This document shows, piece by piece, positions 1-64,000 of a DNA stretch of 64,000 bases. Source of the stretch: Pedobacter psychrophilus (GTDB taxonomy: Bacteria; Bacteroidota; Bacteroidia; Sphingobacteriales; Sphingobacteriaceae); assembly GCF_001652725.1 (NCBI RefSeq), contig NZ_LWHJ01000011.1, positions 620,001 to 684,000 on the forward strand. The letters run 5' to 3'. A program made the position numbers and the translations under genes. Positions within the stretch are counted from its first letter, which is position 1. Every line of letters begins with the position of its first letter. Below the pieces are notes generated by a model, which was given only the letters and a program-made list of their open reading frames with translations, was not told where the DNA came from and made no database searches.

Positions 1-1562
1 TGGATTTTATCGATTCTCGGTTATCTACCATTACAAAAGAATTAGCCACTGTAGAAAATGAAACCGAACAGTATAAAAAAAGCAGGGGATTAACAGATGT
101 CACTTCAGAATCTAAAATTTATTTAGAAAATGCACAAGCTAACGATAGCAAATTAAATGATGTTAAGGTAAAATTGAACGTAGTTAACGGAATTGAAGAC
201 TATATTAATTCTAGTGCTACCAACAAAAGAGCACCTTCTACTTTAGGAATTGATGATCCTGGATTAAATAGTATGATTGCCAGATTAAGTCAGTTAGAAT
301 TAGATAGATCCAGATTATTGGCAACTACACCAGAATCCAATCCACTTTTTGGACCTTTAAACACTCAAATTGCTGAATTAAAGAATGCAGTAAGGATAAA
401 TATTGGCAACGTAAAACTTACATTAGAAAACTCCCAACAAAAATTAGAATCATTTGATTCAAAGTTTAAATCTGATATTTCTAAAGTTCCTGGAGAAGAG
501 CGACAGCTTTTAGAGATTTTAAGGCAAAAGAATGTTAAACAGGATTTGTTTTTATATCTCCTAAAGAAAAAAGAAGAAATATCTTTAAGCTATGCCTCTA
601 CATTGGCAGATGCAAGAGTAATAGACAGTGCCTACGCAGGTCCAAAAAAATGGCCAAATACCATTTTGATTTTGGCTATAGCCATGATTGCTGGTTTAGG
701 ATTGCCAATTGCCTTGTTGATAGGAAGAAGTTTATTTAATGATAAAGTTAATGGAAAATCAGGCATTAGCAAAGAAACTGAAATCCCAATACTAGGAGAT
801 ATAAGAGAAGTAATAACCAATAATCCGCTTATCATCTTTGATCCTTATCAAATAGCTTCGGTAGAACAATTTAGATATTTGCGCACCAAATTGCTGGCAT
901 TACATGGAGCTGCAAATAAAGGAAGGATTACATTAATAACATCAAGTATTGCAGAAGAAGGTAAAGGATTTATAAGTTCTAATCTTGGTTTAAGCTTAGC
1001 TGCATCTGGCAGAAAAGTAGTTTTAATAGATTTGGATTTGAGGAAAAACAAACTTGGTAATTTATTTGATATTGATGCTTCTCATACAGGTCTGATAGAT
1101 TACTTAGAGGGTAAAATCTTAAAAGAAGAAGTAATAAAAAAATCTGAAAAGCATTTTAATTTAGATATTATCACCAGTGGTTTAAAAGATGGCGAAGCTG
1201 CAAATCCAGAATTAATAGAAAAATATGAATTAGAGATATTGATGACTTGGCTTAAACAAAATTATGATGATATCTTAATTTATACGCCGCCAATTAGATT
1301 AGTTGCCGATGCCTTGATGCTCTCTAAATTTAGCACCGTTTTATTGTTCATCGTAAGAAGCAATCTTACTAAAAAGACTTACTTAAAATTTATAGACGGT
1401 GTTCAAAAAAACAATGAGTTTAATAAAGTTAATATTGTCTTAAATGGGGCAAAGCCAGAGGACGGAATTAGTGAGTATGGCAGAAAATATTATCCTAATG
1501 GAAAACAAAAACCTAACATTGGCTTCGGTAGAAAATTAAAATCTTTTTTTAAGAGATTTTAA
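1..1562 (+). CDS. Wzc-like polysaccharide co-polymerase / BY-kinase domain protein (5' partial)
   Basis: The reading frame is open from base 3, so the start lies outside the window. The visible part has a long, charged, partly coiled-coil periplasmic region, a GNVR-like stretch ending near QKNVKQDLFLYLLKKKEE, a Pro-containing lead (GPKKWPN) into the second membrane helix (about 659-745) and a cytoplasmic P-loop domain. This is the order seen in Wzc/ExoP chain-length regulators that control exopolysaccharide export. The ATPase half looks degenerate: the Walker A region reads AEEGKGF where a Ser or Thr should follow the Lys, and the Walker B region reads ILIYTPP where the family has DTPP. Walker A' (VVLIDLDLRK) is normal. 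The tail holds only a small Tyr group (YGRKYY). It starts a same-strand run with polymerase, flippase and glycosyltransferase genes. Role in polysaccharide assembly is well supported; kinase activity is doubtful. Confidence 0.88.
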   Translation, partial: DFIDSRLSTITKELATVENETEQYKKSRGLTDVTSESKIYLENAQANDSKLNDVKVKLNVVNGIEDYINSSATNKRAPSTLGIDDPGLNSMIARLSQLELDRSRLLATTPESNPLFGPLNTQIAELKNAVRINIGNVKLTLENSQQKLESFDSKFKSDISKVPGEERQLLEILRQKNVKQDLFLYLLKKKEEISLSYASTLADARVIDSAYAGPKKWPNTILILAIAMIAGLGLPIALLIGRSLFNDKVNGKSGISKETEIPILGDIREVITNNPLIIFDPYQIASVEQFRYLRTKLLALHGAANKGRITLITSSIAEEGKGFISSNLGLSLAASGRKVVLIDLDLRKNKLGNLFDIDASHTGLIDYLEGKILKEEVIKKSEKHFNLDIITSGLKDGEAANPELIEKYELEILMTWLKQNYDDILIYTPPIRLVADALMLSKFSTVLLFIVRSNLTKKTYLKFIDGVQKNNEFNKVNIVLNGAKPEDGISEYGRKYYPNGKQKPNIGFGRKLKSFFKRF

Positions 1563-1598
1563 ATTATCCCTGTACTAATAATTTTATAAAAAATTGAT

Positions 1599-2879
1599 TT
1601 GAAAGAGGTAATCTTAGGCTTAGTACCGTATATCACACTGTTGCTTTTCTTTTATGTGATACTTAAAAGCAAGCAACCTCCAAAAGATTATTTATTATTT
1701 ATTCTATATTTTTATCCTATCATTTATTCTGCTGATGCTAATTATAGCGTTTTTCAGATGATTAGCTATTCTTATTTTTTTTACTCATTACGTAATGATA
1801 AGCCTTTATTCAGTAATGGAAATTTACTTCTTACCTTATATGTAGTCATTATCATTTTTTTGAGCGCATTAAATTCAGAATTTGTATCTAATGCTATTTT
1901 AGGATTATTAAAGTTTTTACCCATCATTATTTATATCCAGGTTTTAATTACAGAATGTTTAAAGGAAGAAGAGTTTTTCTACCGAATCATATCGGCACTT
2001 AAATTCACATTAGTACTTTCCTTTGCTTTTTTGTTTCTACAGATAATTTTGGGATTAAATTTCTCTCTATTTGTCCATGATAATCCAAATATCACTTTTG
2101 AGAGTATTAGGTATCCAGGAATATTTCAAGATCCGCAAAAACACGCCCAATATCTTTCTGCCATGTGTTTTGTTGCTTTGATTAAAAAACCTGGAGATGC
2201 TAATTACAGTAAGTACGATTATTATTTATTTGGTGGTGGAGTAATCTCTCTGTTTTTAACAGGAGGAAGGGCTGCACTTTTAGGTTTGGTATTAGGTATT
2301 TTCTTCATTGTTCTTTTTAGCGAAACAAAAGTTAAATTTTTAGGAGCGCTTGGAATAGTAGTAGTTGCCGGGATAGTATTAAGCTTGAGCCAATATTTAA
2401 TAGTTTTTAGCAGGGGAGAATCTTTAGAGGATTCTTATTTGGTGCGTAACGCTATTTGGCAAGAAGCGTATAAAATATTTTGGAAGCACCCGTTATTAGG
2501 GATTGGAATAGATAATTATGCTAAATATGTGGAAATATATTCTCCAGATCAGTTTTGGTTGGTTGATGGTGAAAAAGTGTTTTATGATCATCCGGAAAGT
2601 GGTTATCTCAAATTTTTAACAGAATTAGGTTTGTTTGGTACCTTAGGAATCTTCACTTTCATATTTGCTGCCATTATAAAAGGATTAAAGGTTTTTTTAA
2701 TTAAGGTTAAAGATTTTAATATAATTTTTCTTATTTCGGCCCTGTTAAGTTGGTTTTTGGGTTTTTACTCTGTTTATTCTTTAGGTGATGCCAGGATTAT
2801 GATTTTAATTGCAACGATTACAGGAGTTTTGATAGCTTATATCCATCGTTATGACAAAGGAGTAATTGTCATTTCATAA
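1599..2879 (+). CDS. O-antigen ligase/polymerase family membrane protein (Wzy-like)
   Basis: A 426-residue polytopic membrane protein with about ten to twelve hydrophobic helices. The central TGGRAALLGLVLG segment and the later HPLLGIGIDNY segment, separated by a hydrophilic loop with FYDHPESGYLKFLTELG, match the Wzy_C pattern of O-antigen ligases and polysaccharide polymerases. The assigned start is a TTG 36 bases after the Wzc-like gene. Position between a chain-length regulator and a flippase argues for polymerase rather than lipid-A ligase, but the two cannot be told apart from sequence alone. It probably joins repeat units of the exopolysaccharide at the periplasmic face of the inner membrane. 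Confidence 0.85.
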   Translation: MKEVILGLVPYITLLLFFYVILKSKQPPKDYLLFILYFYPIIYSADANYSVFQMISYSYFFYSLRNDKPLFSNGNLLLTLYVVIIIFLSALNSEFVSNAILGLLKFLPIIIYIQVLITECLKEEEFFYRIISALKFTLVLSFAFLFLQIILGLNFSLFVHDNPNITFESIRYPGIFQDPQKHAQYLSAMCFVALIKKPGDANYSKYDYYLFGGGVISLFLTGGRAALLGLVLGIFFIVLFSETKVKFLGALGIVVVAGIVLSLSQYLIVFSRGESLEDSYLVRNAIWQEAYKIFWKHPLLGIGIDNYAKYVEIYSPDQFWLVDGEKVFYDHPESGYLKFLTELGLFGTLGIFTFIFAAIIKGLKVFLIKVKDFNIIFLISALLSWFLGFYSVYSLGDARIMILIATITGVLIAYIHRYDKGVIVIS

Positions 2880-2894
2880 ATAACGATTTTAAAT

Positions 2895-4337
2895 ATGACA
2901 AAGAAAAAAGGTTTTTTGCAAAATAGCATCTGGGGTTTAGCCTCTAATATTCTGCAAAACATTTTACTAAGTGTTTTCTTCGTAATTATAGCCCGTAATT
3001 TCTCAAAAGAAGATTTTGGAAATTACATCATTGCCAATTCTCTTTATCAAGTAATTTCCTCATTCTCTGCTTTAGGTTTAGGCCAATGGTTTATAAGACA
3101 ATTAAATGAGGAGAGCGATTTATCCCATTTTTTAAACAAATTCTTAAAAATTCAGATTTTTGCGGGATTGTTTTTTTATGCAATTAACATAGCGGTAACA
3201 TTTGCTTTGTATAATGATGATACACTTAAAATTTTAAGTTTATTAATAGGGATTAACATCGTTTTTGATAACATCATTTACAGTGTTAAGCACTTAAACA
3301 TTGCACAGTTTGAACAGAATAAAACTTTTGTAGTTTTAATAATAGAAGCGGTAATTAAACTTGGTTTAGGATTGGTAATATTTATTTATCCTTATACCAT
3401 TGTAGAAATGGCTGTAGCACTGGTCATAATAAGAGTGATTACTTTGAATTTGTTTCTTAGAATTTCCACATCTAAACTCGCAAGCCTAAAATCAATCATT
3501 AAAAATAAAGTCAATTTTATTGATTTTAAAAGCTTAATTATTGCCAATTGGCCATTCATCATTATCGGAAGTATTTCTGTAATATATTGGCGAATTGGAA
3601 GCATCTTAATATCAAAATTTCTTTCAGCCGCATCCGTTGCAACATATGAAGTAGCTTATAAACTTTTCTCGCTCGCAGAAATTATACCTGTAATTATTTC
3701 TGCAACTATTTTTCCCGAACTTTTAAGAGCCTATAAAGGTGAGGGTACAGAAAGTTTTAATAATCTATACAAGTTGTTTTATAAGATATACCTCGTTTTT
3801 GGCTTTCTTGCTTTTTCTTTCATTTATTCTTTTGCAGATGATTTAGTTTTATTAGCATTTGGAAAGAATTTCGCTGATGCTGGATTTTATACAAAAGGAA
3901 TGTTTTTAACGATATTGATTTTCCCCACAGCATTGTTGCAAGCAAATGTTTTGATTATACTTAAAATGGAAAAGAAAGACATGTGGTTTAACATCTCTAG
4001 CTTCGCTGTAAATTTTATATTATCTTTTGTTGGATTGATGTATTTTAAATCCTTAACCACAATTAATCTATCAATTTTTGCATCTTTTGTGGTATTCCAT
4101 CTTTTGCAAGACATGGTAATGGTAAAACAAAAAATAGCTACTCCTTTAAGTATTTTTACTTCTTACCTAATTTTGTTTGCTTGTTGGGCTGCATATGTTA
4201 TTGGTTCTGATTATGTAAACCATTATTTTTTATTTATAGGTTTTTGGACGATCGCATTCTCTATAATTATTTTAACAGATCATCGTATTAAAGGATTTAT
4301 ACAAGAGAAGATAGGTCTAAATATTAAGCAAGTGTAA
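2895..4337 (+). CDS. Polysaccharide flippase (Wzx-like, MOP superfamily)
   Basis: 480 residues with about 12-14 predicted membrane helices spread over the full length. The N-terminal segment (SIWGLASNILQNILLSVFF, then ARNFSKEDFGNYIIANS) is typical of polysaccharide biosynthesis proteins of the MATE/MOP family, which flip undecaprenyl-linked repeat units across the inner membrane. It begins 15 bases after the polymerase gene and ends 1 base before a glycosyltransferase gene, so co-transcription is likely. No catalytic residues are expected in this family. Substrate is unknown. Confidence 0.88.
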   Translation: MTKKKGFLQNSIWGLASNILQNILLSVFFVIIARNFSKEDFGNYIIANSLYQVISSFSALGLGQWFIRQLNEESDLSHFLNKFLKIQIFAGLFFYAINIAVTFALYNDDTLKILSLLIGINIVFDNIIYSVKHLNIAQFEQNKTFVVLIIEAVIKLGLGLVIFIYPYTIVEMAVALVIIRVITLNLFLRISTSKLASLKSIIKNKVNFIDFKSLIIANWPFIIIGSISVIYWRIGSILISKFLSAASVATYEVAYKLFSLAEIIPVIISATIFPELLRAYKGEGTESFNNLYKLFYKIYLVFGFLAFSFIYSFADDLVLLAFGKNFADAGFYTKGMFLTILIFPTALLQANVLIILKMEKKDMWFNISSFAVNFILSFVGLMYFKSLTTINLSIFASFVVFHLLQDMVMVKQKIATPLSIFTSYLILFACWAAYVIGSDYVNHYFLFIGFWTIAFSIIILTDHRIKGFIQEKIGLNIKQV

Positions 4338-4338
4338 T

Positions 4339-5490
4339 ATGTTACAGGTAAATTACATTACTAGACCATGGTTTTTTGATATTTCTGTTGAGTTTATCAG
4401 AGAGTTAAAGCAAAGAGTTAATCTCAATGTGATATTAATAATTGCCCCAGCAACTGCAAGTTATTTAGGTTTATCAGATCAAGAAGCAAAACGATATCTT
4501 AATAAGACCCTAAAATTAGAGGATGTATTAAAAGGTGAAAACTATCAAAGGCTTTATCCTTATTTTGAAGGTGCAAATGTACTTTGTAAGTTTGAAGAGC
4601 ATAATGAAAGCAGTATAAAAAATGCTTTTGGTTGGTCTAAATTGTTGTTTTCTAATAAAAATATTTATAAAGCCGATTATACAATTATAGAATCATTAAG
4701 CTTTGCCGATTGGTATTTCCTTTTCAGGATTCGTAATAAAAAACTATTCTATATCATACATGATCCGGTTGCCCATACAGGAGAAGAAAGAGGTCGTATT
4801 GATACATTGAACAAACTTTATTTTCCATATATAGATAAGTTTATTACCTATTCACACTTCTCGGCAAAGATTTTTTCTCAAAACTTTCCTCTTTATAAAG
4901 AAAAGCTAGAAATCTTTAAAATGCCAATATATACCAGTTTAAATATTGGGAAACAAAAGGCTTATGAAGTTAAAAAGAGAAAGAAGGTTGTGTTTTTTGG
5001 AAGAATTTCTCCATATAAAGGAGCAGAACTTTTTTATGATGCAGCTATACAATTAGCTATAGATTATGTGGATACAGATTTTATCATTGCAGGTAAAGCG
5101 ATAGAAGGCTACAATCCCGATTTTTTGAACTACAATCCATATCAAAATATCATTATAAAAAACAGATTTATAGATTTAGAAGAATTACATGAAATTATGA
5201 GTGATGCCGACCTTTGCGTTCTTCCATATTTAGATGCAACACAAAGCGGTGTAATTATGACGGCTTATGCTTTTGGTTTACCTGTCTTAGTATCAGATTG
5301 TGAAGGTTTGTTGGAGTATTGTTTTGATAAAGAAAATTTTTCTTTTTCAAACGGAGATATTGATGATTTAAGAAACAAAATGGAAATCCTAATTTCATCT
5401 CCAGATTTATTAGCATTAAATAAACAACAAATCCTTGCTTATTCAAAACAGAACGTTTCTGCAAAAAATGTAGACCTTACTATTTCTTAA
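4339..5490 (+). CDS. GT4-type glycosyltransferase
   Basis: 383 residues with GT-B layout. The C-terminal half has VVFFGRISPYKGAELFYDA at the start of the donor-binding domain and LPYLDATQSGVIMTAYAFGLPVLVSD near the nucleotide-sugar pocket, both characteristic of GT4. The N-terminal acceptor domain is divergent and there is no signal peptide or membrane helix, so it works at the cytoplasmic face. It follows the flippase gene almost directly and probably adds one sugar of the repeat unit. Which sugar cannot be read from the sequence. Confidence 0.85.
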   Translation: MLQVNYITRPWFFDISVEFIRELKQRVNLNVILIIAPATASYLGLSDQEAKRYLNKTLKLEDVLKGENYQRLYPYFEGANVLCKFEEHNESSIKNAFGWSKLLFSNKNIYKADYTIIESLSFADWYFLFRIRNKKLFYIIHDPVAHTGEERGRIDTLNKLYFPYIDKFITYSHFSAKIFSQNFPLYKEKLEIFKMPIYTSLNIGKQKAYEVKKRKKVVFFGRISPYKGAELFYDAAIQLAIDYVDTDFIIAGKAIEGYNPDFLNYNPYQNIIIKNRFIDLEELHEIMSDADLCVLPYLDATQSGVIMTAYAFGLPVLVSDCEGLLEYCFDKENFSFSNGDIDDLRNKMEILISSPDLLALNKQQILAYSKQNVSAKNVDLTIS

Positions 5491-5799
5491 GTAGAATTAA
5501 AAATCATTTTAAAATCAACCCAATTTCAAGTTTTTGGCTTGTATTTATGTATGCTGTTTTTTAATATTCTTCATTTTAAAAAAACTCTTTCAATTTTCAT
5601 AAATCGTACCTTAAATTATTATTACATCATAAATTGTTGTTTACAAATAATTTTGTGATACAAACGTTGTTTAAACCATTAATTAGCATGTGTTTATTTA
5701 TAAAAAGTTCTTAATAAACTTAAAATGAAATTGTTGAATCCTTTAGCTTTCTTCTGCGTAAAAAATATTGGGAATGTCCCGCCCCAAATAGTAGAAGTT
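5491..5799. other. Intergenic gap with a possible -7 promoter element
   Basis: A non-coding AT-rich stretch between the glycosyltransferase and the lipoprotein gene. TAATTTTG at 5648-5655 matches the Bacteroidetes -7 box (TAnnTTTG), but no TTG lies at the proper distance upstream, so the promoter call is weak. A 14-mer at 5597-5610 (TCATAAATCGTACC) recurs at 10091-10104 in another intergenic region. An in-frame ATG at 5725 would add 25 residues to the next protein but would push its signal peptide inwards. Confidence 0.4.
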
Positions 5800-7245
5800 A
5801 TGAAACAAGTTTTAAGCTTTTCAATAATTAGTTCTCTTGCCATTATATTAATGTCTTGCCAAAAAGACGATTTATCTACTTTAAATTTTAAACCAATTTC
5901 TGATATTTCTAATCAGGGATTAAGCGTAAATTCTATTTCTGATTCTTCAAATGTCATTAATGTAAATCCAACTGAAAACTTTGGACTTTTGCTTAATCCA
6001 GGAAAAGGTTTTGTAAAGTATTATGATTTTGATGCTCAATACGCTAGTGTTTTTGGTACCAAATATATAAGGTATGATTGGGCAGACATACAGCCAAAAG
6101 AAGGCGTTTATAATTGGGATTGGATAGATAATGAGATTGCCGAGTGTAGGGCAAATGGGAAAAAGTTCGCTTTCGGAATTATGAGCGCAAACACAAACAG
6201 ATCTATAAATACACCTGATAAAGGAAAATATGTAACTCCTAAATGGGTTTTTGATGCAGGTGCTGCAAAACGCACCATTAACGCAACTTATTGGGAAACA
6301 GGGCAAACAGTTAAACAAATTATACCTATATGGACAGATGCTATATTTTTAACCAAACTGAAGAATTTTATTACTGCTTTAGGAAATAGATACAACGGTA
6401 ATAAGGATATTGCTTTTATAGATGTTAGGTCTTATGGTAATTGGGGCGAGCAACATTTATATGAGTTAGGAGGTACAAACTTGACTTCTGCACAATTAAA
6501 ATTACAACATTTGCAGGTTTATAAAGATGCGTTTCCAAACACACAATTGATTACGCCTTGGGGAGAACATTTTTATGATGATACTTATCAATGGGCAGTT
6601 GATAATGGAATTGGAATGCGAAGTGACGGAATTTTTAAATATTCTAATGGATCTGAGGTAACGAGAGCACATACAAAAGCTCCATCTATTTTTGAATATA
6701 CTGCTGCTTATGGATGGCTAACATCGGAAGGTTATTGGAATCCAGATACGCTTTTAAAATATATAGAAATTGGCAAACCAAGTTATATACAGTTTGATGC
6801 AGATATGTACAATGCAAATACTGTACTTTACACCCAAGTTGCAAATAGAGTAGGTTATCATTTTGTAATCAAGAATGTACATGTTCAAAAAAACATTGTT
6901 AACGGACAATCTTTTTATATCCAAACTAGTATTTTAAATAAAGGAGTGACCAATATTTATGAAGATTGTTATCTTGCTTTAGCATTAATAAATAGCAATG
7001 GAGAAGTAGTTCAAAAGAAATTTTTAACTCAATCTTTTCCAAAAAACTGGAAATCGGACCAGTTATCTACTGAAACTAATAACATTATCCTTACCGGTCT
7101 AAATCAAGGAACTTATACATTAGCTTTAGGAATGTTTAGCAGCATGAATGATGCTGAACCTAAAATTGCATTTGCCAACAATAGCAAAACAGCAAACAAC
7201 TGGTTTATGATCACCAATCAAATTCAAATCAGTTTAGATAATTAA
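5800..7245 (+). CDS. Secreted glycosidase-like lipoprotein (DUF4832-type)
   Basis: I place the start at the internal ATG at 5800, because translation from there gives a clean lipoprotein signal (MKQVLSFSIISSLAIILMSC, lipobox LMSC). The upstream ATG at 5725 would bury it. The mature protein has a TIM-barrel-like first part: NPGKGF, then IRYDWADIQPKEGVYNWDWID, which is the GH42/GH-A-like pattern of a barrel start. VRSYGNWGEQH in the middle carries a plausible acid/base Glu. The C-terminal 130 residues look like a beta-sandwich of the DUF4832 kind. It lies inside the exopolysaccharide cluster and may trim or bind the polymer at the cell surface. Family assignment rests on remembered pattern; the enzyme activity is inference. 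Confidence 0.72.
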   Translation: MKQVLSFSIISSLAIILMSCQKDDLSTLNFKPISDISNQGLSVNSISDSSNVINVNPTENFGLLLNPGKGFVKYYDFDAQYASVFGTKYIRYDWADIQPKEGVYNWDWIDNEIAECRANGKKFAFGIMSANTNRSINTPDKGKYVTPKWVFDAGAAKRTINATYWETGQTVKQIIPIWTDAIFLTKLKNFITALGNRYNGNKDIAFIDVRSYGNWGEQHLYELGGTNLTSAQLKLQHLQVYKDAFPNTQLITPWGEHFYDDTYQWAVDNGIGMRSDGIFKYSNGSEVTRAHTKAPSIFEYTAAYGWLTSEGYWNPDTLLKYIEIGKPSYIQFDADMYNANTVLYTQVANRVGYHFVIKNVHVQKNIVNGQSFYIQTSILNKGVTNIYEDCYLALALINSNGEVVQKKFLTQSFPKNWKSDQLSTETNNIILTGLNQGTYTLALGMFSSMNDAEPKIAFANNSKTANNWFMITNQIQISLDN

Positions 7246-7330
7246 TTATAATAAAGGTTTTATTCTTAAGCTTAAACAAATCATTATTTTAGCCGATGAA
7301 TCTTTAATGGATTTATCAAAAAAATAACAA

Positions 7331-8416
7331 ATGAAAATTTGCCACATTATAGCTAATCTTTATGCCGGAGGTGCACAAACATTTGTCGTTTTATTAGCTA
7401 TTGAACAAAAAAGATTAGGTAATGATGTATCAATTATTTTAATAGATAATTTCAATCATTCGCCGTTTGAGGCTTATTTAATTAAACAATTACAAGAAAA
7501 TCAAATTAAGGTTTATTCTTTAGATAGAAAGCCAGGAAAAAATTTGAGTGTTCTCCAGAGTTTTTTAAAGCTGAATAGTTGTCTTAATTCTTTGAAACCT
7601 GATATTATCAATTCGCATTTGCAGTTTACCCATTTGATAATTGCTTTATATCTAAAGCTATTTAGAAAAAATTACAAATTGGTTTTAACCATTCATAATG
7701 CTCCCGAAGAATGGAATTACCAAACCCTCCAAACTAATTTACATACACCATCTATCTATTGTTCAAATTCATCAATGGCTACTAGCGTTATCCGCGATTG
7801 TAAAAAAACAGTAATTAGTAATGGCATTGCAATGCCTTTGATTGATGATTCTGCCTTACAAATCTTTAAGGATTTTAAAATTGATACTTCACATCAATTA
7901 ATTTTGATGGTAGGAAAATTATCACATCAAAAAAATTATCCTTTAGCAGTAGAAATAGCTAAGAATTATCAAGATAAAAATGTTACTTTTTTAATTTGTG
8001 GGATAAAAGAAGAAACCGCTGATGAGGATTTAAATTCATTTAAATCTGTAAAAAACATCCATTATTTAGGAATTAAAGTTCCAAAAGAGATTTATTCTTT
8101 AATGGCTTATTGCAATGTTTTTCTCAATACATCGCATTACGAAGGTTTACCAATAACTGTTTTAGAGGCTTTTTTTGTAGGGATTAAATGTGTTTTATCC
8201 GATATTTTACCTCATCATGAAATAGGAGATGGGGTAGAAGGAGTTTTTATACCTGATTCGTTTGAAGCTAAAGATTTTATCAAATTAATTGATGAAGCAT
8301 TAGCTAATAGTTTAAATCACCAAGAAATTAAAGAGTTAAGAAAAGAGGTTTTAAAAAAATATACCATCAAAGAAACCGCCTCAAAATATATAGATTTTTA
8401 TAAACAACTGATTTAG
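7331..8416 (+). CDS. GT4-type glycosyltransferase
   Basis: 361 residues, GT-B fold. The N-terminus MKICHIIANLYAGGAQTF is the Gly-rich first strand and loop of GT4 enzymes. LILMVGKLSHQKNYPLAVE opens the donor-binding domain, and HYEGLPITVLEAFFVGIKCV carries the family's E-x7-E-like region. No signal peptide. It is the last gene of the exopolysaccharide run and ends 22 bases before the convergent ung gene, with no strong terminator visible between them. Probably a cytoplasmic enzyme adding a sugar to the lipid-linked repeat unit; the sugar is unknown. Confidence 0.87.
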   Translation: MKICHIIANLYAGGAQTFVVLLAIEQKRLGNDVSIILIDNFNHSPFEAYLIKQLQENQIKVYSLDRKPGKNLSVLQSFLKLNSCLNSLKPDIINSHLQFTHLIIALYLKLFRKNYKLVLTIHNAPEEWNYQTLQTNLHTPSIYCSNSSMATSVIRDCKKTVISNGIAMPLIDDSALQIFKDFKIDTSHQLILMVGKLSHQKNYPLAVEIAKNYQDKNVTFLICGIKEETADEDLNSFKSVKNIHYLGIKVPKEIYSLMAYCNVFLNTSHYEGLPITVLEAFFVGIKCVLSDILPHHEIGDGVEGVFIPDSFEAKDFIKLIDEALANSLNHQEIKELRKEVLKKYTIKETASKYIDFYKQLI

Positions 8417-8438
8417 GTATTTTAACTGATTTATCTTT

Positions 8439-9116
8439 TTAGTCTATTTTCCAGTTTATTTCTGTTTCTCCCAGATTTTTTAAAATTTCATTTGTTTTGC
8501 TAAAAGGTTTTGAACCAAAAAAACCACTATATGCAGAAAACGGTGATGGATGTTTTGATTTAATAATATGATGTTTATTAGTATTTATAAATTCCTCTTT
8601 TTCTTGAGCAAATTTTCCCCATAAAATAAAGATGATATTTTCCTTTTTATCTGATATAGCTTTAATAACTTCATCTGTAAATGTTTCCCAACCTTGTTCC
8701 TGATGTGAACCTGCATCGCCAGCATTAACTGTTAAACTAGAATTCAACATTAAAACACCTTGTTTTGCCCAATCACTTAAATCACCATTTTCAGGTGTTC
8801 TAAAACCTTCAATATCAGTTTCTAATTCTTTAAATATATTTTTTAATGATGGTGGAAACCTAACTCCTTTTTGTACCGAAAATGATAATCCATGAGCTTG
8901 GTTGGCACCATGATAAGGATCCTGACCTAAAATAACAACTTTAACATTATCAAAAGGAGTTAAAGTGAAAGCATTGAAAATATCATCCCCTTTGGGATAA
9001 ATTATTTTACCATCTTTTTTTTGATTCACTAAAAATTCTTTTAATTCTTTCATGTATTGTTTATCAAATTCTTGATTTAAAACCTTTAACCAAGAAGATT
9101 CTAATTTAACCGACAT
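8439..9116 (-). CDS. ung: Uracil-DNA glycosylase, family 1
   Basis: 225 residues, the usual size for UNG. It removes uracil from DNA to start base-excision repair. The water-activating loop GQDPYHG is present near residue 64, and the DNA-intercalating loop HPSPFSAYSGFFGSKPF near residue 190, so both catalytic Asp and His are in place. It faces the exopolysaccharide cluster and is divergent from the next membrane-protein gene. Nothing unusual is visible. Confidence 0.98.
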   Translation of the reverse strand: MSVKLESSWLKVLNQEFDKQYMKELKEFLVNQKKDGKIIYPKGDDIFNAFTLTPFDNVKVVILGQDPYHGANQAHGLSFSVQKGVRFPPSLKNIFKELETDIEGFRTPENGDLSDWAKQGVLMLNSSLTVNAGDAGSHQEQGWETFTDEVIKAISDKKENIIFILWGKFAQEKEEFINTNKHHIIKSKHPSPFSAYSGFFGSKPFSKTNEILKNLGETEINWKID

Positions 9117-9196
9117 ATTTGTTATATTTTATTGATTAAAACCGTAAATAAATAGATATTTGCGCCAATAAAATTAAAACAATAATTAAGCTAGAT

Positions 9197-9760
9197 ATGC
9201 CAAATTTTATAAGAATTATTATTGCAGGTGTTATTTTAGGTGCAGCAATCGCCTTAATAGTATTCTCTTCTTTTTGGGGATGGGGAATTCTGCTGATATT
9301 TATCGCTTTATTGGTTTTCGTAACATTTATTTTCAATGAAAGAATGCTGTTAGCGCAATGGTATTTAAGAAAAGAGAAAATGGATAAAGCAGAAACCACT
9401 TTATACGGAATAAAAGATTACCATAAAGAGCTTTATAAAGGTCAGTATGGATATTATCAATTATTGATTGGTTTGATAGAATCAAGAAAATCACCTATGA
9501 AATCTGAAAAATACTTTAAAAAAGCTTTAAGCTATGGTTTAACGATGGATCATAATATTGCTTTAGCAAATTTAAGTTTGGCAGGCGTAGAAATGGGCAA
9601 AAGAAATAAAAGAGAGGCAACACGTTTATTAAAAGAGGCAGAAAAAGCTGATAAAAATAAATTAATGGCTGACCAAATTAAGATGATGAAAGGTCAGATG
9701 AATATGTTGGATAAAACGCAAACAGTGCGTGGTGGCAAAGGAAGTTATAGGCAGTATTAA
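9197..9760 (+). CDS. Membrane-anchored TPR-like protein of unknown function
   Basis: 187 residues. Two hydrophobic helices near the N-terminus (IIIAGVILGAAIALIVFSS and WGWGILLIFIALLVFVTFI) are followed by a soluble helical part with repeated pairs of helices (AQWYLRKEKMDKAETTLYGI, SEKYFKKALSYG, ATRLLKEAEKADKN), which read like two or three tetratricopeptide units. It should sit in the inner membrane with the TPR part in the cytoplasm as a docking surface. A weak promoter-like pair (TTG at 9132-9134, GATATTTG at 9155-9162, spacer 20) lies upstream. I do not recognise a named family. Confidence 0.72.
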   Translation: MPNFIRIIIAGVILGAAIALIVFSSFWGWGILLIFIALLVFVTFIFNERMLLAQWYLRKEKMDKAETTLYGIKDYHKELYKGQYGYYQLLIGLIESRKSPMKSEKYFKKALSYGLTMDHNIALANLSLAGVEMGKRNKREATRLLKEAEKADKNKLMADQIKMMKGQMNMLDKTQTVRGGKGSYRQY

Positions 9761-9810
9761 AGAAGTAATTAATATTTAGTAGTGAGTAGAAAGCTTTGAG
9801 TAAATGTATA

Positions 9811-9842
9811 AAAAGGGAGGTATTTTAAAATGCTTCCCTTTT
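9811..9842. terminator. Shared hairpin terminator between convergent genes
   Basis: AAAAGGGA at 9811-9818 pairs with TCCCTTTT at 9835-9842, flanked by A-rich sequence on the left and T-rich on the right, so it can act in both directions. The right arm overlaps the TAA stop of the small minus-strand gene at 9841. Confidence 0.7.
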
Positions 9843-10053
9843 ATTTTTCACTTAAATGATCAAAACCGTCTTCATCTTGGAAAGATCTTTTACTGATGAT
9901 ATCTCCATCATCTTCCCAAATCCGGCTAAAGAAAGTCTGCTCATTTTGTATTCTTTTTATCAAAGAGCTAATAAAAGATAAATCAAAATCACTTTTATTT
10001 AACTTTAAAGTATATTCTTGATCTGTAATTTCTAATATAGAGTTTGTCATCAT
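9841..10053 (-). CDS. Small acidic protein of unknown function
   Basis: 70 residues, starting MMTNSILEITDQEYTLKLNK and ending SFQDEDGFDHLSEK. The composition is ordinary for a soluble protein (mixed helix and strand, acidic), with no membrane helix or signal peptide. It stands alone, convergent with the TPR-like gene and sharing a terminator hairpin with it. I do not recognise the family. It is kept as real because it fills the space between the hairpin and the next upstream region and has normal codon use; the call remains uncertain. Confidence 0.5.
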   Translation of the reverse strand: MMTNSILEITDQEYTLKLNKSDFDLSFISSLIKRIQNEQTFFSRIWEDDGDIISKRSFQDEDGFDHLSEK

Positions 10054-10242
10054 TTCTTAATTAAAATACCTGATATAGAAGTTTTTAAGTTCATAAATCG
10101 TACCAATTTAAAAACCTATCACACTTCTCTAATATAAATTTGCTTTTTTAAGTAAATGTTAATAAAACATTATTTTTATATCTCAAATACATCAATTTAA
10201 AATCTATTTTGTTTAAAATTTAGGGCATTTTAATAATTAAAA

Positions 10243-10899
10243 ATGACGGCATATGAAGTTTATCAAATCAATATTTTAAGAAAAATCGCCATCTTTTTTT
10301 CTGCTTTTGTTATCCCATTTCCTATATATTATTTATTAGTTTGGATAGGTTTAAATGAAATTTATTGTAGAAGATTTAGTGCGATTTTATTTTTGTTGCT
10401 GCTTGCAACATATATGTTTTTTCAAAAGCATTTATTAAAATATTATGCTAAAAAAGTAACGCTAGTTTTGAAGCAACCAATTGTTCTAATTATTTATTCA
10501 TCTGATAGTGAGTTAATTTTAGATAAAATAGACAGATGGGATTATGGATTAACAAAGGATAATATGACTATTTTAAAATTGAGAAATAATGGAGAAAGGA
10601 TGAGATTGTTTTTTTATACAGATCATACATTTGATAATTTTTTAACCCAGTTTAGGTTATCAATTAAAGAAAACAATTTAGGAAATCCATATCCCATAAA
10701 AAGGATAAGGAAAGAATTTTATGAATCTAACTTCAGTAAAGCAATCTTTATACTGTTATACGCTATAAATATTATTTTTATAGCGATGTATATTTATGAT
10801 TATCCAGCGCAAAGGTTCGGAATTGGATTTTGCTTTTCTTTGGTTGCTACCATTTGTTATGGCCTATTACAAGCTGCAGGAAAAAGCATGGAAGATTGA
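10243..10899 (+). CDS. Unknown membrane protein, four predicted helices
   Basis: 218 residues. Two hydrophobic helices lie at the N-terminus (IAIFFSAFVIPFPIYYLLVW, FSAILFLLLLATYMFF) and two at the C-terminus (AIFILLYAINIIFIAMYIY, IGFCFSLVATICYGLLQAA), with a soluble stretch of about 90 residues between them that contains DRWDYGLTKDNMTILKLRNNGE. The middle part could be a small PH-like beta fold facing the cytoplasm, but I cannot support that further. There is no operon partner on either side. I do not recognise the family. Confidence 0.62.
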   Translation: MTAYEVYQINILRKIAIFFSAFVIPFPIYYLLVWIGLNEIYCRRFSAILFLLLLATYMFFQKHLLKYYAKKVTLVLKQPIVLIIYSSDSELILDKIDRWDYGLTKDNMTILKLRNNGERMRLFFYTDHTFDNFLTQFRLSIKENNLGNPYPIKRIRKEFYESNFSKAIFILLYAINIIFIAMYIYDYPAQRFGIGFCFSLVATICYGLLQAAGKSMED

Positions 10900-11171
10900 T
10901 TTTATTACATCATAGCGAAACAAAATTGAATAAGAAAACATATCATAATTATTAGGTTAAAAGCTAAGCCTATCACAATAAAAATTGCAAATTCTTTGTC
11001 GATCATAAATAGATGATGTTATAGGGATATATGCATCCCAAGTATTTAATAGATGTAAATGCTGGATAACAGAAATCGACCCTTAATTAATGGATTGGAA
11101 AGAAACTTGTATATGAGCCTTTAATTTATTGATATGTGCTAATTTCGACTGGATTTTGAAATATTAAGGCA

Positions 11172-11201
11172 TAAAAAAACTCATCTTTATAGAGATGAGT
11201 T
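11172..11201 (-). terminator. Rho-independent terminator, minus strand
   Basis: AACTCATCT at 11178-11186 pairs with AGATGAGTT at 11193-11201 around a 6-base loop. On the minus strand the hairpin is followed by a run of seven T. Confidence 0.7.
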
Positions 11202-11221
11202 CTTCAATAATTAATAAAATG

Positions 11222-11252
11222 AACTTACGAAGTTTTTGAAACTTCGTAAGTT
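11222..11252. repeat. Perfect 14-bp palindromic hairpin
   Basis: AACTTACGAAGTTT at 11222-11235 pairs perfectly with AAACTTCGTAAGTT at 11239-11252 over a 3-base loop (TTG). It starts 7 bases past the lysS stop. It may be part of the lysS terminator or a copy of a dispersed palindrome; no second copy was found in this window. Confidence 0.75.
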
Positions 11253-11259
11253 TTAAAAT

Positions 11260-12978
11260 CTACTCAAACCAAGCCATTACTTCATCTTTTGTAGGAATTG
11301 CAATTTCTAATTTTAGTTTCTTACGCATTCCTCCCAAATCATTAAAAACTTTATTGGGGTTTGCGGCTTTTAATTCTTCTGGTGTATTAAATCCCATTTT
11401 TCTTAAAACCGGAACCCATTCGTTAGGAATTCCTAAATTAATAAAATCATCATCTGTATAAACCTTAGCTTTTTTCTCGGCTCTCATTTGAGGGAAAAAT
11501 AATACTTCTTGTATGCTGCTCTGGTTTGTCATCATCATTACCAAACGATCAATCCCAATACCTAAACCAGATGTTGGTGGCATTCCATATTCCAAAGCCC
11601 TAATGAAATCATCATCCATCGCCATGGCTTCATCATCACCACGGGCCGCTAATTTCAGTTGCTCTTCAAAACGCTCTTTTTGGTCAATGGCATCATTTAA
11701 TTCTGAATAAGCATTTGCTATTTCTTTTCCGTTCACAAATAGCTCGAAACGCTCTACCAAACCTTCTTTGCTACGGTGTTTTTTAGCAAGCGGCGTCATT
11801 TCAATTGGATAATCTGTAATGTATGTAGGTTGAATTAGTTTATCCTCTACTTTTTCGTTAAAAATTTCATCAACTAATTTACCTTTCCCCATACTATCAT
11901 TCACCTCAATTCCCATCTCTTTACAGGTATCTCTTAAAGCAATTTCATCCATTGCAGAAACATCAACCCCAGTAAATTTTAAGATAGAATCATACATAGA
12001 AAGTTTTTCATAAGGACCAGCAAAATCGATTACATTTTCACCGACCTGTACAGTAGATTTTCCATGAACAGCAAAGGTGATTTTTTCTAGGCACTCCTCT
12101 ACCATGCCCATCATCCAAATATAATCCTTGTAGGCCACATAAATTTCCATCGCCGTATACTCAGGATTGTGGGTTCTGTCCATTCCCTCGTTCCTAAACA
12201 TTTTCCCGAACTCATAAACGCCATCAAAACCCGCAACAATTAGCCTTTTTAGGTAAAGCTCATTAGCTATACGCAAAAAAAGCGGCATATCTAAAGTGTT
12301 ATGGTGGGTATTAAATGGACGAGCAGCTGCGCCACCATGTACGGCTTGCAAAATTGGCGTTTCCACTTCCATCCAACCTTGGTCGTTAAAATAATTACGC
12401 ATGGTGCTAATTACTTTAGAGCGGATTTTGAAAATCTCCTTGTACTCTGGGTTTACCGTTAAATCTACATAACGCATTCTGTAACGCATCTCAGGGTCGG
12501 TAAAACCATCATAAATATTACCATCATCATCACGTTTAACGATAGGTAAAGGTTTGAGAGATTTAGAAAGTACTTTAAATTCAGAAACATGGATAGAAAT
12601 CTCGCCAGTTTGGGTGGTAAAAACATATCCTTTTACACCAATAAAATCGCCAATATCCAATAGTTTTTTAAAAACGATATTGTACATCGTTTTATCATCA
12701 TCAGGGCAAACATCATCTCTACGAATATAAGCCTGAATACGGCCTGTAGTATCTTGAAGTTCGACAAAAGAAGCGTTTCCCATAATCCTACGGGTCATGA
12801 TGCGGCCAGCTAAACTGATGGTTTTATAAGCCGTTTTATCCTTTTCGTAGTTTGTTAAAATATCTATAGCATTGGCGTTAACCTCAAATTCCTCGGCAGG
12901 ATAAGGGTTTATGCCTAATTTTCTTAATTCGTTTAAAGACTCACGTCTTTGTATTTCCTGTTCTGAAAGTGCACTCAT
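11260..12978 (-). CDS. lysS: Lysyl-tRNA synthetase, class II
   Basis: 572 residues. It charges tRNA-Lys with lysine. An N-terminal OB-fold anticodon-binding domain (about residues 50-150, with SLAGRIMTRRIMGNASFVELQD) is followed by the class II catalytic core: motif 2 FRNEGMDRTHNPEYTAMEIY and motif 3 GLGIGIDRLVMMM. About 65 extra residues follow motif 3, ending in a small helical domain (VPVLRKMGFNTPEELKAANP) that is longer than in the E. coli enzyme; this tail is, as far as I remember, common in Bacteroidetes. A -7-like box sits 18 bases upstream. Confidence 0.98.
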   Translation of the reverse strand: MSALSEQEIQRRESLNELRKLGINPYPAEEFEVNANAIDILTNYEKDKTAYKTISLAGRIMTRRIMGNASFVELQDTTGRIQAYIRRDDVCPDDDKTMYNIVFKKLLDIGDFIGVKGYVFTTQTGEISIHVSEFKVLSKSLKPLPIVKRDDDGNIYDGFTDPEMRYRMRYVDLTVNPEYKEIFKIRSKVISTMRNYFNDQGWMEVETPILQAVHGGAAARPFNTHHNTLDMPLFLRIANELYLKRLIVAGFDGVYEFGKMFRNEGMDRTHNPEYTAMEIYVAYKDYIWMMGMVEECLEKITFAVHGKSTVQVGENVIDFAGPYEKLSMYDSILKFTGVDVSAMDEIALRDTCKEMGIEVNDSMGKGKLVDEIFNEKVEDKLIQPTYITDYPIEMTPLAKKHRSKEGLVERFELFVNGKEIANAYSELNDAIDQKERFEEQLKLAARGDDEAMAMDDDFIRALEYGMPPTSGLGIGIDRLVMMMTNQSSIQEVLFFPQMRAEKKAKVYTDDDFINLGIPNEWVPVLRKMGFNTPEELKAANPNKVFNDLGGMRKKLKLEIAIPTKDEVMAWFE

Positions 12979-12995
12979 TAAATCAAAAATTTGGG

Positions 12996-13003
12996 CAAAA
13001 ATA
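12996..13003 (-). promoter_or_regulatory. -7 promoter box for lysS (tentative)
   Basis: CAAAAATA on the plus strand is TATTTTTG on the minus strand, a match to TAnnTTTG. No TTG is found at the right distance, so the assignment is weak. Confidence 0.3.
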
Positions 13004-13054
13004 CGTTTTTAAAATTTGATGATGAAAAATTATCTGAGGTGATATTTGTCTGAA

Positions 13055-13207
13055 TCTTGATTTTCTCGATTTAAGGATTAACAAGATTAAACCTATCAAA
13101 CTTTAATTAGTGAAATGTTGAGAATATTTTTAATTCAGATTAATGTTTAATTAGTGAATTAGTGGCAAGAAAACTTTGTATCCTCAGTGAAAAACTCCGT
13201 TAGCTCT
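13055..13207. repeat. Degenerate intergenic repeat remnants
   Basis: Two stretches look like worn copies of short dispersed repeats: the first carries GATTTAAGGATTAACAAGAT, with GATT/AGGATT/AAGATT periodicity, and the second reads TTTGTATCCTCAGTG and on to CTCTGTGGTTAAC. Both resemble short low-complexity repeats that I remember from intergenic regions of Bacteroidetes. No coding potential is seen. Confidence 0.4.
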
Positions 13208-13211
13208 GTGG

Positions 13212-13742
13212 TTAACTACTCAGCTTAACATAAAAGTCCCAAAGAACAATCCCTGTACTAATCACAATATTAAATGAATGCTTAGTTCCAAATTGAGGGA
13301 TTTCTATACAAGTATCTATATGTTGCATCACATCTTCACTCACACCATTTACCTCATTACCAAAAAATAAAGCATATTTTTCATCAGCTTTAGGCTGATG
13401 GTCTAATAAACTAATGCTGTTTTCTGCTTGTTCTATGGCAACAATTTTATAATTGTCCGCTTTAAGCTGATTTACAGCATCAATTACATTTTCAAAATAC
13501 AGCCATTTAATAGATTGTGTTGCACCTAAAGCAGTTTTTTCTATTTCACGGTGAGGAGGCTGGGCGGTTATTCCGCATAAGTAAATGGCTTCTACGGCAA
13601 ACCCATCTGCAGTTCTAAACGCAGAACCGACATTATGTAAACTCCTTACATTATCTAAAACGATAACGATAGGTAATTTTTTTTGCTCTTGAAATTCTTC
13701 AACAGTTGGTCGGTTTAGCTCGTCAAGTTTTAGTTTCCTCAT
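13212..13742 (-). CDS. SpoU/TrmH-family RNA 2'-O-methyltransferase
   Basis: 176 residues, a compact SPOUT enzyme without the N-terminal L30-like domain. The three SpoU motifs are present: NVRSLHNVGSAFRTADGF (motif 1), FGNEVNGVSEDVM (motif 2) and IPQFGTKHSFNIVISTGIVLWDF (motif 3, with S/N in the SAM-binding knot). It methylates a ribose in tRNA or rRNA; the exact site cannot be read from sequence. A -7-like box lies 6 bases upstream of the start. Confidence 0.92.
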   Translation of the reverse strand: MRKLKLDELNRPTVEEFQEQKKLPIVIVLDNVRSLHNVGSAFRTADGFAVEAIYLCGITAQPPHREIEKTALGATQSIKWLYFENVIDAVNQLKADNYKIVAIEQAENSISLLDHQPKADEKYALFFGNEVNGVSEDVMQHIDTCIEIPQFGTKHSFNIVISTGIVLWDFYVKLSS

Positions 13743-13747
13743 TGTTA

Positions 13748-13755
13748 CAAATATA
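13748..13755 (-). promoter_or_regulatory. -7 promoter box for the SpoU gene (tentative)
   Basis: CAAATATA on the plus strand is TATATTTG on the minus strand, a match to TAnnTTTG. It lies only 6 bases from the ATG, so the transcript would be nearly leaderless. No TTG partner is placed properly. Confidence 0.3.
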
Positions 13756-13818
13756 AGATGTGGTTTTTGTTTTCTTTAAAAACGAAGAACCAATTTTTGT
13801 ATAATGGTGTGAGTTGGA

Positions 13819-13902
13819 TTTTGCGTTAACGATTGCAGTGGCATCCTTTTTTTCTTTTCAGAAAAAAAGATACAGCGGAAAGCGTGTTAAAACGCCCAAA
13901 TT
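13819..13902 (+). repeat. Dispersed hairpin repeat, copy 1
   Basis: About 84 bases beginning TTTGCGTTAACGATTG. The core hairpin is CTTTTTTTCT, loop TTTC, AGAAAAAAAG (10-bp perfect stem). A second small stem, GCGT/ACGC, lies near the right end before CCCAAAT. Copy 2 is at 60542-60624 in inverse orientation and a more diverged copy 3 at 27098-27185. Non-coding in all three places. Confidence 0.85.
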
Positions 13903-13977
13903 AAATTTCTTCCTAAAATACTATGTCAAAAAAATCTATTTTAAAACGATAAAATTAATTTAAGGATATTTGCAGCA

Positions 13978-15300
13978 ATGGAAAATGGAATTGATAAATC
14001 ATCGCTATTAAAGCAATTAAATATAAAGGCGCTAAACCCAATGCAATTGGCAACGGATAAAGCGATACAAACCGGTAAAGATGTGATGGTTTTATCATCG
14101 ACAGGGTCGGGGAAGACGTTGGCATTTTTAATTCCACTTTTGTATAAGTTAAAAAAAGACTTAAAAAAAGTACAAATTTTGGTGATTGTTCCGTCAAGGG
14201 AATTGGCTTTACAGATAGAGCAAGTTTTTAGATCGTTGCAATCTGGTTTTAAGGTAAGTTGCATTTATGGCGGGCATTCGACAAAAACAGAAGGGCAAAG
14301 TCTTTCAGAAACGCCTTCAGTAATTATTGGTACGCCGGGTAAAATTAGCTACCACATTAGAAATGAAAATTTTGACCCCACAGGTGTAGAATTTTTAATT
14401 TTAGATGAATTTGATAAATCGCTAGAGATGGGATTTCAGGTAGAGATGGAATTTATCATCCAATCTTTAACCAAACTGAAACAAAAAATACTGACTTCGG
14501 CGACAAAAATGGAGGAGTTGCCAAATTTCGCAAAGGTTGATAATTTAACTTATGTCAACTTTTTGAAGGATGAAGGAAACAGTCCGCAGTTGGCTTTAAA
14601 GGTTTTACATTCAAAATCTAAAGAGAAATTAAAGTTGTTGATGCAGGTGGTTTCAGAATTCCCGAAAGGGCCAACTTTGATTTTTTGTAACCATAGGGAA
14701 GCGGCAGAAAGAGTAAGTGATATTTTATGGAATAAAGGAATGAGTAATGGAATTTATCATGGTGGGATGGACCAACCTGACAGGGAAAAAGCTTTAGTGA
14801 AATTTAGAAACGGAACTTTTTCTGTTTTGGTAACGACAGATTTAGCTTCCAGAGGTTTAGATATTCCAGATGTGCAGCAAGTTATTCACTATCAAATTCC
14901 GTTTACGGAAGAATCTTTTACGCATAGAAACGGCAGAACTGCAAGGATGAAAGCCACAGGAAAAGCTTATTTGCTTTTAGCCGACGAAGAATATAAGCCG
15001 GATTATGTAAAGGGAAAAACCATTGAAGTTGAGGTGGTTGAGGACTTTAAAATGTTTGACCCTAGCGACTGGAATACGATTTATATTGCTGCTGGCAAAA
15101 AGGATAAAATCAATAAAATTGATGTGGTTGGTTTGTTATACAAAAAGGCAAATCTGCAAAAAGAAGATATTGGTTTAATTGAAGTTTTTGACCACATGAG
15201 TTATGTTGCGGTTAAAAGAGTAAAAGTTAATTCAACGCTTTCGCTGATTAAGCCTGAAAAAATAAAGGGTAGAAAATATAAGATTGGTGTTGATGAATGA
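13978..15300 (+). CDS. DEAD-box RNA helicase with DbpA-like C-terminal domain
   Basis: 440 residues. RecA domain 1 carries SSTGSGKT (motif I), LVIVPSRELALQ (Ia), GTPGK (Ib), LDEFD (motif II, DEFD rather than DEAD) and SAT (III). Domain 2 has FCNHREAAERVSD, VTTDLASRGLDIP (V) and HRNGRTAR (VI). The last 75 residues (IDVVGLLYKKANLQKEDIG to IKGRKYKIG) match the DbpA RNA-binding domain that directs E. coli DbpA to 23S rRNA hairpin 92. So a role in 50S ribosome assembly is likely. The DEFD variant should still bind ATP and Mg. Confidence 0.93.
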   Translation: MENGIDKSSLLKQLNIKALNPMQLATDKAIQTGKDVMVLSSTGSGKTLAFLIPLLYKLKKDLKKVQILVIVPSRELALQIEQVFRSLQSGFKVSCIYGGHSTKTEGQSLSETPSVIIGTPGKISYHIRNENFDPTGVEFLILDEFDKSLEMGFQVEMEFIIQSLTKLKQKILTSATKMEELPNFAKVDNLTYVNFLKDEGNSPQLALKVLHSKSKEKLKLLMQVVSEFPKGPTLIFCNHREAAERVSDILWNKGMSNGIYHGGMDQPDREKALVKFRNGTFSVLVTTDLASRGLDIPDVQQVIHYQIPFTEESFTHRNGRTARMKATGKAYLLLADEEYKPDYVKGKTIEVEVVEDFKMFDPSDWNTIYIAAGKKDKINKIDVVGLLYKKANLQKEDIGLIEVFDHMSYVAVKRVKVNSTLSLIKPEKIKGRKYKIGVDE

Positions 15301-15352
15301 TGATTTTTTTTGAAGCTAAAAATTGATGATATTTAAATTTAAAATATAGATT

Positions 15353-15808
15353 ATGAAAAAAGCGATAATGATATTAACCTTTTTGGTTTTAGGCTTAACT
15401 ACAGCACTAAAGGCACAAGAAAAGGAAATTTTTCAAACCGAAGATGGCGCAATTAAAGGTTACGATGTTGTTGCTTACTTTAAAGAAAATAAAGCTGTAA
15501 AAGGTAATAAAGACTTTAGTTATGATTGGAACGGTGCTAAATGGTATTTTAGTTCTAAAGAAAATATGAAAGCTTTTAAGGCTTCACCAGATAAATATGC
15601 TCCCCAATATGGTGGATATTGTGCTTTTGGTTACGCTCAAGGTCATGCTTCTCCAACTGAGCCAGATGTTTTTTCTGTTATAGATGGGAAATTATATTTA
15701 AACTATAATCAAAAAGTTCAGCAAATGTGGACTAAAGACATCCCAGGTTTTATAATTAAAGCAGATAAAAATTATAAAGTCGAAAAGGAAAAGAAGAAAG
15801 ACAATTAG
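15353..15808 (+). CDS. Secreted YHS-domain protein
   Basis: 151 residues with a signal peptide (MKKAIMILTFLVLGLTTALKA, cleavage after KAQ or ALKA). The mature part has the YHS pattern: IKGYDVVAYF, then WNGAKWYFSSKENMKAFKASPDKYAPQYGGYCAFG. The family is often linked to metal handling, with Tyr, His and Cys-containing motifs, but the biochemical role is poorly defined. It is probably periplasmic. It ends before a clear terminator, so it is likely monocistronic or the tail of the helicase transcript. Confidence 0.88.
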   Translation: MKKAIMILTFLVLGLTTALKAQEKEIFQTEDGAIKGYDVVAYFKENKAVKGNKDFSYDWNGAKWYFSSKENMKAFKASPDKYAPQYGGYCAFGYAQGHASPTEPDVFSVIDGKLYLNYNQKVQQMWTKDIPGFIIKADKNYKVEKEKKKDN

Positions 15809-15831
15809 TTAAATGTTCTAAGTCAAAATAG

Positions 15832-15864
15832 CAGCTAATTTTCATAAAAAATTAGCTGTTTTCT
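15832..15864 (+). terminator. Rho-independent terminator after the YHS gene
   Basis: CAGCTAATTTT at 15832-15842 pairs with AAAATTAGCTG at 15848-15858 over a 5-base loop, followed by TTTT. Confidence 0.75.
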
Positions 15865-15951
15865 ATTGCAAGAAAAAGCGTTAAATTACACTCCCAATTT
15901 AAACCATTCTAGAAATTTTTCGTCTGTTAATAAAATTGGCCTAAACACACA

Positions 15952-18900
15952 TTGATACCTCATTCTAGAAAAATCATATTCCTATTTTTAATAGGCTTTT
16001 TATCTGTATTTAACTGCTTAGGGCAAGGTTCTTCTAATAAGGGAACTGACTTTTGGCTTGGATATGGAAAGCATGTTTCTGTAGGTGACATGGTTTTATA
16101 TATTACCTCAGATGTAAATACTACAAGTACAGTAACAATTCCAGCCCTCGGTTTTTCTCAAACTGTTTCGGTTGTGGCAAATACTGTTGTTCCTGTAGAT
16201 ATCCCCACTTCTGCACATTTAAATGTAGATGGGTTATCCAATAATGGTATTCATGTAACCTCTTTAAAACCTGTTATTGTTTATGCCCATATTTATGATT
16301 CTTCTGTTTCTGGTGCAACGCTGGTTTTACCAGTAAACACTTTGGGGAAAGATTATTATTCTATTAATTACAAACAAATATCTAATTCGAACGGAGCGGT
16401 TTCCTGGTTTTTTGTGGTTGCTGTTGAAGATAATACCACTGTTGAAATTACACCAACTCAAGATACACAAAGTGGATGGACAGCAAATACTACTCACACC
16501 GTAACACTTAATAAAGGTCAGATTTATAATGTATTAGGTAAATTTACAAATAGTGGCGGAAATTCTTACGGAGGAGATTTAACGGGCTCAAGAATTAAAT
16601 CTATTTCCTCTAACGGAACTTGTAAAAAAGTTGCAGTTTTTTCTGGAAGTAGTAAAATCTCTATTAACTGCTTGTCTTATAATTTTCCTAATACTACAGC
16701 GCCCGGTTCTGCAGATAATTTAATCCAACAAGTTTATCCTACCTCCACATGGGGTAAGAATTTTATTACAGTTCCTGAAAAAGACAGAAATTTTGTGATT
16801 TATAGGGTATTGAAAAGTGACCCTACTGCTATTGTGAAATTAAACGGGGTAGTTATTGCATCAACCAGTTTTGTAAATAATCTTTATTACGATTTTGCTT
16901 CCCAACAAGTAGACCAGGTTACTTCAGATAAACCAATTCAACTGGTACAATATGCAGTTACGCAAAATAAATCTATTACTTGTAGTAATGCCGGCGGGGA
17001 TGTGGGAGATCCTGAAATGATTTATTTGAATCCTTTAGAACAAACCCTCACTCAAATCACTATGTATTCTACACCGCGATTTTTAATAACTAAGCATTTC
17101 ATAAATGTGGTCATTAAAAATGAAGGAGTGGCAAATTTTAAATTGGACGGAGTAAATGCTTCAAGTAATTTTTCAGTTGTACCAGGAAATCTACAATATT
17201 CTTATGCGCAATTATCTGTACAAGCAGGTACGCATAACTTATCTTCTGATGTTGGTTTCAATGCCATTGCTTATGGTTTTGGAGCTGCGGAATCCTATGG
17301 TTATGCAGCAGGTGCAAATTTAACTTCTTTTGGAATTGATCCTGTTAAAAACGGTACTGATTCTACAAGTGTGGCAACCGGATGTGTTGGTACACCTTAT
17401 AATATAAATTTAAAATTACCTTATGAACCATTAGACCTTCAACTAGATAAGTTAGATGGCACTGGTCTAAAATATATCACCGTAAATAAAATTGGACAAT
17501 CTACAAAAGATGGAGTGATAACTTATGTTTATTCTTTGCTTCCAAATTTAGTTTACACAAAAGATAGCACCTACACTTACAAGGTTAGAACCACAAAACC
17601 ATCTGCTGATGATTGCGGTACTGGTGATGAATTTACTTTTGATTTTATCGTAAATCCAAAACCAGTTGCAGATTTTAACGTTTCATCACAATCTTGTTTT
17701 GGTGATTCTGTAAAATTTACAAATGTAGTAGTTGATAATAAGATTGTATTACAAGAATATTTATGGGATTTTAACAGTGAAGGAAGTTCGACTTTGCAAA
17801 ATCCAAGTTTTAAGTTTCTTACCACAGGAGTTAAGAACATTAGATTTTCCGTAAAATCCCAAGATGGATGTTGGTCTGATATAACAACTAAAACTACAGA
17901 TGTCATGCAGTTACCTGTAGTCTCATTTACTACTTCGGCAATTACCTGTTTAAATCAAGCAATACAATTCACAGATGCTACAACAGCGGTTGGACAAACT
18001 ATTTCATCTTGGATATGGGATTTTGGAGATGGTTCAGCAAAATCTAATGTTCAGAATCCAACGCATGCTTATAATACTGTTGGAAATTATAATGTTACTT
18101 TAACAGTTATTACAAACTTGGGCTGTACCAACAAATTGTTGAAACCAATTAAAATTAACTCTTTACCAATTGTAGATTTTGATACTCCAGACATATGTTT
18201 AAATGATGCTTCTGCTAAATTCACCAATAAATCTACTATTGATGATAACTCTACTTTAAGTTACGTTTGGGATTTTGGAGACAATAATTCAACTCCGGCA
18301 AATAATACCTCAACACAGCCAAATCCTTTACATAAATATACACAAGCTAAAAACTATGATGTAAAATTAACAACAACAAGTGCCAATGGATGCGTAACTA
18401 CGTTATCGAAAGTATTTACTGTTAATGGAAGTACGCCAAAATCAAATTTTGAAGTTTTAAATGACACTAAATTATGTAGTGATCAAATTGTGAGTTTTAG
18501 GGATGTTTCCACTGTCGATTTTGGCGAAATAACCAAAATAGAATGGATTTACGATGATTTACAACCCACACTAATAGATACTGATAACGATCCAAACAAA
18601 AGAACAGATGTAGCGAAAATTTATACACATCAATATCCGGTTTTTTATTCTCCAGCAACTAGAAGTGTTATAGTAACCATGAAAGCATATTCTGGTGTTT
18701 TATGTGTAAGCACTATTTCTAAAACTATTATTTTAAAAGCGATTCCAAAACCAGATTTTGCATTGCCAAATGCTTGTTTGCCTAATGGCGAGGCAAAATT
18801 CACTAATAATTCTACATTTAATAATTCTACAACAGGTTTAACTTATGCATGGGATTTTGGAGATAATCAAAATAATACTTCAACAGATAAAGATCCTATC

Positions 18901-20064
18901 CATCAATATAAATACGCTCAAAATTATACAGTAAAATTAACTGTTACTTCGGCAAATGGATGTAGTGCTACTATTTCTAAAATTTTTACCGTGAGTGCTG
19001 CCTTACCAAATCCTGGTTTCAGTGTTGTTAATGATGATTTATGCAGTAATTTTAAAGTTCTTTTTAGGGATGAAGCCACGATCGCCTTTGGTGAGATTAC
19101 AAAAATAGAATGGCAATTTGATGCAGTGAATCATCCAAATGATCCTGTGTTTGGTTTAATAGATAATAACCCAAATTTTAGAACAGATGCTGCAAAAATT
19201 TATCAATTTGCATACCCGAAATTTAATAGCCCTTTAACTAAAGATTTTAAGGTTGTTATGACTACTACAAGTGCAACAGGATGTGTGAGTCAAATCAGCA
19301 AAACGATTACGCTTAAGGCTGTTCCCAATTTGGTTTTTAATGTATTAACTGCCGCTTGTGAAGAATATGAGCCTTATCTCATTACTCAAGCAAATGAAAC
19401 AACCGGATTTCCAGGAAAAGGTTCTTATTCTGGTACAGGTATAAATGCCAGTGGATTATTTTCTCCGAAAATTGCAGGAGTAGGTACTCATTCCATTACC
19501 TATACTTTTACAGGAGACAATGGTTGTAGTGATTTTAAAACTCAAGATATTACAGTAAATCCGACACCGTCAGTAAATGCAGGGGTTGATAAAAATATTT
19601 TAATTGGAGGACAGATTACTTTAGATGCTACTGCTTCTGGAAATAATTTAAGTTATAAATGGTCACCTTCAACGGGTTTAAATAAAGATGACATTTTAAA
19701 TCCTATTGCATCGCCAATCAAAGACACAAAATATACGCTTTTAGTAACAAGCCAAAATGGTTGCATAAATATAGATGATGTGTTTATCAAGGTTTTACTA
19801 TTACCTGAAATTCCTAATACTTTTACGCCAAATGGAGACGGGGTTAATGATATTTGGGATATTAAATATTTAAGCAGCTATCCATCTGTTACCATACAAG
19901 TATTTAATAGAGATGGAAATTTAGTTTATAATGCTTTATCTTACACATCGGCTTGGGATGGAAAATTTAATAATAAAGATTTACCGCAAGGAATCTATTA
20001 TTATATTATAACAGCAAAGCAAGGAGAGTTAAAATATTCTGGCTCGGTTTTAATAGTTAGATAA
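15952..20064 (+). CDS. Giant T9SS-secreted surface protein: IgGFc-binding, PKD repeats, type B sorting domain
   Basis: 1370 residues from a TTG start. A signal peptide (KIIFLFLIGFLSVFNCLG) leads into an IgGFc-binding-type domain (about residues 28-460; opening NKGTDFWLGYGKH, later GATLVLPVNTLGKDYYS). PKD and PKD-like domains follow (WDFGDG-type cores at WIWDFGDGS, YVWDFGDNN, YAWDFGDNQ; variant cores IEWIYDD and IEWQFDA). The end is a CHU_C / T9SS type B sorting domain opening IPNTFTPNGDGVNDIWDI. It should be exported by the type IX system and attached to the cell surface, acting as an adhesin or scaffold. A paralogue and a PorP/SprF gene follow. It contains an exact-length tandem two-domain duplication (18163-19320). 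Confidence 0.92.
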   Translation: MIPHSRKIIFLFLIGFLSVFNCLGQGSSNKGTDFWLGYGKHVSVGDMVLYITSDVNTTSTVTIPALGFSQTVSVVANTVVPVDIPTSAHLNVDGLSNNGIHVTSLKPVIVYAHIYDSSVSGATLVLPVNTLGKDYYSINYKQISNSNGAVSWFFVVAVEDNTTVEITPTQDTQSGWTANTTHTVTLNKGQIYNVLGKFTNSGGNSYGGDLTGSRIKSISSNGTCKKVAVFSGSSKISINCLSYNFPNTTAPGSADNLIQQVYPTSTWGKNFITVPEKDRNFVIYRVLKSDPTAIVKLNGVVIASTSFVNNLYYDFASQQVDQVTSDKPIQLVQYAVTQNKSITCSNAGGDVGDPEMIYLNPLEQTLTQITMYSTPRFLITKHFINVVIKNEGVANFKLDGVNASSNFSVVPGNLQYSYAQLSVQAGTHNLSSDVGFNAIAYGFGAAESYGYAAGANLTSFGIDPVKNGTDSTSVATGCVGTPYNINLKLPYEPLDLQLDKLDGTGLKYITVNKIGQSTKDGVITYVYSLLPNLVYTKDSTYTYKVRTTKPSADDCGTGDEFTFDFIVNPKPVADFNVSSQSCFGDSVKFTNVVVDNKIVLQEYLWDFNSEGSSTLQNPSFKFLTTGVKNIRFSVKSQDGCWSDITTKTTDVMQLPVVSFTTSAITCLNQAIQFTDATTAVGQTISSWIWDFGDGSAKSNVQNPTHAYNTVGNYNVTLTVITNLGCTNKLLKPIKINSLPIVDFDTPDICLNDASAKFTNKSTIDDNSTLSYVWDFGDNNSTPANNTSTQPNPLHKYTQAKNYDVKLTTTSANGCVTTLSKVFTVNGSTPKSNFEVLNDTKLCSDQIVSFRDVSTVDFGEITKIEWIYDDLQPTLIDTDNDPNKRTDVAKIYTHQYPVFYSPATRSVIVTMKAYSGVLCVSTISKTIILKAIPKPDFALPNACLPNGEAKFTNNSTFNNSTTGLTYAWDFGDNQNNTSTDKDPIHQYKYAQNYTVKLTVTSANGCSATISKIFTVSAALPNPGFSVVNDDLCSNFKVLFRDEATIAFGEITKIEWQFDAVNHPNDPVFGLIDNNPNFRTDAAKIYQFAYPKFNSPLTKDFKVVMTTTSATGCVSQISKTITLKAVPNLVFNVLTAACEEYEPYLITQANETTGFPGKGSYSGTGINASGLFSPKIAGVGTHSITYTFTGDNGCSDFKTQDITVNPTPSVNAGVDKNILIGGQITLDATASGNNLSYKWSPSTGLNKDDILNPIASPIKDTKYTLLVTSQNGCINIDDVFIKVLLLPEIPNTFTPNGDGVNDIWDIKYLSSYPSVTIQVFNRDGNLVYNALSYTSAWDGKFNNKDLPQGIYYYIITAKQGELKYSGSVLIVR
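18163..19320 (+). repeat. Tandem two-domain duplication inside the first giant surface protein
   Basis: Two consecutive blocks of 579 bases (18163-18741 and 18742-19320, 193 codons each) share the same order: a WDFGDN-type PKD domain, SANGC, a linker, then a domain with LCS, FRD, FGEITKIEW, RTD(V/A)AKIY and a closing ISKTI(I/T)LKA. They have drifted in sequence but kept equal length. The paralogue at 20164 has only one such pair. Confidence 0.85.
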
Positions 20065-20112
20065 AACCATAAGTATGATTATTTAGTTATTGTAGTATAA
20101 TATATAATAAAC

Positions 20113-20128
20113 AAACGTTTAAACGTTT
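20113..20128. promoter_or_regulatory. Tandem AAACGTTT palindrome (possible operator)
   Basis: AAACGTTTAAACGTTT is a 16-bp perfect palindrome made of two adjacent 8-bp palindromes with central CG. It lies 35 bases upstream of the second giant gene. Central-CG palindromes of this type are typical of LacI-family operators, but no such regulator lies in the window. Confidence 0.35.
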
Positions 20129-20163
20129 ATTATTACTGCACCAAAATGTTTGCCTATTCATAA

Positions 20164-23100
20164 ATGAGATACTTATACACTCTTTTATTTATATCATTAT
20201 TTATCGTTAAAGTAAATGCGCAAAACATTTCTAACGAAGGTACCGAGTTTTGGCTTTGTTTTCCTGCCCATTCTCCAGCAGGTACCCTAAATAATCCTGA
20301 TTTGGCAAATCTTTCCGTTTTTATAACTTCAAAAAGTAATACAAGTGGCGTAGTAAGTTGTGGTTCTTTCTCACAATCATTCACAGTAACTGCCAACCAA
20401 GTAACGGAAGTAATTTTGCCAAGAAATATTTCTTACATAGGTGATGGAACTTTTACAAGTATTAACAAAGGAATAAAAGTTTTAATAGATGATGGGCAAC
20501 CAAAAGCAGTTGTTTACGGACATGTTTTTGCCGGAGCAAGATCTGCAGCAACATTGGTTTTGCCTAAACTTGCTTTAGGGCAAAAATATTTTGCCATTTC
20601 TTATGATCAATCCTTAAGTACTCAAGGCTCTCAATCACAATTTAATATTGTTTGTGTAGAACCCAATACAAAAATTAATATTACGCCGAGATTAGATGGT
20701 GTAATACAGCCTACTTTTAGCATAACCCTTATTAATATTGGCGACGTTTATCAATATCAAAATGATAGTGATATTTCAGGGTCTTATATTGAAGTTGATG
20801 CCTCAAACTCAAGTTGTAAAAGATTTGCTGCATTTTCAGGAAGTTCTGCTTTAGGTATTTTATCTCTAGGTTGTAGGCCCCCGGGCGGCAGCGGTAACGG
20901 TGCAAATATTTCTTATGATCCGCTTTTTCAGCAACTTTATCCTTTAGAAAGTTGGGGAAAAACGTTTCCTCTAATTCCTTTTTTTGATAGAAACACGGGG
21001 ACTATTTATAGGGTAATGGCTTCTGAAAATAATACAACTATTAATATTGATGGTGTTACAAAAGTTTTAAATAGGGGCGAGTTTTATACAACACCGCCTA
21101 CAAATACAATCTCATTGGTAACTGCAGATAAACCAGTTACAGTCACACAATATGCAATCACCCAATATTGCGCAGATTCTAGAAACAGAGGCAGTAATTC
21201 CCGTCCAAGTGATCCAGACATGGTGATTTTAAATCCTTTAGAATACAGCATTAAAGATGTGACAATGTACTCTGCATTAAAACAAGATATAAGGGATCAA
21301 TTTTTAAACGTTGTAATTCCCAATACTGGCGTAGCTAGTTTTGCAATCAATGGCGTTAGTTATAGCAACAGGTTTAGTGCCATTCCTGGTAATCCAGATT
21401 ATTCTTATGCACAAATTAATCTTAGGCAAATTGGAGGAACAAGCTTTAACCTAAAATCTGAAGTAGCGTTTAACGCGATGGCTTACGGATTTGGTGATTT
21501 TGAATCCTATGCTTATTCTGCCGGAACAAATTTAGCTTCGTCTATTTTTATTAATGCGGTTAGGCCAGCCACTAATGAAATAATTACTAATGCCTGTAGA
21601 GATGAGGTTTTTGATTTTAGGTTGGTATTGCCTTACATTTCAACAAAATTAATTTGGACTTTAGAATCAGGTGATGCTTCGATAACTCAAGAGGGAGCAA
21701 ATTTAAACCCAACTCCAATTAATATTAATGGAAAATTATTATTTGAATATCGTTTACCAGTAAATAAAATTTATACTCAAGTAGGTACTAAACAAATAAA
21801 AATTATTTCTACTATACCTCCAACAGCTGGTGGATGCCCATCTGGTGATGAGATACTCAATTTTGAATTTGAGGTTTATGATCCACCTCCGTTTGCTACT
21901 TTTTTAGCTCAATCATCTGCTTGTTTAAATAATCCGGTTAAGTTTAGTTTAAACGCTATTAATGGGAACAGGCCAGTTATAAGTTACTTTTGGGATTTTG
22001 GCGATGGAACAACATCAACAGATAAAGAGCCTGTACATAATTTTACATCTGAAGGTATAAAAACTGTTTCATTATCAGTTAAAAATGATGTTGCTTGTGT
22101 TTCTAACGTTTATCAATTACCTATAAATATATTAAAACAACCACAAGCTAGTTTTGCAATAGCAAATACTTCATGCTCCCAAACTGCAATTCAGTTTACA
22201 GATCAATCAATATTAAATAATAATTCACCTATCTATGCCTGGGATTTTGGAGATGGTACATCCTCTACAGATAAAAACCCGGTTCATATTTACCAAAAGA
22301 GCGGAGATTATATTATAAAATTGGTTTTAAAAACAGAAGCAAATTGTGAATCTACTTATCAATTAAGTAAAAAAATATTTGATTCTCCTACTGCAGATTT
22401 TGTAGATCCAAATGCTTGTGCAAGAGATAATATCATTTTTAAGGCCATAAATACCTCATCAGACGTAGTCTCTTATGAATGGGATTTTGGAAACGGATCA
22501 ACATCAGTTGGAAAAGAAACACCTCCATATCAATTTGCAAACCCAGGGACATATGTAATTTCTTTAAAAGTGTCATCATCTAATGGATGTGATTATACTG
22601 TTAAAAAAACCATTCAAATAAATTCTTCAAATCCCATTGCAGGCTTTTCTGTAATCAATAAAGATAATTTATGTAGCAATCAGCCTGTTCAGTTTCAAGA
22701 TAATTCAAGTGTACAAATTGGTAAAATTGTAAAATTAGAATGGATTTTTGAATATACTAATGGAGAATCAAATACTAAAGAAAGTTATATCTTACCAGCT
22801 AAAGATTCTATCTACACTCATAAATATCCTAGCACAAAGGAAACAACAAACTATCAGGTTACATTAAGAGCTTATTCTGGTAATGACTGTTATGAAGATT
22901 TTGGTCCAATATCTATTACTGTAAAAGGAAGCCCAGAAGTTGCGTTTTCTCCTCTTGCAGGTATATGTATCGATAAGCCAAAAATAACAATTAATCAAGC
23001 TAAAGAAATTACGGGTATTAATGGTGGTGGAGTTTTTACTGGTAAGGGGATTTCTGAGGATGGAATTTTTGATCCGGTGGCTGCTGGTTTAGGGAAACAT

Positions 23101-23673
23101 GTAATTACTTATACCTTTACGGCAGATAATGGTTGTAATGATATTAAGCAACAAGAAATAGAGGTATTTCCACTACCTACAGTTAATGCCGGAGAAGATG
23201 TTACCATTTTAATTGGAGGACAAACAACTTTTAAAGCGATTGCTACTGGCAATCAATTAACTTATCAATGGCTTCCATCAACCGGACTAAATGATGCTAC
23301 ACTTTTAAATCCAATAGCCTCCCCTTCAGAAACTACACTCTATACTTTAATTGTAACATCTAATGACGGTTGTACAATAAGTGACAAAGTAAACGTTAAT
23401 GTTGCTACAAAACCTACAATCCCTAATACATTTACACCTAATGGAGATGGAAACAATGATACATGGAACATTCTGTATCTTGATTCTTATGTTAATGCAA
23501 GAATGACAATTTTTAACAGATTTGGAAACGAAGTTTTTACCTCTACAGGTTATGCTATTCCTTGGGATGGTAGATTTAATGGGAAGGATGTGCCAATTGG
23601 TGTTTATTATTATATTATTGATACAAAAGTTGAGGGTAAGAAGTTTACCGGTTCGGTTACGGTGATAAGATGA
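20164..23673 (+). CDS. Giant T9SS-secreted surface protein, paralogue of the preceding gene
   Basis: 1169 residues. Signal peptide (LYTLLFISLFIVKVNA), IgGFc-binding-type domain (opening NEGTEFWLCFPAHS, later AATLVLPKLALGQKYFA), then PKD domains with cores YFWDFGDGT, YAWDFGDGT and YEWDFGNGS, one IEW-type variant domain (KLEWIFEY), and a CHU_C/type B sorting domain opening IPNTFTPNGDGNNDTWNI. The same architecture as the upstream gene, minus one copy of the duplicated domain pair. The stop overlaps the PorP/SprF start by 4 bases (ATGA), so the two are translationally coupled. Probably a surface adhesin handled by the PorP/SprF partner. Confidence 0.92.
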   Translation: MRYLYTLLFISLFIVKVNAQNISNEGTEFWLCFPAHSPAGTLNNPDLANLSVFITSKSNTSGVVSCGSFSQSFTVTANQVTEVILPRNISYIGDGTFTSINKGIKVLIDDGQPKAVVYGHVFAGARSAATLVLPKLALGQKYFAISYDQSLSTQGSQSQFNIVCVEPNTKINITPRLDGVIQPTFSITLINIGDVYQYQNDSDISGSYIEVDASNSSCKRFAAFSGSSALGILSLGCRPPGGSGNGANISYDPLFQQLYPLESWGKTFPLIPFFDRNTGTIYRVMASENNTTINIDGVTKVLNRGEFYTTPPTNTISLVTADKPVTVTQYAITQYCADSRNRGSNSRPSDPDMVILNPLEYSIKDVTMYSALKQDIRDQFLNVVIPNTGVASFAINGVSYSNRFSAIPGNPDYSYAQINLRQIGGTSFNLKSEVAFNAMAYGFGDFESYAYSAGTNLASSIFINAVRPATNEIITNACRDEVFDFRLVLPYISTKLIWTLESGDASITQEGANLNPTPININGKLLFEYRLPVNKIYTQVGTKQIKIISTIPPTAGGCPSGDEILNFEFEVYDPPPFATFLAQSSACLNNPVKFSLNAINGNRPVISYFWDFGDGTTSTDKEPVHNFTSEGIKTVSLSVKNDVACVSNVYQLPINILKQPQASFAIANTSCSQTAIQFTDQSILNNNSPIYAWDFGDGTSSTDKNPVHIYQKSGDYIIKLVLKTEANCESTYQLSKKIFDSPTADFVDPNACARDNIIFKAINTSSDVVSYEWDFGNGSTSVGKETPPYQFANPGTYVISLKVSSSNGCDYTVKKTIQINSSNPIAGFSVINKDNLCSNQPVQFQDNSSVQIGKIVKLEWIFEYTNGESNTKESYILPAKDSIYTHKYPSTKETTNYQVTLRAYSGNDCYEDFGPISITVKGSPEVAFSPLAGICIDKPKITINQAKEITGINGGGVFTGKGISEDGIFDPVAAGLGKHVITYTFTADNGCNDIKQQEIEVFPLPTVNAGEDVTILIGGQTTFKAIATGNQLTYQWLPSTGLNDATLLNPIASPSETTLYTLIVTSNDGCTISDKVNVNVATKPTIPNTFTPNGDGNNDTWNILYLDSYVNARMTIFNRFGNEVFTSTGYAIPWDGRFNGKDVPIGVYYYIIDTKVEGKKFTGSVTVIR

Positions 23674-24689
23674 GGAAATTAATATCTATATCCGTATTAT
23701 TATTATTTGTAGTTCTTCAAAATACATTAGGACAACAAAAGCCTCAGTACACTCAATATATTTTAAATAATTACATTATAAATCCTGCAATTACAGGTAT
23801 TGAGAATTATATTGATGTTAAAGCAGCCACTCGCCAACAATGGACTGGTTTACAAAATGCACCTCAAACTTCTTATTTCACTGCACACATGCCTATTGGA
23901 AAATCTGATGATTGGGGAAGCTCTACTTCTTATGGTATGGTTGGAGAGAATCCTTTAGGCAGAAGTTATAAATCTGAGTATGAGGCTTCCAAACCACATC
24001 ATGGAATTGGCTTAGTAGCTGTAATTGATAAAACTGGCCCACTCAGTAACAATACTTTAAATGTTACTTATGCTTATCATATTGGATTGGCGCCAAGATT
24101 AAATCTAGCGGTTGGTTTTGGGGCTGGTATTTCAAAAGTTACCCTAAATACAAATGATATTACTTTAGAAAATCCTATAGATGCTGCAATTGCAAATAGC
24201 GGAACCATTAACAGAATAAAACCTGATTTAAATGTGGGTATCTGGCTTTATTCAGCAGAATTTTTCTTTGGAGCATCTGTTCAACAAGTTTTACCTCAAA
24301 CACTTTCATTTTCCAGCCAATCGTCTTATAATACAGGTAAAACAGTTCCTCATTCGTTTTTTACAGCGGGCTATCGTTTTTGGCTAAGTGATGATGTTAC
24401 AGTTATACCATCTGTAATGGTAAAATATGTAAACCCTGTGCCTATTGGGATAGATTTTAACACAAAAGTTTCTTTTAGGGATAAATTTTGGATAGGAGGG
24501 GCTTATCGTAAATACGATTCTTATTCTGGTATGATTGGTTTTAATTTAGGTTCTCTTTTTAACGTTGGTTATGCTTATGATTTTACACAATCAGCATTAA
24601 ATACAGTGTCAAGAGGATCACATGAAATTGTTTTGGGACTTACCTTAAATAACCGCTATCGTGTTACTTGTCCACAAAAGCTGTGGTAA
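23670..24689 (+). CDS. PorP/SprF family outer-membrane protein
   Basis: 339 residues with a signal peptide (ISISVLLLFVVLQNTLG) and the family opening QQKPQYTQYILNNYIINPAITG, then RQQWTGLQNAPQTSYFTAHMP. The rest alternates in a beta-barrel pattern and ends in a short basic tail. PorP/SprF proteins sit in the outer membrane and help deliver or anchor T9SS type B cargo such as SprB. Its 4-base overlap with the giant gene makes it the likely dedicated partner of that protein and perhaps of both. It is convergent with purN, with a 4-base gap and no visible terminator. Confidence 0.94.
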   Translation: MRKLISISVLLLFVVLQNTLGQQKPQYTQYILNNYIINPAITGIENYIDVKAATRQQWTGLQNAPQTSYFTAHMPIGKSDDWGSSTSYGMVGENPLGRSYKSEYEASKPHHGIGLVAVIDKTGPLSNNTLNVTYAYHIGLAPRLNLAVGFGAGISKVTLNTNDITLENPIDAAIANSGTINRIKPDLNVGIWLYSAEFFFGASVQQVLPQTLSFSSQSSYNTGKTVPHSFFTAGYRFWLSDDVTVIPSVMVKYVNPVPIGIDFNTKVSFRDKFWIGGAYRKYDSYSGMIGFNLGSLFNVGYAYDFTQSALNTVSRGSHEIVLGLTLNNRYRVTCPQKLW

Positions 24690-24693
24690 AATT

Positions 24694-25275
24694 TTAAATG
24701 CTTTTCATTTTCTTTAGCAAACCTTCAATAACTTTAGGAAAATGGGTATGTTCTAATTGCTGTACCTTAAATTTTATCATTTCCAGATCATCACCTTTGT
24801 CAATTTTAAATTTTGATTGATGAATAATTTCTCCATCATCATAATTCTCGTTTACAAAATGTATGGTAATGCCAGATTCGGACTCTTTATCAGCTAAAAC
24901 GGCTTTGTGAACACGCTCTCCATGCATTCCTTTACCTCCATATTTTGGTAGCAATGAGGGATGGATATTGATAATTTTGTTTGGAAAAGCTTTTAAAATG
25001 TTTTGAGGAACAAGCCATAAAAAACCAGCTAACACTAATAAATCAATGTTAAGGTTATTCAATAAAGTGATAATTTTATTTGTTTCGTATAACTCCTGCT
25101 TATCAAAAATATGAGATGGAATTTCAAAATTATCAGCCCTTTGTAAAACATAAGCATACGGATTATTGGTTAAGATAAGCGCAACTTCTGCATCATTGCT
25201 TTTTTTAAAATGCTCCATAATTTTTTGAGCATTAGATCCAGATCCTGATGCAAAAATGGCAATTCTTTTCTTCAC
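24694..25275 (-). CDS. purN: Phosphoribosylglycinamide formyltransferase (GART)
   Basis: Third step of purine synthesis: transfer of formyl from 10-formyl-THF to GAR. Motifs: RIAIFASGSGSNAQKI at the N-terminus (phosphate-binding loop), and HPSLLPKYGGKGMHG with the catalytic His and the following DDGEIIHQ. I chose the GTG at 25273-25275 (VKKRIAIF) because the family begins there and because a -7 promoter box overlaps the alternative TTG start at 25303-25305. The alternative start would add 10 residues. Confidence 0.95.
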   Translation of the reverse strand: MKKRIAIFASGSGSNAQKIMEHFKKSNDAEVALILTNNPYAYVLQRADNFEIPSHIFDKQELYETNKIITLLNNLNIDLLVLAGFLWLVPQNILKAFPNKIINIHPSLLPKYGGKGMHGERVHKAVLADKESESGITIHFVNENYDDGEIIHQSKFKIDKGDDLEMIKFKVQQLEHTHFPKVIEGLLKKMKSI

Positions 25276-25302
25276 AAGTTTTAAAGAGTTTATGATTTCT
25301 CC

Positions 25303-25310
25303 CAAAGATA
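25303..25310 (-). promoter_or_regulatory. -7 promoter box for purN (tentative)
   Basis: CAAAGATA on the plus strand is TATCTTTG on the minus strand, matching TAnnTTTG. It overlaps the upstream TTG candidate start, which favours the GTG start. No TTG at the -33 position was found. Confidence 0.35.
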
Positions 25311-25505
25311 TAAGTTTGAAAGTTTTTAAGAAATGAATTTTAAGAAATTACTCGTTTAGTTAAATTTATTTTTAGAAAAGCATAAAATTATGTTTTAAAT
25401 GTCTAAAAAGTCTTATCATACAGATTATGGTTTAGTATTTGTTTTATAGATGATGTAGTAAATTTAATATTTACCACATATAAATACCTTTAAAAAACAA
25501 ATACA

Positions 25506-26042
25506 ATGGAAAGTTTAAAAGACAAAAAAATAGCCATATTAAGTGATATGGGATTTGAACAATCAGAATTATTAGAACCTAAAAAAGCTTTAGAAGAAGC
25601 AGGAGCTTTAGTACATGTAATTTCTGAACAAGAGATAAAAATTAAAGCATGGGATAAAAATGATTGGGGAGTAGAAGTTGATGTAGATATGGATTTATAT
25701 CATGCAAAAGCGGATGATTATGATGGTTTGATGATTCCTGGTGGAGTGATGAATCCTGATAAGATGAGAGCAAGCCAAAGTTACGTAGATTTTGTAAAAG
25801 AGTTTATTACAGCAGGTAAACCTATTGCTTCAATTTGCCATGGCCCACAATTATTGATTGAAACAGGTTTAGTAAAAGGTAAAAACATGACTTCTTTTCC
25901 TTCTATAAAAACAGATCTAATAAACGCTGGCGCAAATTGGGAAGATAGTGAAGTAGTGGTTGATGAAGGTTTAGTAACAAGTAGATCACCAAAAGATTTA
26001 CCAGCTTTTAACAAGAAAATGATTGAAGAGTTTAGTAAATAA
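25506..26042 (+). CDS. DJ-1/PfpI family protein (type 1 glutamine amidotransferase-like)
   Basis: 178 residues. The nucleophile elbow SICHGPQLLIETG carries the Cys-His pair of PfpI/YhbO/YraA-type proteins, and the conserved acidic residue near the N-terminus (DMGFEQSELLEP) is present. The usual order GLMIPGGVMNPDKMRAS, KPIASICHGPQ, then VDEGLVTSRSPKDLPAF is complete. Family members act as general stress proteins with claimed protease or deglycase activity. Cytoplasmic, single gene, convergent with the cytochrome gene and sharing its terminator. Confidence 0.95.
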   Translation: MESLKDKKIAILSDMGFEQSELLEPKKALEEAGALVHVISEQEIKIKAWDKNDWGVEVDVDMDLYHAKADDYDGLMIPGGVMNPDKMRASQSYVDFVKEFITAGKPIASICHGPQLLIETGLVKGKNMTSFPSIKTDLINAGANWEDSEVVVDEGLVTSRSPKDLPAFNKKMIEEFSK

Positions 26043-26066
26043 ATTAGAAAATCTAATTTTATAAAT

Positions 26067-26097
26067 AAAAAAAGGGAGAATTTATTCTCCCTTTTTT
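26067..26097. terminator. Bidirectional terminator between convergent genes
   Basis: AAAAAAGGGAGAA and TTCTCCCTTTTTT pair over the 4-base loop TTTA (26081-26084). The right arm lies inside the last codons of the minus-strand cytochrome gene, whose TAA is at 26082-26084 in the loop. Confidence 0.85.
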
Positions 26098-26525
26098 TGT
26101 GGCATTTTTTCTATCATTGGCATCGCAACTGCAGGTTCTTCTTCTCCTCTGTGGCAAGTTGCACACGTTACTGAAAATGTACCATGGCGCTGTAATTGTC
26201 TTTTAAAATATTTGTTGTTGATGGAATCTGTCATGACCATCATATATCTAGCAAAATTTTTCTTTCTGTTTGCATCACTGGCAAAATCTAGTTTTGTGCT
26301 ATCTGTTGCAGATTTCGCATGACAAAAATTACATTTTACTCCTAAAGCATCTCTGTAATCATGCATTATACTATCTAAAGCTTTTTTAGAAATGTCTTTT
26401 GGTAATACTTTAAGATTTTTAGCCTTCCAATCTTGTTGTTGCTTTTGCTGAGGCACAGTAGCAGCTAAACTGACACATCCAATAATGGCTATAATAAATA
26501 GGAAAGGTTTAATTTGATATTTCAT
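26082..26525 (-). CDS. Dihaem c-type cytochrome, probable lipoprotein
   Basis: 147 residues. The N-terminus FLFIIAIIGC looks like a lipoprotein signal with lipobox IIGC. Two haem-c motifs, CNFCH and CATCH, lie about 60 residues apart, with methionines (ARYMMVMTDSIN) that could serve as axial ligands. The layout resembles half of the photosynthetic reaction-centre cytochrome c family (CytoC_RC) that non-photosynthetic bacteria also carry. Probably an electron carrier at the periplasmic membrane surface. Its final codons form part of the shared terminator. Confidence 0.87.
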   Translation of the reverse strand: MKYQIKPFLFIIAIIGCVSLAATVPQQKQQQDWKAKNLKVLPKDISKKALDSIMHDYRDALGVKCNFCHAKSATDSTKLDFASDANRKKNFARYMMVMTDSINNKYFKRQLQRHGTFSVTCATCHRGEEEPAVAMPMIEKMPQKKGE

Positions 26526-26561
26526 GACGAGCTAATTTTTAATAAATTAGGTGATAATTAT

Positions 26562-27074
26562 TTACAATTCCAAACGCATCATCAAATCTGTTTGAGGATC
26601 ATTACCTAAATAATAAATATGACTGTCAAATTTTTTAAAACCGTGATTTTGATAAAATTTAATGGCCTTTAAATTATGTTCCCAAACGCCTAACCAGATG
26701 TATTTTTTATCTTCTAAAATTCCTTTAATTTTCACCTCATTTATTATAAAAGCACCAATTTTTTTATTTTGATGGTTGGGATAAATGTAAATCCTTTCTA
26801 ATTCCATTCCATCATTTGCTCCAATTTCAGTTTGGCTTTCGCCGATATTAATTTTGAAATAAGCTGCTAATTTATCATCATCATAAACAAAATAAAATCT
26901 AGAATTATGATCACTAATTTGTTTGGTCAGGGCTTCAATAGAAAAAGCCTTCTCAAAATAATCGGATAAGTTTTCTGGTGTATTATCGTTAGCAAAAGCA
27001 AAAAGAAAAGTTTCTTTAGAAATCTTTTGTAACTGATGGACTTGCTGAATATTGACTGGATGAATTTTTAACAA
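26562..27074 (-). CDS. GNAT family N-acetyltransferase
   Basis: 170 residues. The acetyl-CoA-binding region reads LERIYIYPNHQNKKIGAFIINE (motif A with Q-N-x-x-x-G in place of the full Q-x-x-G-x-G/A), followed by WLGVWEHNLKAIKFYQNHGFKKFD (motif B, typical of protein or small-molecule acetylases). The start is a TTG. Substrate unknown; similar proteins are often annotated as spermidine or ribosomal-protein acetylases. Confidence 0.9.
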   Translation of the reverse strand: MLKIHPVNIQQVHQLQKISKETFLFAFANDNTPENLSDYFEKAFSIEALTKQISDHNSRFYFVYDDDKLAAYFKINIGESQTEIGANDGMELERIYIYPNHQNKKIGAFIINEVKIKGILEDKKYIWLGVWEHNLKAIKFYQNHGFKKFDSHIYYLGNDPQTDLMMRLEL

Positions 27075-27097
27075 AATGTATTTTAATTAATATGAGT

Positions 27098-27185
27098 TTT
27101 GCGTTAGGGATAGAAGCGATATCCTTTTTTGTTTTCACAAAAAAGATTTATCCGACAGCTGACGGATCACATTAACACCCATTTA
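27098..27185 (+). repeat. Dispersed hairpin repeat, copy 3 (diverged)
   Basis: Opens TTTGCGTTAGGGATAGAAGC and keeps the ATCC, hairpin, GATT order of copy 1. The hairpin is CTTTTTTGT, TTTC, ACAAAAAAG: relative to copy 1 the C-G pair near the loop is now G-C, a compensatory change. A second near-palindrome, ATCCGACAGCTGACGGAT, sits to its right. Confidence 0.7.
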
Positions 27186-27198
27186 AAAATAAAATATG

Positions 27199-27861
27199 TT
27201 ATTTAATTATAGAAAATTTACGACTAATGGTTAAACCTATTCCAACTATTAAATCACTATTCGTATCATTTTGATAAAAACCTTTTAAAGAATAATTTAG
27301 TTTTTTTGTTGATAGGTAAATATAATCCAAGGCAAATTGATAGCCTATACTTAACGAAGTTGGATGGATTTGATAAATTTTATATGATGGTTGAATGTCT
27401 TTATCATTATCATAACCATACGCAAATTTTTCTGGCAGACCAGTATTTTGAAATCTTATTACAGTGCCAGCTCCAATATTTAGCTTTTGGTTTTTACCTT
27501 GAAACAAGGTGTAAAATAGGGTTGGAGATGTTTGTAAACCTGCAGTAACAAAATGTAATGGTTGTGTTTTGTCTATTGGGTTAGTGGGTTGAGCTATAAA
27601 ATTATAAAATGGATCGGTTTGGCTATGTATGGTGAAAACTAAGTTGTTATAAAATGATAATCTTTCTTTAAACTGGTAATTATATCCAAGTTCTATTGCA
27701 AAACCATCTAAATCTCCTGATCCGTTTCTCGAGTAAAATGCTCCAAATAATAAACTTTTATTATGACCTAATTTTGTTGATGCGCTATCCGTTCTTGTTT
27801 GAGAATTACTTTGAAAACTAAATGAAAAAACAAATAAAATAATTGGTACTAATTTTTTCAT
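27199..27861 (-). CDS. Outer-membrane beta-barrel-like protein, unknown function
   Basis: 220 residues with a signal peptide (MKKLVPIILFVFSFSFQSNSQ). The mature protein alternates polar and aromatic/hydrophobic residues in short strands (LLFGAFYSRNG, FAIELGYNYQFKERLSFYNNLVFTI, SIGYQFALDYIYLS, LIVGIGLTISRKF), the pattern of a small outer-membrane barrel with a C-terminal aromatic-rich strand. No named family is recognised. Single gene, downstream of the amino-acid permease terminator. Confidence 0.65.
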   Translation of the reverse strand: MKKLVPIILFVFSFSFQSNSQTRTDSASTKLGHNKSLLFGAFYSRNGSGDLDGFAIELGYNYQFKERLSFYNNLVFTIHSQTDPFYNFIAQPTNPIDKTQPLHFVTAGLQTSPTLFYTLFQGKNQKLNIGAGTVIRFQNTGLPEKFAYGYDNDKDIQPSYKIYQIHPTSLSIGYQFALDYIYLSTKKLNYSLKGFYQNDTNSDLIVGIGLTISRKFSIIK

Positions 27862-27882
27862 AGATAGGTTTGATTTTGGTAT

Positions 27883-27917
27883 TAAAAAAGCCCTTAACCT
27901 GAGGAAAGGTTAAAGGC
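27883..27917 (-). terminator. Terminator of the amino-acid permease gene
   Basis: GCCCTTAACCT at 27890-27900 pairs with AGGTTAAAGGC at 27907-27917 (one G-U). On the minus strand the stem is followed by a run of six T. Confidence 0.75.
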
Positions 27918-28000
27918 TTAAATATATAGAAAAACTAAAAGAATTCTTAACCATTACGGATGGTTCTTTTAGTATGATACAGCTAACTTATAATTTCTTG

Positions 28001-29707
28001 TTATATATTTAATTTGCTGTTCTTATAGCTGTAAGTAAAATAAATAACTAAACCAATTACTAACCATATCAGAAATCTTAACCAATTTGTGTAACCTAAT
28101 TCTGTCATTAAATAAGAACAACTTAATAAACCTAACACAGGTATTAATGATAAATTTCTTCTAAATGAAAAATAAGTAATTACTATTAATAGAATTAAAA
28201 ACAAATAGAGTGGCAATCTTTCTCTTATAACTTCCCAACTTTGGTTAAAATCAAAAACATTCAAAAGATCTTGATAGAAGAAAATTAAACCAACAATTAA
28301 TAAAATGGGAACAATAAATTTTCCATTAATGTAAGGCATTTTAAAACGCTTTTTACCATCGTTTAATTCTGTGTCTTTGGGTAATAATAATACTCCGCTG
28401 CATACCAAAACAAAGGCGAATAAAGTTCCAATACTTGTTAAGTCTGTAACCTCGGTTAAATTCATAAACAAGGCCGGAATTGCAACTACGAAACCAGTAA
28501 CAACAGTTGCAAAAGATGGTGTTTTATATTTTGGATGTATCCTAGAAAATGCCTTTGGTAAAAGTCCGTCTCGGCTCATGCTCATCCAAATACGAGGTTG
28601 GCCCATCTGAAAAATCAATAATACACTTGCAGTTGCAATAACGGCACTAATAGAAATTACATAGCTGATTTTATTTAATCCAACTCGTTCAAAAACGAAA
28701 GCTAATGGATCTGATACTGCCAATTCACTGTAATTTACCATCCCAGTCAAAACTATGGCGACTAAAATATATAGAACTGTGCAAATTATTAGCGAATAAA
28801 TCATCCCTCTGGGTAAATCTTTTTGAGGATTTTCACACTCTTCTGCCGTAGTAGAAATGGCATCAAAACCTATGTAGGCAAAGAAAACTCCAGATACGCC
28901 TTTCATCATCCCAGAAAATCCGTTTGGCAAAAATGGGTGCCAATTTGCTGGAGTTACGTAAAAGAAACCTATAACAATTACTGCGATAACCACACAAATT
29001 TTTAAAACAACCATTGCATTAGTTGCTTTTTTTGTTTCTCTAATACCGATATAAACTAAAGATGTGATGATCAATACAATTAAAAGGGCGGGGAAATCTG
29101 CTATTAATTTAATACCTCCAACTGAAGGAGCAGTTGTCCAGGCTTCTGCTGCATATTTTGTATTAGTACTTAAACTCTCTAAAGAACTTCCTGATGCTGT
29201 TAAATCTGCAATTTGTTGACTTGCCTTGTAGGCAGAGAAATAATCCATGGTTACGTAGGCGGGTAAATGGATATTGAAACCATGCAATAAATTTACAAAA
29301 TAACCGCTCCACGATATGGCTACAGCAATATTCCCGATAGCATATTCCATTAATAAATCCCAACCTATAATCCAGGCTACTAGTTCGCCAAAAGATGCAT
29401 AGGCGTAAGTGTAAGCGCTTCCAGAGACTGGGATTCTTGAAGCAAATTCTGCATAACAAAGTGCGGAAAATCCACAGGTCACGGCTGTAATCACAAACAA
29501 AATACTAACTCCTGGACCACCATTAAACGACGCTTGACCAATGGTAGAAAAAATGCCGGCTCCAATTACGGCGGCAATTCCCATCATAGTTAAATCCCTA
29601 ACATTTAATACTTTATTTAGGCTAGCGTGTTCTCCATCGCCATATCCTTCTTTTGTATCATGTAATATTTTGGCGATGGTTTTTTTTCTTAGTATCCCTT
29701 TTTGCAT
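28001..29707 (-). CDS. APC-family amino-acid permease (cationic amino-acid transporter type)
   Basis: 568 residues with about 12-14 hydrophobic helices. The first helix region MMGIAAVIGAGIFSTIG holds the GAGIF substrate-binding loop of APC transporters, and YAYASFGELVAWIIGWDLLMEYAIG and FFAYIGFDAISTTAEECENPQKDLP are the CAT-subfamily signatures. It imports amino acids at the inner membrane using a proton gradient. The length and the cytoplasmic loops fit YfnA/CAT-like proteins. A -7-like box (CAAACATA, plus strand 29730-29737) lies 22 bases upstream. Confidence 0.92.
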   Translation of the reverse strand: MQKGILRKKTIAKILHDTKEGYGDGEHASLNKVLNVRDLTMMGIAAVIGAGIFSTIGQASFNGGPGVSILFVITAVTCGFSALCYAEFASRIPVSGSAYTYAYASFGELVAWIIGWDLLMEYAIGNIAVAISWSGYFVNLLHGFNIHLPAYVTMDYFSAYKASQQIADLTASGSSLESLSTNTKYAAEAWTTAPSVGGIKLIADFPALLIVLIITSLVYIGIRETKKATNAMVVLKICVVIAVIVIGFFYVTPANWHPFLPNGFSGMMKGVSGVFFAYIGFDAISTTAEECENPQKDLPRGMIYSLIICTVLYILVAIVLTGMVNYSELAVSDPLAFVFERVGLNKISYVISISAVIATASVLLIFQMGQPRIWMSMSRDGLLPKAFSRIHPKYKTPSFATVVTGFVVAIPALFMNLTEVTDLTSIGTLFAFVLVCSGVLLLPKDTELNDGKKRFKMPYINGKFIVPILLIVGLIFFYQDLLNVFDFNQSWEVIRERLPLYLFLILLIVITYFSFRRNLSLIPVLGLLSCSYLMTELGYTNWLRFLIWLVIGLVIYFTYSYKNSKLNI

Positions 29708-29729
29708 CTATTTTATTTAAGCTTAAATT

Positions 29730-29737
29730 CAAACATA
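29730..29737 (-). promoter_or_regulatory. -7 promoter box for the permease gene (tentative)
   Basis: CAAACATA on the plus strand is TATGTTTG on the minus strand, matching TAnnTTTG. The nearest CAA (29751) is too close for a -33 partner. Confidence 0.3.
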
Positions 29738-29781
29738 GAAAATAATCATGCAAAAATGATTTAAAATTATAAAAAACTTAT

Positions 29782-31698
29782 TTATTTACTTAAAAGCTTG
29801 TTTTTATATAAATAACTGGCTGTTTGATAGAAAGCAATAGCTTCTTCCTCTAATTTTTTATCAACTTTCTCTTCAATTTGATCATTATTAGGAAGCACTT
29901 TAAATTGTTGTACTTTTTTTTGTGGAGATAGTACCAATAAATGTCCATTTCTTATAAATCCTAATTTTTCATAAGTACTTACAAACGCCCATTCTTCATC
30001 AGGTTTAACTTGAAAAATGTCTCGACCAAAAAATTTAGAATCGTAATTAATATTTAACATCCCCAAAAGAGTAGGGACAATATCCATCTGCGCTATCAAT
30101 TTTTCAAAAACTTGGGGTTTTACTATTTTAGGCGCATATATAAAAGCCGGAATATGATATCTATAAACAGGAAGTTCCGTTTTGCCCGCACTAGATGCAC
30201 AATGGTCAGCAATAATTACAAAAATAGTATTGTTAAACCAAGGTTTAGTAGCTGCTTCTTTTAAAAATTTACCAATGGCATAATCGGTATATTTAACGGC
30301 TCCTTCTTGATTGGTATGAGATGGAATGTCAATCCTACCATCAGGATAAGTAAAAGGACGATGGTTGGAAGTAGTCATAATCTGGCTAAAAAAAGGTTTT
30401 CCAGATTGATAATCTTTATCTAATTCTTTAATGGAAAGAGTAAATAAGTCTTCATCAGCAACGCCCCAAATATTTTCATAATGTATTTCTTTCTTTTCAT
30501 TAATGGCCGTTCTATCTATAACCTGATAACCATTATTCGAAAAAAAGTAGTTCATATTATCAAAATAACCGTAGCCTCCATAGATATATTGAGTATCAAA
30601 ATTTTGTTTTTTTAGTAGATTACCAATAGAAAATAAGTTTTCATTATTGGGTCTTTTTACGATAGATTGCCCAGGAGTGGGAGGAATTGAAAGTGAGAGT
30701 GCTTCTAATCCACGTACCGTTCTAGTTCCAGAGGCATAAAGATTGCTAAACAATAACCCGTTTTTTGCCAAACTATCCATATTAGGTGTTAAATTTTGAG
30801 TATTGCCATAAACCCCTAAATAATCTGCACTTAAACTTTCTACACTTATTAAAACAACATTGTATTTTTTTTCATCTCCGGTATATTTAATTTTTCTAAC
30901 AATACTATTTTTATCTTCTAGAAAAGTTACGTTATCATGTCCTAATAATTCCCTAACAATCTTAAAGGCCCTATCTTGATCAATTGTAGCATAAAACTTA
31001 TTGTAATCTAATTCATTGTTGCAGAAAGCTGCCCCAAATTCATACAAACCATTTCCTGCTAATTCTACTGCAAACTGATTATTACTAAATTCTTTTCCTT
31101 TATTGCTTACCAAAAACCAAGAAAGAATAGGGATACAAAGCAGCGGCAATGCTATCATAGTTCTTTTCGAAAATTGAAGACTGCTGTTTAAAGACGCTTT
31201 AATGCTATTTTTAATCAGAAAAAAAGTAGCAATAGCTATTAAAAATATGATGATGAGTATTTTTATAACCGGATAAGATTGCCAAATATTTCCTATAACT
31301 TCAGTAGTATAGACTAAATAATCTACGGCAATAAAATTAAAACGAGTAGAAAATTCATCCCAAAAAACCCACTCGGCAACAATATTAAAAAGTAATAGAA
31401 AAGTAACTAATAAGAAATAGCCATATAATATAATTCGATGCCAATTTTTACGGAATATTTTATTTGGTATCAGCCAAATATATAGCACTAAAGGAATACA
31501 GAAATAACTGGCTAAAACGGTATCATAGAATAAGCCAATAAAATAAATCCCGATAATGTTAAGGAAAGTCCATTCAAAACCAGCTGCCGATTTAAATAAT
31601 AAAGCTGTACGGGTAATAAAGGCTAATGAAATAATAATAAGGTATAAAAGAAAGATTGGACCAAATCTTTTAGAAAATAGTTTTTGAAAAAGGGGCAT
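29782..31698 (-). CDS. LtaS-like membrane sulfatase/phosphoglycerol transferase
   Basis: 638 residues. Five N-terminal membrane helices are followed by an extracytoplasmic alkaline-phosphatase-type domain. It has VVLISVESLSADYLGVYG (first metal site), then ASGTRTVRGLEAL with the catalytic Thr, and IFVIIADHCASS with the second metal site Asp-His. This is the LTA synthase family layout; in Gram-negative Bacteroidetes such proteins more likely transfer phosphoglycerol or phosphoethanolamine to periplasmic glycans or lipids. The same-strand SulP gene lies 66 bases upstream, but its own hairpin-free gap gives no clear operon evidence. Confidence 0.88.
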   Translation of the reverse strand: MPLFQKLFSKRFGPIFLLYLIIISLAFITRTALLFKSAAGFEWTFLNIIGIYFIGLFYDTVLASYFCIPLVLYIWLIPNKIFRKNWHRIILYGYFLLVTFLLLFNIVAEWVFWDEFSTRFNFIAVDYLVYTTEVIGNIWQSYPVIKILIIIFLIAIATFFLIKNSIKASLNSSLQFSKRTMIALPLLCIPILSWFLVSNKGKEFSNNQFAVELAGNGLYEFGAAFCNNELDYNKFYATIDQDRAFKIVRELLGHDNVTFLEDKNSIVRKIKYTGDEKKYNVVLISVESLSADYLGVYGNTQNLTPNMDSLAKNGLLFSNLYASGTRTVRGLEALSLSIPPTPGQSIVKRPNNENLFSIGNLLKKQNFDTQYIYGGYGYFDNMNYFFSNNGYQVIDRTAINEKKEIHYENIWGVADEDLFTLSIKELDKDYQSGKPFFSQIMTTSNHRPFTYPDGRIDIPSHTNQEGAVKYTDYAIGKFLKEAATKPWFNNTIFVIIADHCASSAGKTELPVYRYHIPAFIYAPKIVKPQVFEKLIAQMDIVPTLLGMLNINYDSKFFGRDIFQVKPDEEWAFVSTYEKLGFIRNGHLLVLSPQKKVQQFKVLPNNDQIEEKVDKKLEEEAIAFYQTASYLYKNKLLSK

Positions 31699-31764
31699 TC
31701 AGATTATAGAATTTAGATTTTCAACGAAGTTGAATTTGAATTCTGAATTAATTCTGAATTTAAC

Positions 31765-33303
31765 TTAGCGCTTTTCTACAGCCACTTTATAATTGGGATC
31801 CTCAAGAATATTTACATCAATAATATCGCTTGCATTATTGAGTAGGTTGCGACAATCTTCACTTAAATGCCGAAGGTGTAGTTTTTTATTAGCCAGTTTA
31901 TATTTTGCCGTCAATTTATTTAAAGCTTCAATGCCAGACATATCTGCAACTTTACAATCCGTAAAATCAATAATTACTTCTTCAGGATCAGAAAAAACAT
32001 CAAATTTATCATTAAAAGCAGTTACAGATCCAAAAAAGAGTGGACCATAAATCTCATAGTGTTTAATGCCTTTTTCGTCAATATATTTTCTGGCTCTAAT
32101 GCGTTTTGCACTTTCCCATGCAAAAACCAATGCAGAAATAATGACTCCTATTAAAACGGCTAAAGCCAAATTATGTAACCAAATGGTAATCCCTGCAACT
32201 AAAATTCCAACAAAAACATCTTGCTTGGGCATTTTATTAATAATCCTAAAACTAATCCATTCAAAAGTCCCTATTGCAACCATAATCATTACACCAGTTA
32301 ACGCAGCCATAGGTAATAAACCAATAACAGGTGCTCCAAAAAGTATAATCATTAATATGGTAATAGATGCTATAATTCCAGATAATCTCGCCCTAGCGCC
32401 AGCAGATAAATTAACTAAAGTTTGCGCAATCATTGGGCAACCACCCATTCCAGAGAAAAATCCGTTTAGAATATTAGCGCTGCCTTGGGCAATACATTCC
32501 CTGTTTCCGTTTCCCCTTGTAGCAGTTATTTCGTCCACTAAATTTAAAGTCAACAAACCTTCAGTTAATGCAACTCCCGCCATAATAAAAGAATAGGGCA
32601 ATATAATTTCTAAAGTCTTAAAATTTATAGGGATGTTAGGGATATGAAAAGGAGGGAAGCCGCCACTCACAGATGCAATATCACTTACCGTTTTTGTATC
32701 GATATTAAAACCTAAGGCGATTAAAAAAACTACAATAATAGCTACTAATGATGGAGGAATTGCCTTACTTATTTTAGGAAATATAAAAACAATAGCAACA
32801 GTTAAAGCCACTAAACCCGCCATAATAAACAAAGGTGTGCCGGTTAACCAAGTTACTTCGCCATTTACTACAGTTTTGAATTGCTCAAACTGAGCCATAA
32901 ATATGATGATGGCCAATCCATTAACAAAACCATACATTACGGGTTGAGGTACTAATCTGATAAATTTTCCAAATTTAAATACACCTACTAAAATTTGAAT
33001 AACTCCGGCTAAAGCAACTGCAGCAAATACATATTCAATTCCATTAGATTTCATTAAAGCAATCAATACAACTACTGTTGCTCCTGCACCTCCAGAAATT
33101 AATCCAGGTCGACCACCAAAAATAGAAGTGACCAAGCCCATGATAAATGCAGCGTATAAGCCAACTAAAGGTGGAAAACCAGCCAAAATCGCAAATGAAA
33201 GTGACTCTGGAATCATGGTCATTGCAACAGTAATTCCTGCTAAAATCTCTACTTTGTAATCTATTTTTTGCTTAAAATTGAATAAGTTTAATACGGCCTT
33301 CAT
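31765..33303 (-). CDS. SulP-family anion transporter with STAS domain
   Basis: 512 residues. About 11-14 membrane helices include TMIPESLSFAILAGFPPLVGLYAAF and GGRPGLISGGAGATVVV, both SulP signatures. The last 100 residues form a STAS domain (VIIDFTDCKVADMSGIEALNKL). Members carry sulfate, bicarbonate or other anions; the substrate cannot be told here. No carbonic anhydrase gene is adjacent. A good promoter (TTG-N20-TAGCTTTG) lies just upstream, so it likely starts its own transcript, perhaps extending into the sulfatase-type gene. Confidence 0.94.
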   Translation of the reverse strand: MKAVLNLFNFKQKIDYKVEILAGITVAMTMIPESLSFAILAGFPPLVGLYAAFIMGLVTSIFGGRPGLISGGAGATVVVLIALMKSNGIEYVFAAVALAGVIQILVGVFKFGKFIRLVPQPVMYGFVNGLAIIIFMAQFEQFKTVVNGEVTWLTGTPLFIMAGLVALTVAIVFIFPKISKAIPPSLVAIIVVFLIALGFNIDTKTVSDIASVSGGFPPFHIPNIPINFKTLEIILPYSFIMAGVALTEGLLTLNLVDEITATRGNGNRECIAQGSANILNGFFSGMGGCPMIAQTLVNLSAGARARLSGIIASITILMIILFGAPVIGLLPMAALTGVMIMVAIGTFEWISFRIINKMPKQDVFVGILVAGITIWLHNLALAVLIGVIISALVFAWESAKRIRARKYIDEKGIKHYEIYGPLFFGSVTAFNDKFDVFSDPEEVIIDFTDCKVADMSGIEALNKLTAKYKLANKKLHLRHLSEDCRNLLNNASDIIDVNILEDPNYKVAVEKR

Positions 33304-33330
33304 TAATTTTTCTTGTCAATTATAAAGCCG

Positions 33331-33361
33331 CAAAGCTAGGGTTATTAGATTTGGGATACAA
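33331..33361 (-). promoter_or_regulatory. Bacteroidetes-type promoter for the SulP gene
   Basis: On the minus strand TTG (33361-33359), 20 bases, then TAGCTTTG (33338-33331), matching TTG-N19-21-TAnnTTTG. It lies 28 bases upstream of the ATG. Confidence 0.7.
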
Positions 33362-33402
33362 GTTGGTTGGTTGGATAGGATTTTAAAATAAATAATATTT
33401 TG

Positions 33403-33490
33403 GTCATGTCGAGGAACAAGACATCACACAAATAGGTATTCTGTTAGGATGAAAACTTTAAAAATGAGCTGTTTCGTTCCTCGACATGAC
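33403..33490. repeat. Long-armed intergenic inverted repeat
   Basis: GTCATGTCGAGGAAC at 33403-33417 pairs perfectly with GTTCCTCGACATGAC at 33476-33490, with 58 bases between. GC-rich arms in an AT-rich setting suggest a small non-autonomous element or dispersed repeat rather than a terminator. Confidence 0.7.
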
Positions 33491-33577
33491 GCGTTTTTTA
33501 AATTAGAACCCACAACCTTTATAGTATGATACTTAATCTGCAAACGAGAATATAAACGAAGTATTTTAAATGAAATC

Positions 33578-35062
33578 CTACTTTTTCATCAAAATTAAAT
33601 CTGCTTCTTTTGCAACTACCTGACCTGATATTATAGAAGGAGGAACGCCAGGACCAGGAACTGTAAGTTGACCTGTAAATAATAAATTCTTGATTTTTTT
33701 AGCTTTCATAGCTGGTTTAAAGAAAGCGGTTTGGGATAAAGTATTCGCTAATCCGTAAGCGTTTCCTTTATAAGAATGATAATCGTTTACAAAATCATTC
33801 ATCGCATAACTACGTTTTACAATTTCATGTCCTCGAATAGTTTGTCCAGTAATTTTTTCAAATCTATCCATCATAATATCATAATACTTTTGTCTTAATT
33901 CCTCCGTATCGGTTAAACCGGGAGCTAAAGGAATTAAAAAGAACAAATTTTCTTGACCATCAGGAGCAGAACTTAAATCTGTTTTAGAAACACATGAAAC
34001 GTAGAATAAAGGTTTTGTTGGCCATTGCGGCTCCGTATAAATTTCTCTGGCGTGTTGGTCTAAATCCTCATCAAAAAATAGATTATGATGTTGTATGCCT
34101 TCTATTTTTTTATCTAAACCTATATAAAATAAAAGAGAAGATGGAGACATTACTCTACTATCCCAATATTTTTCATCGTAATTGCGATACTTTTTCTCAA
34201 TGAGGTTTTGCTCTATAAAATGATAATCGCCAGCGGCAACCACAAAACCTGTTTCAAAATCACCTCGGGAGGTTATTAGTTTTTTCGCTATTCCATTTTC
34301 TATCTCAATTTTTGTAACCTCGGTATTTAAAATAATTTTAACTCCTTCAGTTTGTGCAACTTTAACCATTGCTTTTACAATTTCATACATTCCACCAATT
34401 GGGTACCAGGTTCCCATAGCTAAATCTGCATGGTTCATCAAGCTGTACATTGCGGGTATTTTTTGTGCAGTTGCACCTAAAAAAAGAACAGGAAATTCTA
34501 AAAGTTGGATAAGTTTTGGATTAGTAAAATATTGTCTTACATGCTTACTCATCGGTTTTAACATGTGAATTCTAATACTTTCTACCAATAATCTGATATC
34601 TATAAATTCTGTGATGGAGTGTGAAGGCCTAAAAACATAATCGCCCATGGCAGATTTGTATTTATAAGCCGCTTGGTCCATAAAATTTCTAAGACCAACG
34701 CTACTTCCTTTTTCATATTTCTCAAAAAGAGCCTCTAATTCCTGCATATTGGCAGGAATATCCATGAAATCATTCTTTCCAAAATAAACTCGATAGCCTG
34801 GATCCAATCTTTTTAAATCGTAAAAATCACTTACTTTTTTACCGAATAAGGCAAAGTAATTCTCAAAAATATCGGGCATCCAATACCAACTTGGGCCCAT
34901 ATCAAAAGTAAAACCTTTGCTTTCCCAAAGTCTAGCCCTTCCACCAGCTTGGTCGTTCTTCTCGATAATGGTAACATCATAACCTTGCTTTGCTAAAACC
35001 GCAGCAGCAGCTAAGCCAGAAAAGCCTGAACCTATAATATGTATTTTTATTTGTGATTTCAT
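33578..35062 (-). CDS. crtI: Phytoene desaturase
   Basis: 494 residues, usual size. The N-terminus has the FAD-binding fold: HIIGSGFSGLAAAAVLAKQG, then EKNDQAGGRARLWESKGFTFDMGPSWYWMP. The C-terminal signature NLLFTGQLTVPGPGVPPSIISGQ is typical of CrtI. It converts colourless phytoene to lycopene by successive desaturations at the membrane. It is transcribed away from crtB, with a 95-base shared intergenic region in which no clean promoter pair was found. Confidence 0.97.
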   Translation of the reverse strand: MKSQIKIHIIGSGFSGLAAAAVLAKQGYDVTIIEKNDQAGGRARLWESKGFTFDMGPSWYWMPDIFENYFALFGKKVSDFYDLKRLDPGYRVYFGKNDFMDIPANMQELEALFEKYEKGSSVGLRNFMDQAAYKYKSAMGDYVFRPSHSITEFIDIRLLVESIRIHMLKPMSKHVRQYFTNPKLIQLLEFPVLFLGATAQKIPAMYSLMNHADLAMGTWYPIGGMYEIVKAMVKVAQTEGVKIILNTEVTKIEIENGIAKKLITSRGDFETGFVVAAGDYHFIEQNLIEKKYRNYDEKYWDSRVMSPSSLLFYIGLDKKIEGIQHHNLFFDEDLDQHAREIYTEPQWPTKPLFYVSCVSKTDLSSAPDGQENLFFLIPLAPGLTDTEELRQKYYDIMMDRFEKITGQTIRGHEIVKRSYAMNDFVNDYHSYKGNAYGLANTLSQTAFFKPAMKAKKIKNLLFTGQLTVPGPGVPPSIISGQVVAKEADLILMKK

Positions 35063-35157
35063 TTGATGTTAAAATCCGAAATTAAAGATTTTGTTTGAGC
35101 CTTTTTAAAACAATTTGCTTCAAAAAACCTTATTTTGCTAAATACTTTTAAGCTTAT

Positions 35158-35991
35158 ATGGATCTTTATAATGAAACCTGTTTCGAGTGCAGTAAAATCA
35201 TCACTAATAAGTATAGCACTTCGTTTAGTTTAGGTATCAAGGCTTTCGATAAAAAGTTTCAATATCCAATTTATGCTATCTATGGTTTTGTACGTTACGC
35301 CGATGAAATTGTTGATACTTTCCATGATAACGACAAGGCTTATTTAATAGATAAATTTAGAAGAGACACCAAAGAAGCAATTGATATTAAAATTAGCTTA
35401 AATCCAGTATTACAATCATTTCAGGTAGTTGTAAATAAATATAATATTGAGTATGACCTGATAGATGCGTTTTTAAAATCTATGGAAATGGATTTAGATA
35501 AAACCGCTTACACTGATGAAAGTTATAAAGAATATATTTATGGTTCGGCAGAAGTAGTTGGTTTAATGTGTTTGCGTATATTTTGTGAAGGTGATGATGT
35601 TAGTTATCAAAAATTATTGCCAAAGGCGAGGAGTTTAGGGTCTGCTTTTCAAAAAATTAATTTTTTAAGAGATATCAAATCAGATTTTGATGAGCGGGGA
35701 CGCACTTATTTCCCTAATATAGATTTCAAAAACTTTGCAGAAAAGGATAAAAAAGATATAGAAGCAGATATTAAAATTGATTTTGATGATGCTTTTGAGG
35801 GAATAAAAAATTTGCCAAGTGGATCTAAACTAGGGGTTTATGTTGCGTATGTTTATTATCTGGAGCTTTTTAAAAAAATTAAAAATACGCCTGCAAGCAT
35901 TATTTCTAATAAAAGAATTAGGGTTTCTGATAGTCAAAAATTAGTTTTGATGACTCAAGCCATCATAAAAAATAAACTAAACTATGTTTAA
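35158..35991 (+). CDS. crtB: Phytoene synthase
   Basis: 277 residues. Condenses two GGPP molecules into phytoene. The two Asp-rich Mg-binding motifs are present: YADEIVDTF and NFLRDIKSDFDERGRTYFP, as is YIYGSAEVVGLMCLRIF between them. It opens a same-strand run with an unknown secreted protein, a lycopene cyclase and a cytochrome-b5-like gene. Together with divergent crtI this gives a lycopene to beta/gamma-carotene pathway; no GGPP synthase or crtZ is in the window. Confidence 0.97.
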   Translation: MDLYNETCFECSKIITNKYSTSFSLGIKAFDKKFQYPIYAIYGFVRYADEIVDTFHDNDKAYLIDKFRRDTKEAIDIKISLNPVLQSFQVVVNKYNIEYDLIDAFLKSMEMDLDKTAYTDESYKEYIYGSAEVVGLMCLRIFCEGDDVSYQKLLPKARSLGSAFQKINFLRDIKSDFDERGRTYFPNIDFKNFAEKDKKDIEADIKIDFDDAFEGIKNLPSGSKLGVYVAYVYYLELFKKIKNTPASIISNKRIRVSDSQKLVLMTQAIIKNKLNYV

Positions 35992-36027
35992 GTATTTCTC
36001 GTTATTGAAAATATTAAACTTTATAAA

Positions 36028-36555
36028 ATGAAGAATTTATTTGTTGTTTTATTATTTACGCTTTATAGTACCTTATTTGTGCAAGCAAATAATTTAGATC
36101 AAATACGTGAGGATTATATTGCATGTATTACAGATAGTGACAAAGCTGACAAATTGTGCGATCAATTAGCAGAAGTTAAAAATCCAAGTGCCGTAATTAT
36201 GGCTTATTTAGGTTCTGTACAAGCAATAAAAGCAAAACATGCCTGGAATCCGGTGAGCAAGATGAGTTATCTTAGTAAAGGTTTTGATACTATTAACAAG
36301 GCAGTAGCAAAAGACCCAAACCAGTTAGAAGTTCGTTTTTTAAGATTTAGTTTACAATACTATGTACCCTCATTTTTAGGCTATAGTAATAACTTGATGA
36401 CAGATAAAAACATTATTGTCTCCATATTAAAAAATTCTCACGTTTCTAAGTTGAATATTAATGAGGATATTTTAAAAAACATGGTTAATTTTATGATTGA
36501 TAGTAAAAAATGTAGCCCACAAGAAATAGCAGTGTTAAAAAAAGTGCTAGTATAA
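36028..36555 (+). CDS. Secreted protein of unknown function within the carotenoid cluster
   Basis: 175 residues with a signal peptide (MKNLFVVLLFTLYSTLFVQA). The mature part is helical with a TPR-like character (IMAYLGSVQAIKAKHAWNP, LSKGFDTINKAVAKDPNQLEVRFLRFSLQY). It is 36 bases after crtB and 5 bases before the lycopene cyclase gene, so co-transcription is very likely. I recall unnamed proteins of this kind beside carotenoid genes in other Bacteroidetes, but cannot confirm it here. A periplasmic helper for pigment handling is possible; no function is assigned. Confidence 0.75.
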   Translation: MKNLFVVLLFTLYSTLFVQANNLDQIREDYIACITDSDKADKLCDQLAEVKNPSAVIMAYLGSVQAIKAKHAWNPVSKMSYLSKGFDTINKAVAKDPNQLEVRFLRFSLQYYVPSFLGYSNNLMTDKNIIVSILKNSHVSKLNINEDILKNMVNFMIDSKKCSPQEIAVLKKVLV

Positions 36556-36560
36556 ATTAG

Positions 36561-37256
36561 ATGGATAAACATTATACTTATTTATTGATTAATGTTTTAA
36601 CCGTTTTTTTTCCTATTGTTTTATCTTTTGATAAAAAAGTAAGTTTTTTTAAAAAGTGGAAATTCATATTACCGGGATTAATTTTATCTGGTTTACTTTA
36701 CCTTCTTTGGGATTATCTGTTCACCATCAACCAAGTTTGGTCTTTTAATCCTGAATATATTTTAGGAATTAAATTTTTCGATCTTCCAATAGAGGAAATT
36801 ATTTTCTTTTTTACCGTTCCGTTTGCCTGTATATTTATTTACGAGTGTTTAGTTTGTTATTTTTCTATTAATATTCCAGAAAAAATTAGCAATTCTATTT
36901 CTTATCTGTTGATTTTAGCTTGTCTGGTTTTGGCTTTTGTTTACCACGATAGACTTTATAGTATGATCAACTTTAGTACATTAGCCATTATATTATTATT
37001 TACCCAGTTTAAAAAAATTAAGTTAGATATGGGTAAATTTTATTTGGCATATTTGGTTTCTCTAATCCCTTTTTATATTGTTAACGGTGTTTTAACGGCT
37101 ATTCCCGTAGTGATTTATAACAATAATGAAAACATGGGTTTTAGGATTGGGACTATACCTTTTGAAGATCATTTCTACTCCATGTCTTTAATATTATTAA
37201 ATCTTATTTTCTTCGAATATTTTAGGAATAAAAAGATAAATGCAACAGCTTCCTGA
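36561..37256 (+). CDS. Lycopene cyclase (CrtYcd-type, two-domain membrane protein)
   Basis: 231 residues with about seven membrane helices arranged as two lycopene_cyc repeats. Each repeat holds the acidic motif of the family: FFDLPIEEIIFFFTVPFACIFIYE in the first, and RIGTIPFEDHFYSMSLIL as the counterpart in the second. It cyclises the ends of lycopene to beta rings. This is the single-chain fusion form, as in Bacteroidetes, rather than separate CrtYc and CrtYd. Its last 17 bases overlap the next gene. Confidence 0.92.
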   Translation: MDKHYTYLLINVLTVFFPIVLSFDKKVSFFKKWKFILPGLILSGLLYLLWDYLFTINQVWSFNPEYILGIKFFDLPIEEIIFFFTVPFACIFIYECLVCYFSINIPEKISNSISYLLILACLVLAFVYHDRLYSMINFSTLAIILLFTQFKKIKLDMGKFYLAYLVSLIPFYIVNGVLTAIPVVIYNNNENMGFRIGTIPFEDHFYSMSLILLNLIFFEYFRNKKINATAS

Positions 37257-37476
37257 ATATTCTAAATCTCAACTCGCTCTGCGAAACGGACAAGATAAGC
37301 CTCAAATATGGGTAGCATATTTAGGTTTTATTTACGATGTAACTGAAAGCCGACTATGGCGAGATGGCAAACATTATGAGCATTGGGCAGGTCAGGATTT
37401 AACTGATGAATTAAGACATGCTCCCCATACCGAGAAAGTTTTCGAGAAGTTTGAAAAGATTGGAAAATTGATTTAA
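37240..37476 (+). CDS. Cytochrome b5-like haem/steroid-binding small protein
   Basis: 78 residues. The pattern WVAYLGFIYDVTESRLWRDGKHYEHWAGQDLTDELRHAPHTEKV matches the bacterial cytochrome-b5-like family, with two His (KHYEH and APH) as probable haem ligands. No signal or membrane helix, so cytoplasmic. It starts 17 bases inside the lycopene cyclase gene, in another frame, which indicates translational coupling. An electron-transfer role for a membrane carotenoid enzyme is inference. Confidence 0.85.
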   Translation: MQQLPEYSKSQLALRNGQDKPQIWVAYLGFIYDVTESRLWRDGKHYEHWAGQDLTDELRHAPHTEKVFEKFEKIGKLI

Positions 37477-37523
37477 CTTATGCTAAATCAATTCAAATTA
37501 CCTATCGAACAATTAAGAGAGTA

Positions 37524-38978
37524 CTAAAATTTATCTATCACTTTTATCATCATCCCATTTGTTACTGCATCATTTAAACTCATACCGTTTAAAATTGCAA
37601 TTTCATTTCTTTCTTTGGTATCATTAACCTTTCTAATATTTAATATTTGAGTTAAAGTGGTATTGCCTGTTGCGGTAATGATTTTAATCCTATTTGGTTT
37701 TTTGTTAATTTTTTGCTGATCCGTTAACACTTTAAAACCAGACATTGTATTTCTAAACTGGTTTTCATAACTACTGAAACTATTCAAATCTGTAACACCT
37801 ATAATATGATAAATATTAGTTCCATAAGCGATAAAATAAGATAATGTTCTTAAAGCTGGGGATTGCTGCTGTTGATTTGCGGGTTGGTCTGCAACAACTC
37901 TAATCATGGATAATCCATTGATGGTTTGTTGATCGTTTTGTACTACGGTTAATCCATATTTTTGAATGGTGCTACTTGCTGCCTCTTGTAAAGATTTGCC
38001 TGAGGCTAAACTTAAGGTCATAATTGCTTTCCCATCAGGTTGTGCCATTTGGAAAGATTGTGGGCTATTTTGAGTTTTCCAACCTGCAGGTATTGCAAAT
38101 TGAAACTTTAGTTCTGGGTGGTAAAAATTATTATTTTCTACAAAACCTTGTCTTGGATCTTCGCCATAAATTAAACCATCTATCATTTTTAGATAGCTAT
38201 TTCTAGCGATAATAGGATTTTGAAGTCCTTCTTTTTTTTGCCATTGTGTAGCTAATTTATCCACTGTTATCATCCTTTCCCCTGGGTTTGGGTGGGTAGA
38301 TAAAAAATCAGGTAAATCATTACCACTATCAGCCGAAATTCTTTCTAAGGTGCCAAAGAAATCTGCCATTTGGTGGGCATCATATTTAATTTTGCTAGAA
38401 TACTCAACGCCTAATTCATCAGCCTGTCTTTCTGCATCTCTACCAAATTTTAAAAATAACAAACCTAAACCTTGAGATGCTTCTTGACCATATTGAGCTA
38501 TTGTTGGAGATAATACCATTCCTGCTAATAATCCAATTTGACTTAAAGTAGATTTAGCTTGTTGGGTTACAGAATGTCTGGCTGTTACATGGCCTATCTC
38601 ATGACCTAAAACGCCTGCAAATTCTGCTTCGTTGTTAAAATGTGCCATAATACCTCGAGTAAAATAAACATAACCACCAGGTACTGCAAAGGCATTAACC
38701 ACTTCAGAATCCACAATCCTAAAATTATAAGTCAGATTTGGACGATGAGAGATAATAGCCATTTCTCTTCCCTTAGCATTTATAAATTTTTGAAGTTCTG
38801 GGTTTTCATATAAGCCGTATTGTGCAATTATCTGTGGGTCGGCTTCTTTTCCCATTTCAATTTCTTGTGCCTCTGAGGTAAATGCAAGTTGTTTTTTACC
38901 TGTTACTGGGTTAACTGCGCAACTATTAAATAAAGCAATGGTAAAGAATATGCTTAATGTAAGTAAGATATGTTTCAT
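37524..38978 (-). CDS. M48-family metalloprotease, probable lipoprotein
   Basis: 484 residues. N-terminus IALFNSCAVNPVTGKKQL resembles a lipoprotein signal with Cys at about residue 20. The zinc site is intact: HEIGHVTARH with the third ligand in ERQADELGVEYS. After the BepA/LoiP-like protease domain there is an extra C-terminal half of about 200 residues that ends in a LysM-like or LysM-derived segment (TTLTQILNIRKVNDT to NGMMIKVID). Probably a periplasmic protein involved in outer-membrane protein quality control and cell-wall contact. Confidence 0.92.
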   Translation of the reverse strand: MKHILLTLSIFFTIALFNSCAVNPVTGKKQLAFTSEAQEIEMGKEADPQIIAQYGLYENPELQKFINAKGREMAIISHRPNLTYNFRIVDSEVVNAFAVPGGYVYFTRGIMAHFNNEAEFAGVLGHEIGHVTARHSVTQQAKSTLSQIGLLAGMVLSPTIAQYGQEASQGLGLLFLKFGRDAERQADELGVEYSSKIKYDAHQMADFFGTLERISADSGNDLPDFLSTHPNPGERMITVDKLATQWQKKEGLQNPIIARNSYLKMIDGLIYGEDPRQGFVENNNFYHPELKFQFAIPAGWKTQNSPQSFQMAQPDGKAIMTLSLASGKSLQEAASSTIQKYGLTVVQNDQQTINGLSMIRVVADQPANQQQQSPALRTLSYFIAYGTNIYHIIGVTDLNSFSSYENQFRNTMSGFKVLTDQQKINKKPNRIKIITATGNTTLTQILNIRKVNDTKERNEIAILNGMSLNDAVTNGMMIKVIDKF

Positions 38979-39033
38979 ATTTTGGGTTTTTTATCATTTG
39001 CGTTAAACAAACTTGATGCCTCATTAAATTTAG

Positions 39034-39070
39034 AACATAAAAAAACCGACTTGTGTTACAAATCGGTTTT
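39034..39070 (-). terminator. Terminator of the bacilliredoxin gene
   Basis: AAAACCGA pairs with TCGGTTTT, with a further partial inner stem (ACTTGT/ACAAAT). On the minus strand the stem is followed by a run of seven T. Confidence 0.75.
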
Positions 39071-39090
39071 AGATATTTTAAAATTTAATC

Positions 39091-39501
39091 TTAGCAATAT
39101 TCTTCAAAAGCACCAATTAAATTATCAGCTATCATTTGTGCAGGGCGACCTTCAATTTGGTGACGCTCAATAATGTGTACCAATTTACCATCTTTAAATA
39201 AAGCCATTGAAGGAGAAGACGGAGGGTAAGGCAACATTTGATTTCTTGCAGCATCAACAGCATCTTTTTCCATACCCGCAAAAACAGTAACTAATTTTGT
39301 TGGTTTTTTGCCATTTAAAGCTGCAATCTTTGCGGCTGGACGAGCGTTTGCTGCAGCACAACCACAAACAGAATTTACTACCACAAATGTAGTTCCTTCA
39401 CTTTCAATTGCTTTTATTACATCATCAGCATTCTTTAAATCTTCAAAACCAGCGTTAGTTAAATCACTACGCATTGGGGCAACTAAATATTCTGGATACA
39501 T
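39091..39501 (-). CDS. BrxA/BrxB-family bacilliredoxin (YphP/YqiW type)
   Basis: 136 residues with the family opening PLVAPMRSDLTNAGFE-like (here YLVAPMRSDLTNAGFEDL) and the active-site VNSVCGCAAANARPA, where CGC replaces the CxxC of thioredoxins. In Firmicutes these remove bacillithiol from oxidised proteins. Bacteroidetes of this type also carry the family. The end, LIGAFEEYC, has the terminal Cys. Single gene with its own good promoter and terminator. Confidence 0.95.
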   Translation of the reverse strand: MYPEYLVAPMRSDLTNAGFEDLKNADDVIKAIESEGTTFVVVNSVCGCAAANARPAAKIAALNGKKPTKLVTVFAGMEKDAVDAARNQMLPYPPSSPSMALFKDGKLVHIIERHQIEGRPAQMIADNLIGAFEEYC

Positions 39502-39536
39502 ATCTTTATCTTTATAATTTACATTTTATTCTACTA

Positions 39537-39567
39537 CAAAAGTAAACTTTAAACAATGGTTAGGCAA
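39537..39567 (-). promoter_or_regulatory. Bacteroidetes-type promoter for the bacilliredoxin gene
   Basis: On the minus strand TTG (39567-39565), 20 bases, then TACTTTTG (39544-39537). It lies 36 bases upstream of the ATG. Confidence 0.7.
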
Positions 39568-39753
39568 TTGAAGTTATCAAACAGATGTCATAAATATTTT
39601 CAGAAATCTAAATTTTATAGCATATTGACAACTCGTTATTTAATATTGTAAACATTTTGATAGATTTCTATTTTATAAAATATTAAATATGATGACTCGT
39701 TTTATTTTTGCAAAATTGCACTTAAATATAATTTTAATATATCCCGAAATAAC

Positions 39754-41379
39754 ATGTTAATAAATAGAAGTAAAATATTTTTAATAGCCCTTGCTTTTCT
39801 TACCAGCCCGTTTTTTGTTAATGCTCAAAATCTCACCTACAAAATTAATTGGCAAAATTTAGACCTAAGTAGTGATACCACTTTCGGTATTAGTACAGAA
39901 AAAGCTTATCAAGAACTTTTAAAGAATAAAAAAGGTGTTGATGTTATTGTTGCCGTTATTGATGGCGGTGTAGATATTTCTCACGAAGATTTGAAAAGCG
40001 TAATTTATAAAAATCCAAAAGAAAAACTAGACGGTAAAGACGAAGATAAAAATGGTTATGTAGATGATATCAATGGATGGAATTTTTTAGGTGGACCAAA
40101 TGGTGATGTGGAATTTGAAACCTTAGAATTAGTAAGAGAGATTAGAAGATTAGATGCCAAATTTGGTAATAAAAGTGTTGATGCTCTTTCTAAAGATGAA
40201 GAAGCAGAATATCTTAAATATAAAGATATGAAAGCAGAGCTAACCCAAAAATTAACTGAAGCCAAGAATAACCTTAACGGTATTTATGGTTTTAAAACCG
40301 TTTTGGAAAGTGTGGTTAAAAAAATTGGGAAAGAGAACCCTACATTAGCTGATTTTGAATCTTTTAATGCAACCGAACCTGGCGAAGCACAAATAAAAAA
40401 AGTGATGGTAAACGTGATGAAAGAAGAAGCTGATTTTATCACCTTTAAAAAGGAACAAATTGATGGTGCCTTTGATCATTTTAAAGAACAAGCAGAGTAT
40501 AATTATAACATGGATTATAATCCAAGAAATATTGTTGGGGACGATGAAAATAATCCTACCCAAAAAATATATGGAAATAATGATGCTAAGGGGCCAGATG
40601 CTTTACATGGTTCTCACGTGGCAGGTATTATAGGTGCAATAAGAACTAACAATTTTGGGATTAAAGGCGTATCAAATCATGCTATTATTTTACCTGTTAG
40701 GGCGGTACCTAATGGAGATGAGAGAGATAAAGATGTTGCTAACGCGATTAGATACGCTGTTGATAATGGAGCAAAAGTCATTAATATGAGTTTTGGTAAA
40801 GGATATTCTCCAAATAAAGATGTTGTTGATGATGCTGTTAAATATGCCATTTCTAAAGATGTTCTATTAATACATGCGGCAGGAAATGACAATATGAATT
40901 TAGATTTAGATAATAGCAAGAATTTCCCAAATAGATTATATGCTGATCAATCAGGTACTGCGGCCCCTAGTTGGATTGAGGTTGGCGCATCAGGTCCGGT
41001 TGATGACAACTCTTTAAAAGCTACGTTTTCTAATTATGGAAAAACTACCGTAGATGTATTTGCTCCAGGTGTTCGAATTAATTCTACCACTCCTAATTCT
41101 ACTTACACAGAAGAAGATGGTACAAGTATGGCATCGCCTGTGGTTGCAGGTTTGGCAGCTTTAATTAGAAGTTACTATCCAAAATTAACTGCAATACAAG
41201 TAAAAAATGTCATTATGGAATCTGTTGTAAAAATTAATCACAATGTAGATTTAATGGTTGGTAAAAAAGAAAAAACTGTACCATTCACAGATTTATGTAT
41301 ATCTGGCGGCATTGTAAATACTTATAATGCTTTAAAACTGGCGGAAGGAATGTCAAACGCTACTTCAGCAATAAAATAA
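39754..41379 (+). CDS. Secreted subtilisin-like S8 serine peptidase
   Basis: 541 residues with a signal peptide (IFLIALAFLTSPFFVNA). The catalytic triad is present: Asp in VIVAVIDGGVDISHEDL, His in ALHGSHVAGIIGA, Ser in EDGTSMASPVVAGLAA. About 200 mostly helical, charged residues separate the Asp and His blocks, far more than in subtilisin; this insertion is a known trait of a Bacteroidetes S8 subgroup. No T9SS sorting domain is visible at the C-terminus. Probably periplasmic or surface-located. TATTTTTG at 39703-39710 is a possible -7 box. Confidence 0.95.
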   Translation: MLINRSKIFLIALAFLTSPFFVNAQNLTYKINWQNLDLSSDTTFGISTEKAYQELLKNKKGVDVIVAVIDGGVDISHEDLKSVIYKNPKEKLDGKDEDKNGYVDDINGWNFLGGPNGDVEFETLELVREIRRLDAKFGNKSVDALSKDEEAEYLKYKDMKAELTQKLTEAKNNLNGIYGFKTVLESVVKKIGKENPTLADFESFNATEPGEAQIKKVMVNVMKEEADFITFKKEQIDGAFDHFKEQAEYNYNMDYNPRNIVGDDENNPTQKIYGNNDAKGPDALHGSHVAGIIGAIRTNNFGIKGVSNHAIILPVRAVPNGDERDKDVANAIRYAVDNGAKVINMSFGKGYSPNKDVVDDAVKYAISKDVLLIHAAGNDNMNLDLDNSKNFPNRLYADQSGTAAPSWIEVGASGPVDDNSLKATFSNYGKTTVDVFAPGVRINSTTPNSTYTEEDGTSMASPVVAGLAALIRSYYPKLTAIQVKNVIMESVVKINHNVDLMVGKKEKTVPFTDLCISGGIVNTYNALKLAEGMSNATSAIK

Positions 41380-41417
41380 TGGCATAAATATGGTTTATGA
41401 ATTTAAAATCATAAGTC

Positions 41418-41540
41418 ATGAGCAAAACAAAAACTAAAGAAAAAAAGAAAGAAGACCCTTGTTGGAAAGATTACCACCAAGTGGGTACAAAAAAGAAAGA
41501 GGGTAAAACGGTACCGAACTGTGTACCAAAAGATAAGTAA
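41418..41540 (+). CDS. Very small Lys-rich protein with CW...PNC motif
   Basis: 40 residues: a Lys-rich N-terminus (MSKTKTKEKKKED), then PCWKDYHQVGTKKKEGKTVPNCVPK. The P-C-W-K-x-Y-x-Q-x-G-x-K-K-K-x-G-K-x-V-P-N-C-V-P pattern occurs in small proteins of many bacteria and phages, as far as I remember, so I consider it a real gene despite its length. The two Cys could bind a metal or form a disulfide; it may bind nucleic acid. It lies 38 bases after the peptidase gene and just before a terminator. Function unknown. Confidence 0.7.
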   Translation: MSKTKTKEKKKEDPCWKDYHQVGTKKKEGKTVPNCVPKDK

Positions 41541-41542
41541 TA

Positions 41543-41575
41543 AAAAAATGTTAATTAGGTTTAACATTTTTTTTT
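41543..41575 (+). terminator. Terminator after the small Lys-rich protein gene
   Basis: AAAAATGTTAA pairs with TTAACATTTTT around a short loop and is followed by a long T run. The stem starts 3 bases after the stop codon. Confidence 0.75.
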
Positions 41576-41635
41576 ATGTCTATTTAATAGCAATTTATAA
41601 TTTAAAGTTAAAGGCTATCTAGATGTTAAACCAAA

Positions 41636-43276
41636 CTATAGACCAGTTAACTCCTTTTTGAAAAAACGTTTTTTAGCTACAATTTTTTTAATTCCTTTAC
41701 CTAAAGAGTCCTCGGCCATTTCAATAATAATTTTGTCTAATTGTTTTAACTCTTTCTCAATATGTTGCAGAACTTCACTTCCAGAGTGATCTTCTTTTAA
41801 GATATCGGTAAGACCAATTAAATTTGCCAAAGGACGACGCATAAGATGTGATTGCTTCCACGCAACACTTTGTATCAATTTAACATGATTTTCTATTTCT
41901 TTATATGCCTTTTTAAGGCTCATTTCTGCTTTTTTTCTCTTTGTGATATCTTCAAATTGACTCACGAAATAAATAGCACTTCCCTTTTTATTGGTTACTG
42001 CTGCAGTGTTTACAGATATCCATACAATCGAATTATCTTTGCACTTGTAACGCCTTTCAATTATTCCAGTTTTACTGGGTATTTTCAGGGGATTAACTTC
42101 TAACTCAGAATAAGTCATTCTGTTATCTCCATAAATATTTTCAAATGACATTGTAAGTAATTCATGCTCTTTATAACCCATCATATCACAAAGGCTTCTG
42201 TTCACTTGAAACCATTTTCCTTTTAAGGTTACTAAAGCAATACCTATTGCAGAATGCTCAAAAGCACCTTTGAATTTCGCTTCAGTCTCCCGATATTTTG
42301 CTAATAGAGAACTTAATTTTTCTGACCGTTGCTTTACCTTAAGTTCAAGCTTTTCATTCATAAAAATCACTTCTTTTTCAGCATCTCTTCGTCCTTTGTC
42401 TAGACTATTCATCCATTTTGCCATTTGCCAAACCATCACAAATCCAGCGCTGATAAAACAAATAATTAACATGCTAACTCCACCATAAAAAGAATAAAAT
42501 TCAAGATACTTTCCAATCCGATATAATATCCCAAAAAATAGGATGATGTAAACAACATTATTTAGTAGCCTAGTTGCCATGATATTCCCAACTTTTTTAC
42601 CAAAAAACAATTTATTTATACCGATTGTGGGCTTTATCCATGATGCTGCAAGTGATGTAAAAAGGAATAAAAAAGCACTATTTGTAGCTAATGAGCCGAT
42701 ATAATTGGTATTATAGAGCGATGACAGACCAAATAAATATCCAATTAATGTAATGGAGGATGTAGCTGTAATTACATTTAATAAAAATTGAGAAATGATA
42801 TGGATAAAGTTTGATTTAAAAGTAAATCCTGCAAATGATAAGCAAAATAAAAGAAAACATATGGATGTTACTGGAGACATGCGACCAGGATATGATAAAT
42901 GTTCATTAGGAGTTATGTTATCATAAACAAATAACTGATCTATACCTGCATTAAACTGAAATATTGTTTGAGTTAAGGATGTGAGAGAAATCAAAAAAAT
43001 AAATGAATATAAAAAAACAGATATTAAGCGACCATTTTTTATTTGAAATTGTGTGAGTAGTAAGGAAAATCCTAATAAGATAAATAATATAGCGGTATTA
43101 AATTTCATGGAAACAAAATTTAGTACCTCTGTATGTAAAACAGGAGTTTTAAGCACCCAACAAATGAGTACATAAGTGCCGATTAAAATAGATATAGAAC
43201 CTATTATGGATATAGATTTTAATTTAACAGTTAATGTGGTGCTGCTATAGGTAACAGGATTGGCCGAGCTATTCAT
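41636..43276 (-). CDS. Membrane PAS-domain sensor ending at a histidine-kinase H-box
   Basis: 546 residues. The N-terminal half has about eight membrane helices in a MASE-like arrangement. A coiled coil (EKEVIFMNEKLELKVKQRSEKL) leads to a PAS/PAC pair (FEHSAIGIALVTLKGKWFQVNRSLCDMMGYKEHEL, then YFVSQFEDITKRK) and a DHp-like helix with QSHLMRRPLANLIGLTDIL, which matches an H-box. The protein then stops after about 60 residues. No N, G1 or G2 boxes of the ATPase domain follow, and none is encoded next to it. It may be phosphorylated by, or dimerise with, another kinase, or signal without phosphorylation. Confidence 0.82.
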   Translation of the reverse strand: MNSSANPVTYSSTTLTVKLKSISIIGSISILIGTYVLICWVLKTPVLHTEVLNFVSMKFNTAILFILLGFSLLLTQFQIKNGRLISVFLYSFIFLISLTSLTQTIFQFNAGIDQLFVYDNITPNEHLSYPGRMSPVTSICFLLFCLSFAGFTFKSNFIHIISQFLLNVITATSSITLIGYLFGLSSLYNTNYIGSLATNSAFLFLFTSLAASWIKPTIGINKLFFGKKVGNIMATRLLNNVVYIILFFGILYRIGKYLEFYSFYGGVSMLIICFISAGFVMVWQMAKWMNSLDKGRRDAEKEVIFMNEKLELKVKQRSEKLSSLLAKYRETEAKFKGAFEHSAIGIALVTLKGKWFQVNRSLCDMMGYKEHELLTMSFENIYGDNRMTYSELEVNPLKIPSKTGIIERRYKCKDNSIVWISVNTAAVTNKKGSAIYFVSQFEDITKRKKAEMSLKKAYKEIENHVKLIQSVAWKQSHLMRRPLANLIGLTDILKEDHSGSEVLQHIEKELKQLDKIIIEMAEDSLGKGIKKIVAKKRFFKKELTGL

Positions 43277-43647
43277 CTTTTTAAAAATTAGAGTTTTATA
43301 AATAATCTATTTTAATAGATGTTATGGTCTTAAATCATAACTCACATAATCAATATTGGAAGCACTAAAAAATTAAAAGCAAAGCATAAATGGTTATCAA
43401 GACTTATCTAATGTAGTCAAAAAAATGTTTTGAAAGTAAAAAATTATAATCTATAATTAGGAGAGAGTTTAAGTAACATAATTAAGTTGTAGCAAAGAAC
43501 AATGGTTTGAAAATTCTAATGCTATGAAATTAATCTATTTATTAACCAATAATAATAAATTATCAGTCTGATTTATATTACTACAAATCAGAAATTTAAA
43601 AAATTATAGAAGTCTCAAAGCTCAGATTATCAAAATTTAGGCAACTT
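43277..43647. other. 371-bp non-coding gap
   Basis: Between the start of the PAS sensor gene and the stop of bcp. AT-rich, no credible frame, no clean promoter match on the minus strand and no strong hairpin. I see nothing specific in it. Confidence 0.5.
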
Positions 43648-44109
43648 TTAATTTAAAGCATCCAACACTTGTTGAGAAGAATTTTGAGTGTCAACCTTCT
43701 CAATAATTGCCTCAATCTTACCCTCCTCATTAATGATAAAAGTTTTACGGGCGGTTCCCATATATTTTTTACCATACATGTTTTTCTCTACCCAAACGCC
43801 GTATTTTTCTACAATCTCCTTTTCGGTATCAGCAATTAAAGTAAAAGGCAATTCAAATTTGGTTTCAAATTTTTTATGAGATTTTTCGTCGTCAGTGCTA
43901 ACGCCAACCATTTCAAATCCTTTACCTATCAAAAACTGATAATTATCCCTAAAGTTACAAGCCTCGGCATTACAACCTGGCGTATTATCTTTAGGATAAA
44001 AATATAGAACTACTTTTTTGCCTTTAAAATCGCTTAAAGAAACACTTTCTCCGTTTTGGTTCTTAGCTGAAAATTGTGGAGCTAAATCTCCCTTGCTTAA
44101 TTCAGTCAT
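43648..44109 (-). CDS. bcp: Thiol peroxidase of the Bcp/PrxQ family
   Basis: 153 residues. Reduces hydroperoxides with electrons from thioredoxin. The active site reads YPKDNTPGCNAEACNFRD: the peroxidatic Cys in PGC and the resolving Cys five residues on, in the usual Bcp spacing. The rest (GKGFEMVGVSTDDEKSHKKFETKFELPFTLIADTEKEIVEKYGVW) is standard. Its start is 3 bases after the stop of the M23 peptidase gene, so it is the last gene of a FAH-M23-bcp run. Confidence 0.97.
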   Translation of the reverse strand: MTELSKGDLAPQFSAKNQNGESVSLSDFKGKKVVLYFYPKDNTPGCNAEACNFRDNYQFLIGKGFEMVGVSTDDEKSHKKFETKFELPFTLIADTEKEIVEKYGVWVEKNMYGKKYMGTARKTFIINEEGKIEAIIEKVDTQNSSQQVLDALN

Positions 44110-44112
44110 ATC

Positions 44113-45828
44113 TTATCTAATGAAACTAATTGAATATAAATTTTTATTGTCTTTATTATCGCTAACAAGCAAACTAAAAGTATGTTTACCAGACTTTAGG
44201 TTTTTATCCAAATCATGCCATAATCTTCCTGTTTTAAAATCATATTCCATTAAAACCCATTCACCATCAATATAACCATTAAAACTTTTAATACCAGATA
44301 GGTTATCTCCAATTCTCACAACAATTTGATTTTGCGTAGAGAGATTTACACCCTCTCTAACATTTACAGGTGTAATCGTAGGTGCAATACTATCATAACG
44401 AAGATAAAAATCACCTAAAACTTTTGGGTTTGCAGTAACATAACCGTCTTTAAATTCTCCACCTTGATAACCATAAACAGTATTAAAAATTACTAATTTA
44501 TCTAGGTTTTTAAGAGCGCTATCTGGTTTGATAGACAATTCATAAACATCATGAACAGGTGTATATTTATTATGGATTTTATAGATTTTAGAAACTGAAT
44601 AACTCGTTTTTGCGCTTTCGCTGAATAAAAAGTTTAAATCGTTATAAAGAATTCCTTTTGGGAAACTCAATCTTAGCTCATCATTTTTAAAAGTATTATC
44701 CTCGGCACAAAACATTTTTATTCCGTTTTGTTTAGATGAATTTTTAAGAGCCAAACTTGGATTATTCTTCAATTTGAAAGATAAAGTTGTGATGTTTCCA
44801 GCAATATCCTTTAGAATATAATCTACTGTATGCAATTCATTATCAATTAATTTTATAAATCCATCATCTACCAGTGTATTATAAAATTTAACTTTTGGAT
44901 TTTGAGATGCAAAACCTTTTTGAACTGTAATTCCCGATTTCAATTTGTAAGCATAATCAATATATGCATTAACGGCTCTTGTATTATCAAATGAAAATTT
45001 GCTGATTGCTGTCTGATAAATAATGCTATCATCTAACTTAATGGTGATAGAAAAAAGCCCGTTTTTATTTGATGCACCATCAAACTGATCATAAGTAGAT
45101 ATGCCTAAACCAATCTGCCCGTTTACAGAAATGGTTGCATTTTTACCTAGATTATAATTTCCATTTCCTCCATAAATAGTGAATGCTTGCTTAGGCGTTA
45201 AATCATCAAATGGTTTATCCTCAGTTTGGTAGAGATAAAGACTGCTAATGTGAGGTGCTATATGATCTGGAATTTCGATCCCCAAAGAAAGCGGATTAAT
45301 TGTTTCTTCTGTTTTGGTATTGCGAAGTTCGAAATGTAAATGTGGACCAGCAGAACCACCAGTATTTCCAGACCAAGCTATTACGTCGCCTTTTCTCACA
45401 GGGATTTCTATCGGCGTAAGCATTAAATCCTGAGTAAAAGAATGCTCTCTATATTGATTGTTTTTTACCACTTGGGCAATCAGTGGATTAAACTTCTTTA
45501 AGTGTCCGTAAACACTCGTCAATCCGTTTGGATGATTGATATAAAGTGCATTTCCAAAACCACCAATTTGCACCCTTGTTCTAGAAATATATCCATCAGC
45601 AACGGCGTAAACTGGGTATCCCTCTCTTTGGTTAGTTTTAATATCAATACCAGAATGAAAATGATTGGGCCTAATTTCACCAAAACTCCCTGCTAAATAA
45701 AGTTTAATATCTAAAGGATTTATAAAATAATCTTTAGAAATAGCAGGAACAGAATTTATTTGAGCTATTAAATTTTTATGGATTAATAAAATGGAAAATA
45801 AGAAGAGTGTTTTTTTTAGAAGATTCAT
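44113..45828 (-). CDS. M23-family (LytM-like) peptidase with C-terminal extension
   Basis: 571 residues with a signal peptide (LLKKTLFLFSILLIHKNLIA). The metallopeptidase domain is near the N-terminus: NHFHSGIDIKTNQREG with the first His-Asp pair, and AGPHLHFELRN with HLH. About 380 further residues are beta-rich, with YDSIAPTITPVNVREG and IGDNLSGIKSFNGYIDGEW near the end, and look like Ig-like modules. Probably periplasmic, cutting or binding peptidoglycan cross-links. Middle gene of the FAH-M23-bcp run. Confidence 0.93.
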   Translation of the reverse strand: MNLLKKTLFLFSILLIHKNLIAQINSVPAISKDYFINPLDIKLYLAGSFGEIRPNHFHSGIDIKTNQREGYPVYAVADGYISRTRVQIGGFGNALYINHPNGLTSVYGHLKKFNPLIAQVVKNNQYREHSFTQDLMLTPIEIPVRKGDVIAWSGNTGGSAGPHLHFELRNTKTEETINPLSLGIEIPDHIAPHISSLYLYQTEDKPFDDLTPKQAFTIYGGNGNYNLGKNATISVNGQIGLGISTYDQFDGASNKNGLFSITIKLDDSIIYQTAISKFSFDNTRAVNAYIDYAYKLKSGITVQKGFASQNPKVKFYNTLVDDGFIKLIDNELHTVDYILKDIAGNITTLSFKLKNNPSLALKNSSKQNGIKMFCAEDNTFKNDELRLSFPKGILYNDLNFLFSESAKTSYSVSKIYKIHNKYTPVHDVYELSIKPDSALKNLDKLVIFNTVYGYQGGEFKDGYVTANPKVLGDFYLRYDSIAPTITPVNVREGVNLSTQNQIVVRIGDNLSGIKSFNGYIDGEWVLMEYDFKTGRLWHDLDKNLKSGKHTFSLLVSDNKDNKNLYSISFIR

Positions 45829-45848
45829 GGTAAACTTTTGTAAACTAT

Positions 45849-46460
45849 TTATTTGATTTCAAAATTTAGCAGCTCGTGTTTGCCTAAATTTCCTTTTAGC
45901 TTATCGCCGATATTTACTTTACCAACGCCAGCGGGTGTCCCCGTAAAAATTATATCACCTTTTTTTAAGGTAAAGAACTGGGAGGCATAAGAAATCAATT
46001 TATCAAAACTATTAAGCATTTCAGAAGTATTTCCTTTTTGCCTCAAGTCATTATTTACAAAAAGATTAAAATCTAAATTATTGATATCTTCAAAATCAGC
46101 TATAGGTACAAATTCACTCACCACAGCAGAATTATCAAAAGCTTTAGCAATTTCCCATGGCAAGCCCTTGGCTTTCTGAGCAGATTGCAAATCCCGAGCG
46201 GTAAAATCAATTCCTAAACCAATTTCATCATAATATTTATGGGCAAACTTTTCTGCAATGGATTTTCCTTCTTTACTAATTTTCAATAAAACTTCTACTT
46301 CAAAATGTACATCCTCAGAAAATGAAGGATGATAAAATGGTTTATTGTTTTTTAAAACTGCTGTATCGGGTTTTAAGAATAGAACTGGTTTATCTGGAAT
46401 TTGGTTACCTAATTCTTTAGCATGTTCACTATAATTTCTGCCTACGGCTATAACTTTCAT
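45849..46460 (-). CDS. Fumarylacetoacetate hydrolase (FAH) family protein
   Basis: 203 residues, the short bacterial form. Metal ligands are in place: HFEVEVLLKIS (two Glu) and GLGIDFTARDLQ (Asp), followed by KGLPWEIAKAFDN and DIIFTGTPAGVGKVNIGD. Family members act on acylpyruvates, oxaloacetate (decarboxylase) or related diketo acids. First gene of a minus-strand run; the M23 gene starts 20 bases after its stop. Exact substrate is unknown. Confidence 0.93.
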   Translation of the reverse strand: MKVIAVGRNYSEHAKELGNQIPDKPVLFLKPDTAVLKNNKPFYHPSFSEDVHFEVEVLLKISKEGKSIAEKFAHKYYDEIGLGIDFTARDLQSAQKAKGLPWEIAKAFDNSAVVSEFVPIADFEDINNLDFNLFVNNDLRQKGNTSEMLNSFDKLISYASQFFTLKKGDIIFTGTPAGVGKVNIGDKLKGNLGKHELLNFEIK

Positions 46461-46481
46461 TTTCTTAATATTTGTTGGGCT

Positions 46482-46518
46482 AAAATAAAAAAGCCCCGAT
46501 GATTTTTTTCATCAGGGC
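46482..46518 (-). terminator. Terminator of the T9SS cargo gene
   Basis: GCCCCGATGA at 46493-46502 pairs with TCATCAGGGC (46509-46518, one mismatch). On the minus strand the stem is followed by TTTTTTATTTT. It separates this gene from the FAH gene. Confidence 0.8.
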
Positions 46519-46541
46519 AGTAATATTTTTATAATGTATGA

Positions 46542-47105
46542 TTATAATACTGAAATTCTTTTGATAATTGAATCTGAACCTGCAACTATCCTAACGAAAT
46601 AAAAACCTGTGTTCAATTTAGATTCAATAATAAATTTATTGTTTTGATTTCCTGCATCCATTTTTTGGGACATTAAAACAGCCACTTCATTTCCTAAAAT
46701 ATCCATTATTTTAATGGTAACTAAGCTTTGTTTTTTTAAGCTGTAGGATAAATTAAGTTGATCAGAAACAGGATTTGGATAAACTTTTACATTATCAATT
46801 GGCTTAGTTAATTCTAATCCTACGGTTGATAATGCTTTATTATCAGATTTGGGTAAGCTTTGAGTTGCATTATTTTTAGCTCCAATTTTTAAAGAAGTCA
46901 TCCTAAACATAAAACTATCAAAATCTGCCGGGATGTTATTTTTAAAAACAGGACGGTTTGGTCTATTATCCTTAATTTTTAAAGTATTGTTGATAATAGT
47001 ATCAGCCAATGGAAAAATACTTTTAGCAAGAGATGGCATTATCATAGCAGAATTTGCTAAGATAAATAGGGTTGCCAACGCTGTTTTAAAGTATTTATTT
47101 TTCAT
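46542..47105 (-). CDS. Small secreted protein with T9SS type A sorting domain
   Basis: 187 residues. Signal peptide (FKTALATLFILANSAMIMPSLA), a short mature region without a recognisable domain, then a C-terminal type A sorting domain: VKVYPNPVSDQLNLSYSL, MDILGNEVAVL, GFYFVRIVAGSDSIIKRISVL. It should cross the outer membrane by the type IX system and have the tail removed. Passenger function is unknown; it is only about 80 residues long. CAAAAGTA at 47122-47129 (TACTTTTG on the minus strand) is a possible -7 box. Confidence 0.9.
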   Translation of the reverse strand: MKNKYFKTALATLFILANSAMIMPSLAKSIFPLADTIINNTLKIKDNRPNRPVFKNNIPADFDSFMFRMTSLKIGAKNNATQSLPKSDNKALSTVGLELTKPIDNVKVYPNPVSDQLNLSYSLKKQSLVTIKIMDILGNEVAVLMSQKMDAGNQNNKFIIESKLNTGFYFVRIVAGSDSIIKRISVL

Positions 47106-47239
47106 TAAAATGTTTATGATTCAAAAGTATAATAAAAAATTCAAAATTTTTATTAATCTGAATTTATATTTTTCAGTTTAACAAAATTTAACACAATTAT
47201 TAATCCACTTTTATGATATACGAAATATTGATTAATTGG

Positions 47240-47269
47240 TTGTGTATTTTATTAATTGATTTACTTTTG
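47240..47269 (+). promoter_or_regulatory. Bacteroidetes-type promoter for kup
   Basis: TTG at 47240-47242, 19 bases, then TACTTTTG at 47262-47269, an exact match to TTG-N19-TAnnTTTG. It ends 20 bases before the GTG start of kup. Confidence 0.75.
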
Positions 47270-47288
47270 TGAACTCAAATTTTAAAAA

Positions 47289-49241
47289 GTGTCTAAACAC
47301 AATAATTTAAACAAATTATCTGCAGCTGGTATTTTAATTAGTTTAGGGATAATTTACGGTGACATTGGAACATCTCCATTATATGTATTTAAAGCCATAA
47401 TTGGAGAAAATTTAATAACCCAAGACCTTATTTTGGGGGGATTAAGCTGTGTTTTTTGGACACTTACACTCCAAACAACCATCAAATATGTTTTAATTAC
47501 CTTAAATGCTGATAACAAGGGAGAAGGAGGTATATTTTCTCTTTATTCGTTGGTAAAAAGAAAAGCAAAATGGCTTGTTATTCCGGCAATTATTGGTGGT
47601 TGCGCACTTTTAGCTGACGGAATTATTACGCCCCCAATTACCATATCTGCAGCTATTGAAGGTTTAGAGATTTTTAATCCTGGTTTACAAACTATCCCAA
47701 TTGTAATTGCAATTATTACAGTTCTATTTATTATCCAGCAGTTTGGAACTTCATTAGTTGGTAAAGCATTTGGCCCAATCATGTTTATTTGGTTCACCAT
47801 GATGGGTGTTTTGGGCATAAGCTATATTGTTAAATATCCATTGATTTTAAAAGCTATAAATCCTTATTACGCTTTTGATTTATTGGTAAATAAACCTGGC
47901 GCCTTAGCAATTTTAGGAGCTGTATTTCTTTGTACAACTGGTGCAGAAGCTTTATATTCTGATTTAGGACATTGTGGCAAACAAAACATTAGGATAAGCT
48001 GGATTTATGTAAAGACCTGTTTATTGTTAAATTATTTTGGTCAGGGTGTTTATTTGTGGCAAATACAAAACGAATTATTGGATGCCCGTAATCCCTTTTA
48101 TAGAATGATGCCAGATTGGTTTTTAATTTTTGGGATTTCAATAGCTACAGCTGCGGCGGTAATTGCTTCCCAAGCATTAATTTCTGGTTCTTTTACGTTA
48201 ATTGCTGAGGCAGTAAGATTAAATATTTGGCCTAAAGTTAGAATTAACTATCCATCAGAAGAGAAAGGTCAATTATATGTTCCAAGTATGAATTGGCTAC
48301 TTTGGGCAGGTTGTTTAGTGGTAGTTTATCACTTTGAGCGTTCAGAAAACATGGAAGCTGCTTACGGTCTATCCATTACGATAGCCATGTTAATGACGAC
48401 GATTTTAGTCGCTGTTTTCTTAAAAAAGAAAAAATATCCTACTTATTTAGTCGTAATATTTTTAGTTGTATATGGCGTAATAGAACTGATTTTCTTTTCT
48501 GGTAATATTCTTAAAATTTTACATGGGGGTTGGTTTACGATATTAATTGGATTTATTTTATTTACTGTGATGTGGGCATGGTACAATGCTCGTAAAATTA
48601 AAAACAGGTATTTAAAATTTGTTGATATAGAACAATATTACGACATCATTAAAGAGCTAAGTTTAGATGAATCTGTTCCGAAATATGCATCACAATTGGT
48701 TTATTTAACAAGTGCCAATTTTGCTTCAGAAATTGAATCTAAAATTGTTTATTCTATTTTACAAAAGAAGCCAAAAAGAGCAGATGTTTATTGGTTGGTT
48801 CACGTTGATGTAGTGGATGAACCTTATCGTTGCGATTATAAAGTAGACCATTTGATAGATGGAAAGCTGATTAGAATTGATTTTAAATTAGGCTTCAGGA
48901 TAGAACAAAAAATTAGTGTACTATTTAGAAAAGTGGTAGAAGATTTAGTTGCGAATAATGAAGTTGATATTATAAGCCGTTATGAATCCTTACATAAGCA
49001 TAATGTAGTTGGCGATTTTAGGTTTGTAGTGTTAGAAAAAGTAGTTTCCAGATCTAGTATGTTATCTTTTTGGGAGAAGTTAACCTTAGATTATTATTTC
49101 TTATTAAAACATTTGAGTTTATCTGAAGAGAAAGGTTTTGGATTAGATTTGAGCTTTGTGACTTTGGAGAAAGTGCCTTTGATGGTTACGCAAAGCGAGA
49201 AATTTGAATTGAATAGAATAGACAATCCAAAACCAATGTAA
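47289..49241 (+). CDS. kup: Kup-family potassium uptake protein
   Basis: 650 residues from a GTG start. Low-affinity K+/H+ symport at the inner membrane. Twelve membrane helices; the first carries the family signature GIIYGDIGTSPLYVFKAI, then GEGGIFSLYSLVKRK and ALYSDLGHCGKQNIRISWI. A soluble C-terminal domain of about 200 residues follows. It has its own promoter and probably co-transcribes the pentapeptide gene 5 bases downstream. Confidence 0.97.
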   Translation: MSKHNNLNKLSAAGILISLGIIYGDIGTSPLYVFKAIIGENLITQDLILGGLSCVFWTLTLQTTIKYVLITLNADNKGEGGIFSLYSLVKRKAKWLVIPAIIGGCALLADGIITPPITISAAIEGLEIFNPGLQTIPIVIAIITVLFIIQQFGTSLVGKAFGPIMFIWFTMMGVLGISYIVKYPLILKAINPYYAFDLLVNKPGALAILGAVFLCTTGAEALYSDLGHCGKQNIRISWIYVKTCLLLNYFGQGVYLWQIQNELLDARNPFYRMMPDWFLIFGISIATAAAVIASQALISGSFTLIAEAVRLNIWPKVRINYPSEEKGQLYVPSMNWLLWAGCLVVVYHFERSENMEAAYGLSITIAMLMTTILVAVFLKKKKYPTYLVVIFLVVYGVIELIFFSGNILKILHGGWFTILIGFILFTVMWAWYNARKIKNRYLKFVDIEQYYDIIKELSLDESVPKYASQLVYLTSANFASEIESKIVYSILQKKPKRADVYWLVHVDVVDEPYRCDYKVDHLIDGKLIRIDFKLGFRIEQKISVLFRKVVEDLVANNEVDIISRYESLHKHNVVGDFRFVVLEKVVSRSSMLSFWEKLTLDYYFLLKHLSLSEEKGFGLDLSFVTLEKVPLMVTQSEKFELNRIDNPKPM

Positions 49242-49246
49242 TTTAA

Positions 49247-49828
49247 ATGGCAAATGGTTCTTTAAAAAGTTATTTCGAAGACTTAAAATTTGATAAAATC
49301 GATTTTTGCGAAAAACCTTTGGATAAAGGGGAATATGAATTTTGCGAATTTAAAGATTGCAATTTTGGCAAAGCCGATTTATTTGAAGTTGTATTTACAG
49401 ATTGCAAATTTGTAGGTTGTAACTTTACACTTGCAAATATTGCACAAACAGGATTTAGGAAAGTGAAATTTAAGGATTGCAAATTATTAGGACTTCGCTT
49501 TGATCATTGCAATCCTTTTTTATTGGAAGTGAATTTTGATAATTGCAACCTCAACTTATCTTCATTTTATCAATTAAAAATAAAGTCAACTCATTTTAAA
49601 AATTGCACCCTTCATGAAACTGATTTTTCTAATGCAGATTTAAGCTTATCTAAATTTGAAGAATGTGATTTACTCCATGCAAAATTTGACCAAACAAATT
49701 TAGAAAAGGTAGATTTTTCCACTGCATTTAATTATCAGATTAATCCAGAAAATAACAGGATTAAAAAAGCAAAGTTTAGTTTACACGGTTTACCGGGATT
49801 GCTTGGGAAATACGATATTAATGTTTAG
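49247..49828 (+). CDS. Pentapeptide-repeat protein
   Basis: 193 residues almost fully made of A(D/N)LxF-type five-residue repeats in the variant F-x-x-C-x: FCEFKDCNFGKADLFEV, FTDCKFVGCNFTLANI, TDFSNADLSLSKFEECDLLHAKF. This should form a right-handed square beta-helix of the Qnr/MfpA/McbG general shape, longest dimension about eight coils. Qnr proteins mimic DNA and protect gyrase, but nothing shows that role here. It starts 5 bases after kup. Function unknown. Confidence 0.88.
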   Translation: MANGSLKSYFEDLKFDKIDFCEKPLDKGEYEFCEFKDCNFGKADLFEVVFTDCKFVGCNFTLANIAQTGFRKVKFKDCKLLGLRFDHCNPFLLEVNFDNCNLNLSSFYQLKIKSTHFKNCTLHETDFSNADLSLSKFEECDLLHAKFDQTNLEKVDFSTAFNYQINPENNRIKKAKFSLHGLPGLLGKYDINV

Positions 49829-49836
49829 GGATAAGA

Positions 49837-52287
49837 TTAATCTTGCAATTTCAAATAATTCATCACCGCTCTTATTTCATTGTAGGTAAATTCAAGTGGT
49901 AAAGCCATTTTTATATCGTTTGTGCCCTTTGCATTGTTTTCTTGAATAAATTTGGTAATCGAATCAACCTTGTTGGCATCCATAAAATCTTTAGGTTTTA
50001 CTTCACCACTAGTGATAAAATGCCCCAAATGTCCTTCTATAGTACCAATGGTTAGAGACCTTATTTCTGCAATTTCTTTGATACTTTTGGCTTCCTTAAA
50101 TAGATTATAAGTGATGGTTTTAGTGTCAATCTTATCTTTTTTAACATCAATTAACTTTTGAAAAGGAGTTCTTGAAAGTTCTTTTTTCTCACAAAATTCG
50201 CTAATCATAGTCAATAATTCATTTCCATATTGTTTAACCTTTATTTTTCCAATACCTTTTATACTTTCCAATTCTTCAAAATTTGAAGGAATTTGGTTAA
50301 CTAAATCCATTAAGGTTTTTTGTGGTAAAATTTGATAAACAGGTAAACCCGTTTCCATGGCTAAATCATCTCTCCAATTTTTAATGGTTTGGTAAAGGTC
50401 TGGGTGTAAAACGCCTCTTGGCACAGTTACTTTGGTAGGCTGTTTTTGTTCTTTGATGCTTTGCAAATAATCAATCTCTGCGTTAGCTTTATTTTTTAAA
50501 TAGTTTAAAACCTTAAACCCGTTTTTACATAAATTTAACGATGATTTTTTAATGAATATCTCTTTATTCAAACTTTGAATAGCCTCAATAATCAGTTTTT
50601 TTACCGATTGATTATCCGCATCAAAATCAACTTCGGCCAATTGCTTTTCTAATTCAATTATTTTATCACCAAAATAGATGCATCCTTTTTTTACCCGGTC
50701 TTGTAGTTCTGTATTTTCTTCAGGCAAACTTTGTTCTTGCAACTGCGTATTCATTTGCCTTTTAAATTTATCCGCAACGGCATAAATATCTATTTCAGAC
50801 TGCTCTCTTCCTTTATTAATATTATCCAAAAAACCACTTGTTAAAGTATGGTGGTTTTCTTCCGCCAATTTTTTTACATGAAATAAAGCAGATTTAATAG
50901 ACTTAAAATCAAATAAATCAAATAATAAACTTTGTTGATAGGCAATTTTAGAATCAGTTAAATGCTGTTCATTAGGTTCATTTTCTTTAGCAGATTTAGT
51001 ATAGCTAGAAACAGTTCCATCTGTTTTTACGCTACTAAATGATATTGGAGAACTCAAAACCATTCCTTCAAAACTTTTGCATCGGCTTAAAGCCACATAA
51101 ACTTGCCCATGTGCAAAAGCTGCATTTGCATCTATAATTGCTTTTTCAAAAGTTAAACCTTGGCTTTTGTGTATGGTAATTGCCCAAGCCAATTTTAACG
51201 GATACTGCATAAAGGAGCCCGTGATGACTTCGTCAATTGCTTTTGTTTCTGTATTTAACTCGGGTTTCATGTTTTCCCAAACTGCTTTGCCAACAGCAAT
51301 TTCCTGAAAATCGTCAGGACATTTAACAAAAATGATTTCTTCTTTTATCCTTGTGATTTTGCCGATCTTCCCATTATAAAAAAGCTTTTCTCTATTGCTG
51401 TCATTTTTAATAAACATGACTTGCGCACCAACTTTTAATACGAGTTCTTCCAAATTTGGAAATGAATATTCTGGAAAATCGCCATTTACCTCAGCTTTAA
51501 AAATATATTCTTTGGCAGTAATTTCCTTTAATTTCCTTTCGTTAATGGTATTTGCCGAATTATTATGAGAACTTAAAGTAATATAACCTTCATCTTCGGT
51601 AGGATTAAAATCTGGGATATATCTTTGGTTTAGTTTTTCTAATGTCTCTTTATCGATGGTGTTTTCCCTTACTGCATTTAAAATATCTATGAAATAAGTA
51701 TCAGATTGGCGATAAATGTGTTTTAATTCAATGCCAATTGGGTTACTCTCTTTTAAAGCCTTGCTATTAAAGAAGTAAAGATTTGGATAATAGTCTTTTA
51801 AAATAGCCCAATCATCATCTTTTACAACCGGAGATAGCTGATGTAAATCGCCAATCATCAATAACTGAACGCCCCCAAATGGCTTGCTTCGGTCTTTATA
51901 TCTTCGCAAAACTTCGTCAATGCCATCTAAAGTATCAGCCCTAACCATACTTATTTCATCGATAACCAATAAATCTAATCCTTTAATCAGATTCACCTTC
52001 TCTCGGTTCATTTTACGGATTGGATTCTTTTTTGCCACATTTTCATCAACTGTAGATGAAACATAAGGACCAAAAGGCATTTGAAAAAAAGAATGTATGG
52101 TACTTCCTTTAGCATTGATAGCAGCTACACCAGTTGGCGCAACTACCACAATTCTTTTTGGACAATCTAAACGTAAATTATGAAGAAAAGTGGTCTTCCC
52201 AGTTCCTGCTTTTCCAGTTAAAAATATATTTCTATTGGTATTTTGTACAAATTGATGAGCTAGTTGAAGTTGCGGATTGGTTTCCAT
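49837..52287 (-). CDS. PIF1/RecD-like SF1 helicase with HRDC and HTH domains
   Basis: 816 residues. N-terminal AAA/PIF1-like core: FLTGKAGTGKTTFLHNL (Walker A), LLVIDEISMVRADTLDGIDE (Walker B), and after a long helicase region AITIHKSQGLTFEKAIIDANAAFAHGQVYVALSRCKSF (motifs V-VI of UvrD_C_2). An HRDC domain (YQILPQKTLMDLVNQIP to LESIKGIGKIKVKQYG) and a C-terminal helix-turn-helix (SIKEIAEIRSLTIGTIEGHL) follow. Unwinds DNA, likely in repair or replication restart. The order is typical of the Bacteroidetes version of this family. It faces the pentapeptide gene. Confidence 0.93.
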   Translation of the reverse strand: METNPQLQLAHQFVQNTNRNIFLTGKAGTGKTTFLHNLRLDCPKRIVVVAPTGVAAINAKGSTIHSFFQMPFGPYVSSTVDENVAKKNPIRKMNREKVNLIKGLDLLVIDEISMVRADTLDGIDEVLRRYKDRSKPFGGVQLLMIGDLHQLSPVVKDDDWAILKDYYPNLYFFNSKALKESNPIGIELKHIYRQSDTYFIDILNAVRENTIDKETLEKLNQRYIPDFNPTEDEGYITLSSHNNSANTINERKLKEITAKEYIFKAEVNGDFPEYSFPNLEELVLKVGAQVMFIKNDSNREKLFYNGKIGKITRIKEEIIFVKCPDDFQEIAVGKAVWENMKPELNTETKAIDEVITGSFMQYPLKLAWAITIHKSQGLTFEKAIIDANAAFAHGQVYVALSRCKSFEGMVLSSPISFSSVKTDGTVSSYTKSAKENEPNEQHLTDSKIAYQQSLLFDLFDFKSIKSALFHVKKLAEENHHTLTSGFLDNINKGREQSEIDIYAVADKFKRQMNTQLQEQSLPEENTELQDRVKKGCIYFGDKIIELEKQLAEVDFDADNQSVKKLIIEAIQSLNKEIFIKKSSLNLCKNGFKVLNYLKNKANAEIDYLQSIKEQKQPTKVTVPRGVLHPDLYQTIKNWRDDLAMETGLPVYQILPQKTLMDLVNQIPSNFEELESIKGIGKIKVKQYGNELLTMISEFCEKKELSRTPFQKLIDVKKDKIDTKTITYNLFKEAKSIKEIAEIRSLTIGTIEGHLGHFITSGEVKPKDFMDANKVDSITKFIQENNAKGTNDIKMALPLEFTYNEIRAVMNYLKLQD

Positions 52288-52370
52288 ATATGGGACAATA
52301 GAGAGATTTGGCTAAATCATAAAATTAGAAAATTTTTTTGGCTTTGAGTTTTTAGGATTTATGCAAAATA

Positions 52371-52402
52371 AAAAAAGAGTTGGAAATTATCCAACTCTTT
52401 TT
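52371..52402. terminator. Bidirectional hairpin terminator
   Basis: AAAAAGAGTTGGA pairs with TCCAACTCTTTTT over a 5-base loop. It lies 27 bases past the stop of the reductase-like gene on the minus strand. Confidence 0.85.
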
Positions 52403-52428
52403 AAAGTTCCAAAACTATTTTCAATGCT

Positions 52429-53100
52429 TTAATATGATTCAAAAATTATATTTTCTGTTTTAGCACCTAACTTTTTTAATTCGTTAATAACATTGTTTGT
52501 AAAATTTTTTGCTCCACATATATAAAATGGTTGATTAAAATTATTGATGTGTTTTTTAATATATTCCTCATCAACCTTACCTTGTGGTAATTCTCCACCT
52601 TTTTGCTCCGTGATCACATTCATAAAATTCCCTCCCAAAAGACTTTTTAATTCTTCGAAACAAATAATTTCATCTTCAAATTTATTTGAAAATATCAATT
52701 GATTATTTCCTAATTCCCCTTTTTGATTAAGATCTCTAAAAATTGAAATAAATGATGTTATTCCAGCTCCTTCTGCAATAAATATTCCTTCTCCATTATA
52801 ATTAATTGCATCCCAAGCATCTCCAATCTCAAATTCATCACCTACACCAACCGTAGCAATTCTCTTGGTTACACCTTCGTGTTCTGGATATGTTTTAATG
52901 ATAAACTCTAAATAATTATCTTTTGGTAATGATGTAAATGTAAAAGGACGTTCTTCATCTGCCCATTTTTCATATTGTAATGTTAAATCTGTTGCTTGTC
53001 CGGGTGTAAATTTATAGCCAGATGGTTTATTTGTCTTAATTTTAAAGACCTTGTTAACCATTGGTGTTACTTCTTCAATTGATAATTTATAATTTGCCAT
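52429..53100 (-). CDS. Flavodoxin/ferredoxin-NADP reductase-like oxidoreductase
   Basis: 223 residues. Two-domain ferredoxin-reductase fold: RPFTFTSLPKDN is the FAD-binding RxxT-type motif (R-P-F-T in place of R-x-Y-S), FIAEGAGITSFISIFRDL is the nucleotide-binding start, and FYICGAKNFTNNV closes the NAD(P) domain. No [2Fe-2S] domain is fused. It transfers electrons between NAD(P)H and a small carrier. The physiological partner is not visible nearby. Confidence 0.88.
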   Translation of the reverse strand: MANYKLSIEEVTPMVNKVFKIKTNKPSGYKFTPGQATDLTLQYEKWADEERPFTFTSLPKDNYLEFIIKTYPEHEGVTKRIATVGVGDEFEIGDAWDAINYNGEGIFIAEGAGITSFISIFRDLNQKGELGNNQLIFSNKFEDEIICFEELKSLLGGNFMNVITEQKGGELPQGKVDEEYIKKHINNFNQPFYICGAKNFTNNVINELKKLGAKTENIIFESY

Positions 53101-53308
53101 AATATTTGTATTTGGTAAATAAAATGCAAAAACCTTACCGTATTTATGAAGTTGATTTTTTATATACTTACTATTTATTAAATGTATAAAATCCTTCCTT
53201 TTCCATTTTGGAAAGGATTGCGTAGATTTTAAATGCTTTATATTAGATTAGTCTCTAATTTTTATTCAATTTAACCATCCCAATTATTTAATTAAATATT
53301 TAATAAAA

Positions 53309-54130
53309 ATGAGTTCAGATAATATATTTAGCCTTACTGGTAAAGTGATCGTTGTTACTGGCGGCACAGGTGTTTTAGGTGCTTCATTTGTTAAAGCTTT
53401 GGCTTTAGCAGGTGCAAAAGTTGCTATTTTGGGCAGAAATGCAGACGTTGCAAACCAAAGAGCTAAAGAAATTAATGATAATGGTGGCGATGCATTAGCA
53501 GTAGTTGCAGATGTTTTAAACGAAGAATCTTTAATAGAAGCTAAAGAACAAATTTTAGTTAAATACAAAAAAATTGATGGTTTAGTAAATGGCGCTGGCG
53601 GTAATATGCCAGGGGCTGTGGTTGATCCATCTGCATCTGTATTTGATTTAGACATGGATAGTTTAAATAAGGTGATGAACTTAAACCTATTTGGAACCAT
53701 ATTACCAACACAAGTTTTTGGACAAGAAATAGCTAAAAATGGGAGTGGGAGTATTGTAAATATTTCTTCAATGGCATCACAAAGAGCGATAACAAAGGTT
53801 TTAGGTTATAGTTTAGCAAAGAGTGCTATTGATGGATATACCAAATGGTTTTCTACAGAATTAGCCAATAGATACGGCGATAAAATTAGGATGAACGCCA
53901 TTGCGCCAGGTTTTTTCTTAACAGAGCAAAACCGCGATTTATTAACCAATCCAGATGGAACATTTAAAGAAAGAGGAAATCTGGTGATTAAGCAAACACC
54001 TTTTAAACGTTTTGGCACAGCCGATGAATTAGAAGGTGCTTTAGTTTGGCTTTTAAGCGATGCTTCTAAATTTGTAACTGGAAGCATTATTAATGTAGAT
54101 GGTGGATTTTCTACTTTTTCTGGAGTTTAA
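53309..54130 (+). CDS. SDR-family oxidoreductase, probable D-mannonate oxidoreductase
   Basis: 273 residues, classical [20 protein letters not shown] (cofactor-binding TGGxGxLG), NGAGG in place of NNAG, the Ser in NISSMAS, and YSLAK with the catalytic Tyr and Lys. It is followed 14 bases later by uxuA and then by a sugar/Na+ symporter. In hexuronate breakdown fructuronate is reduced to D-mannonate, which UxuA then dehydrates, so this SDR most likely performs the UxuB step. The SDR form replaces the unrelated UxuB of E. coli. Isomerase (uxaC) is outside the window. Confidence 0.88.
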
Positions 54131-54144
54131 TATTAAATACAAAA

Positions 54145-55317
54145 ATGAGTACTTTCAAAATGATACCTACCATGCGTTGGTACGGACCAAATGATCCAGT
54201 TAAATTGAGCGATCTTTTACAAGCAGGATGTAAAGGAGTGGTAACCGCTTTGCACCATATAGCTAACGGCGAAGTTTGGACAGTTGAAGAAATATATAAA
54301 CGCAAAAAGTTATTAGAACAAGCAGGATTAATTTGGAACGTGGTAGAAAGTGTTCCTGTTTCAGAAGCTATTAAAACTAAATCTGGAGATTATTTAAAGC
54401 ATTATGAAAATTACAGGCAAAGCTTAAAAAACCTGGCAGAGTGTGGTATTTATACGGTTACCTATAATTTTATGCCGGTTTTAGATTGGACAAGAACTGA
54501 TTTGAATTTTGAGGTAGAAGATGGTTCTAAAGCTTTAAAATTTGAAAAAGCTGCCTTCATCGCTTTTGATTTATATATTTTAAAACGAAAAGGTGCAGAA
54601 AAAGATTATTCTCAAGAAGAAATCGAAAGAGCTAAAGATCGTTTTGAAAAAATGAGCGACGATGATAAAAAACTTTTGGAAAGAAATATCATTGCCGGAT
54701 TACCTGGTAGCGAAGAAAGTTTTACCGTAGAAAAATTTCAAGAGGCTTTAAACCCTTATGCCACTATCGATGCCAATCAATTGAGAGAAAATTTAGTGGA
54801 TTTTTTAAAGCAAGTTATTCCAACTGCAGAGGAAAATAAAGTAAATATGGTGATTCACCCTGATGATCCTCCTTATCCTATTTTAGGTTTGCCAAGAGTG
54901 GTGAGTACTGCCGATGACATTAAATATTTGGCAACTCAAGTTCCATCTACACATAACGGTTTATGTTTTTGTACAGGTTCTTTTGGCGTTAGGGCGGATA
55001 ATAATTTACCAGAAATGGTTAAGGCTTTCGCCGATAGGATTAACTTTTTACATTTAAGAAGTACCAAAAGAAACGAATTTGGTGATTTTTATGAAGACAA
55101 TCACCTTGAAGGAGATGTTGATATGTTCTCTGTCGTAAAAGAAGTGGTTAAGATGATGCAAAACCGTCAAACTGAAATCCCTATGAGGCCTGATCACGGG
55201 CATCAGATGTTAGATGATTTAGATAAAAAGACAAACCCTGGATATTCAGGAATTGGAAGGCTTAGGGGATTAGCGGAATTAAGAGGTTTAGAAATGGGTA
55301 TTTCAAGAATGATTTAA
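54145..55317 (+). CDS. uxuA: D-mannonate dehydratase
   Basis: 390 residues, the usual length. Converts D-mannonate to 2-dehydro-3-deoxy-D-gluconate (KDG). Family marks: [30 protein letters not shown] at the N-terminus, [31 protein letters not shown] with metal-binding His and Asp, [16 protein letters not shown] and the final RPDHGHQML. Second gene of the hexuronate run and followed by a strong terminator, so the symporter has its own transcript or reads through. Confidence 0.98.
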
Positions 55318-55335
55318 AGGATAAATTCAGTTTTT

Positions 55336-55371
55336 AACCCGCTTATAATTATTTATAAGCGGGTTTTTGTT
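55336..55371 (+). terminator. Rho-independent terminator after uxuA
   Basis: AACCCGCTTATA at 55336-55347 pairs perfectly with TATAAGCGGGTT at 55354-55365 over a 6-base loop, followed by TTT. Confidence 0.9.
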
Positions 55372-55598
55372 TTTTCAAAGTGTTATAAGCAATTTATTTT
55401 TAAATATTTAATGAAATGATTTATAGTGTTTTATATATAAATTATTGGGTAACTTATTGTATTATATACACTTATTTATAGAAAGTGATTTTGTAATCTG
55501 AATGTAACCTCTTAAATTGCATCTCAAACGAAATTAATTTAAGATTTATAATTGCTCCAATAGTAATTTAAATCTGCACCTTAACCACTTATAAATAA

Positions 55599-57269
55599 AT
55601 GAAAACAGAATCACTTTCGGTTGCGGATATTGTAGTATTCCTCACCTATTTCATCATTGTTGCAGGCTATGGCTTTTGGATTTATCGCAAAAAGAAAAGT
55701 GTAAAAAGCGATTCTAAGGATTATTTCCTGGCAGAGGGATCTTTAACTTGGTGGGCAATTGGAGCTTCATTAATTGCATCTAACATTTCTGCCGAGCAAT
55801 TTATCGGGATGAGCGGTTCTGGTTTCCAATTGGGGTTAGCCATTGCAACTTATGAGTGGATGGCAGCTATTACTTTAATTATTGTAGCCGTATTCTTTAT
55901 TCCGGTTTATCTTAAGAACAAAATTTTTACCATGCCTCAGTTCTTGAGTCAGCGCTATAATGAAACTGTAGCAATGATCATGGCTGTATTTTGGTTGCTT
56001 TTATATGTAATTGTTAATTTAACTTCTATCCTTTTCTTAGGTGCAATTGCTGTTAGTAGCATTTCAGGTATAAACTTTACAGTTTGTATGGTAGGGATGG
56101 CAGTTTTTGCGATCATCATTACTTTAGGAGGAATGAAAGTTATTGGATATACGGATGTTATCCAGGTATTCTTTTTAATATTAGGAGGTTTAGCTACTAC
56201 TTATTTAGCTTTAAATTTAGTAGCAGATCATTACGGACAATCAGGTGTGGTTTCAGGTTTCAATCTCCTGACATCGCAAGCTGGCGATCACTTTCATATG
56301 ATTTTTGATAAAACCAATGAAAATTACGTAGAGCTTCCAGGCTTAACTGTACTGATTGGTGGAATGTGGATAGTAAACTTAAATTATTGGGGATGTAATC
56401 AATACATTACTCAAAGAGCTTTAGGAGCCGATTTAAAAACGGCTAGAGGGGGAATTTTATTTGCCGCTTTCTTAAAATTATTAATGCCAGTTATTGTAGT
56501 TTTACCTGGTATAGCTGCTTATCTATTATATAAGCAAGAGGTATTTAGTACAGAAATGTTGGTGAACGGAAACGTACAAGCCGATAGAGCATATCCGGTA
56601 TTATTAAATTTATTACCTAGTGGATTAAAAGGCTTGTCTTTTGCAGCATTAACTGCAGCCGTGGTAGCTTCTTTAGCCGGTAAAGCAAATAGTATTGCTA
56701 CTATTTTCACACTTGATGTTTACAAAAAGGTTTTTAATAAAGATGCTTCAGAAAAGAGTTTAGTGCTTACGGGTAAAATAACCGTAGTGGTAGCCATGCT
56801 TTTAGCAGTTATCATCTCTCCTTTTTTAGGGATTGAAAAGGGCGGATTTAAATTTATCCAGGAATATACTGGTTTTGTTTCTCCTGGTATTTTTGCCATG
56901 TTTATATTAGGCTTCTTTTGGAAACGTACAACATCCTCGGCGGCTTTATTTGCAACCATTGGAGGTTTCATACTTTCTATAGTGCTTAAATTTTTACCAG
57001 GATGGATGGATTTATCCTTCCTATATTCAACCGGTTTTGCTGTCCCTGTAAATGGCGTTTATGAAATTCCTTTCTTAGACAGAATGGGATTTGTATTTGC
57101 ATTTGCGGTAATTGGGATGATTTTAATCAGCAGATTGGAATATAAGAACAGCCCAAATCCAAAAGGTTTAGAGGTTGATTCAAGCATGTTTAAACCAAAT
57201 GCAGGCTTTACGGTTGGTGCCGTTTTAATTATTGGTGTTTTAGTGGCTCTTTACACAGTCTTCTGGTAG
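55599..57269 (+). CDS. Sodium/solute symporter (SSS family, vSGLT-like)
   Basis: 556 residues with about 13-14 helices. ASLIASNISAEQFIGMSGSGFQLGLAIATYEWMA is the SSS signature with the Na+ and sugar-binding positions of vSGLT, and NYWGCNQYITQRALGA is the second family motif. It takes up a sugar or sugar acid driven by Na+. The place after the mannonate genes suggests a hexuronate or derived glycoside as substrate; this is inference. The gap of 281 bases before it holds the uxuA terminator and no clear promoter match. Confidence 0.93.
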   Translation: MKTESLSVADIVVFLTYFIIVAGYGFWIYRKKKSVKSDSKDYFLAEGSLTWWAIGASLIASNISAEQFIGMSGSGFQLGLAIATYEWMAAITLIIVAVFFIPVYLKNKIFTMPQFLSQRYNETVAMIMAVFWLLLYVIVNLTSILFLGAIAVSSISGINFTVCMVGMAVFAIIITLGGMKVIGYTDVIQVFFLILGGLATTYLALNLVADHYGQSGVVSGFNLLTSQAGDHFHMIFDKTNENYVELPGLTVLIGGMWIVNLNYWGCNQYITQRALGADLKTARGGILFAAFLKLLMPVIVVLPGIAAYLLYKQEVFSTEMLVNGNVQADRAYPVLLNLLPSGLKGLSFAALTAAVVASLAGKANSIATIFTLDVYKKVFNKDASEKSLVLTGKITVVVAMLLAVIISPFLGIEKGGFKFIQEYTGFVSPGIFAMFILGFFWKRTTSSAALFATIGGFILSIVLKFLPGWMDLSFLYSTGFAVPVNGVYEIPFLDRMGFVFAFAVIGMILISRLEYKNSPNPKGLEVDSSMFKPNAGFTVGAVLIIGVLVALYTVFW

Positions 57270-57291
57270 ATAGCTATTATTTAAATAGTTT

Positions 57292-57326
57292 AAAGCTAGT
57301 TTAACATAAGTTAGACTAGCTTTTTT
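57292..57326 (+). terminator. Rho-independent terminator after the symporter
   Basis: AAAGCTAGTTTAAC pairs with GTTAGACTAGCTTT (one mismatch) over a short ATAA loop, followed by a T run. Confidence 0.85.
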
Positions 57327-57426
57327 ATTTCAGTTGATTGCGTAAATTGTTCTAATAATACGGCATCATTTTAGCTAATGAAAATTACTTGAAACTTAAA
57401 CTAATAAATCTATATAATATCTTAAA

Positions 57427-57729
57427 ATGATGAAGATTGTAAAATTTTTAATGGTTCCAGCCATGCTGTTATCGTTACAAACTATGGCCCAAACAAAAAC
57501 TTCTACAGAAGGGAAAGTTGGTAAAACCATTAATAAAGTTGGAAATAAAACAGCTCAAGTTGCTGTAAAAGGAACAGCAGTTGTAGCCGATAAAAAGTAC
57601 GATGGTAAGGTTAGTGCAAATGGACAGACTGTTTACATCAATAAATACGATCATTATTACTGGGTTGATGCTAAAGGAAAGAAAGTTTATGTTACAAAAG
57701 CAAGTCTTAAGAATGCGCCTAAACACTAA
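57427..57729 (+). CDS. Small secreted basic protein of unknown function
   Basis: 100 residues with a signal peptide (FLMVPAMLLSLQTMA). The mature part starts QTKTSTEGKVGKTINKVGNKTAQVAVKG (a Lys/Thr/Val-rich repetitive stretch) and ends with a short aromatic-rich strand set (GQTVYINKYDHYYWVDAKGKKVYVTK). Probably periplasmic or outer-surface. I do not recognise the family. It precedes the two PqiA-like genes by 55 bases and could be in the same transcript. Confidence 0.68.
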   Translation: MMKIVKFLMVPAMLLSLQTMAQTKTSTEGKVGKTINKVGNKTAQVAVKGTAVVADKKYDGKVSANGQTVYINKYDHYYWVDAKGKKVYVTKASLKNAPKH

Positions 57730-57784
57730 TAAATTTTAATAACTTTCGTAGATTTATTAGATCAAAACACTAAAGACGAGCAAA

Positions 57785-59113
57785 TTGCAGCCAAAAGAAA
57801 ACCCCCGCCCGCCCAAAAAATCCTTGGTATTTAAATTAATATTAATATTTGGTTTAGCAGCTTTACTAGTTGCCGAAGGCTATTTTGGTTTTCGTTTACA
57901 CGAATTATCAAAACAGCAGGAAGAAATAAAAACTGATTATACAAATGTCAATAATATCACCTTTGGTTTATTCTCTGCAGAACAATGGCGTGATAAAATA
58001 TCAGGTATCCTAAATAAACAGGTACGTAATTTTTCATTAAATAAATATGAAAAAAGGCAACTTCAAACTGAGGTGGAAGAGGTTATTTATGCGCTAATAG
58101 ATCAGGCAGAAGCTTTAATAGAAAAAAAACCACAAACTTTTAAAGGCAAAATAAGAAAACTAGCGATAAAAAAGTTTGTTGATATGGATACCATAAAATC
58201 TCAGGTACCATCTTTTGCAAGAGCTATGATTGCAAAAATCAATAATTCTGCTAATAAAAATCAGATTAGCACTTTGGCGATGAGCAAGTTTAATGAAGTG
58301 GAGAAAACTAACGCTTATATTGATAGCACATTAACCGCAAATGATTCTACTACCAATATTTTATATAATAAATATCAGGTAAAAACTTCAGATCAATTAA
58401 ACGTTAAACTTTTAAAATCTCTGGAAAACATAAAAGCCAGCACTTATTATTACTGTTTTGCAATGCTTGCTTGTATTATTGTGGTTTTAATGCTTTGGTG
58501 GCTAATCCGCAAGCGTACCGAACTACATGCAATCATGTTTATCATGTCATTGTTATTTGCGTTTATTTTACTAGATGTTGGCTTAACCGCATCCATGATA
58601 GAAGTTGATGCCCGCATAGGTTCTTTAGATTTTGTGCTCTTAGGCGAACATGTAGTTTTTGAGAATCAGGTACTATTTTTCCAGAGCAAAAGTATATTGG
58701 ATGTGGTAGAGATTTTAATAAAACAACCAGAAATAGATTCGATTTTGGTGGGTGTGTTAATATTAGTTTTCAGTATTTTATTCCCTATTACAAAATTAAG
58801 TTCTACAGGTATTCATTTATTGGGTAAAAAGAGCATTGCAGAAAGCAAATTTGTGAGATACTTTGCATTTCAATCTGGTAAATGGAGCATGGCCGATGTA
58901 ATAGTGATTGCAATTTTAATGGTTTATATAGGCCTTAACGGTTTGTTAGAAAGTCAGTTGGCCAACCTCAACATAAAAAGTGATTTTTTAACCATTATTA
59001 CCACTAACAATACAGCACTACAACCGGGTTATATTATTTTCATCAGTTTTGTTTTATACGGATTAATGCTTTCAACCATTTTGAAATATATCACCCCGCA
59101 TGATGCACATTAA
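57785..59113 (+). CDS. PqiA-like membrane protein with large N-terminal periplasmic domain (copy 1)
   Basis: 442 residues from a TTG start. A first membrane helix (LVFKLILIFGLAALLVAEGYFGF) is followed by about 180 helical charged residues (FGLFSAEQWRDKISGIL and on) and then by four or five membrane helices. The segment FPITKLSS to RYFAFQSGKWSMADVIVIAILMVYIGLNG resembles half of a paraquat-inducible protein A domain (the WSM-DV motif). PqiA works with MCE-type PqiB in lipid transport between membranes; no MCE gene is adjacent. A close paralogue follows after 47 bases. Confidence 0.72.
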   Translation: MQPKENPRPPKKSLVFKLILIFGLAALLVAEGYFGFRLHELSKQQEEIKTDYTNVNNITFGLFSAEQWRDKISGILNKQVRNFSLNKYEKRQLQTEVEEVIYALIDQAEALIEKKPQTFKGKIRKLAIKKFVDMDTIKSQVPSFARAMIAKINNSANKNQISTLAMSKFNEVEKTNAYIDSTLTANDSTTNILYNKYQVKTSDQLNVKLLKSLENIKASTYYYCFAMLACIIVVLMLWWLIRKRTELHAIMFIMSLLFAFILLDVGLTASMIEVDARIGSLDFVLLGEHVVFENQVLFFQSKSILDVVEILIKQPEIDSILVGVLILVFSILFPITKLSSTGIHLLGKKSIAESKFVRYFAFQSGKWSMADVIVIAILMVYIGLNGLLESQLANLNIKSDFLTIITTNNTALQPGYIIFISFVLYGLMLSTILKYITPHDAH

Positions 59114-59160
59114 TAGAATTATATAAACGTAAACGTTAAAGATTTATTAAATATAAAACA

Positions 59161-60480
59161 TTGAGTACCGAACAAAAATCAACATCTACCAAAAAATTTG
59201 GCTTAGCAAGTATATTTCTCATTTTAGGGTTAAGTGTACTGCTATTTGGTGAAGCCTATTTTGGTTATCATTTACATACGCTATCTGCAAAGCAAGAAAG
59301 TATTAAAGAAGATTACAGCTTGTCCAATAATATTACATTCGGTATTTTTTCTATCGACCAATGGCGAGATAAAATTGCGACGGTTGTAAATGGGCAAGTA
59401 ACGGATTTTAAGATTACTTCTGCTCAAAAGAAATCTTTACAAACACAGGTAGAAACCGCACTTCACGGTATGATAACCAAAACAGTAAATGAGATTAATA
59501 AGCCGCAAAAATCCCTCGGTAGTAAACTAAAGAAATTTGCATTTAATAAATTTGTAGAACCTAAAGAGTTGCAGGCCTTAGTTCCGGGTTTTGCTAAAAC
59601 CATAATAGATAAGGTAAGTAGCCCGGCTAGTGTTAAGCGATTAAAAAATATCGCAACAAGCAGAATAGATAAACTAGAAAGTGAAACTTATGATAGCACT
59701 GGAGTAGTTACTGAAACGGTAACTAAAGCATTATTTAAAAAATATAATGTAACCGATGCCGCCGCCTATGATAAAGAAATAAACAGACAATTAACTGATA
59801 TAAGGGCTGTAACCTATAATTATGCCTATGGAATGTTAGGCTGCGTTTTACTCGCATTTGCGCTATGGTTTTTTATGCGGAAACAAGTTCATCTGCAAAC
59901 TATACTTTTTGTGATGTCATTATTATTTGCAATTGTGCTACTTACTGTTGGTCTTACAGCTTCTATTATAGAGGTTGAAGCCAGATTGGCATCATTAAGC
60001 TTCGCAATTATGGGACAAAAAATAGAATTTGTAAATCAAGTACTATTTTTCCAGAGCAAAAGTTTGTGGGGCGTCATTACTGCATTAATCCAACAATCTA
60101 AGCCAGATGCAATAGTTGTAGGAGTGCTATTGTTAGTTTTTGTAGTGATATTTCCGCTTTTAAGGATGATTGCCAGAGGAATACATTTGGTAGCTCCTCC
60201 GGCTTTTGCAGAAAATAAAGTGATAAGATACTTAGCGTTTCAATCCGGACATTGGGATATGGCCGATGTAATGGTAGTAGGAATTATCATGACTTATATT
60301 GGCTTAAATGGTATTCTGAAAAGTCAGCTTACTGGTTTAAATTTTAATAATGAATATTTGGTTACCCATACCGTAAACCAAACTTCCCTACAGCCAGGCT
60401 ATTTTATATTTGTAGGTTATGTTGTGGTAGCTTACACTCTATCTTATATTCTAAAACGAATTTCTCCTCATACGCATTGA
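59161..60480 (+). CDS. PqiA-like membrane protein with large N-terminal periplasmic domain (copy 2)
   Basis: 439 residues from a TTG start, paralogue of the preceding gene over its full length: shared FGxFSxxQWRDKI after the first helix, NQVLFFQSKS between later helices, RYLAFQSGHWDMADVMVVGIIMTYIGLNG with the PqiA-like motif (W-D-M in place of W-S-M) and a final LQPGYFIFVGY helix. The pair arose by tandem duplication and has diverged well. Inner-membrane location is likely; function is unknown beyond the PqiA resemblance. It is the last gene before the accessory right end. Confidence 0.72.
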   Translation: MSTEQKSTSTKKFGLASIFLILGLSVLLFGEAYFGYHLHTLSAKQESIKEDYSLSNNITFGIFSIDQWRDKIATVVNGQVTDFKITSAQKKSLQTQVETALHGMITKTVNEINKPQKSLGSKLKKFAFNKFVEPKELQALVPGFAKTIIDKVSSPASVKRLKNIATSRIDKLESETYDSTGVVTETVTKALFKKYNVTDAAAYDKEINRQLTDIRAVTYNYAYGMLGCVLLAFALWFFMRKQVHLQTILFVMSLLFAIVLLTVGLTASIIEVEARLASLSFAIMGQKIEFVNQVLFFQSKSLWGVITALIQQSKPDAIVVGVLLLVFVVIFPLLRMIARGIHLVAPPAFAENKVIRYLAFQSGHWDMADVMVVGIIMTYIGLNGILKSQLTGLNFNNEYLVTHTVNQTSLQPGYFIFVGYVVVAYTLSYILKRISPHTH

Positions 60481-60541
60481 GATTATAGTGTTTAAGTTAT
60501 TATTTTCTTAGTGTGGGAATTAGTGAATTATAGAAATAATT

Positions 60542-60624
60542 ATTTGGGCGTTTTTACACGCTTTTCACTATATCTTTTTTTCTGAAAGAAGAAAAAAAGG
60601 ATGCCGCTTCAATCGTTAACGCAA
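60542..60624 (-). repeat. Dispersed hairpin repeat, copy 2
   Basis: Inverse of copy 1 at 13819-13902: ATTTGGGCGTTTTTACACGC on the left and GTTAACGCAA on the right. The hairpin is CTTTTTTTCT, a short loop, AGAAAAAAAG, with a few extra bases in the loop. It sits just upstream of the REP array. Confidence 0.8.
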
Positions 60625-60832
60625 GAGAACCCTTTTTAGCTTAAATTTTTGCTATTTCAGCGGTCACTTAAATCTTATTAGGTTTAGATAATAATCTCGA
60701 AAAAATATTTTAATTTAAATACCCTCGCTGGTTTAAGTGTTCGCTTTTCAGCGGTCACTTAAATCTTATTAGAAATCTCAGGACTGTGTCCGGGTTTAGA
60801 TAATAATCTCTAAAAATGTTTTAATTTTAAAG

Positions 60833-60895
60833 ATGGCAACACGGTACAGATTTGGAGACAATGAAAACGCACATTTTGTAACATTTGCAGTTGTA
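60833..60895 (+). pseudogene. Truncated 5' copy of the RAYT gene (21 codons)
   Basis: Encodes the same first 21 residues as the full gene at 61146 (MATRYRFGDNENAHFVTFAV and one more) with four base differences, all silent (codons 4, 12, 17 and 20). It is cut by the next REP unit at 60901. Confidence 0.85.
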
Positions 60896-60985
60896 CCTCT
60901 CTGGTTTAAGTGTTCGCTTTTCAGCGGTCACTTAAATCTATTTAGGTTTAGAGAATAAAATTTTAAAATGTTTTAATTTTAAGAG

Positions 60986-61033
60986 ATGGCAACACGTTAT
61001 AGATTTGGAGACAATGAAAATGCACATTTTGTA
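60986..61033 (+). pseudogene. Truncated 5' copy of the RAYT gene (16 codons)
   Basis: Encodes the first 16 residues of the full gene with one silent difference (codon 5), then is cut by the next REP unit at 61041. Its unit lacks the CTCAGGAC element found in the other two. Confidence 0.85.
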
Positions 61034-61145
61034 ATCCACTCTGGTTTAAGTGTTCGCTTTTCAGCGGTCACTTAAATCTATTTAGAAATCTCAGGACTCT
61101 GTCCGGTTAAAGGCAATAATCTCGAAAAATGTTTTAATTTTAAAT

Positions 61146-61700
61146 ATGGCAACACGTTACAGATTTGGAGACAATGAAAATGCACATTTTGTAACGTTTG
61201 CAGTAGTACACTGGATTGATGTTTTTAGTAGGGAAGATTATAAAGAAATTTTAGTAGAAAGTTTAAGGTTTTGTATCAAAGAAAAAGGGTTAAATGTATA
61301 TGCTTGGGTAATTATGACAAACCATGTCAATTTAATTATAGCATGTAAAGAAGGGTTTAAGCAAGCCGATGTTTTAAGAGACCTGAAAAAATTTACGGCT
61401 AAAACAATTATTAAAGCTATTGAAGAAAATAGTAAAGAGAGTAGAAAGGATTGGATGATTTGGATGTTTAAACGGGCAGGAGCAAAAAACTCAAACAATA
61501 AAGTTTATCAATTTTGGCAACAAGATAACCATCCTATAGAATTATCAACCTTAGAAATGATACAACAAAAATTAGATTATATCCATCAAAATCCTACAAG
61601 AGCCGGAATAGTATTTGAACCCGAATATTATAAGTACAGTAGTGCTTCTGATTATCATGAAGACAAAGAAGGTTTATTGCCAATAGAGAAGATGTTTTAA
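61146..61700 (+). CDS. REP-associated tyrosine transposase (RAYT, Y1_Tnp/IS200-like) with altered HUH motif
   Basis: 184 residues, standard size for TnpA_REP proteins. Opening RYRFGDNENAHFVTFAVVHWIDVFSREDYKEILVESLRFC and AWVIMTNHVNLI place it in the Y1 family. The closing YIHQNPTRAGIVFEPEYYKYSSASDY carries the Tyr-bearing helix. The family motif is H-U-H; here it reads His-Val-Asn (CAT GTC AAT), so the second metal-binding His is lost by a single C-to-A change. RAYT proteins cut and move REP sequences as single-stranded DNA. With Asn the enzyme may be weak or inactive. It is directly behind the REP array listed above. Confidence 0.92.
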   Translation: MATRYRFGDNENAHFVTFAVVHWIDVFSREDYKEILVESLRFCIKEKGLNVYAWVIMTNHVNLIIACKEGFKQADVLRDLKKFTAKTIIKAIEENSKESRKDWMIWMFKRAGAKNSNNKVYQFWQQDNHPIELSTLEMIQQKLDYIHQNPTRAGIVFEPEYYKYSSASDYHEDKEGLLPIEKMF

Positions 61701-61704
61701 ATCT

Positions 61705-61733
61705 TACCGGACAGAGTCCTGAGTTTTCAAAAA
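61705..61733 (+). repeat. Right-end repeat of the RAYT element, copy 1
   Basis: A 29-base sequence (TACCGGACAGAGTCCTGAG, then TTTTCAAAAA) 4 bases after the transposase stop. It contains the inverse of CTCAGGACTCTGTCCGG at 61090-61106. It recurs exactly at 61805-61833. Confidence 0.85.
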
Positions 61734-61804
61734 GCATTTAAGTGATCCTATTGGAACACTTAAACGAGATAGGGGTCACTTAAATCTTATTAGGTTGTAA
61801 AACA

Positions 61805-61833
61805 TACCGGACAGAGTCCTGAGTTTTCAAAAA
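61805..61833 (+). repeat. Right-end repeat of the RAYT element, copy 2
   Basis: Exact copy of 61705-61733. Both copies are associated with AAACGAGATAGGG (61762-61774 and 61831-61843). Confidence 0.85.
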
Positions 61834-61877
61834 CGAGATAGGGTTCGTTTTTTCGTTAAAGTTGAAGACATTCTTTT

Positions 61878-62744
61878 CTACAAGGATTTAAATTTCAAAA
61901 ATTTAAATCCTTGTTCTTCGATTAACGATTGTTCGGAATCATCTGGACAAATTACTAAGAAATCCCCAACTATAAATTCCTTATACATTCTCATTTGTCG
62001 AAATAATTCTCCTAATGAAGGGATTTTAGTTTTAACTTCGATGTATATACATTCTTCATTTTCCTCGTCAGGACCACCATAAATGTAATCAACTTTCTTA
62101 TATGACTGTGTCCATTTAAGTTCGCTAATTATTCTTTTATTATAAAAATCAATACCTGAAACTGTAAGTTGCGAATAAGAAAACTTTATCATTATGTCGA
62201 TAAATCCTATAATATTTTTTGTCGAAGTATAACCAGAAGTTTTGGATATAGACTGTGAAGTTACAGGAAGTTCCCATATTCTACTTAAGACTTTAATTTT
62301 GTTTCTTTCAGGTACATCATTTGTAAAAATTGAATTTTTATTAAGGTCGATTAATGCTTTTTCACTAGTAGAAATTTTTTCCATTAAAACAAGAATCTCT
62401 TTTTCTGATTCATCTATTGTGATTTGATGAAAGTCGTATTGTTCTTTTGTTACTTTATCTTTAGATTCAGAGATTCTATTTTCTAGCCAAAGAATTCGTT
62501 CCTTAAATTTATTAATATTTGATTTTACTATTTCGGTATTACTTTCTAAAATTGAAGTGCATCTTTTCCTAAGTTCTTCCATTTTTAAATCTGAAAACTG
62601 TAATAATTGCGGATAAACTCCATAAATTATTTCTTCAGCATTCTGGTCAACCCATTTTAAAATGTCATCATGTAACGGTTTTTTTAAATCCTCATCAAAA
62701 AATCCTAATTTTTGCTGTAGTGTTTTTGCTTTTGGTTCTGCCAT
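61878..62744 (-). CDS. Coiled-coil protein with PD-(D/E)xK-like C-terminal domain
   Basis: 288 residues. The N-terminal 50 residues are globular, residues about 50-135 form a long helix with heptad-like charged repeats (EELRKRCTSILESN, NKFKERILWLENRISESKDK), and the last 120 residues carry GGPDEENEECIYIEVKTKI followed by LGELFRQMRMYKEF and FLVICPDD. This D-x(n)-E-x-K plus Q-x-R layout is typical of restriction-endonuclease-like folds. The final codons form a 16-bp perfect palindrome (61880-61895 / 61899-61914). Accessory setting and nuclease-like end suggest a defence or DNA-modifying role, as inference only. No matching family is recognised. Confidence 0.66.
   Translation of the reverse strand: MAEPKAKTLQQKLGFFDEDLKKPLHDDILKWVDQNAEEIIYGVYPQLLQFSDLKMEELRKRCTSILESNTEIVKSNINKFKERILWLENRISESKDKVTKEQYDFHQITIDESEKEILVLMEKISTSEKALIDLNKNSIFTNDVPERNKIKVLSRIWELPVTSQSISKTSGYTSTKNIIGFIDIMIKFSYSQLTVSGIDFYNKRIISELKWTQSYKKVDYIYGGPDEENEECIYIEVKTKIPSLGELFRQMRMYKEFIVGDFLVICPDDSEQSLIEEQGFKFLKFKSL
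61880..61914. repeat. Perfect 16-bp palindrome in the end of a coding region
   Basis: ACAAGGATTTAAATTT and AAATTTAAATCCTTGT, 3-base loop CAA. It encodes the C-terminal FKFLKFK of the nuclease-like protein on the minus strand, so the protein tail and a strong hairpin share the same bases. No T run follows on either side. Confidence 0.8.
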
Positions 62745-62870
62745 AATTTGTCGATTGAAAATAGAGCTAAAATTTTATTTTGTGAAGTTCATTATTCCTT
62801 ATTTGCTACTCTTAATTTTATATTTATTCATGTCTATTTCGTTAAATGATAAATTTTGTTCGGGGGGACA

Positions 62871-63008
62871 CTTACATATAACGTTTTGAAAATTTGCGCA
62901 GAAATGGCATTACTTGCAGAACCATTGTCGCACCGCAACGGACTAAATAATTAACGAAAAACTTAAGTTGAACCACCGTCAGCCATTTTTGCGCAAATTT
63001 GCTGTTAT
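62871..63008 (-). repeat. Long imperfect palindrome, attC-like, after the DUF4238 gene
   Basis: Plus-strand left arm from ATAACG (62878) to AAATGGC (62907) pairs with right arm GCCATTTTTGCGCAAATTTGCTGTTAT (62982-63008): an 18-base block (AATTTGCGCAGAAATGGC and partner) has one mismatch. About 75 bases lie between, with some inner complementarity. The right arm overlaps the TAA of the DUF4238 gene at 63005-63007. The outer boundary CTTACATATAAC (62871-62882) recurs as CTTGTATATAAC at 63949-63960. Confidence 0.6.
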
Positions 63009-63924
63009 CTGCTGGCATATTCTTCAAATCTGTAGATAACATTAAAAACAGTCAAATTAATTGGAGTTTCGTTATTTTTTTCTTTGGCTTTTATGTAATT
63101 TCCGACTATATGTTCTAAATATTTTAAATCTGCGCATGCTACATTTCTTTCACATAAATCTAACATTGAGATATCTCTAGCTGTTGAGAAATCATTTAAA
63201 AAAGAGTTGACATTTTCATCACTTCCTTTATCAATAAATGTTTGTATTTTTTTTAAATCAATCCTGGTTGAATGAATTAAAGTTAAATCTTTCATTACAG
63301 GAAAAACAAAATCTTCAAATAGTAAATCGCTGTTAATTGTTGCTTCGTTAAAAGGGCAGTCACTGATAAAAGAAGGGATATTTGTGTTTAATAAGAAAGT
63401 TTTGTTAAATATATTTTTGAAGTCATCTTTAAATCTTATTGGTTGCATTGCTAGCAAAATCCTTTTCAATTCTTGATGCATATCGGTATTGAAAATTTTT
63501 TCCAAATTAATTTTTAATCTTTCTTCATTTTCATCTTTAAAACCAAGACCAAGGTCATCAACGCTGAAAAAATCTTTAGCATTTTAAAAGATTCATCATA
63601 TTGCCTAACTCGCCATTTGGACAAGTAAGCTAATGAAATTAAAGACTTTAATATTTTGCCGTCAAATATCTTCTTAGTTGTTATTTCTGTTAAAACTCCA
63701 GCAAAGTAAGAATCATATTCAGAGTAAATTTTTTCAACAAAATCATCATTTTCTCCAACTAAATTTTTAAAAGTATTCCTATCTTTTTGAACAAATAAAT
63801 TTTCGGTTGAACTTTCATAAAATCTATTCTCAATTTTATCATAAACATATAATTTCCCATTGTCATTTGTGAAATGTCTCATTAAAAATTGAGGAACGTA
63901 ATGATGTCGTTTGGATTTATTCAT
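63005..63924 (-). pseudogene. DUF4238 protein gene, split by a frameshift
   Basis: The first part (63924 down to about 63575) begins MNKSKRHHYVPQFLMRHF, the clear DUF4238 opening, and runs in frame to a stop at 63514. The rest of the family's sequence (NLEKIFNTDMHQELKRIL, then TNIPSFISDCPFNEA with the PFxSSDxP-like block) continues in another frame to 63005. Adding one base near the T6/A-rich tract (minus strand, plus 63567-63580) joins them as ...ESFKMLK(D/I)FFSVDDLGLGFKDENEERLK. Either a real one-base loss or a homopolymer read error. DUF4238 proteins often sit in defence or mobile regions; function is unknown. Confidence 0.82.
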
Positions 63925-63948
63925 GAATTCGGGAATGCTTGCAGATAA

Positions 63949-63966
63949 CTTGTATATAACGGGGGT
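63949..63966. repeat. Boundary repeat at the window edge (second cassette-like site)
   Basis: CTTGTATATAAC followed by GGGGG and TTTTG matches the outer end of the palindrome at 62871 (CTTACATATAACGTTTTG) with a G-run insertion. TGCAGATAAC at 63940-63949 also matches the inner end of that palindrome. The rest of this second element lies outside the window. Confidence 0.55.
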
Positions 63967-64000
63967 TTTGTATACCTAAAATATAAAAAATCGCTAAATA

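What the first reader, a model, noticed from the sequence alone, without database searches (positions are those of the whole stretch)
60655..61833. RAYT transposase behind a tandem array of REPs that each carry the 5' end of its own gene
Seen: three full REP units, each followed by a leader and the first codons of the same transposase gene. Two units are cut after 21 and 16 codons by the next REP, and only the third is full length. All five base differences between the short copies and the full gene are silent, so the fragments derive from genes that were under protein-level selection. The downstream side has only end repeats and no missing gene interiors, so simple nested insertion does not explain it. 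Known: RAYT proteins act on REP hairpins. Inference: the left end moves or is duplicated on its own, adding units next to an existing REP.
Basis: partly seen in the sequence, partly recalled or inferred. Interest (0 to 1): 0.72.

Follow-up and report, generated by a model that had tools for sequence, protein, structure and literature searches.

The report
Tandem REP units carrying transposase-gene stubs
Next to a small REP-associated transposase gene in a Pedobacter-like bacterium, the gene's own front end (hairpin repeat plus first codons) has been copied head-to-tail in place; the same kind of scar recurs at many related transposase genes, at either end, and it records how the hairpin edge acts as a duplication point.

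Summary
Upstream of an intact RAYT ORF (61146-61700, NF047646) lie a decayed unit (no codons) and two REP+leader+gene-start units cut after 21 and 16 codons. All five differences from the full gene are silent.

The pattern is not unique. Four of seven RAYT-type genes in this genome, and several RAYT loci elsewhere in Bacteroidota with different REP hairpins, carry left-end units with 21-228 nt of gene 5' end. Eleven of 201 RAYTs show the mirror image at the right end with 3' gene stubs.

In each, the next REP starts at or within a few nucleotides of its outer edge, while the inner cut is variable and close to the gene end. In this genome the stub units occur only inside the arrays. In the window, U2 is the closest relative of its neighbour U3.

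This favours in-situ tandem duplication anchored on the REP outer edge over a left end that moves on its own. A RAYT nick at that edge is the likely, unproven trigger. Tandem REP/REPIN clusters beside RAYTs are already published; captured transposase stubs and both-ended geometry are the new variant.

The window's RAYT is probably dead: HUH has become HVN, unique among 201.

The parts
60630..60721 (+). U0: oldest left-end unit; decayed hairpin A (right arm CACTTAAATC intact), no hairpin B, leader, stops at the A of the lost ATG
   Evidence: hairpin no longer stable: z -0.92
60722..60895 (+). U1: REP (hairpin A 60732-60763, hairpin B ~60780-60793), leader, RAYT codons 1-21 (60833-60895)
   Evidence: hairpin A z -5.5
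60896..61035 (+). U2: REP (hairpin A 60905-60936, B deleted), leader, RAYT codons 1-16 (60986-61033)
   Evidence: hairpin A z -6.1
61036..61145 (+). U3: REP (hairpin A 61045-61076, B ~61094-61107) and leader of the full-length gene
61146..61700 (+). RAYT (TnpA-REP), 184 aa; NF047646 91.1 bits (cut-off 80); Y145 in YIHQNP; HUH motif altered to HVN (H60, N62)
61706..61774 (-). Right-end inverted REP: hairpin B' (61707-61723), hairpin A' (61737-61764), outer edge CCCCTATCTCG on the minus strand
61775..61849 (.). Collapsed REPIN-like remnant: right arm of hairpin A (direct) plus inverted hairpin B' with A' cleanly missing, ending in a repeat of CGAGATAGGG
   Evidence: families D4, D5, D6

Best explanation
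The array is a stack of in-situ tandem duplications at the left end of a RAYT element (a gene between inverted REPs). Each event joined a variable point X, a few to ~230 nt inside the gene or in the leader, to the outer edge of the element's own REP. That adds one head-to-tail unit [REP - leader - gene start up to X] while keeping the full gene downstream. The likely trigger is the RAYT protein: TnpA-REP enzymes nick beside the REP hairpin and become covalently joined to the 5' end they make (PMC8266576). The cut edge is then joined to a nearby 3' end, or a fork runs off at the nick and restarts a short distance back. Shown here: geometry, recurrence, both-endedness, array-only location of stubs in this genome, and that U2 is nearest its neighbour U3. 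Inferred: that RAYT makes the cut, and the repair route.
For: Same architecture at other RAYTs with different REPs: L101 (21 nt of gene), L128 (60), L132 (99), L140 (31), L159 (59), a second RAYT copy in L152 (24), L278 (172, unit 99.6% identical), and in this genome C31 (94), C30 (228), C11:185k (39). In each, the next REP begins at or within a few nt of its outer edge while X varies. Mirror-image right-end arrays: 11/201 RAYTs, e.g. five successive right-end units with 3' gene stubs in L231. Left arrays in 10/201 RAYTs by script vs 2/723 other ORFs of the same loci; Fisher P 5e-7 with two hand-found cases added. No stub units elsewhere in the genome. In the window U2 and U3 share four derived bases absent from U1 and G005. 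TnpA-REP cleaves at C|T beside the REP and strand-transfers a 3'-OH to the 5'-P-Tyr end (PMC8266576).
Against: No experiment. X shows no strict sequence rule: many junctions have a C shared by gene and REP edge, but others do not, with 0-3 nt microhomology, so passive template switching at a hairpin is not excluded. The REP edge cannot always be placed to the base. IS200 elements also gave 1 left and 1 right locus in 28, so the pattern is not shown to be RAYT-specific. The window's own RAYT lacks the second HUH histidine, so recent events would need an earlier active form or another RAYT. The array may be as old as the split from G005 (U1-G005 11/158, U1-U3 13/158 differences).
Confidence: 0.62

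Rival explanations
1. Nested insertion followed by collapse: a second copy of the element inserted into the first gene near its start, then homologous recombination between the two gene 3' parts removed the second right end and the duplicated interior, leaving stub + full gene.
For: Gives exactly one stub plus one full gene with no leftover interior; RAYT elements can look mobile here (L152 has two 100% identical 744-nt copies; in G008 the RAYT lies between two pieces that read as one TPR-like reading frame).
Against: Left-end sequences of three RAYTs in this genome are single-copy outside their own arrays, so a 91-99% identical donor landing in a 550-bp target repeatedly is unlikely. Cuts cluster close to the gene end (left at most 228 nt, right at most 154 nt of ~550) instead of spreading over the gene. 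Leader-only units (L111, L112) need no gene target.
Confidence: 0.13
2. Purely passive replication slippage or template switching at the REP palindrome, independent of RAYT.
For: REP hairpins are duplication-junction hotspots in E. coli (22 of 90 novel junctions; PMC3161906), with microhomology; junctions here show 0-3 nt microhomology; hairpin B in U0/U2 and hairpin A' in the right remnant are cleanly deleted, as expected of palindromes.
Against: Breaks sit at or just outside the foot of the hairpin, at the edge that bounds REP and REPIN copies, rather than scattered through the stem.
Confidence: 0.17
3. The left end (REP + gene start) is an autonomous mobile unit that inserts preferentially beside existing REPs.
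For: IS200/IS605-type chemistry could make a small circle from the left cut to a cryptic inner site and reinsert it at the flank of a REP; all units abut a REP.
Against: No stub unit found away from the arrays in this genome for three RAYTs, although solo REPs and a REPIN are dispersed; inner ends share no cleavage motif.
Confidence: 0.08

Closest known systems
Tandem REPIN/REP clusters beside RAYTs in Pseudomonas fluorescens SBW25 (Bertels and Rainey 2011, PMC3116915)
   Same: Tandem near-identical units including flanking sequence; three clusters lie next to the three RAYTs; a second mechanism for cluster formation was proposed.
   Different: There the units are REPINs with their flanking sequence and no captured transposase ends are mentioned in the passages read. 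Here the flank is the transposase gene's own 5' (or 3') end, units are single-REP, each anchored at the REP outer edge with a different inner cut.
GTAG REP clusters and TIRtrons (BMC Genomics 2013, PMC3733652)
   Same: [quoted passage not shown] RAYTs in some species are flanked by long non-GTAG inverted repeats.
   Different: No captured RAYT gene ends are described in the text read; the REP here has no GTAG foot.
TnpA-Y1 subclass 2.6 / RAYT group 5 of Bacteroidetes (PMC6006769)
   Same: Length ~180 aa, WQ, YIHQNP, atypical flanking hairpins with copies elsewhere in the genome.
   Different: Window copy has NHVN instead of NH[LIV]H; tandem units with gene stubs are not reported in the passages read.
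One-ended rolling-circle products of HUH transposases (IS91, Helitrons; own knowledge, lead only)
   Same: One end fixed at the nick site, the other end variable.
   Different: Those products move to new sites; here the units stay in place.

Membership tests
REP-associated tyrosine transposase (TnpA-Y1 subclass 2.6 / RAYT group 5) | Matches curated RAYT model NF047646 | tested here: met
   91.1 bits vs cut-off 80
REP-associated tyrosine transposase (TnpA-Y1 subclass 2.6 / RAYT group 5) | Catalytic Tyr in YIH[QN]NP and WQ motif | tested here: met
   Y145, W124-Q125; Y in 201/201, W in 199/201 aligned genes
REP-associated tyrosine transposase (TnpA-Y1 subclass 2.6 / RAYT group 5) | HUH metal motif NH[LIV]H | tested here: not met
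   Window copy is NHVN; 200 of 201 aligned RAYT genes keep the second His and the exception is the window gene itself. Member by descent, probably inactive
REP-associated tyrosine transposase (TnpA-Y1 subclass 2.6 / RAYT group 5) | Gene flanked by inverted hairpins, copies of which occur elsewhere in the genome | tested here: met
   four other palindrome copies on contigs C27 and C28
Canonical GTAG REP | 5' GT[AG]G guide tetranucleotide at the hairpin foot | tested here: not met
   Foot reads CCCTCTCTGG or variants; atypical, as reported for subclass 2.6
REPIN | Two inverted REPs with a short spacer, found away from the transposase | tested here: met
   C28:218354-218381 and 218521-218553 face each other; low copy number
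IS200/IS605-type insertion sequence | Whole element transposes as a unit, with empty sites | tested here: inconclusive
   L152 identical copies; G008 copy between parts of one reading frame, but no intact homologue found; no empty site for the window
Ordered tandem REP/REPIN clusters | Head-to-tail units including flanking sequence, beside a RAYT | tested here: met

The most novel reading that the evidence does not exclude
RAYT nicking at the REP outer edge directly creates fixed-edge, variable-inner-end tandem duplications (a one-ended, in-place reaction). Arrays at RAYT ends would then be natural records of where the enzyme cuts and how REP clusters and REPINs are born, including internally deleted RAYTs that keep both gene ends.
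Probability: 0.35. Interest if true: 0.7.

Novelty: new variant of a known kind. Interest (0 to 1): 0.45.

Why it matters
How REPs and REPINs multiply and cluster is an open question. Coding sequence trapped inside the repeat unit shows which way each duplication ran, where it started (the REP outer edge) and where it stopped. Such tagged arrays at many RAYTs make the role of the transposase in REP cluster formation directly testable, and they point to internally deleted RAYTs as a likely source of REPINs.

Tried and rejected
Simple nested insertion: rejected, no missing gene interiors. Mobile left end: no dispersed stub units. Recent origin: not supported; U1 is as close to G005's left end as to U3, though only 4 informative sites. 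Left-specific process: rejected, right-end arrays equally common. A conserved inner cleavage motif (C|A or C|T): not supported across junctions. Silent differences as proof of selection on stubs: weak after polarising the changes. Empty site for the window locus: only G005 has the upstream gene at the same place and it also carries the RAYT, with one left REP; the other upstream-flank matches are a dispersed repeat identified as Flavo-1 RNA. Intact homologue of the reading frame around the G008 RAYT: none in the genus. Papers on RAYT gene-fragment arrays: none found. The Rfam GAIT match is below its cut-off and taken as chance.

Full report
What is there. The window lies on contig C11 of a 4.0-Mb genome whose nearest named relatives are Pseudopedobacter/Pedobacter. 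At 61146-61700 is a 184-aa ORF matching the curated model for REP-associated tyrosine transposases (NF047646, 91.1 bits, cut-off 80) and Pfam Y1_Tnp. It sits between inverted REPs: a long hairpin A (TTTAAGTG...CACTTAAA; folded as DNA z about -5 to -6) and a short hairpin B (GGACTCTGTCC). Upstream are three extra left-end units: U0 (60630-60721, decayed, no codons), U1 (60722-60895, 21 codons) and U2 (60896-61035, 16 codons), then U3 with the full gene.

Downstream, the right-end REP (to ~61774) is followed by a collapsed REPIN-like remnant (61775-61849) in which half of hairpin A and all of hairpin A' are missing. No gene interior is found.

Orthologue. In G005 (Pseudopedobacter MAG LF-bin-240; L047) the same gene lies downstream of the same upstream gene (80% DNA identity), with a single left REP and no array. 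Its leader and two silent codons match U1 rather than U3. Over 158 shared columns U1 differs from G005 at 11 sites and from U3 at 13, so the first duplication could be as old as that split; four informative sites cannot settle the order. U2 and U3 share four derived bases absent from U1 and G005, so U2 arose from its neighbour U3. Long-term selection on the gene is purifying (window vs G008 dN/dS 0.09). Yet the window copy has HVN in place of HUH (all 200 other RAYT genes aligned keep the second His), and the G005 copy has an in-frame stop. Both look recently inactivated.

Recurrence. Eighty relatives from a scan of bacterial and archaeal genomes, plus loci from genus- and family-wide searches, gave 201 distinct RAYT genes. 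Ten have, just upstream, a copy of leader plus at least 12 nt of gene start by an automatic rule, against 2 of 723 other ORFs in the same loci. L132 and the second RAYT in L152 were added by hand, and the Fisher P of 5e-7 includes them. The REP hairpins of these loci mostly differ in sequence, so I read them as largely independent events. In the window's own genome four of seven RAYT-type genes carry such stubs: window, C11:185k (39 nt), C31 (94 nt) and C30 (228 nt). L278 has a 172-nt stub in a unit 99.6% identical to the element. L231's left units are composites that also carry right-end sequence, so they are not counted as pure left-end stubs.

Both ends. Eleven of 201 RAYTs have the mirror image: right-end REP units carrying 3' gene stubs (8 of 723 control ORFs, P 6e-4). 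L231 has five in a row. In G008 (Pedobacter cryophilus) the right REP is duplicated with the cut inside hairpin B. The common rule is therefore not 'the left end moves' but 'a REP outer edge is joined to a variable point just inside the element'.

Junctions. In each array the second REP starts at or within a few nucleotides of the foot of hairpin A, while the inner cut varies. Examples: window U1 GTTGTAC|CTCTCTGGTTTAAG; L152 AAAATC|CCCGTCTGTCC; L273 (right) TTTTGTCCC|TGCTGGTCGGG; L278 TTAATGA|TTTTTGCTGTTCG. Many share a C at the join; several do not. Microhomology is 0-3 nt. Left cuts lie within the first 228 nt and right cuts within the last 154 nt of a ~550-nt gene.

Mechanism. The C31 and C30 left ends and the window left end find no stub-bearing copies outside their arrays; dispersed matches are REP or REPIN only. 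With single-copy RAYTs, repeated self-insertion is unlikely, and nested insertion plus homologous collapse would not confine cuts to the gene ends. In-situ duplication fits best. TnpA-REP proteins cut at C|T beside the REP, stay linked to the 5' end, and transfer it to a 3' end that must finish in C (PMC8266576). That chemistry, or run-off of a fork at such a nick, would pin one end at the REP edge and leave the other variable. Passive template switching at the palindrome remains possible: REPs are junction hotspots in starving E. coli (PMC3161906). A small IS200 control set had 1 left and 1 right locus of 28, so the pattern may belong to hairpin-ended Y1 elements in general.

Known or new. 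Tandem REPIN clusters with flanking sequence beside RAYTs, and REP clusters with variable flanking DNA, are published (PMC3116915, PMC3733652). The protein belongs by descent to subclass 2.6 / RAYT group 5, whose flanking hairpins were called atypical (PMC6006769). What I did not find described is the capture of the transposase gene's own ends in the units, its recurrence at both ends, and the fixed outer edge with variable inner cut. I rate it a new variant of a known kind.

Noticed in passing
window 61146-61700 (residue 62): HUH motif is HVN; none of the other 200 RAYT genes aligned lacks the second His. The G005 orthologue instead has an in-frame TAA. Two orthologues apparently inactivated by different mutations.
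   Followed up: yes
window 60550-60627 (-): Flavo-1 RNA (RF01705, 57.9 bits, cut-off 42) just upstream of the array; the same ~90-bp stretch recurs many times in this and related genomes (28 matches listed for the own genome), so Flavo-1 behaves as a dispersed repeat.
   Followed up: partly
L213, L223, L224, L140, L231: Internally deleted RAYT elements keep REP + gene start + gene end + REP (e.g. L224: 132 nt of 5' and 198 nt of 3' gene; L213: 33 and 48 nt). They look like REPINs newly made from a RAYT by internal deletion.
   Followed up: partly
L237 (G000:C11:185k): Besides a left stub of 39 nt, a second piece of the gene start (about codons 2-17, with the stub's variants) lies immediately beyond the right-end REP. 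Not explained by simple duplication.
   Followed up: no
L238 (G000:C31:213500-217500): The RAYT with its 94-nt stub unit is flanked by direct repeats of at least 135 bp of non-RAYT sequence, 96% identical, suggesting a larger duplication around it.
   Followed up: no
L048 (G008:C9:695500-701000): RAYT element lies between two segments that read as one TPR-like lipoprotein frame, bounded by CCCC..GGGG REP edges; no intact homologue found to prove an empty site.
   Followed up: partly
window 60630-60721, 60896-61035, 61775-61849: Hairpin B is missing cleanly from U0 and U2, and hairpin A' from the right remnant, as if single palindromes are deleted precisely.
   Followed up: no
window 57785-59113 and 59161-60480: Two adjacent, similar genes (442 and 439 aa; the second matches Pfam PqiA), apparently a tandem gene duplication.
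   Followed up: no
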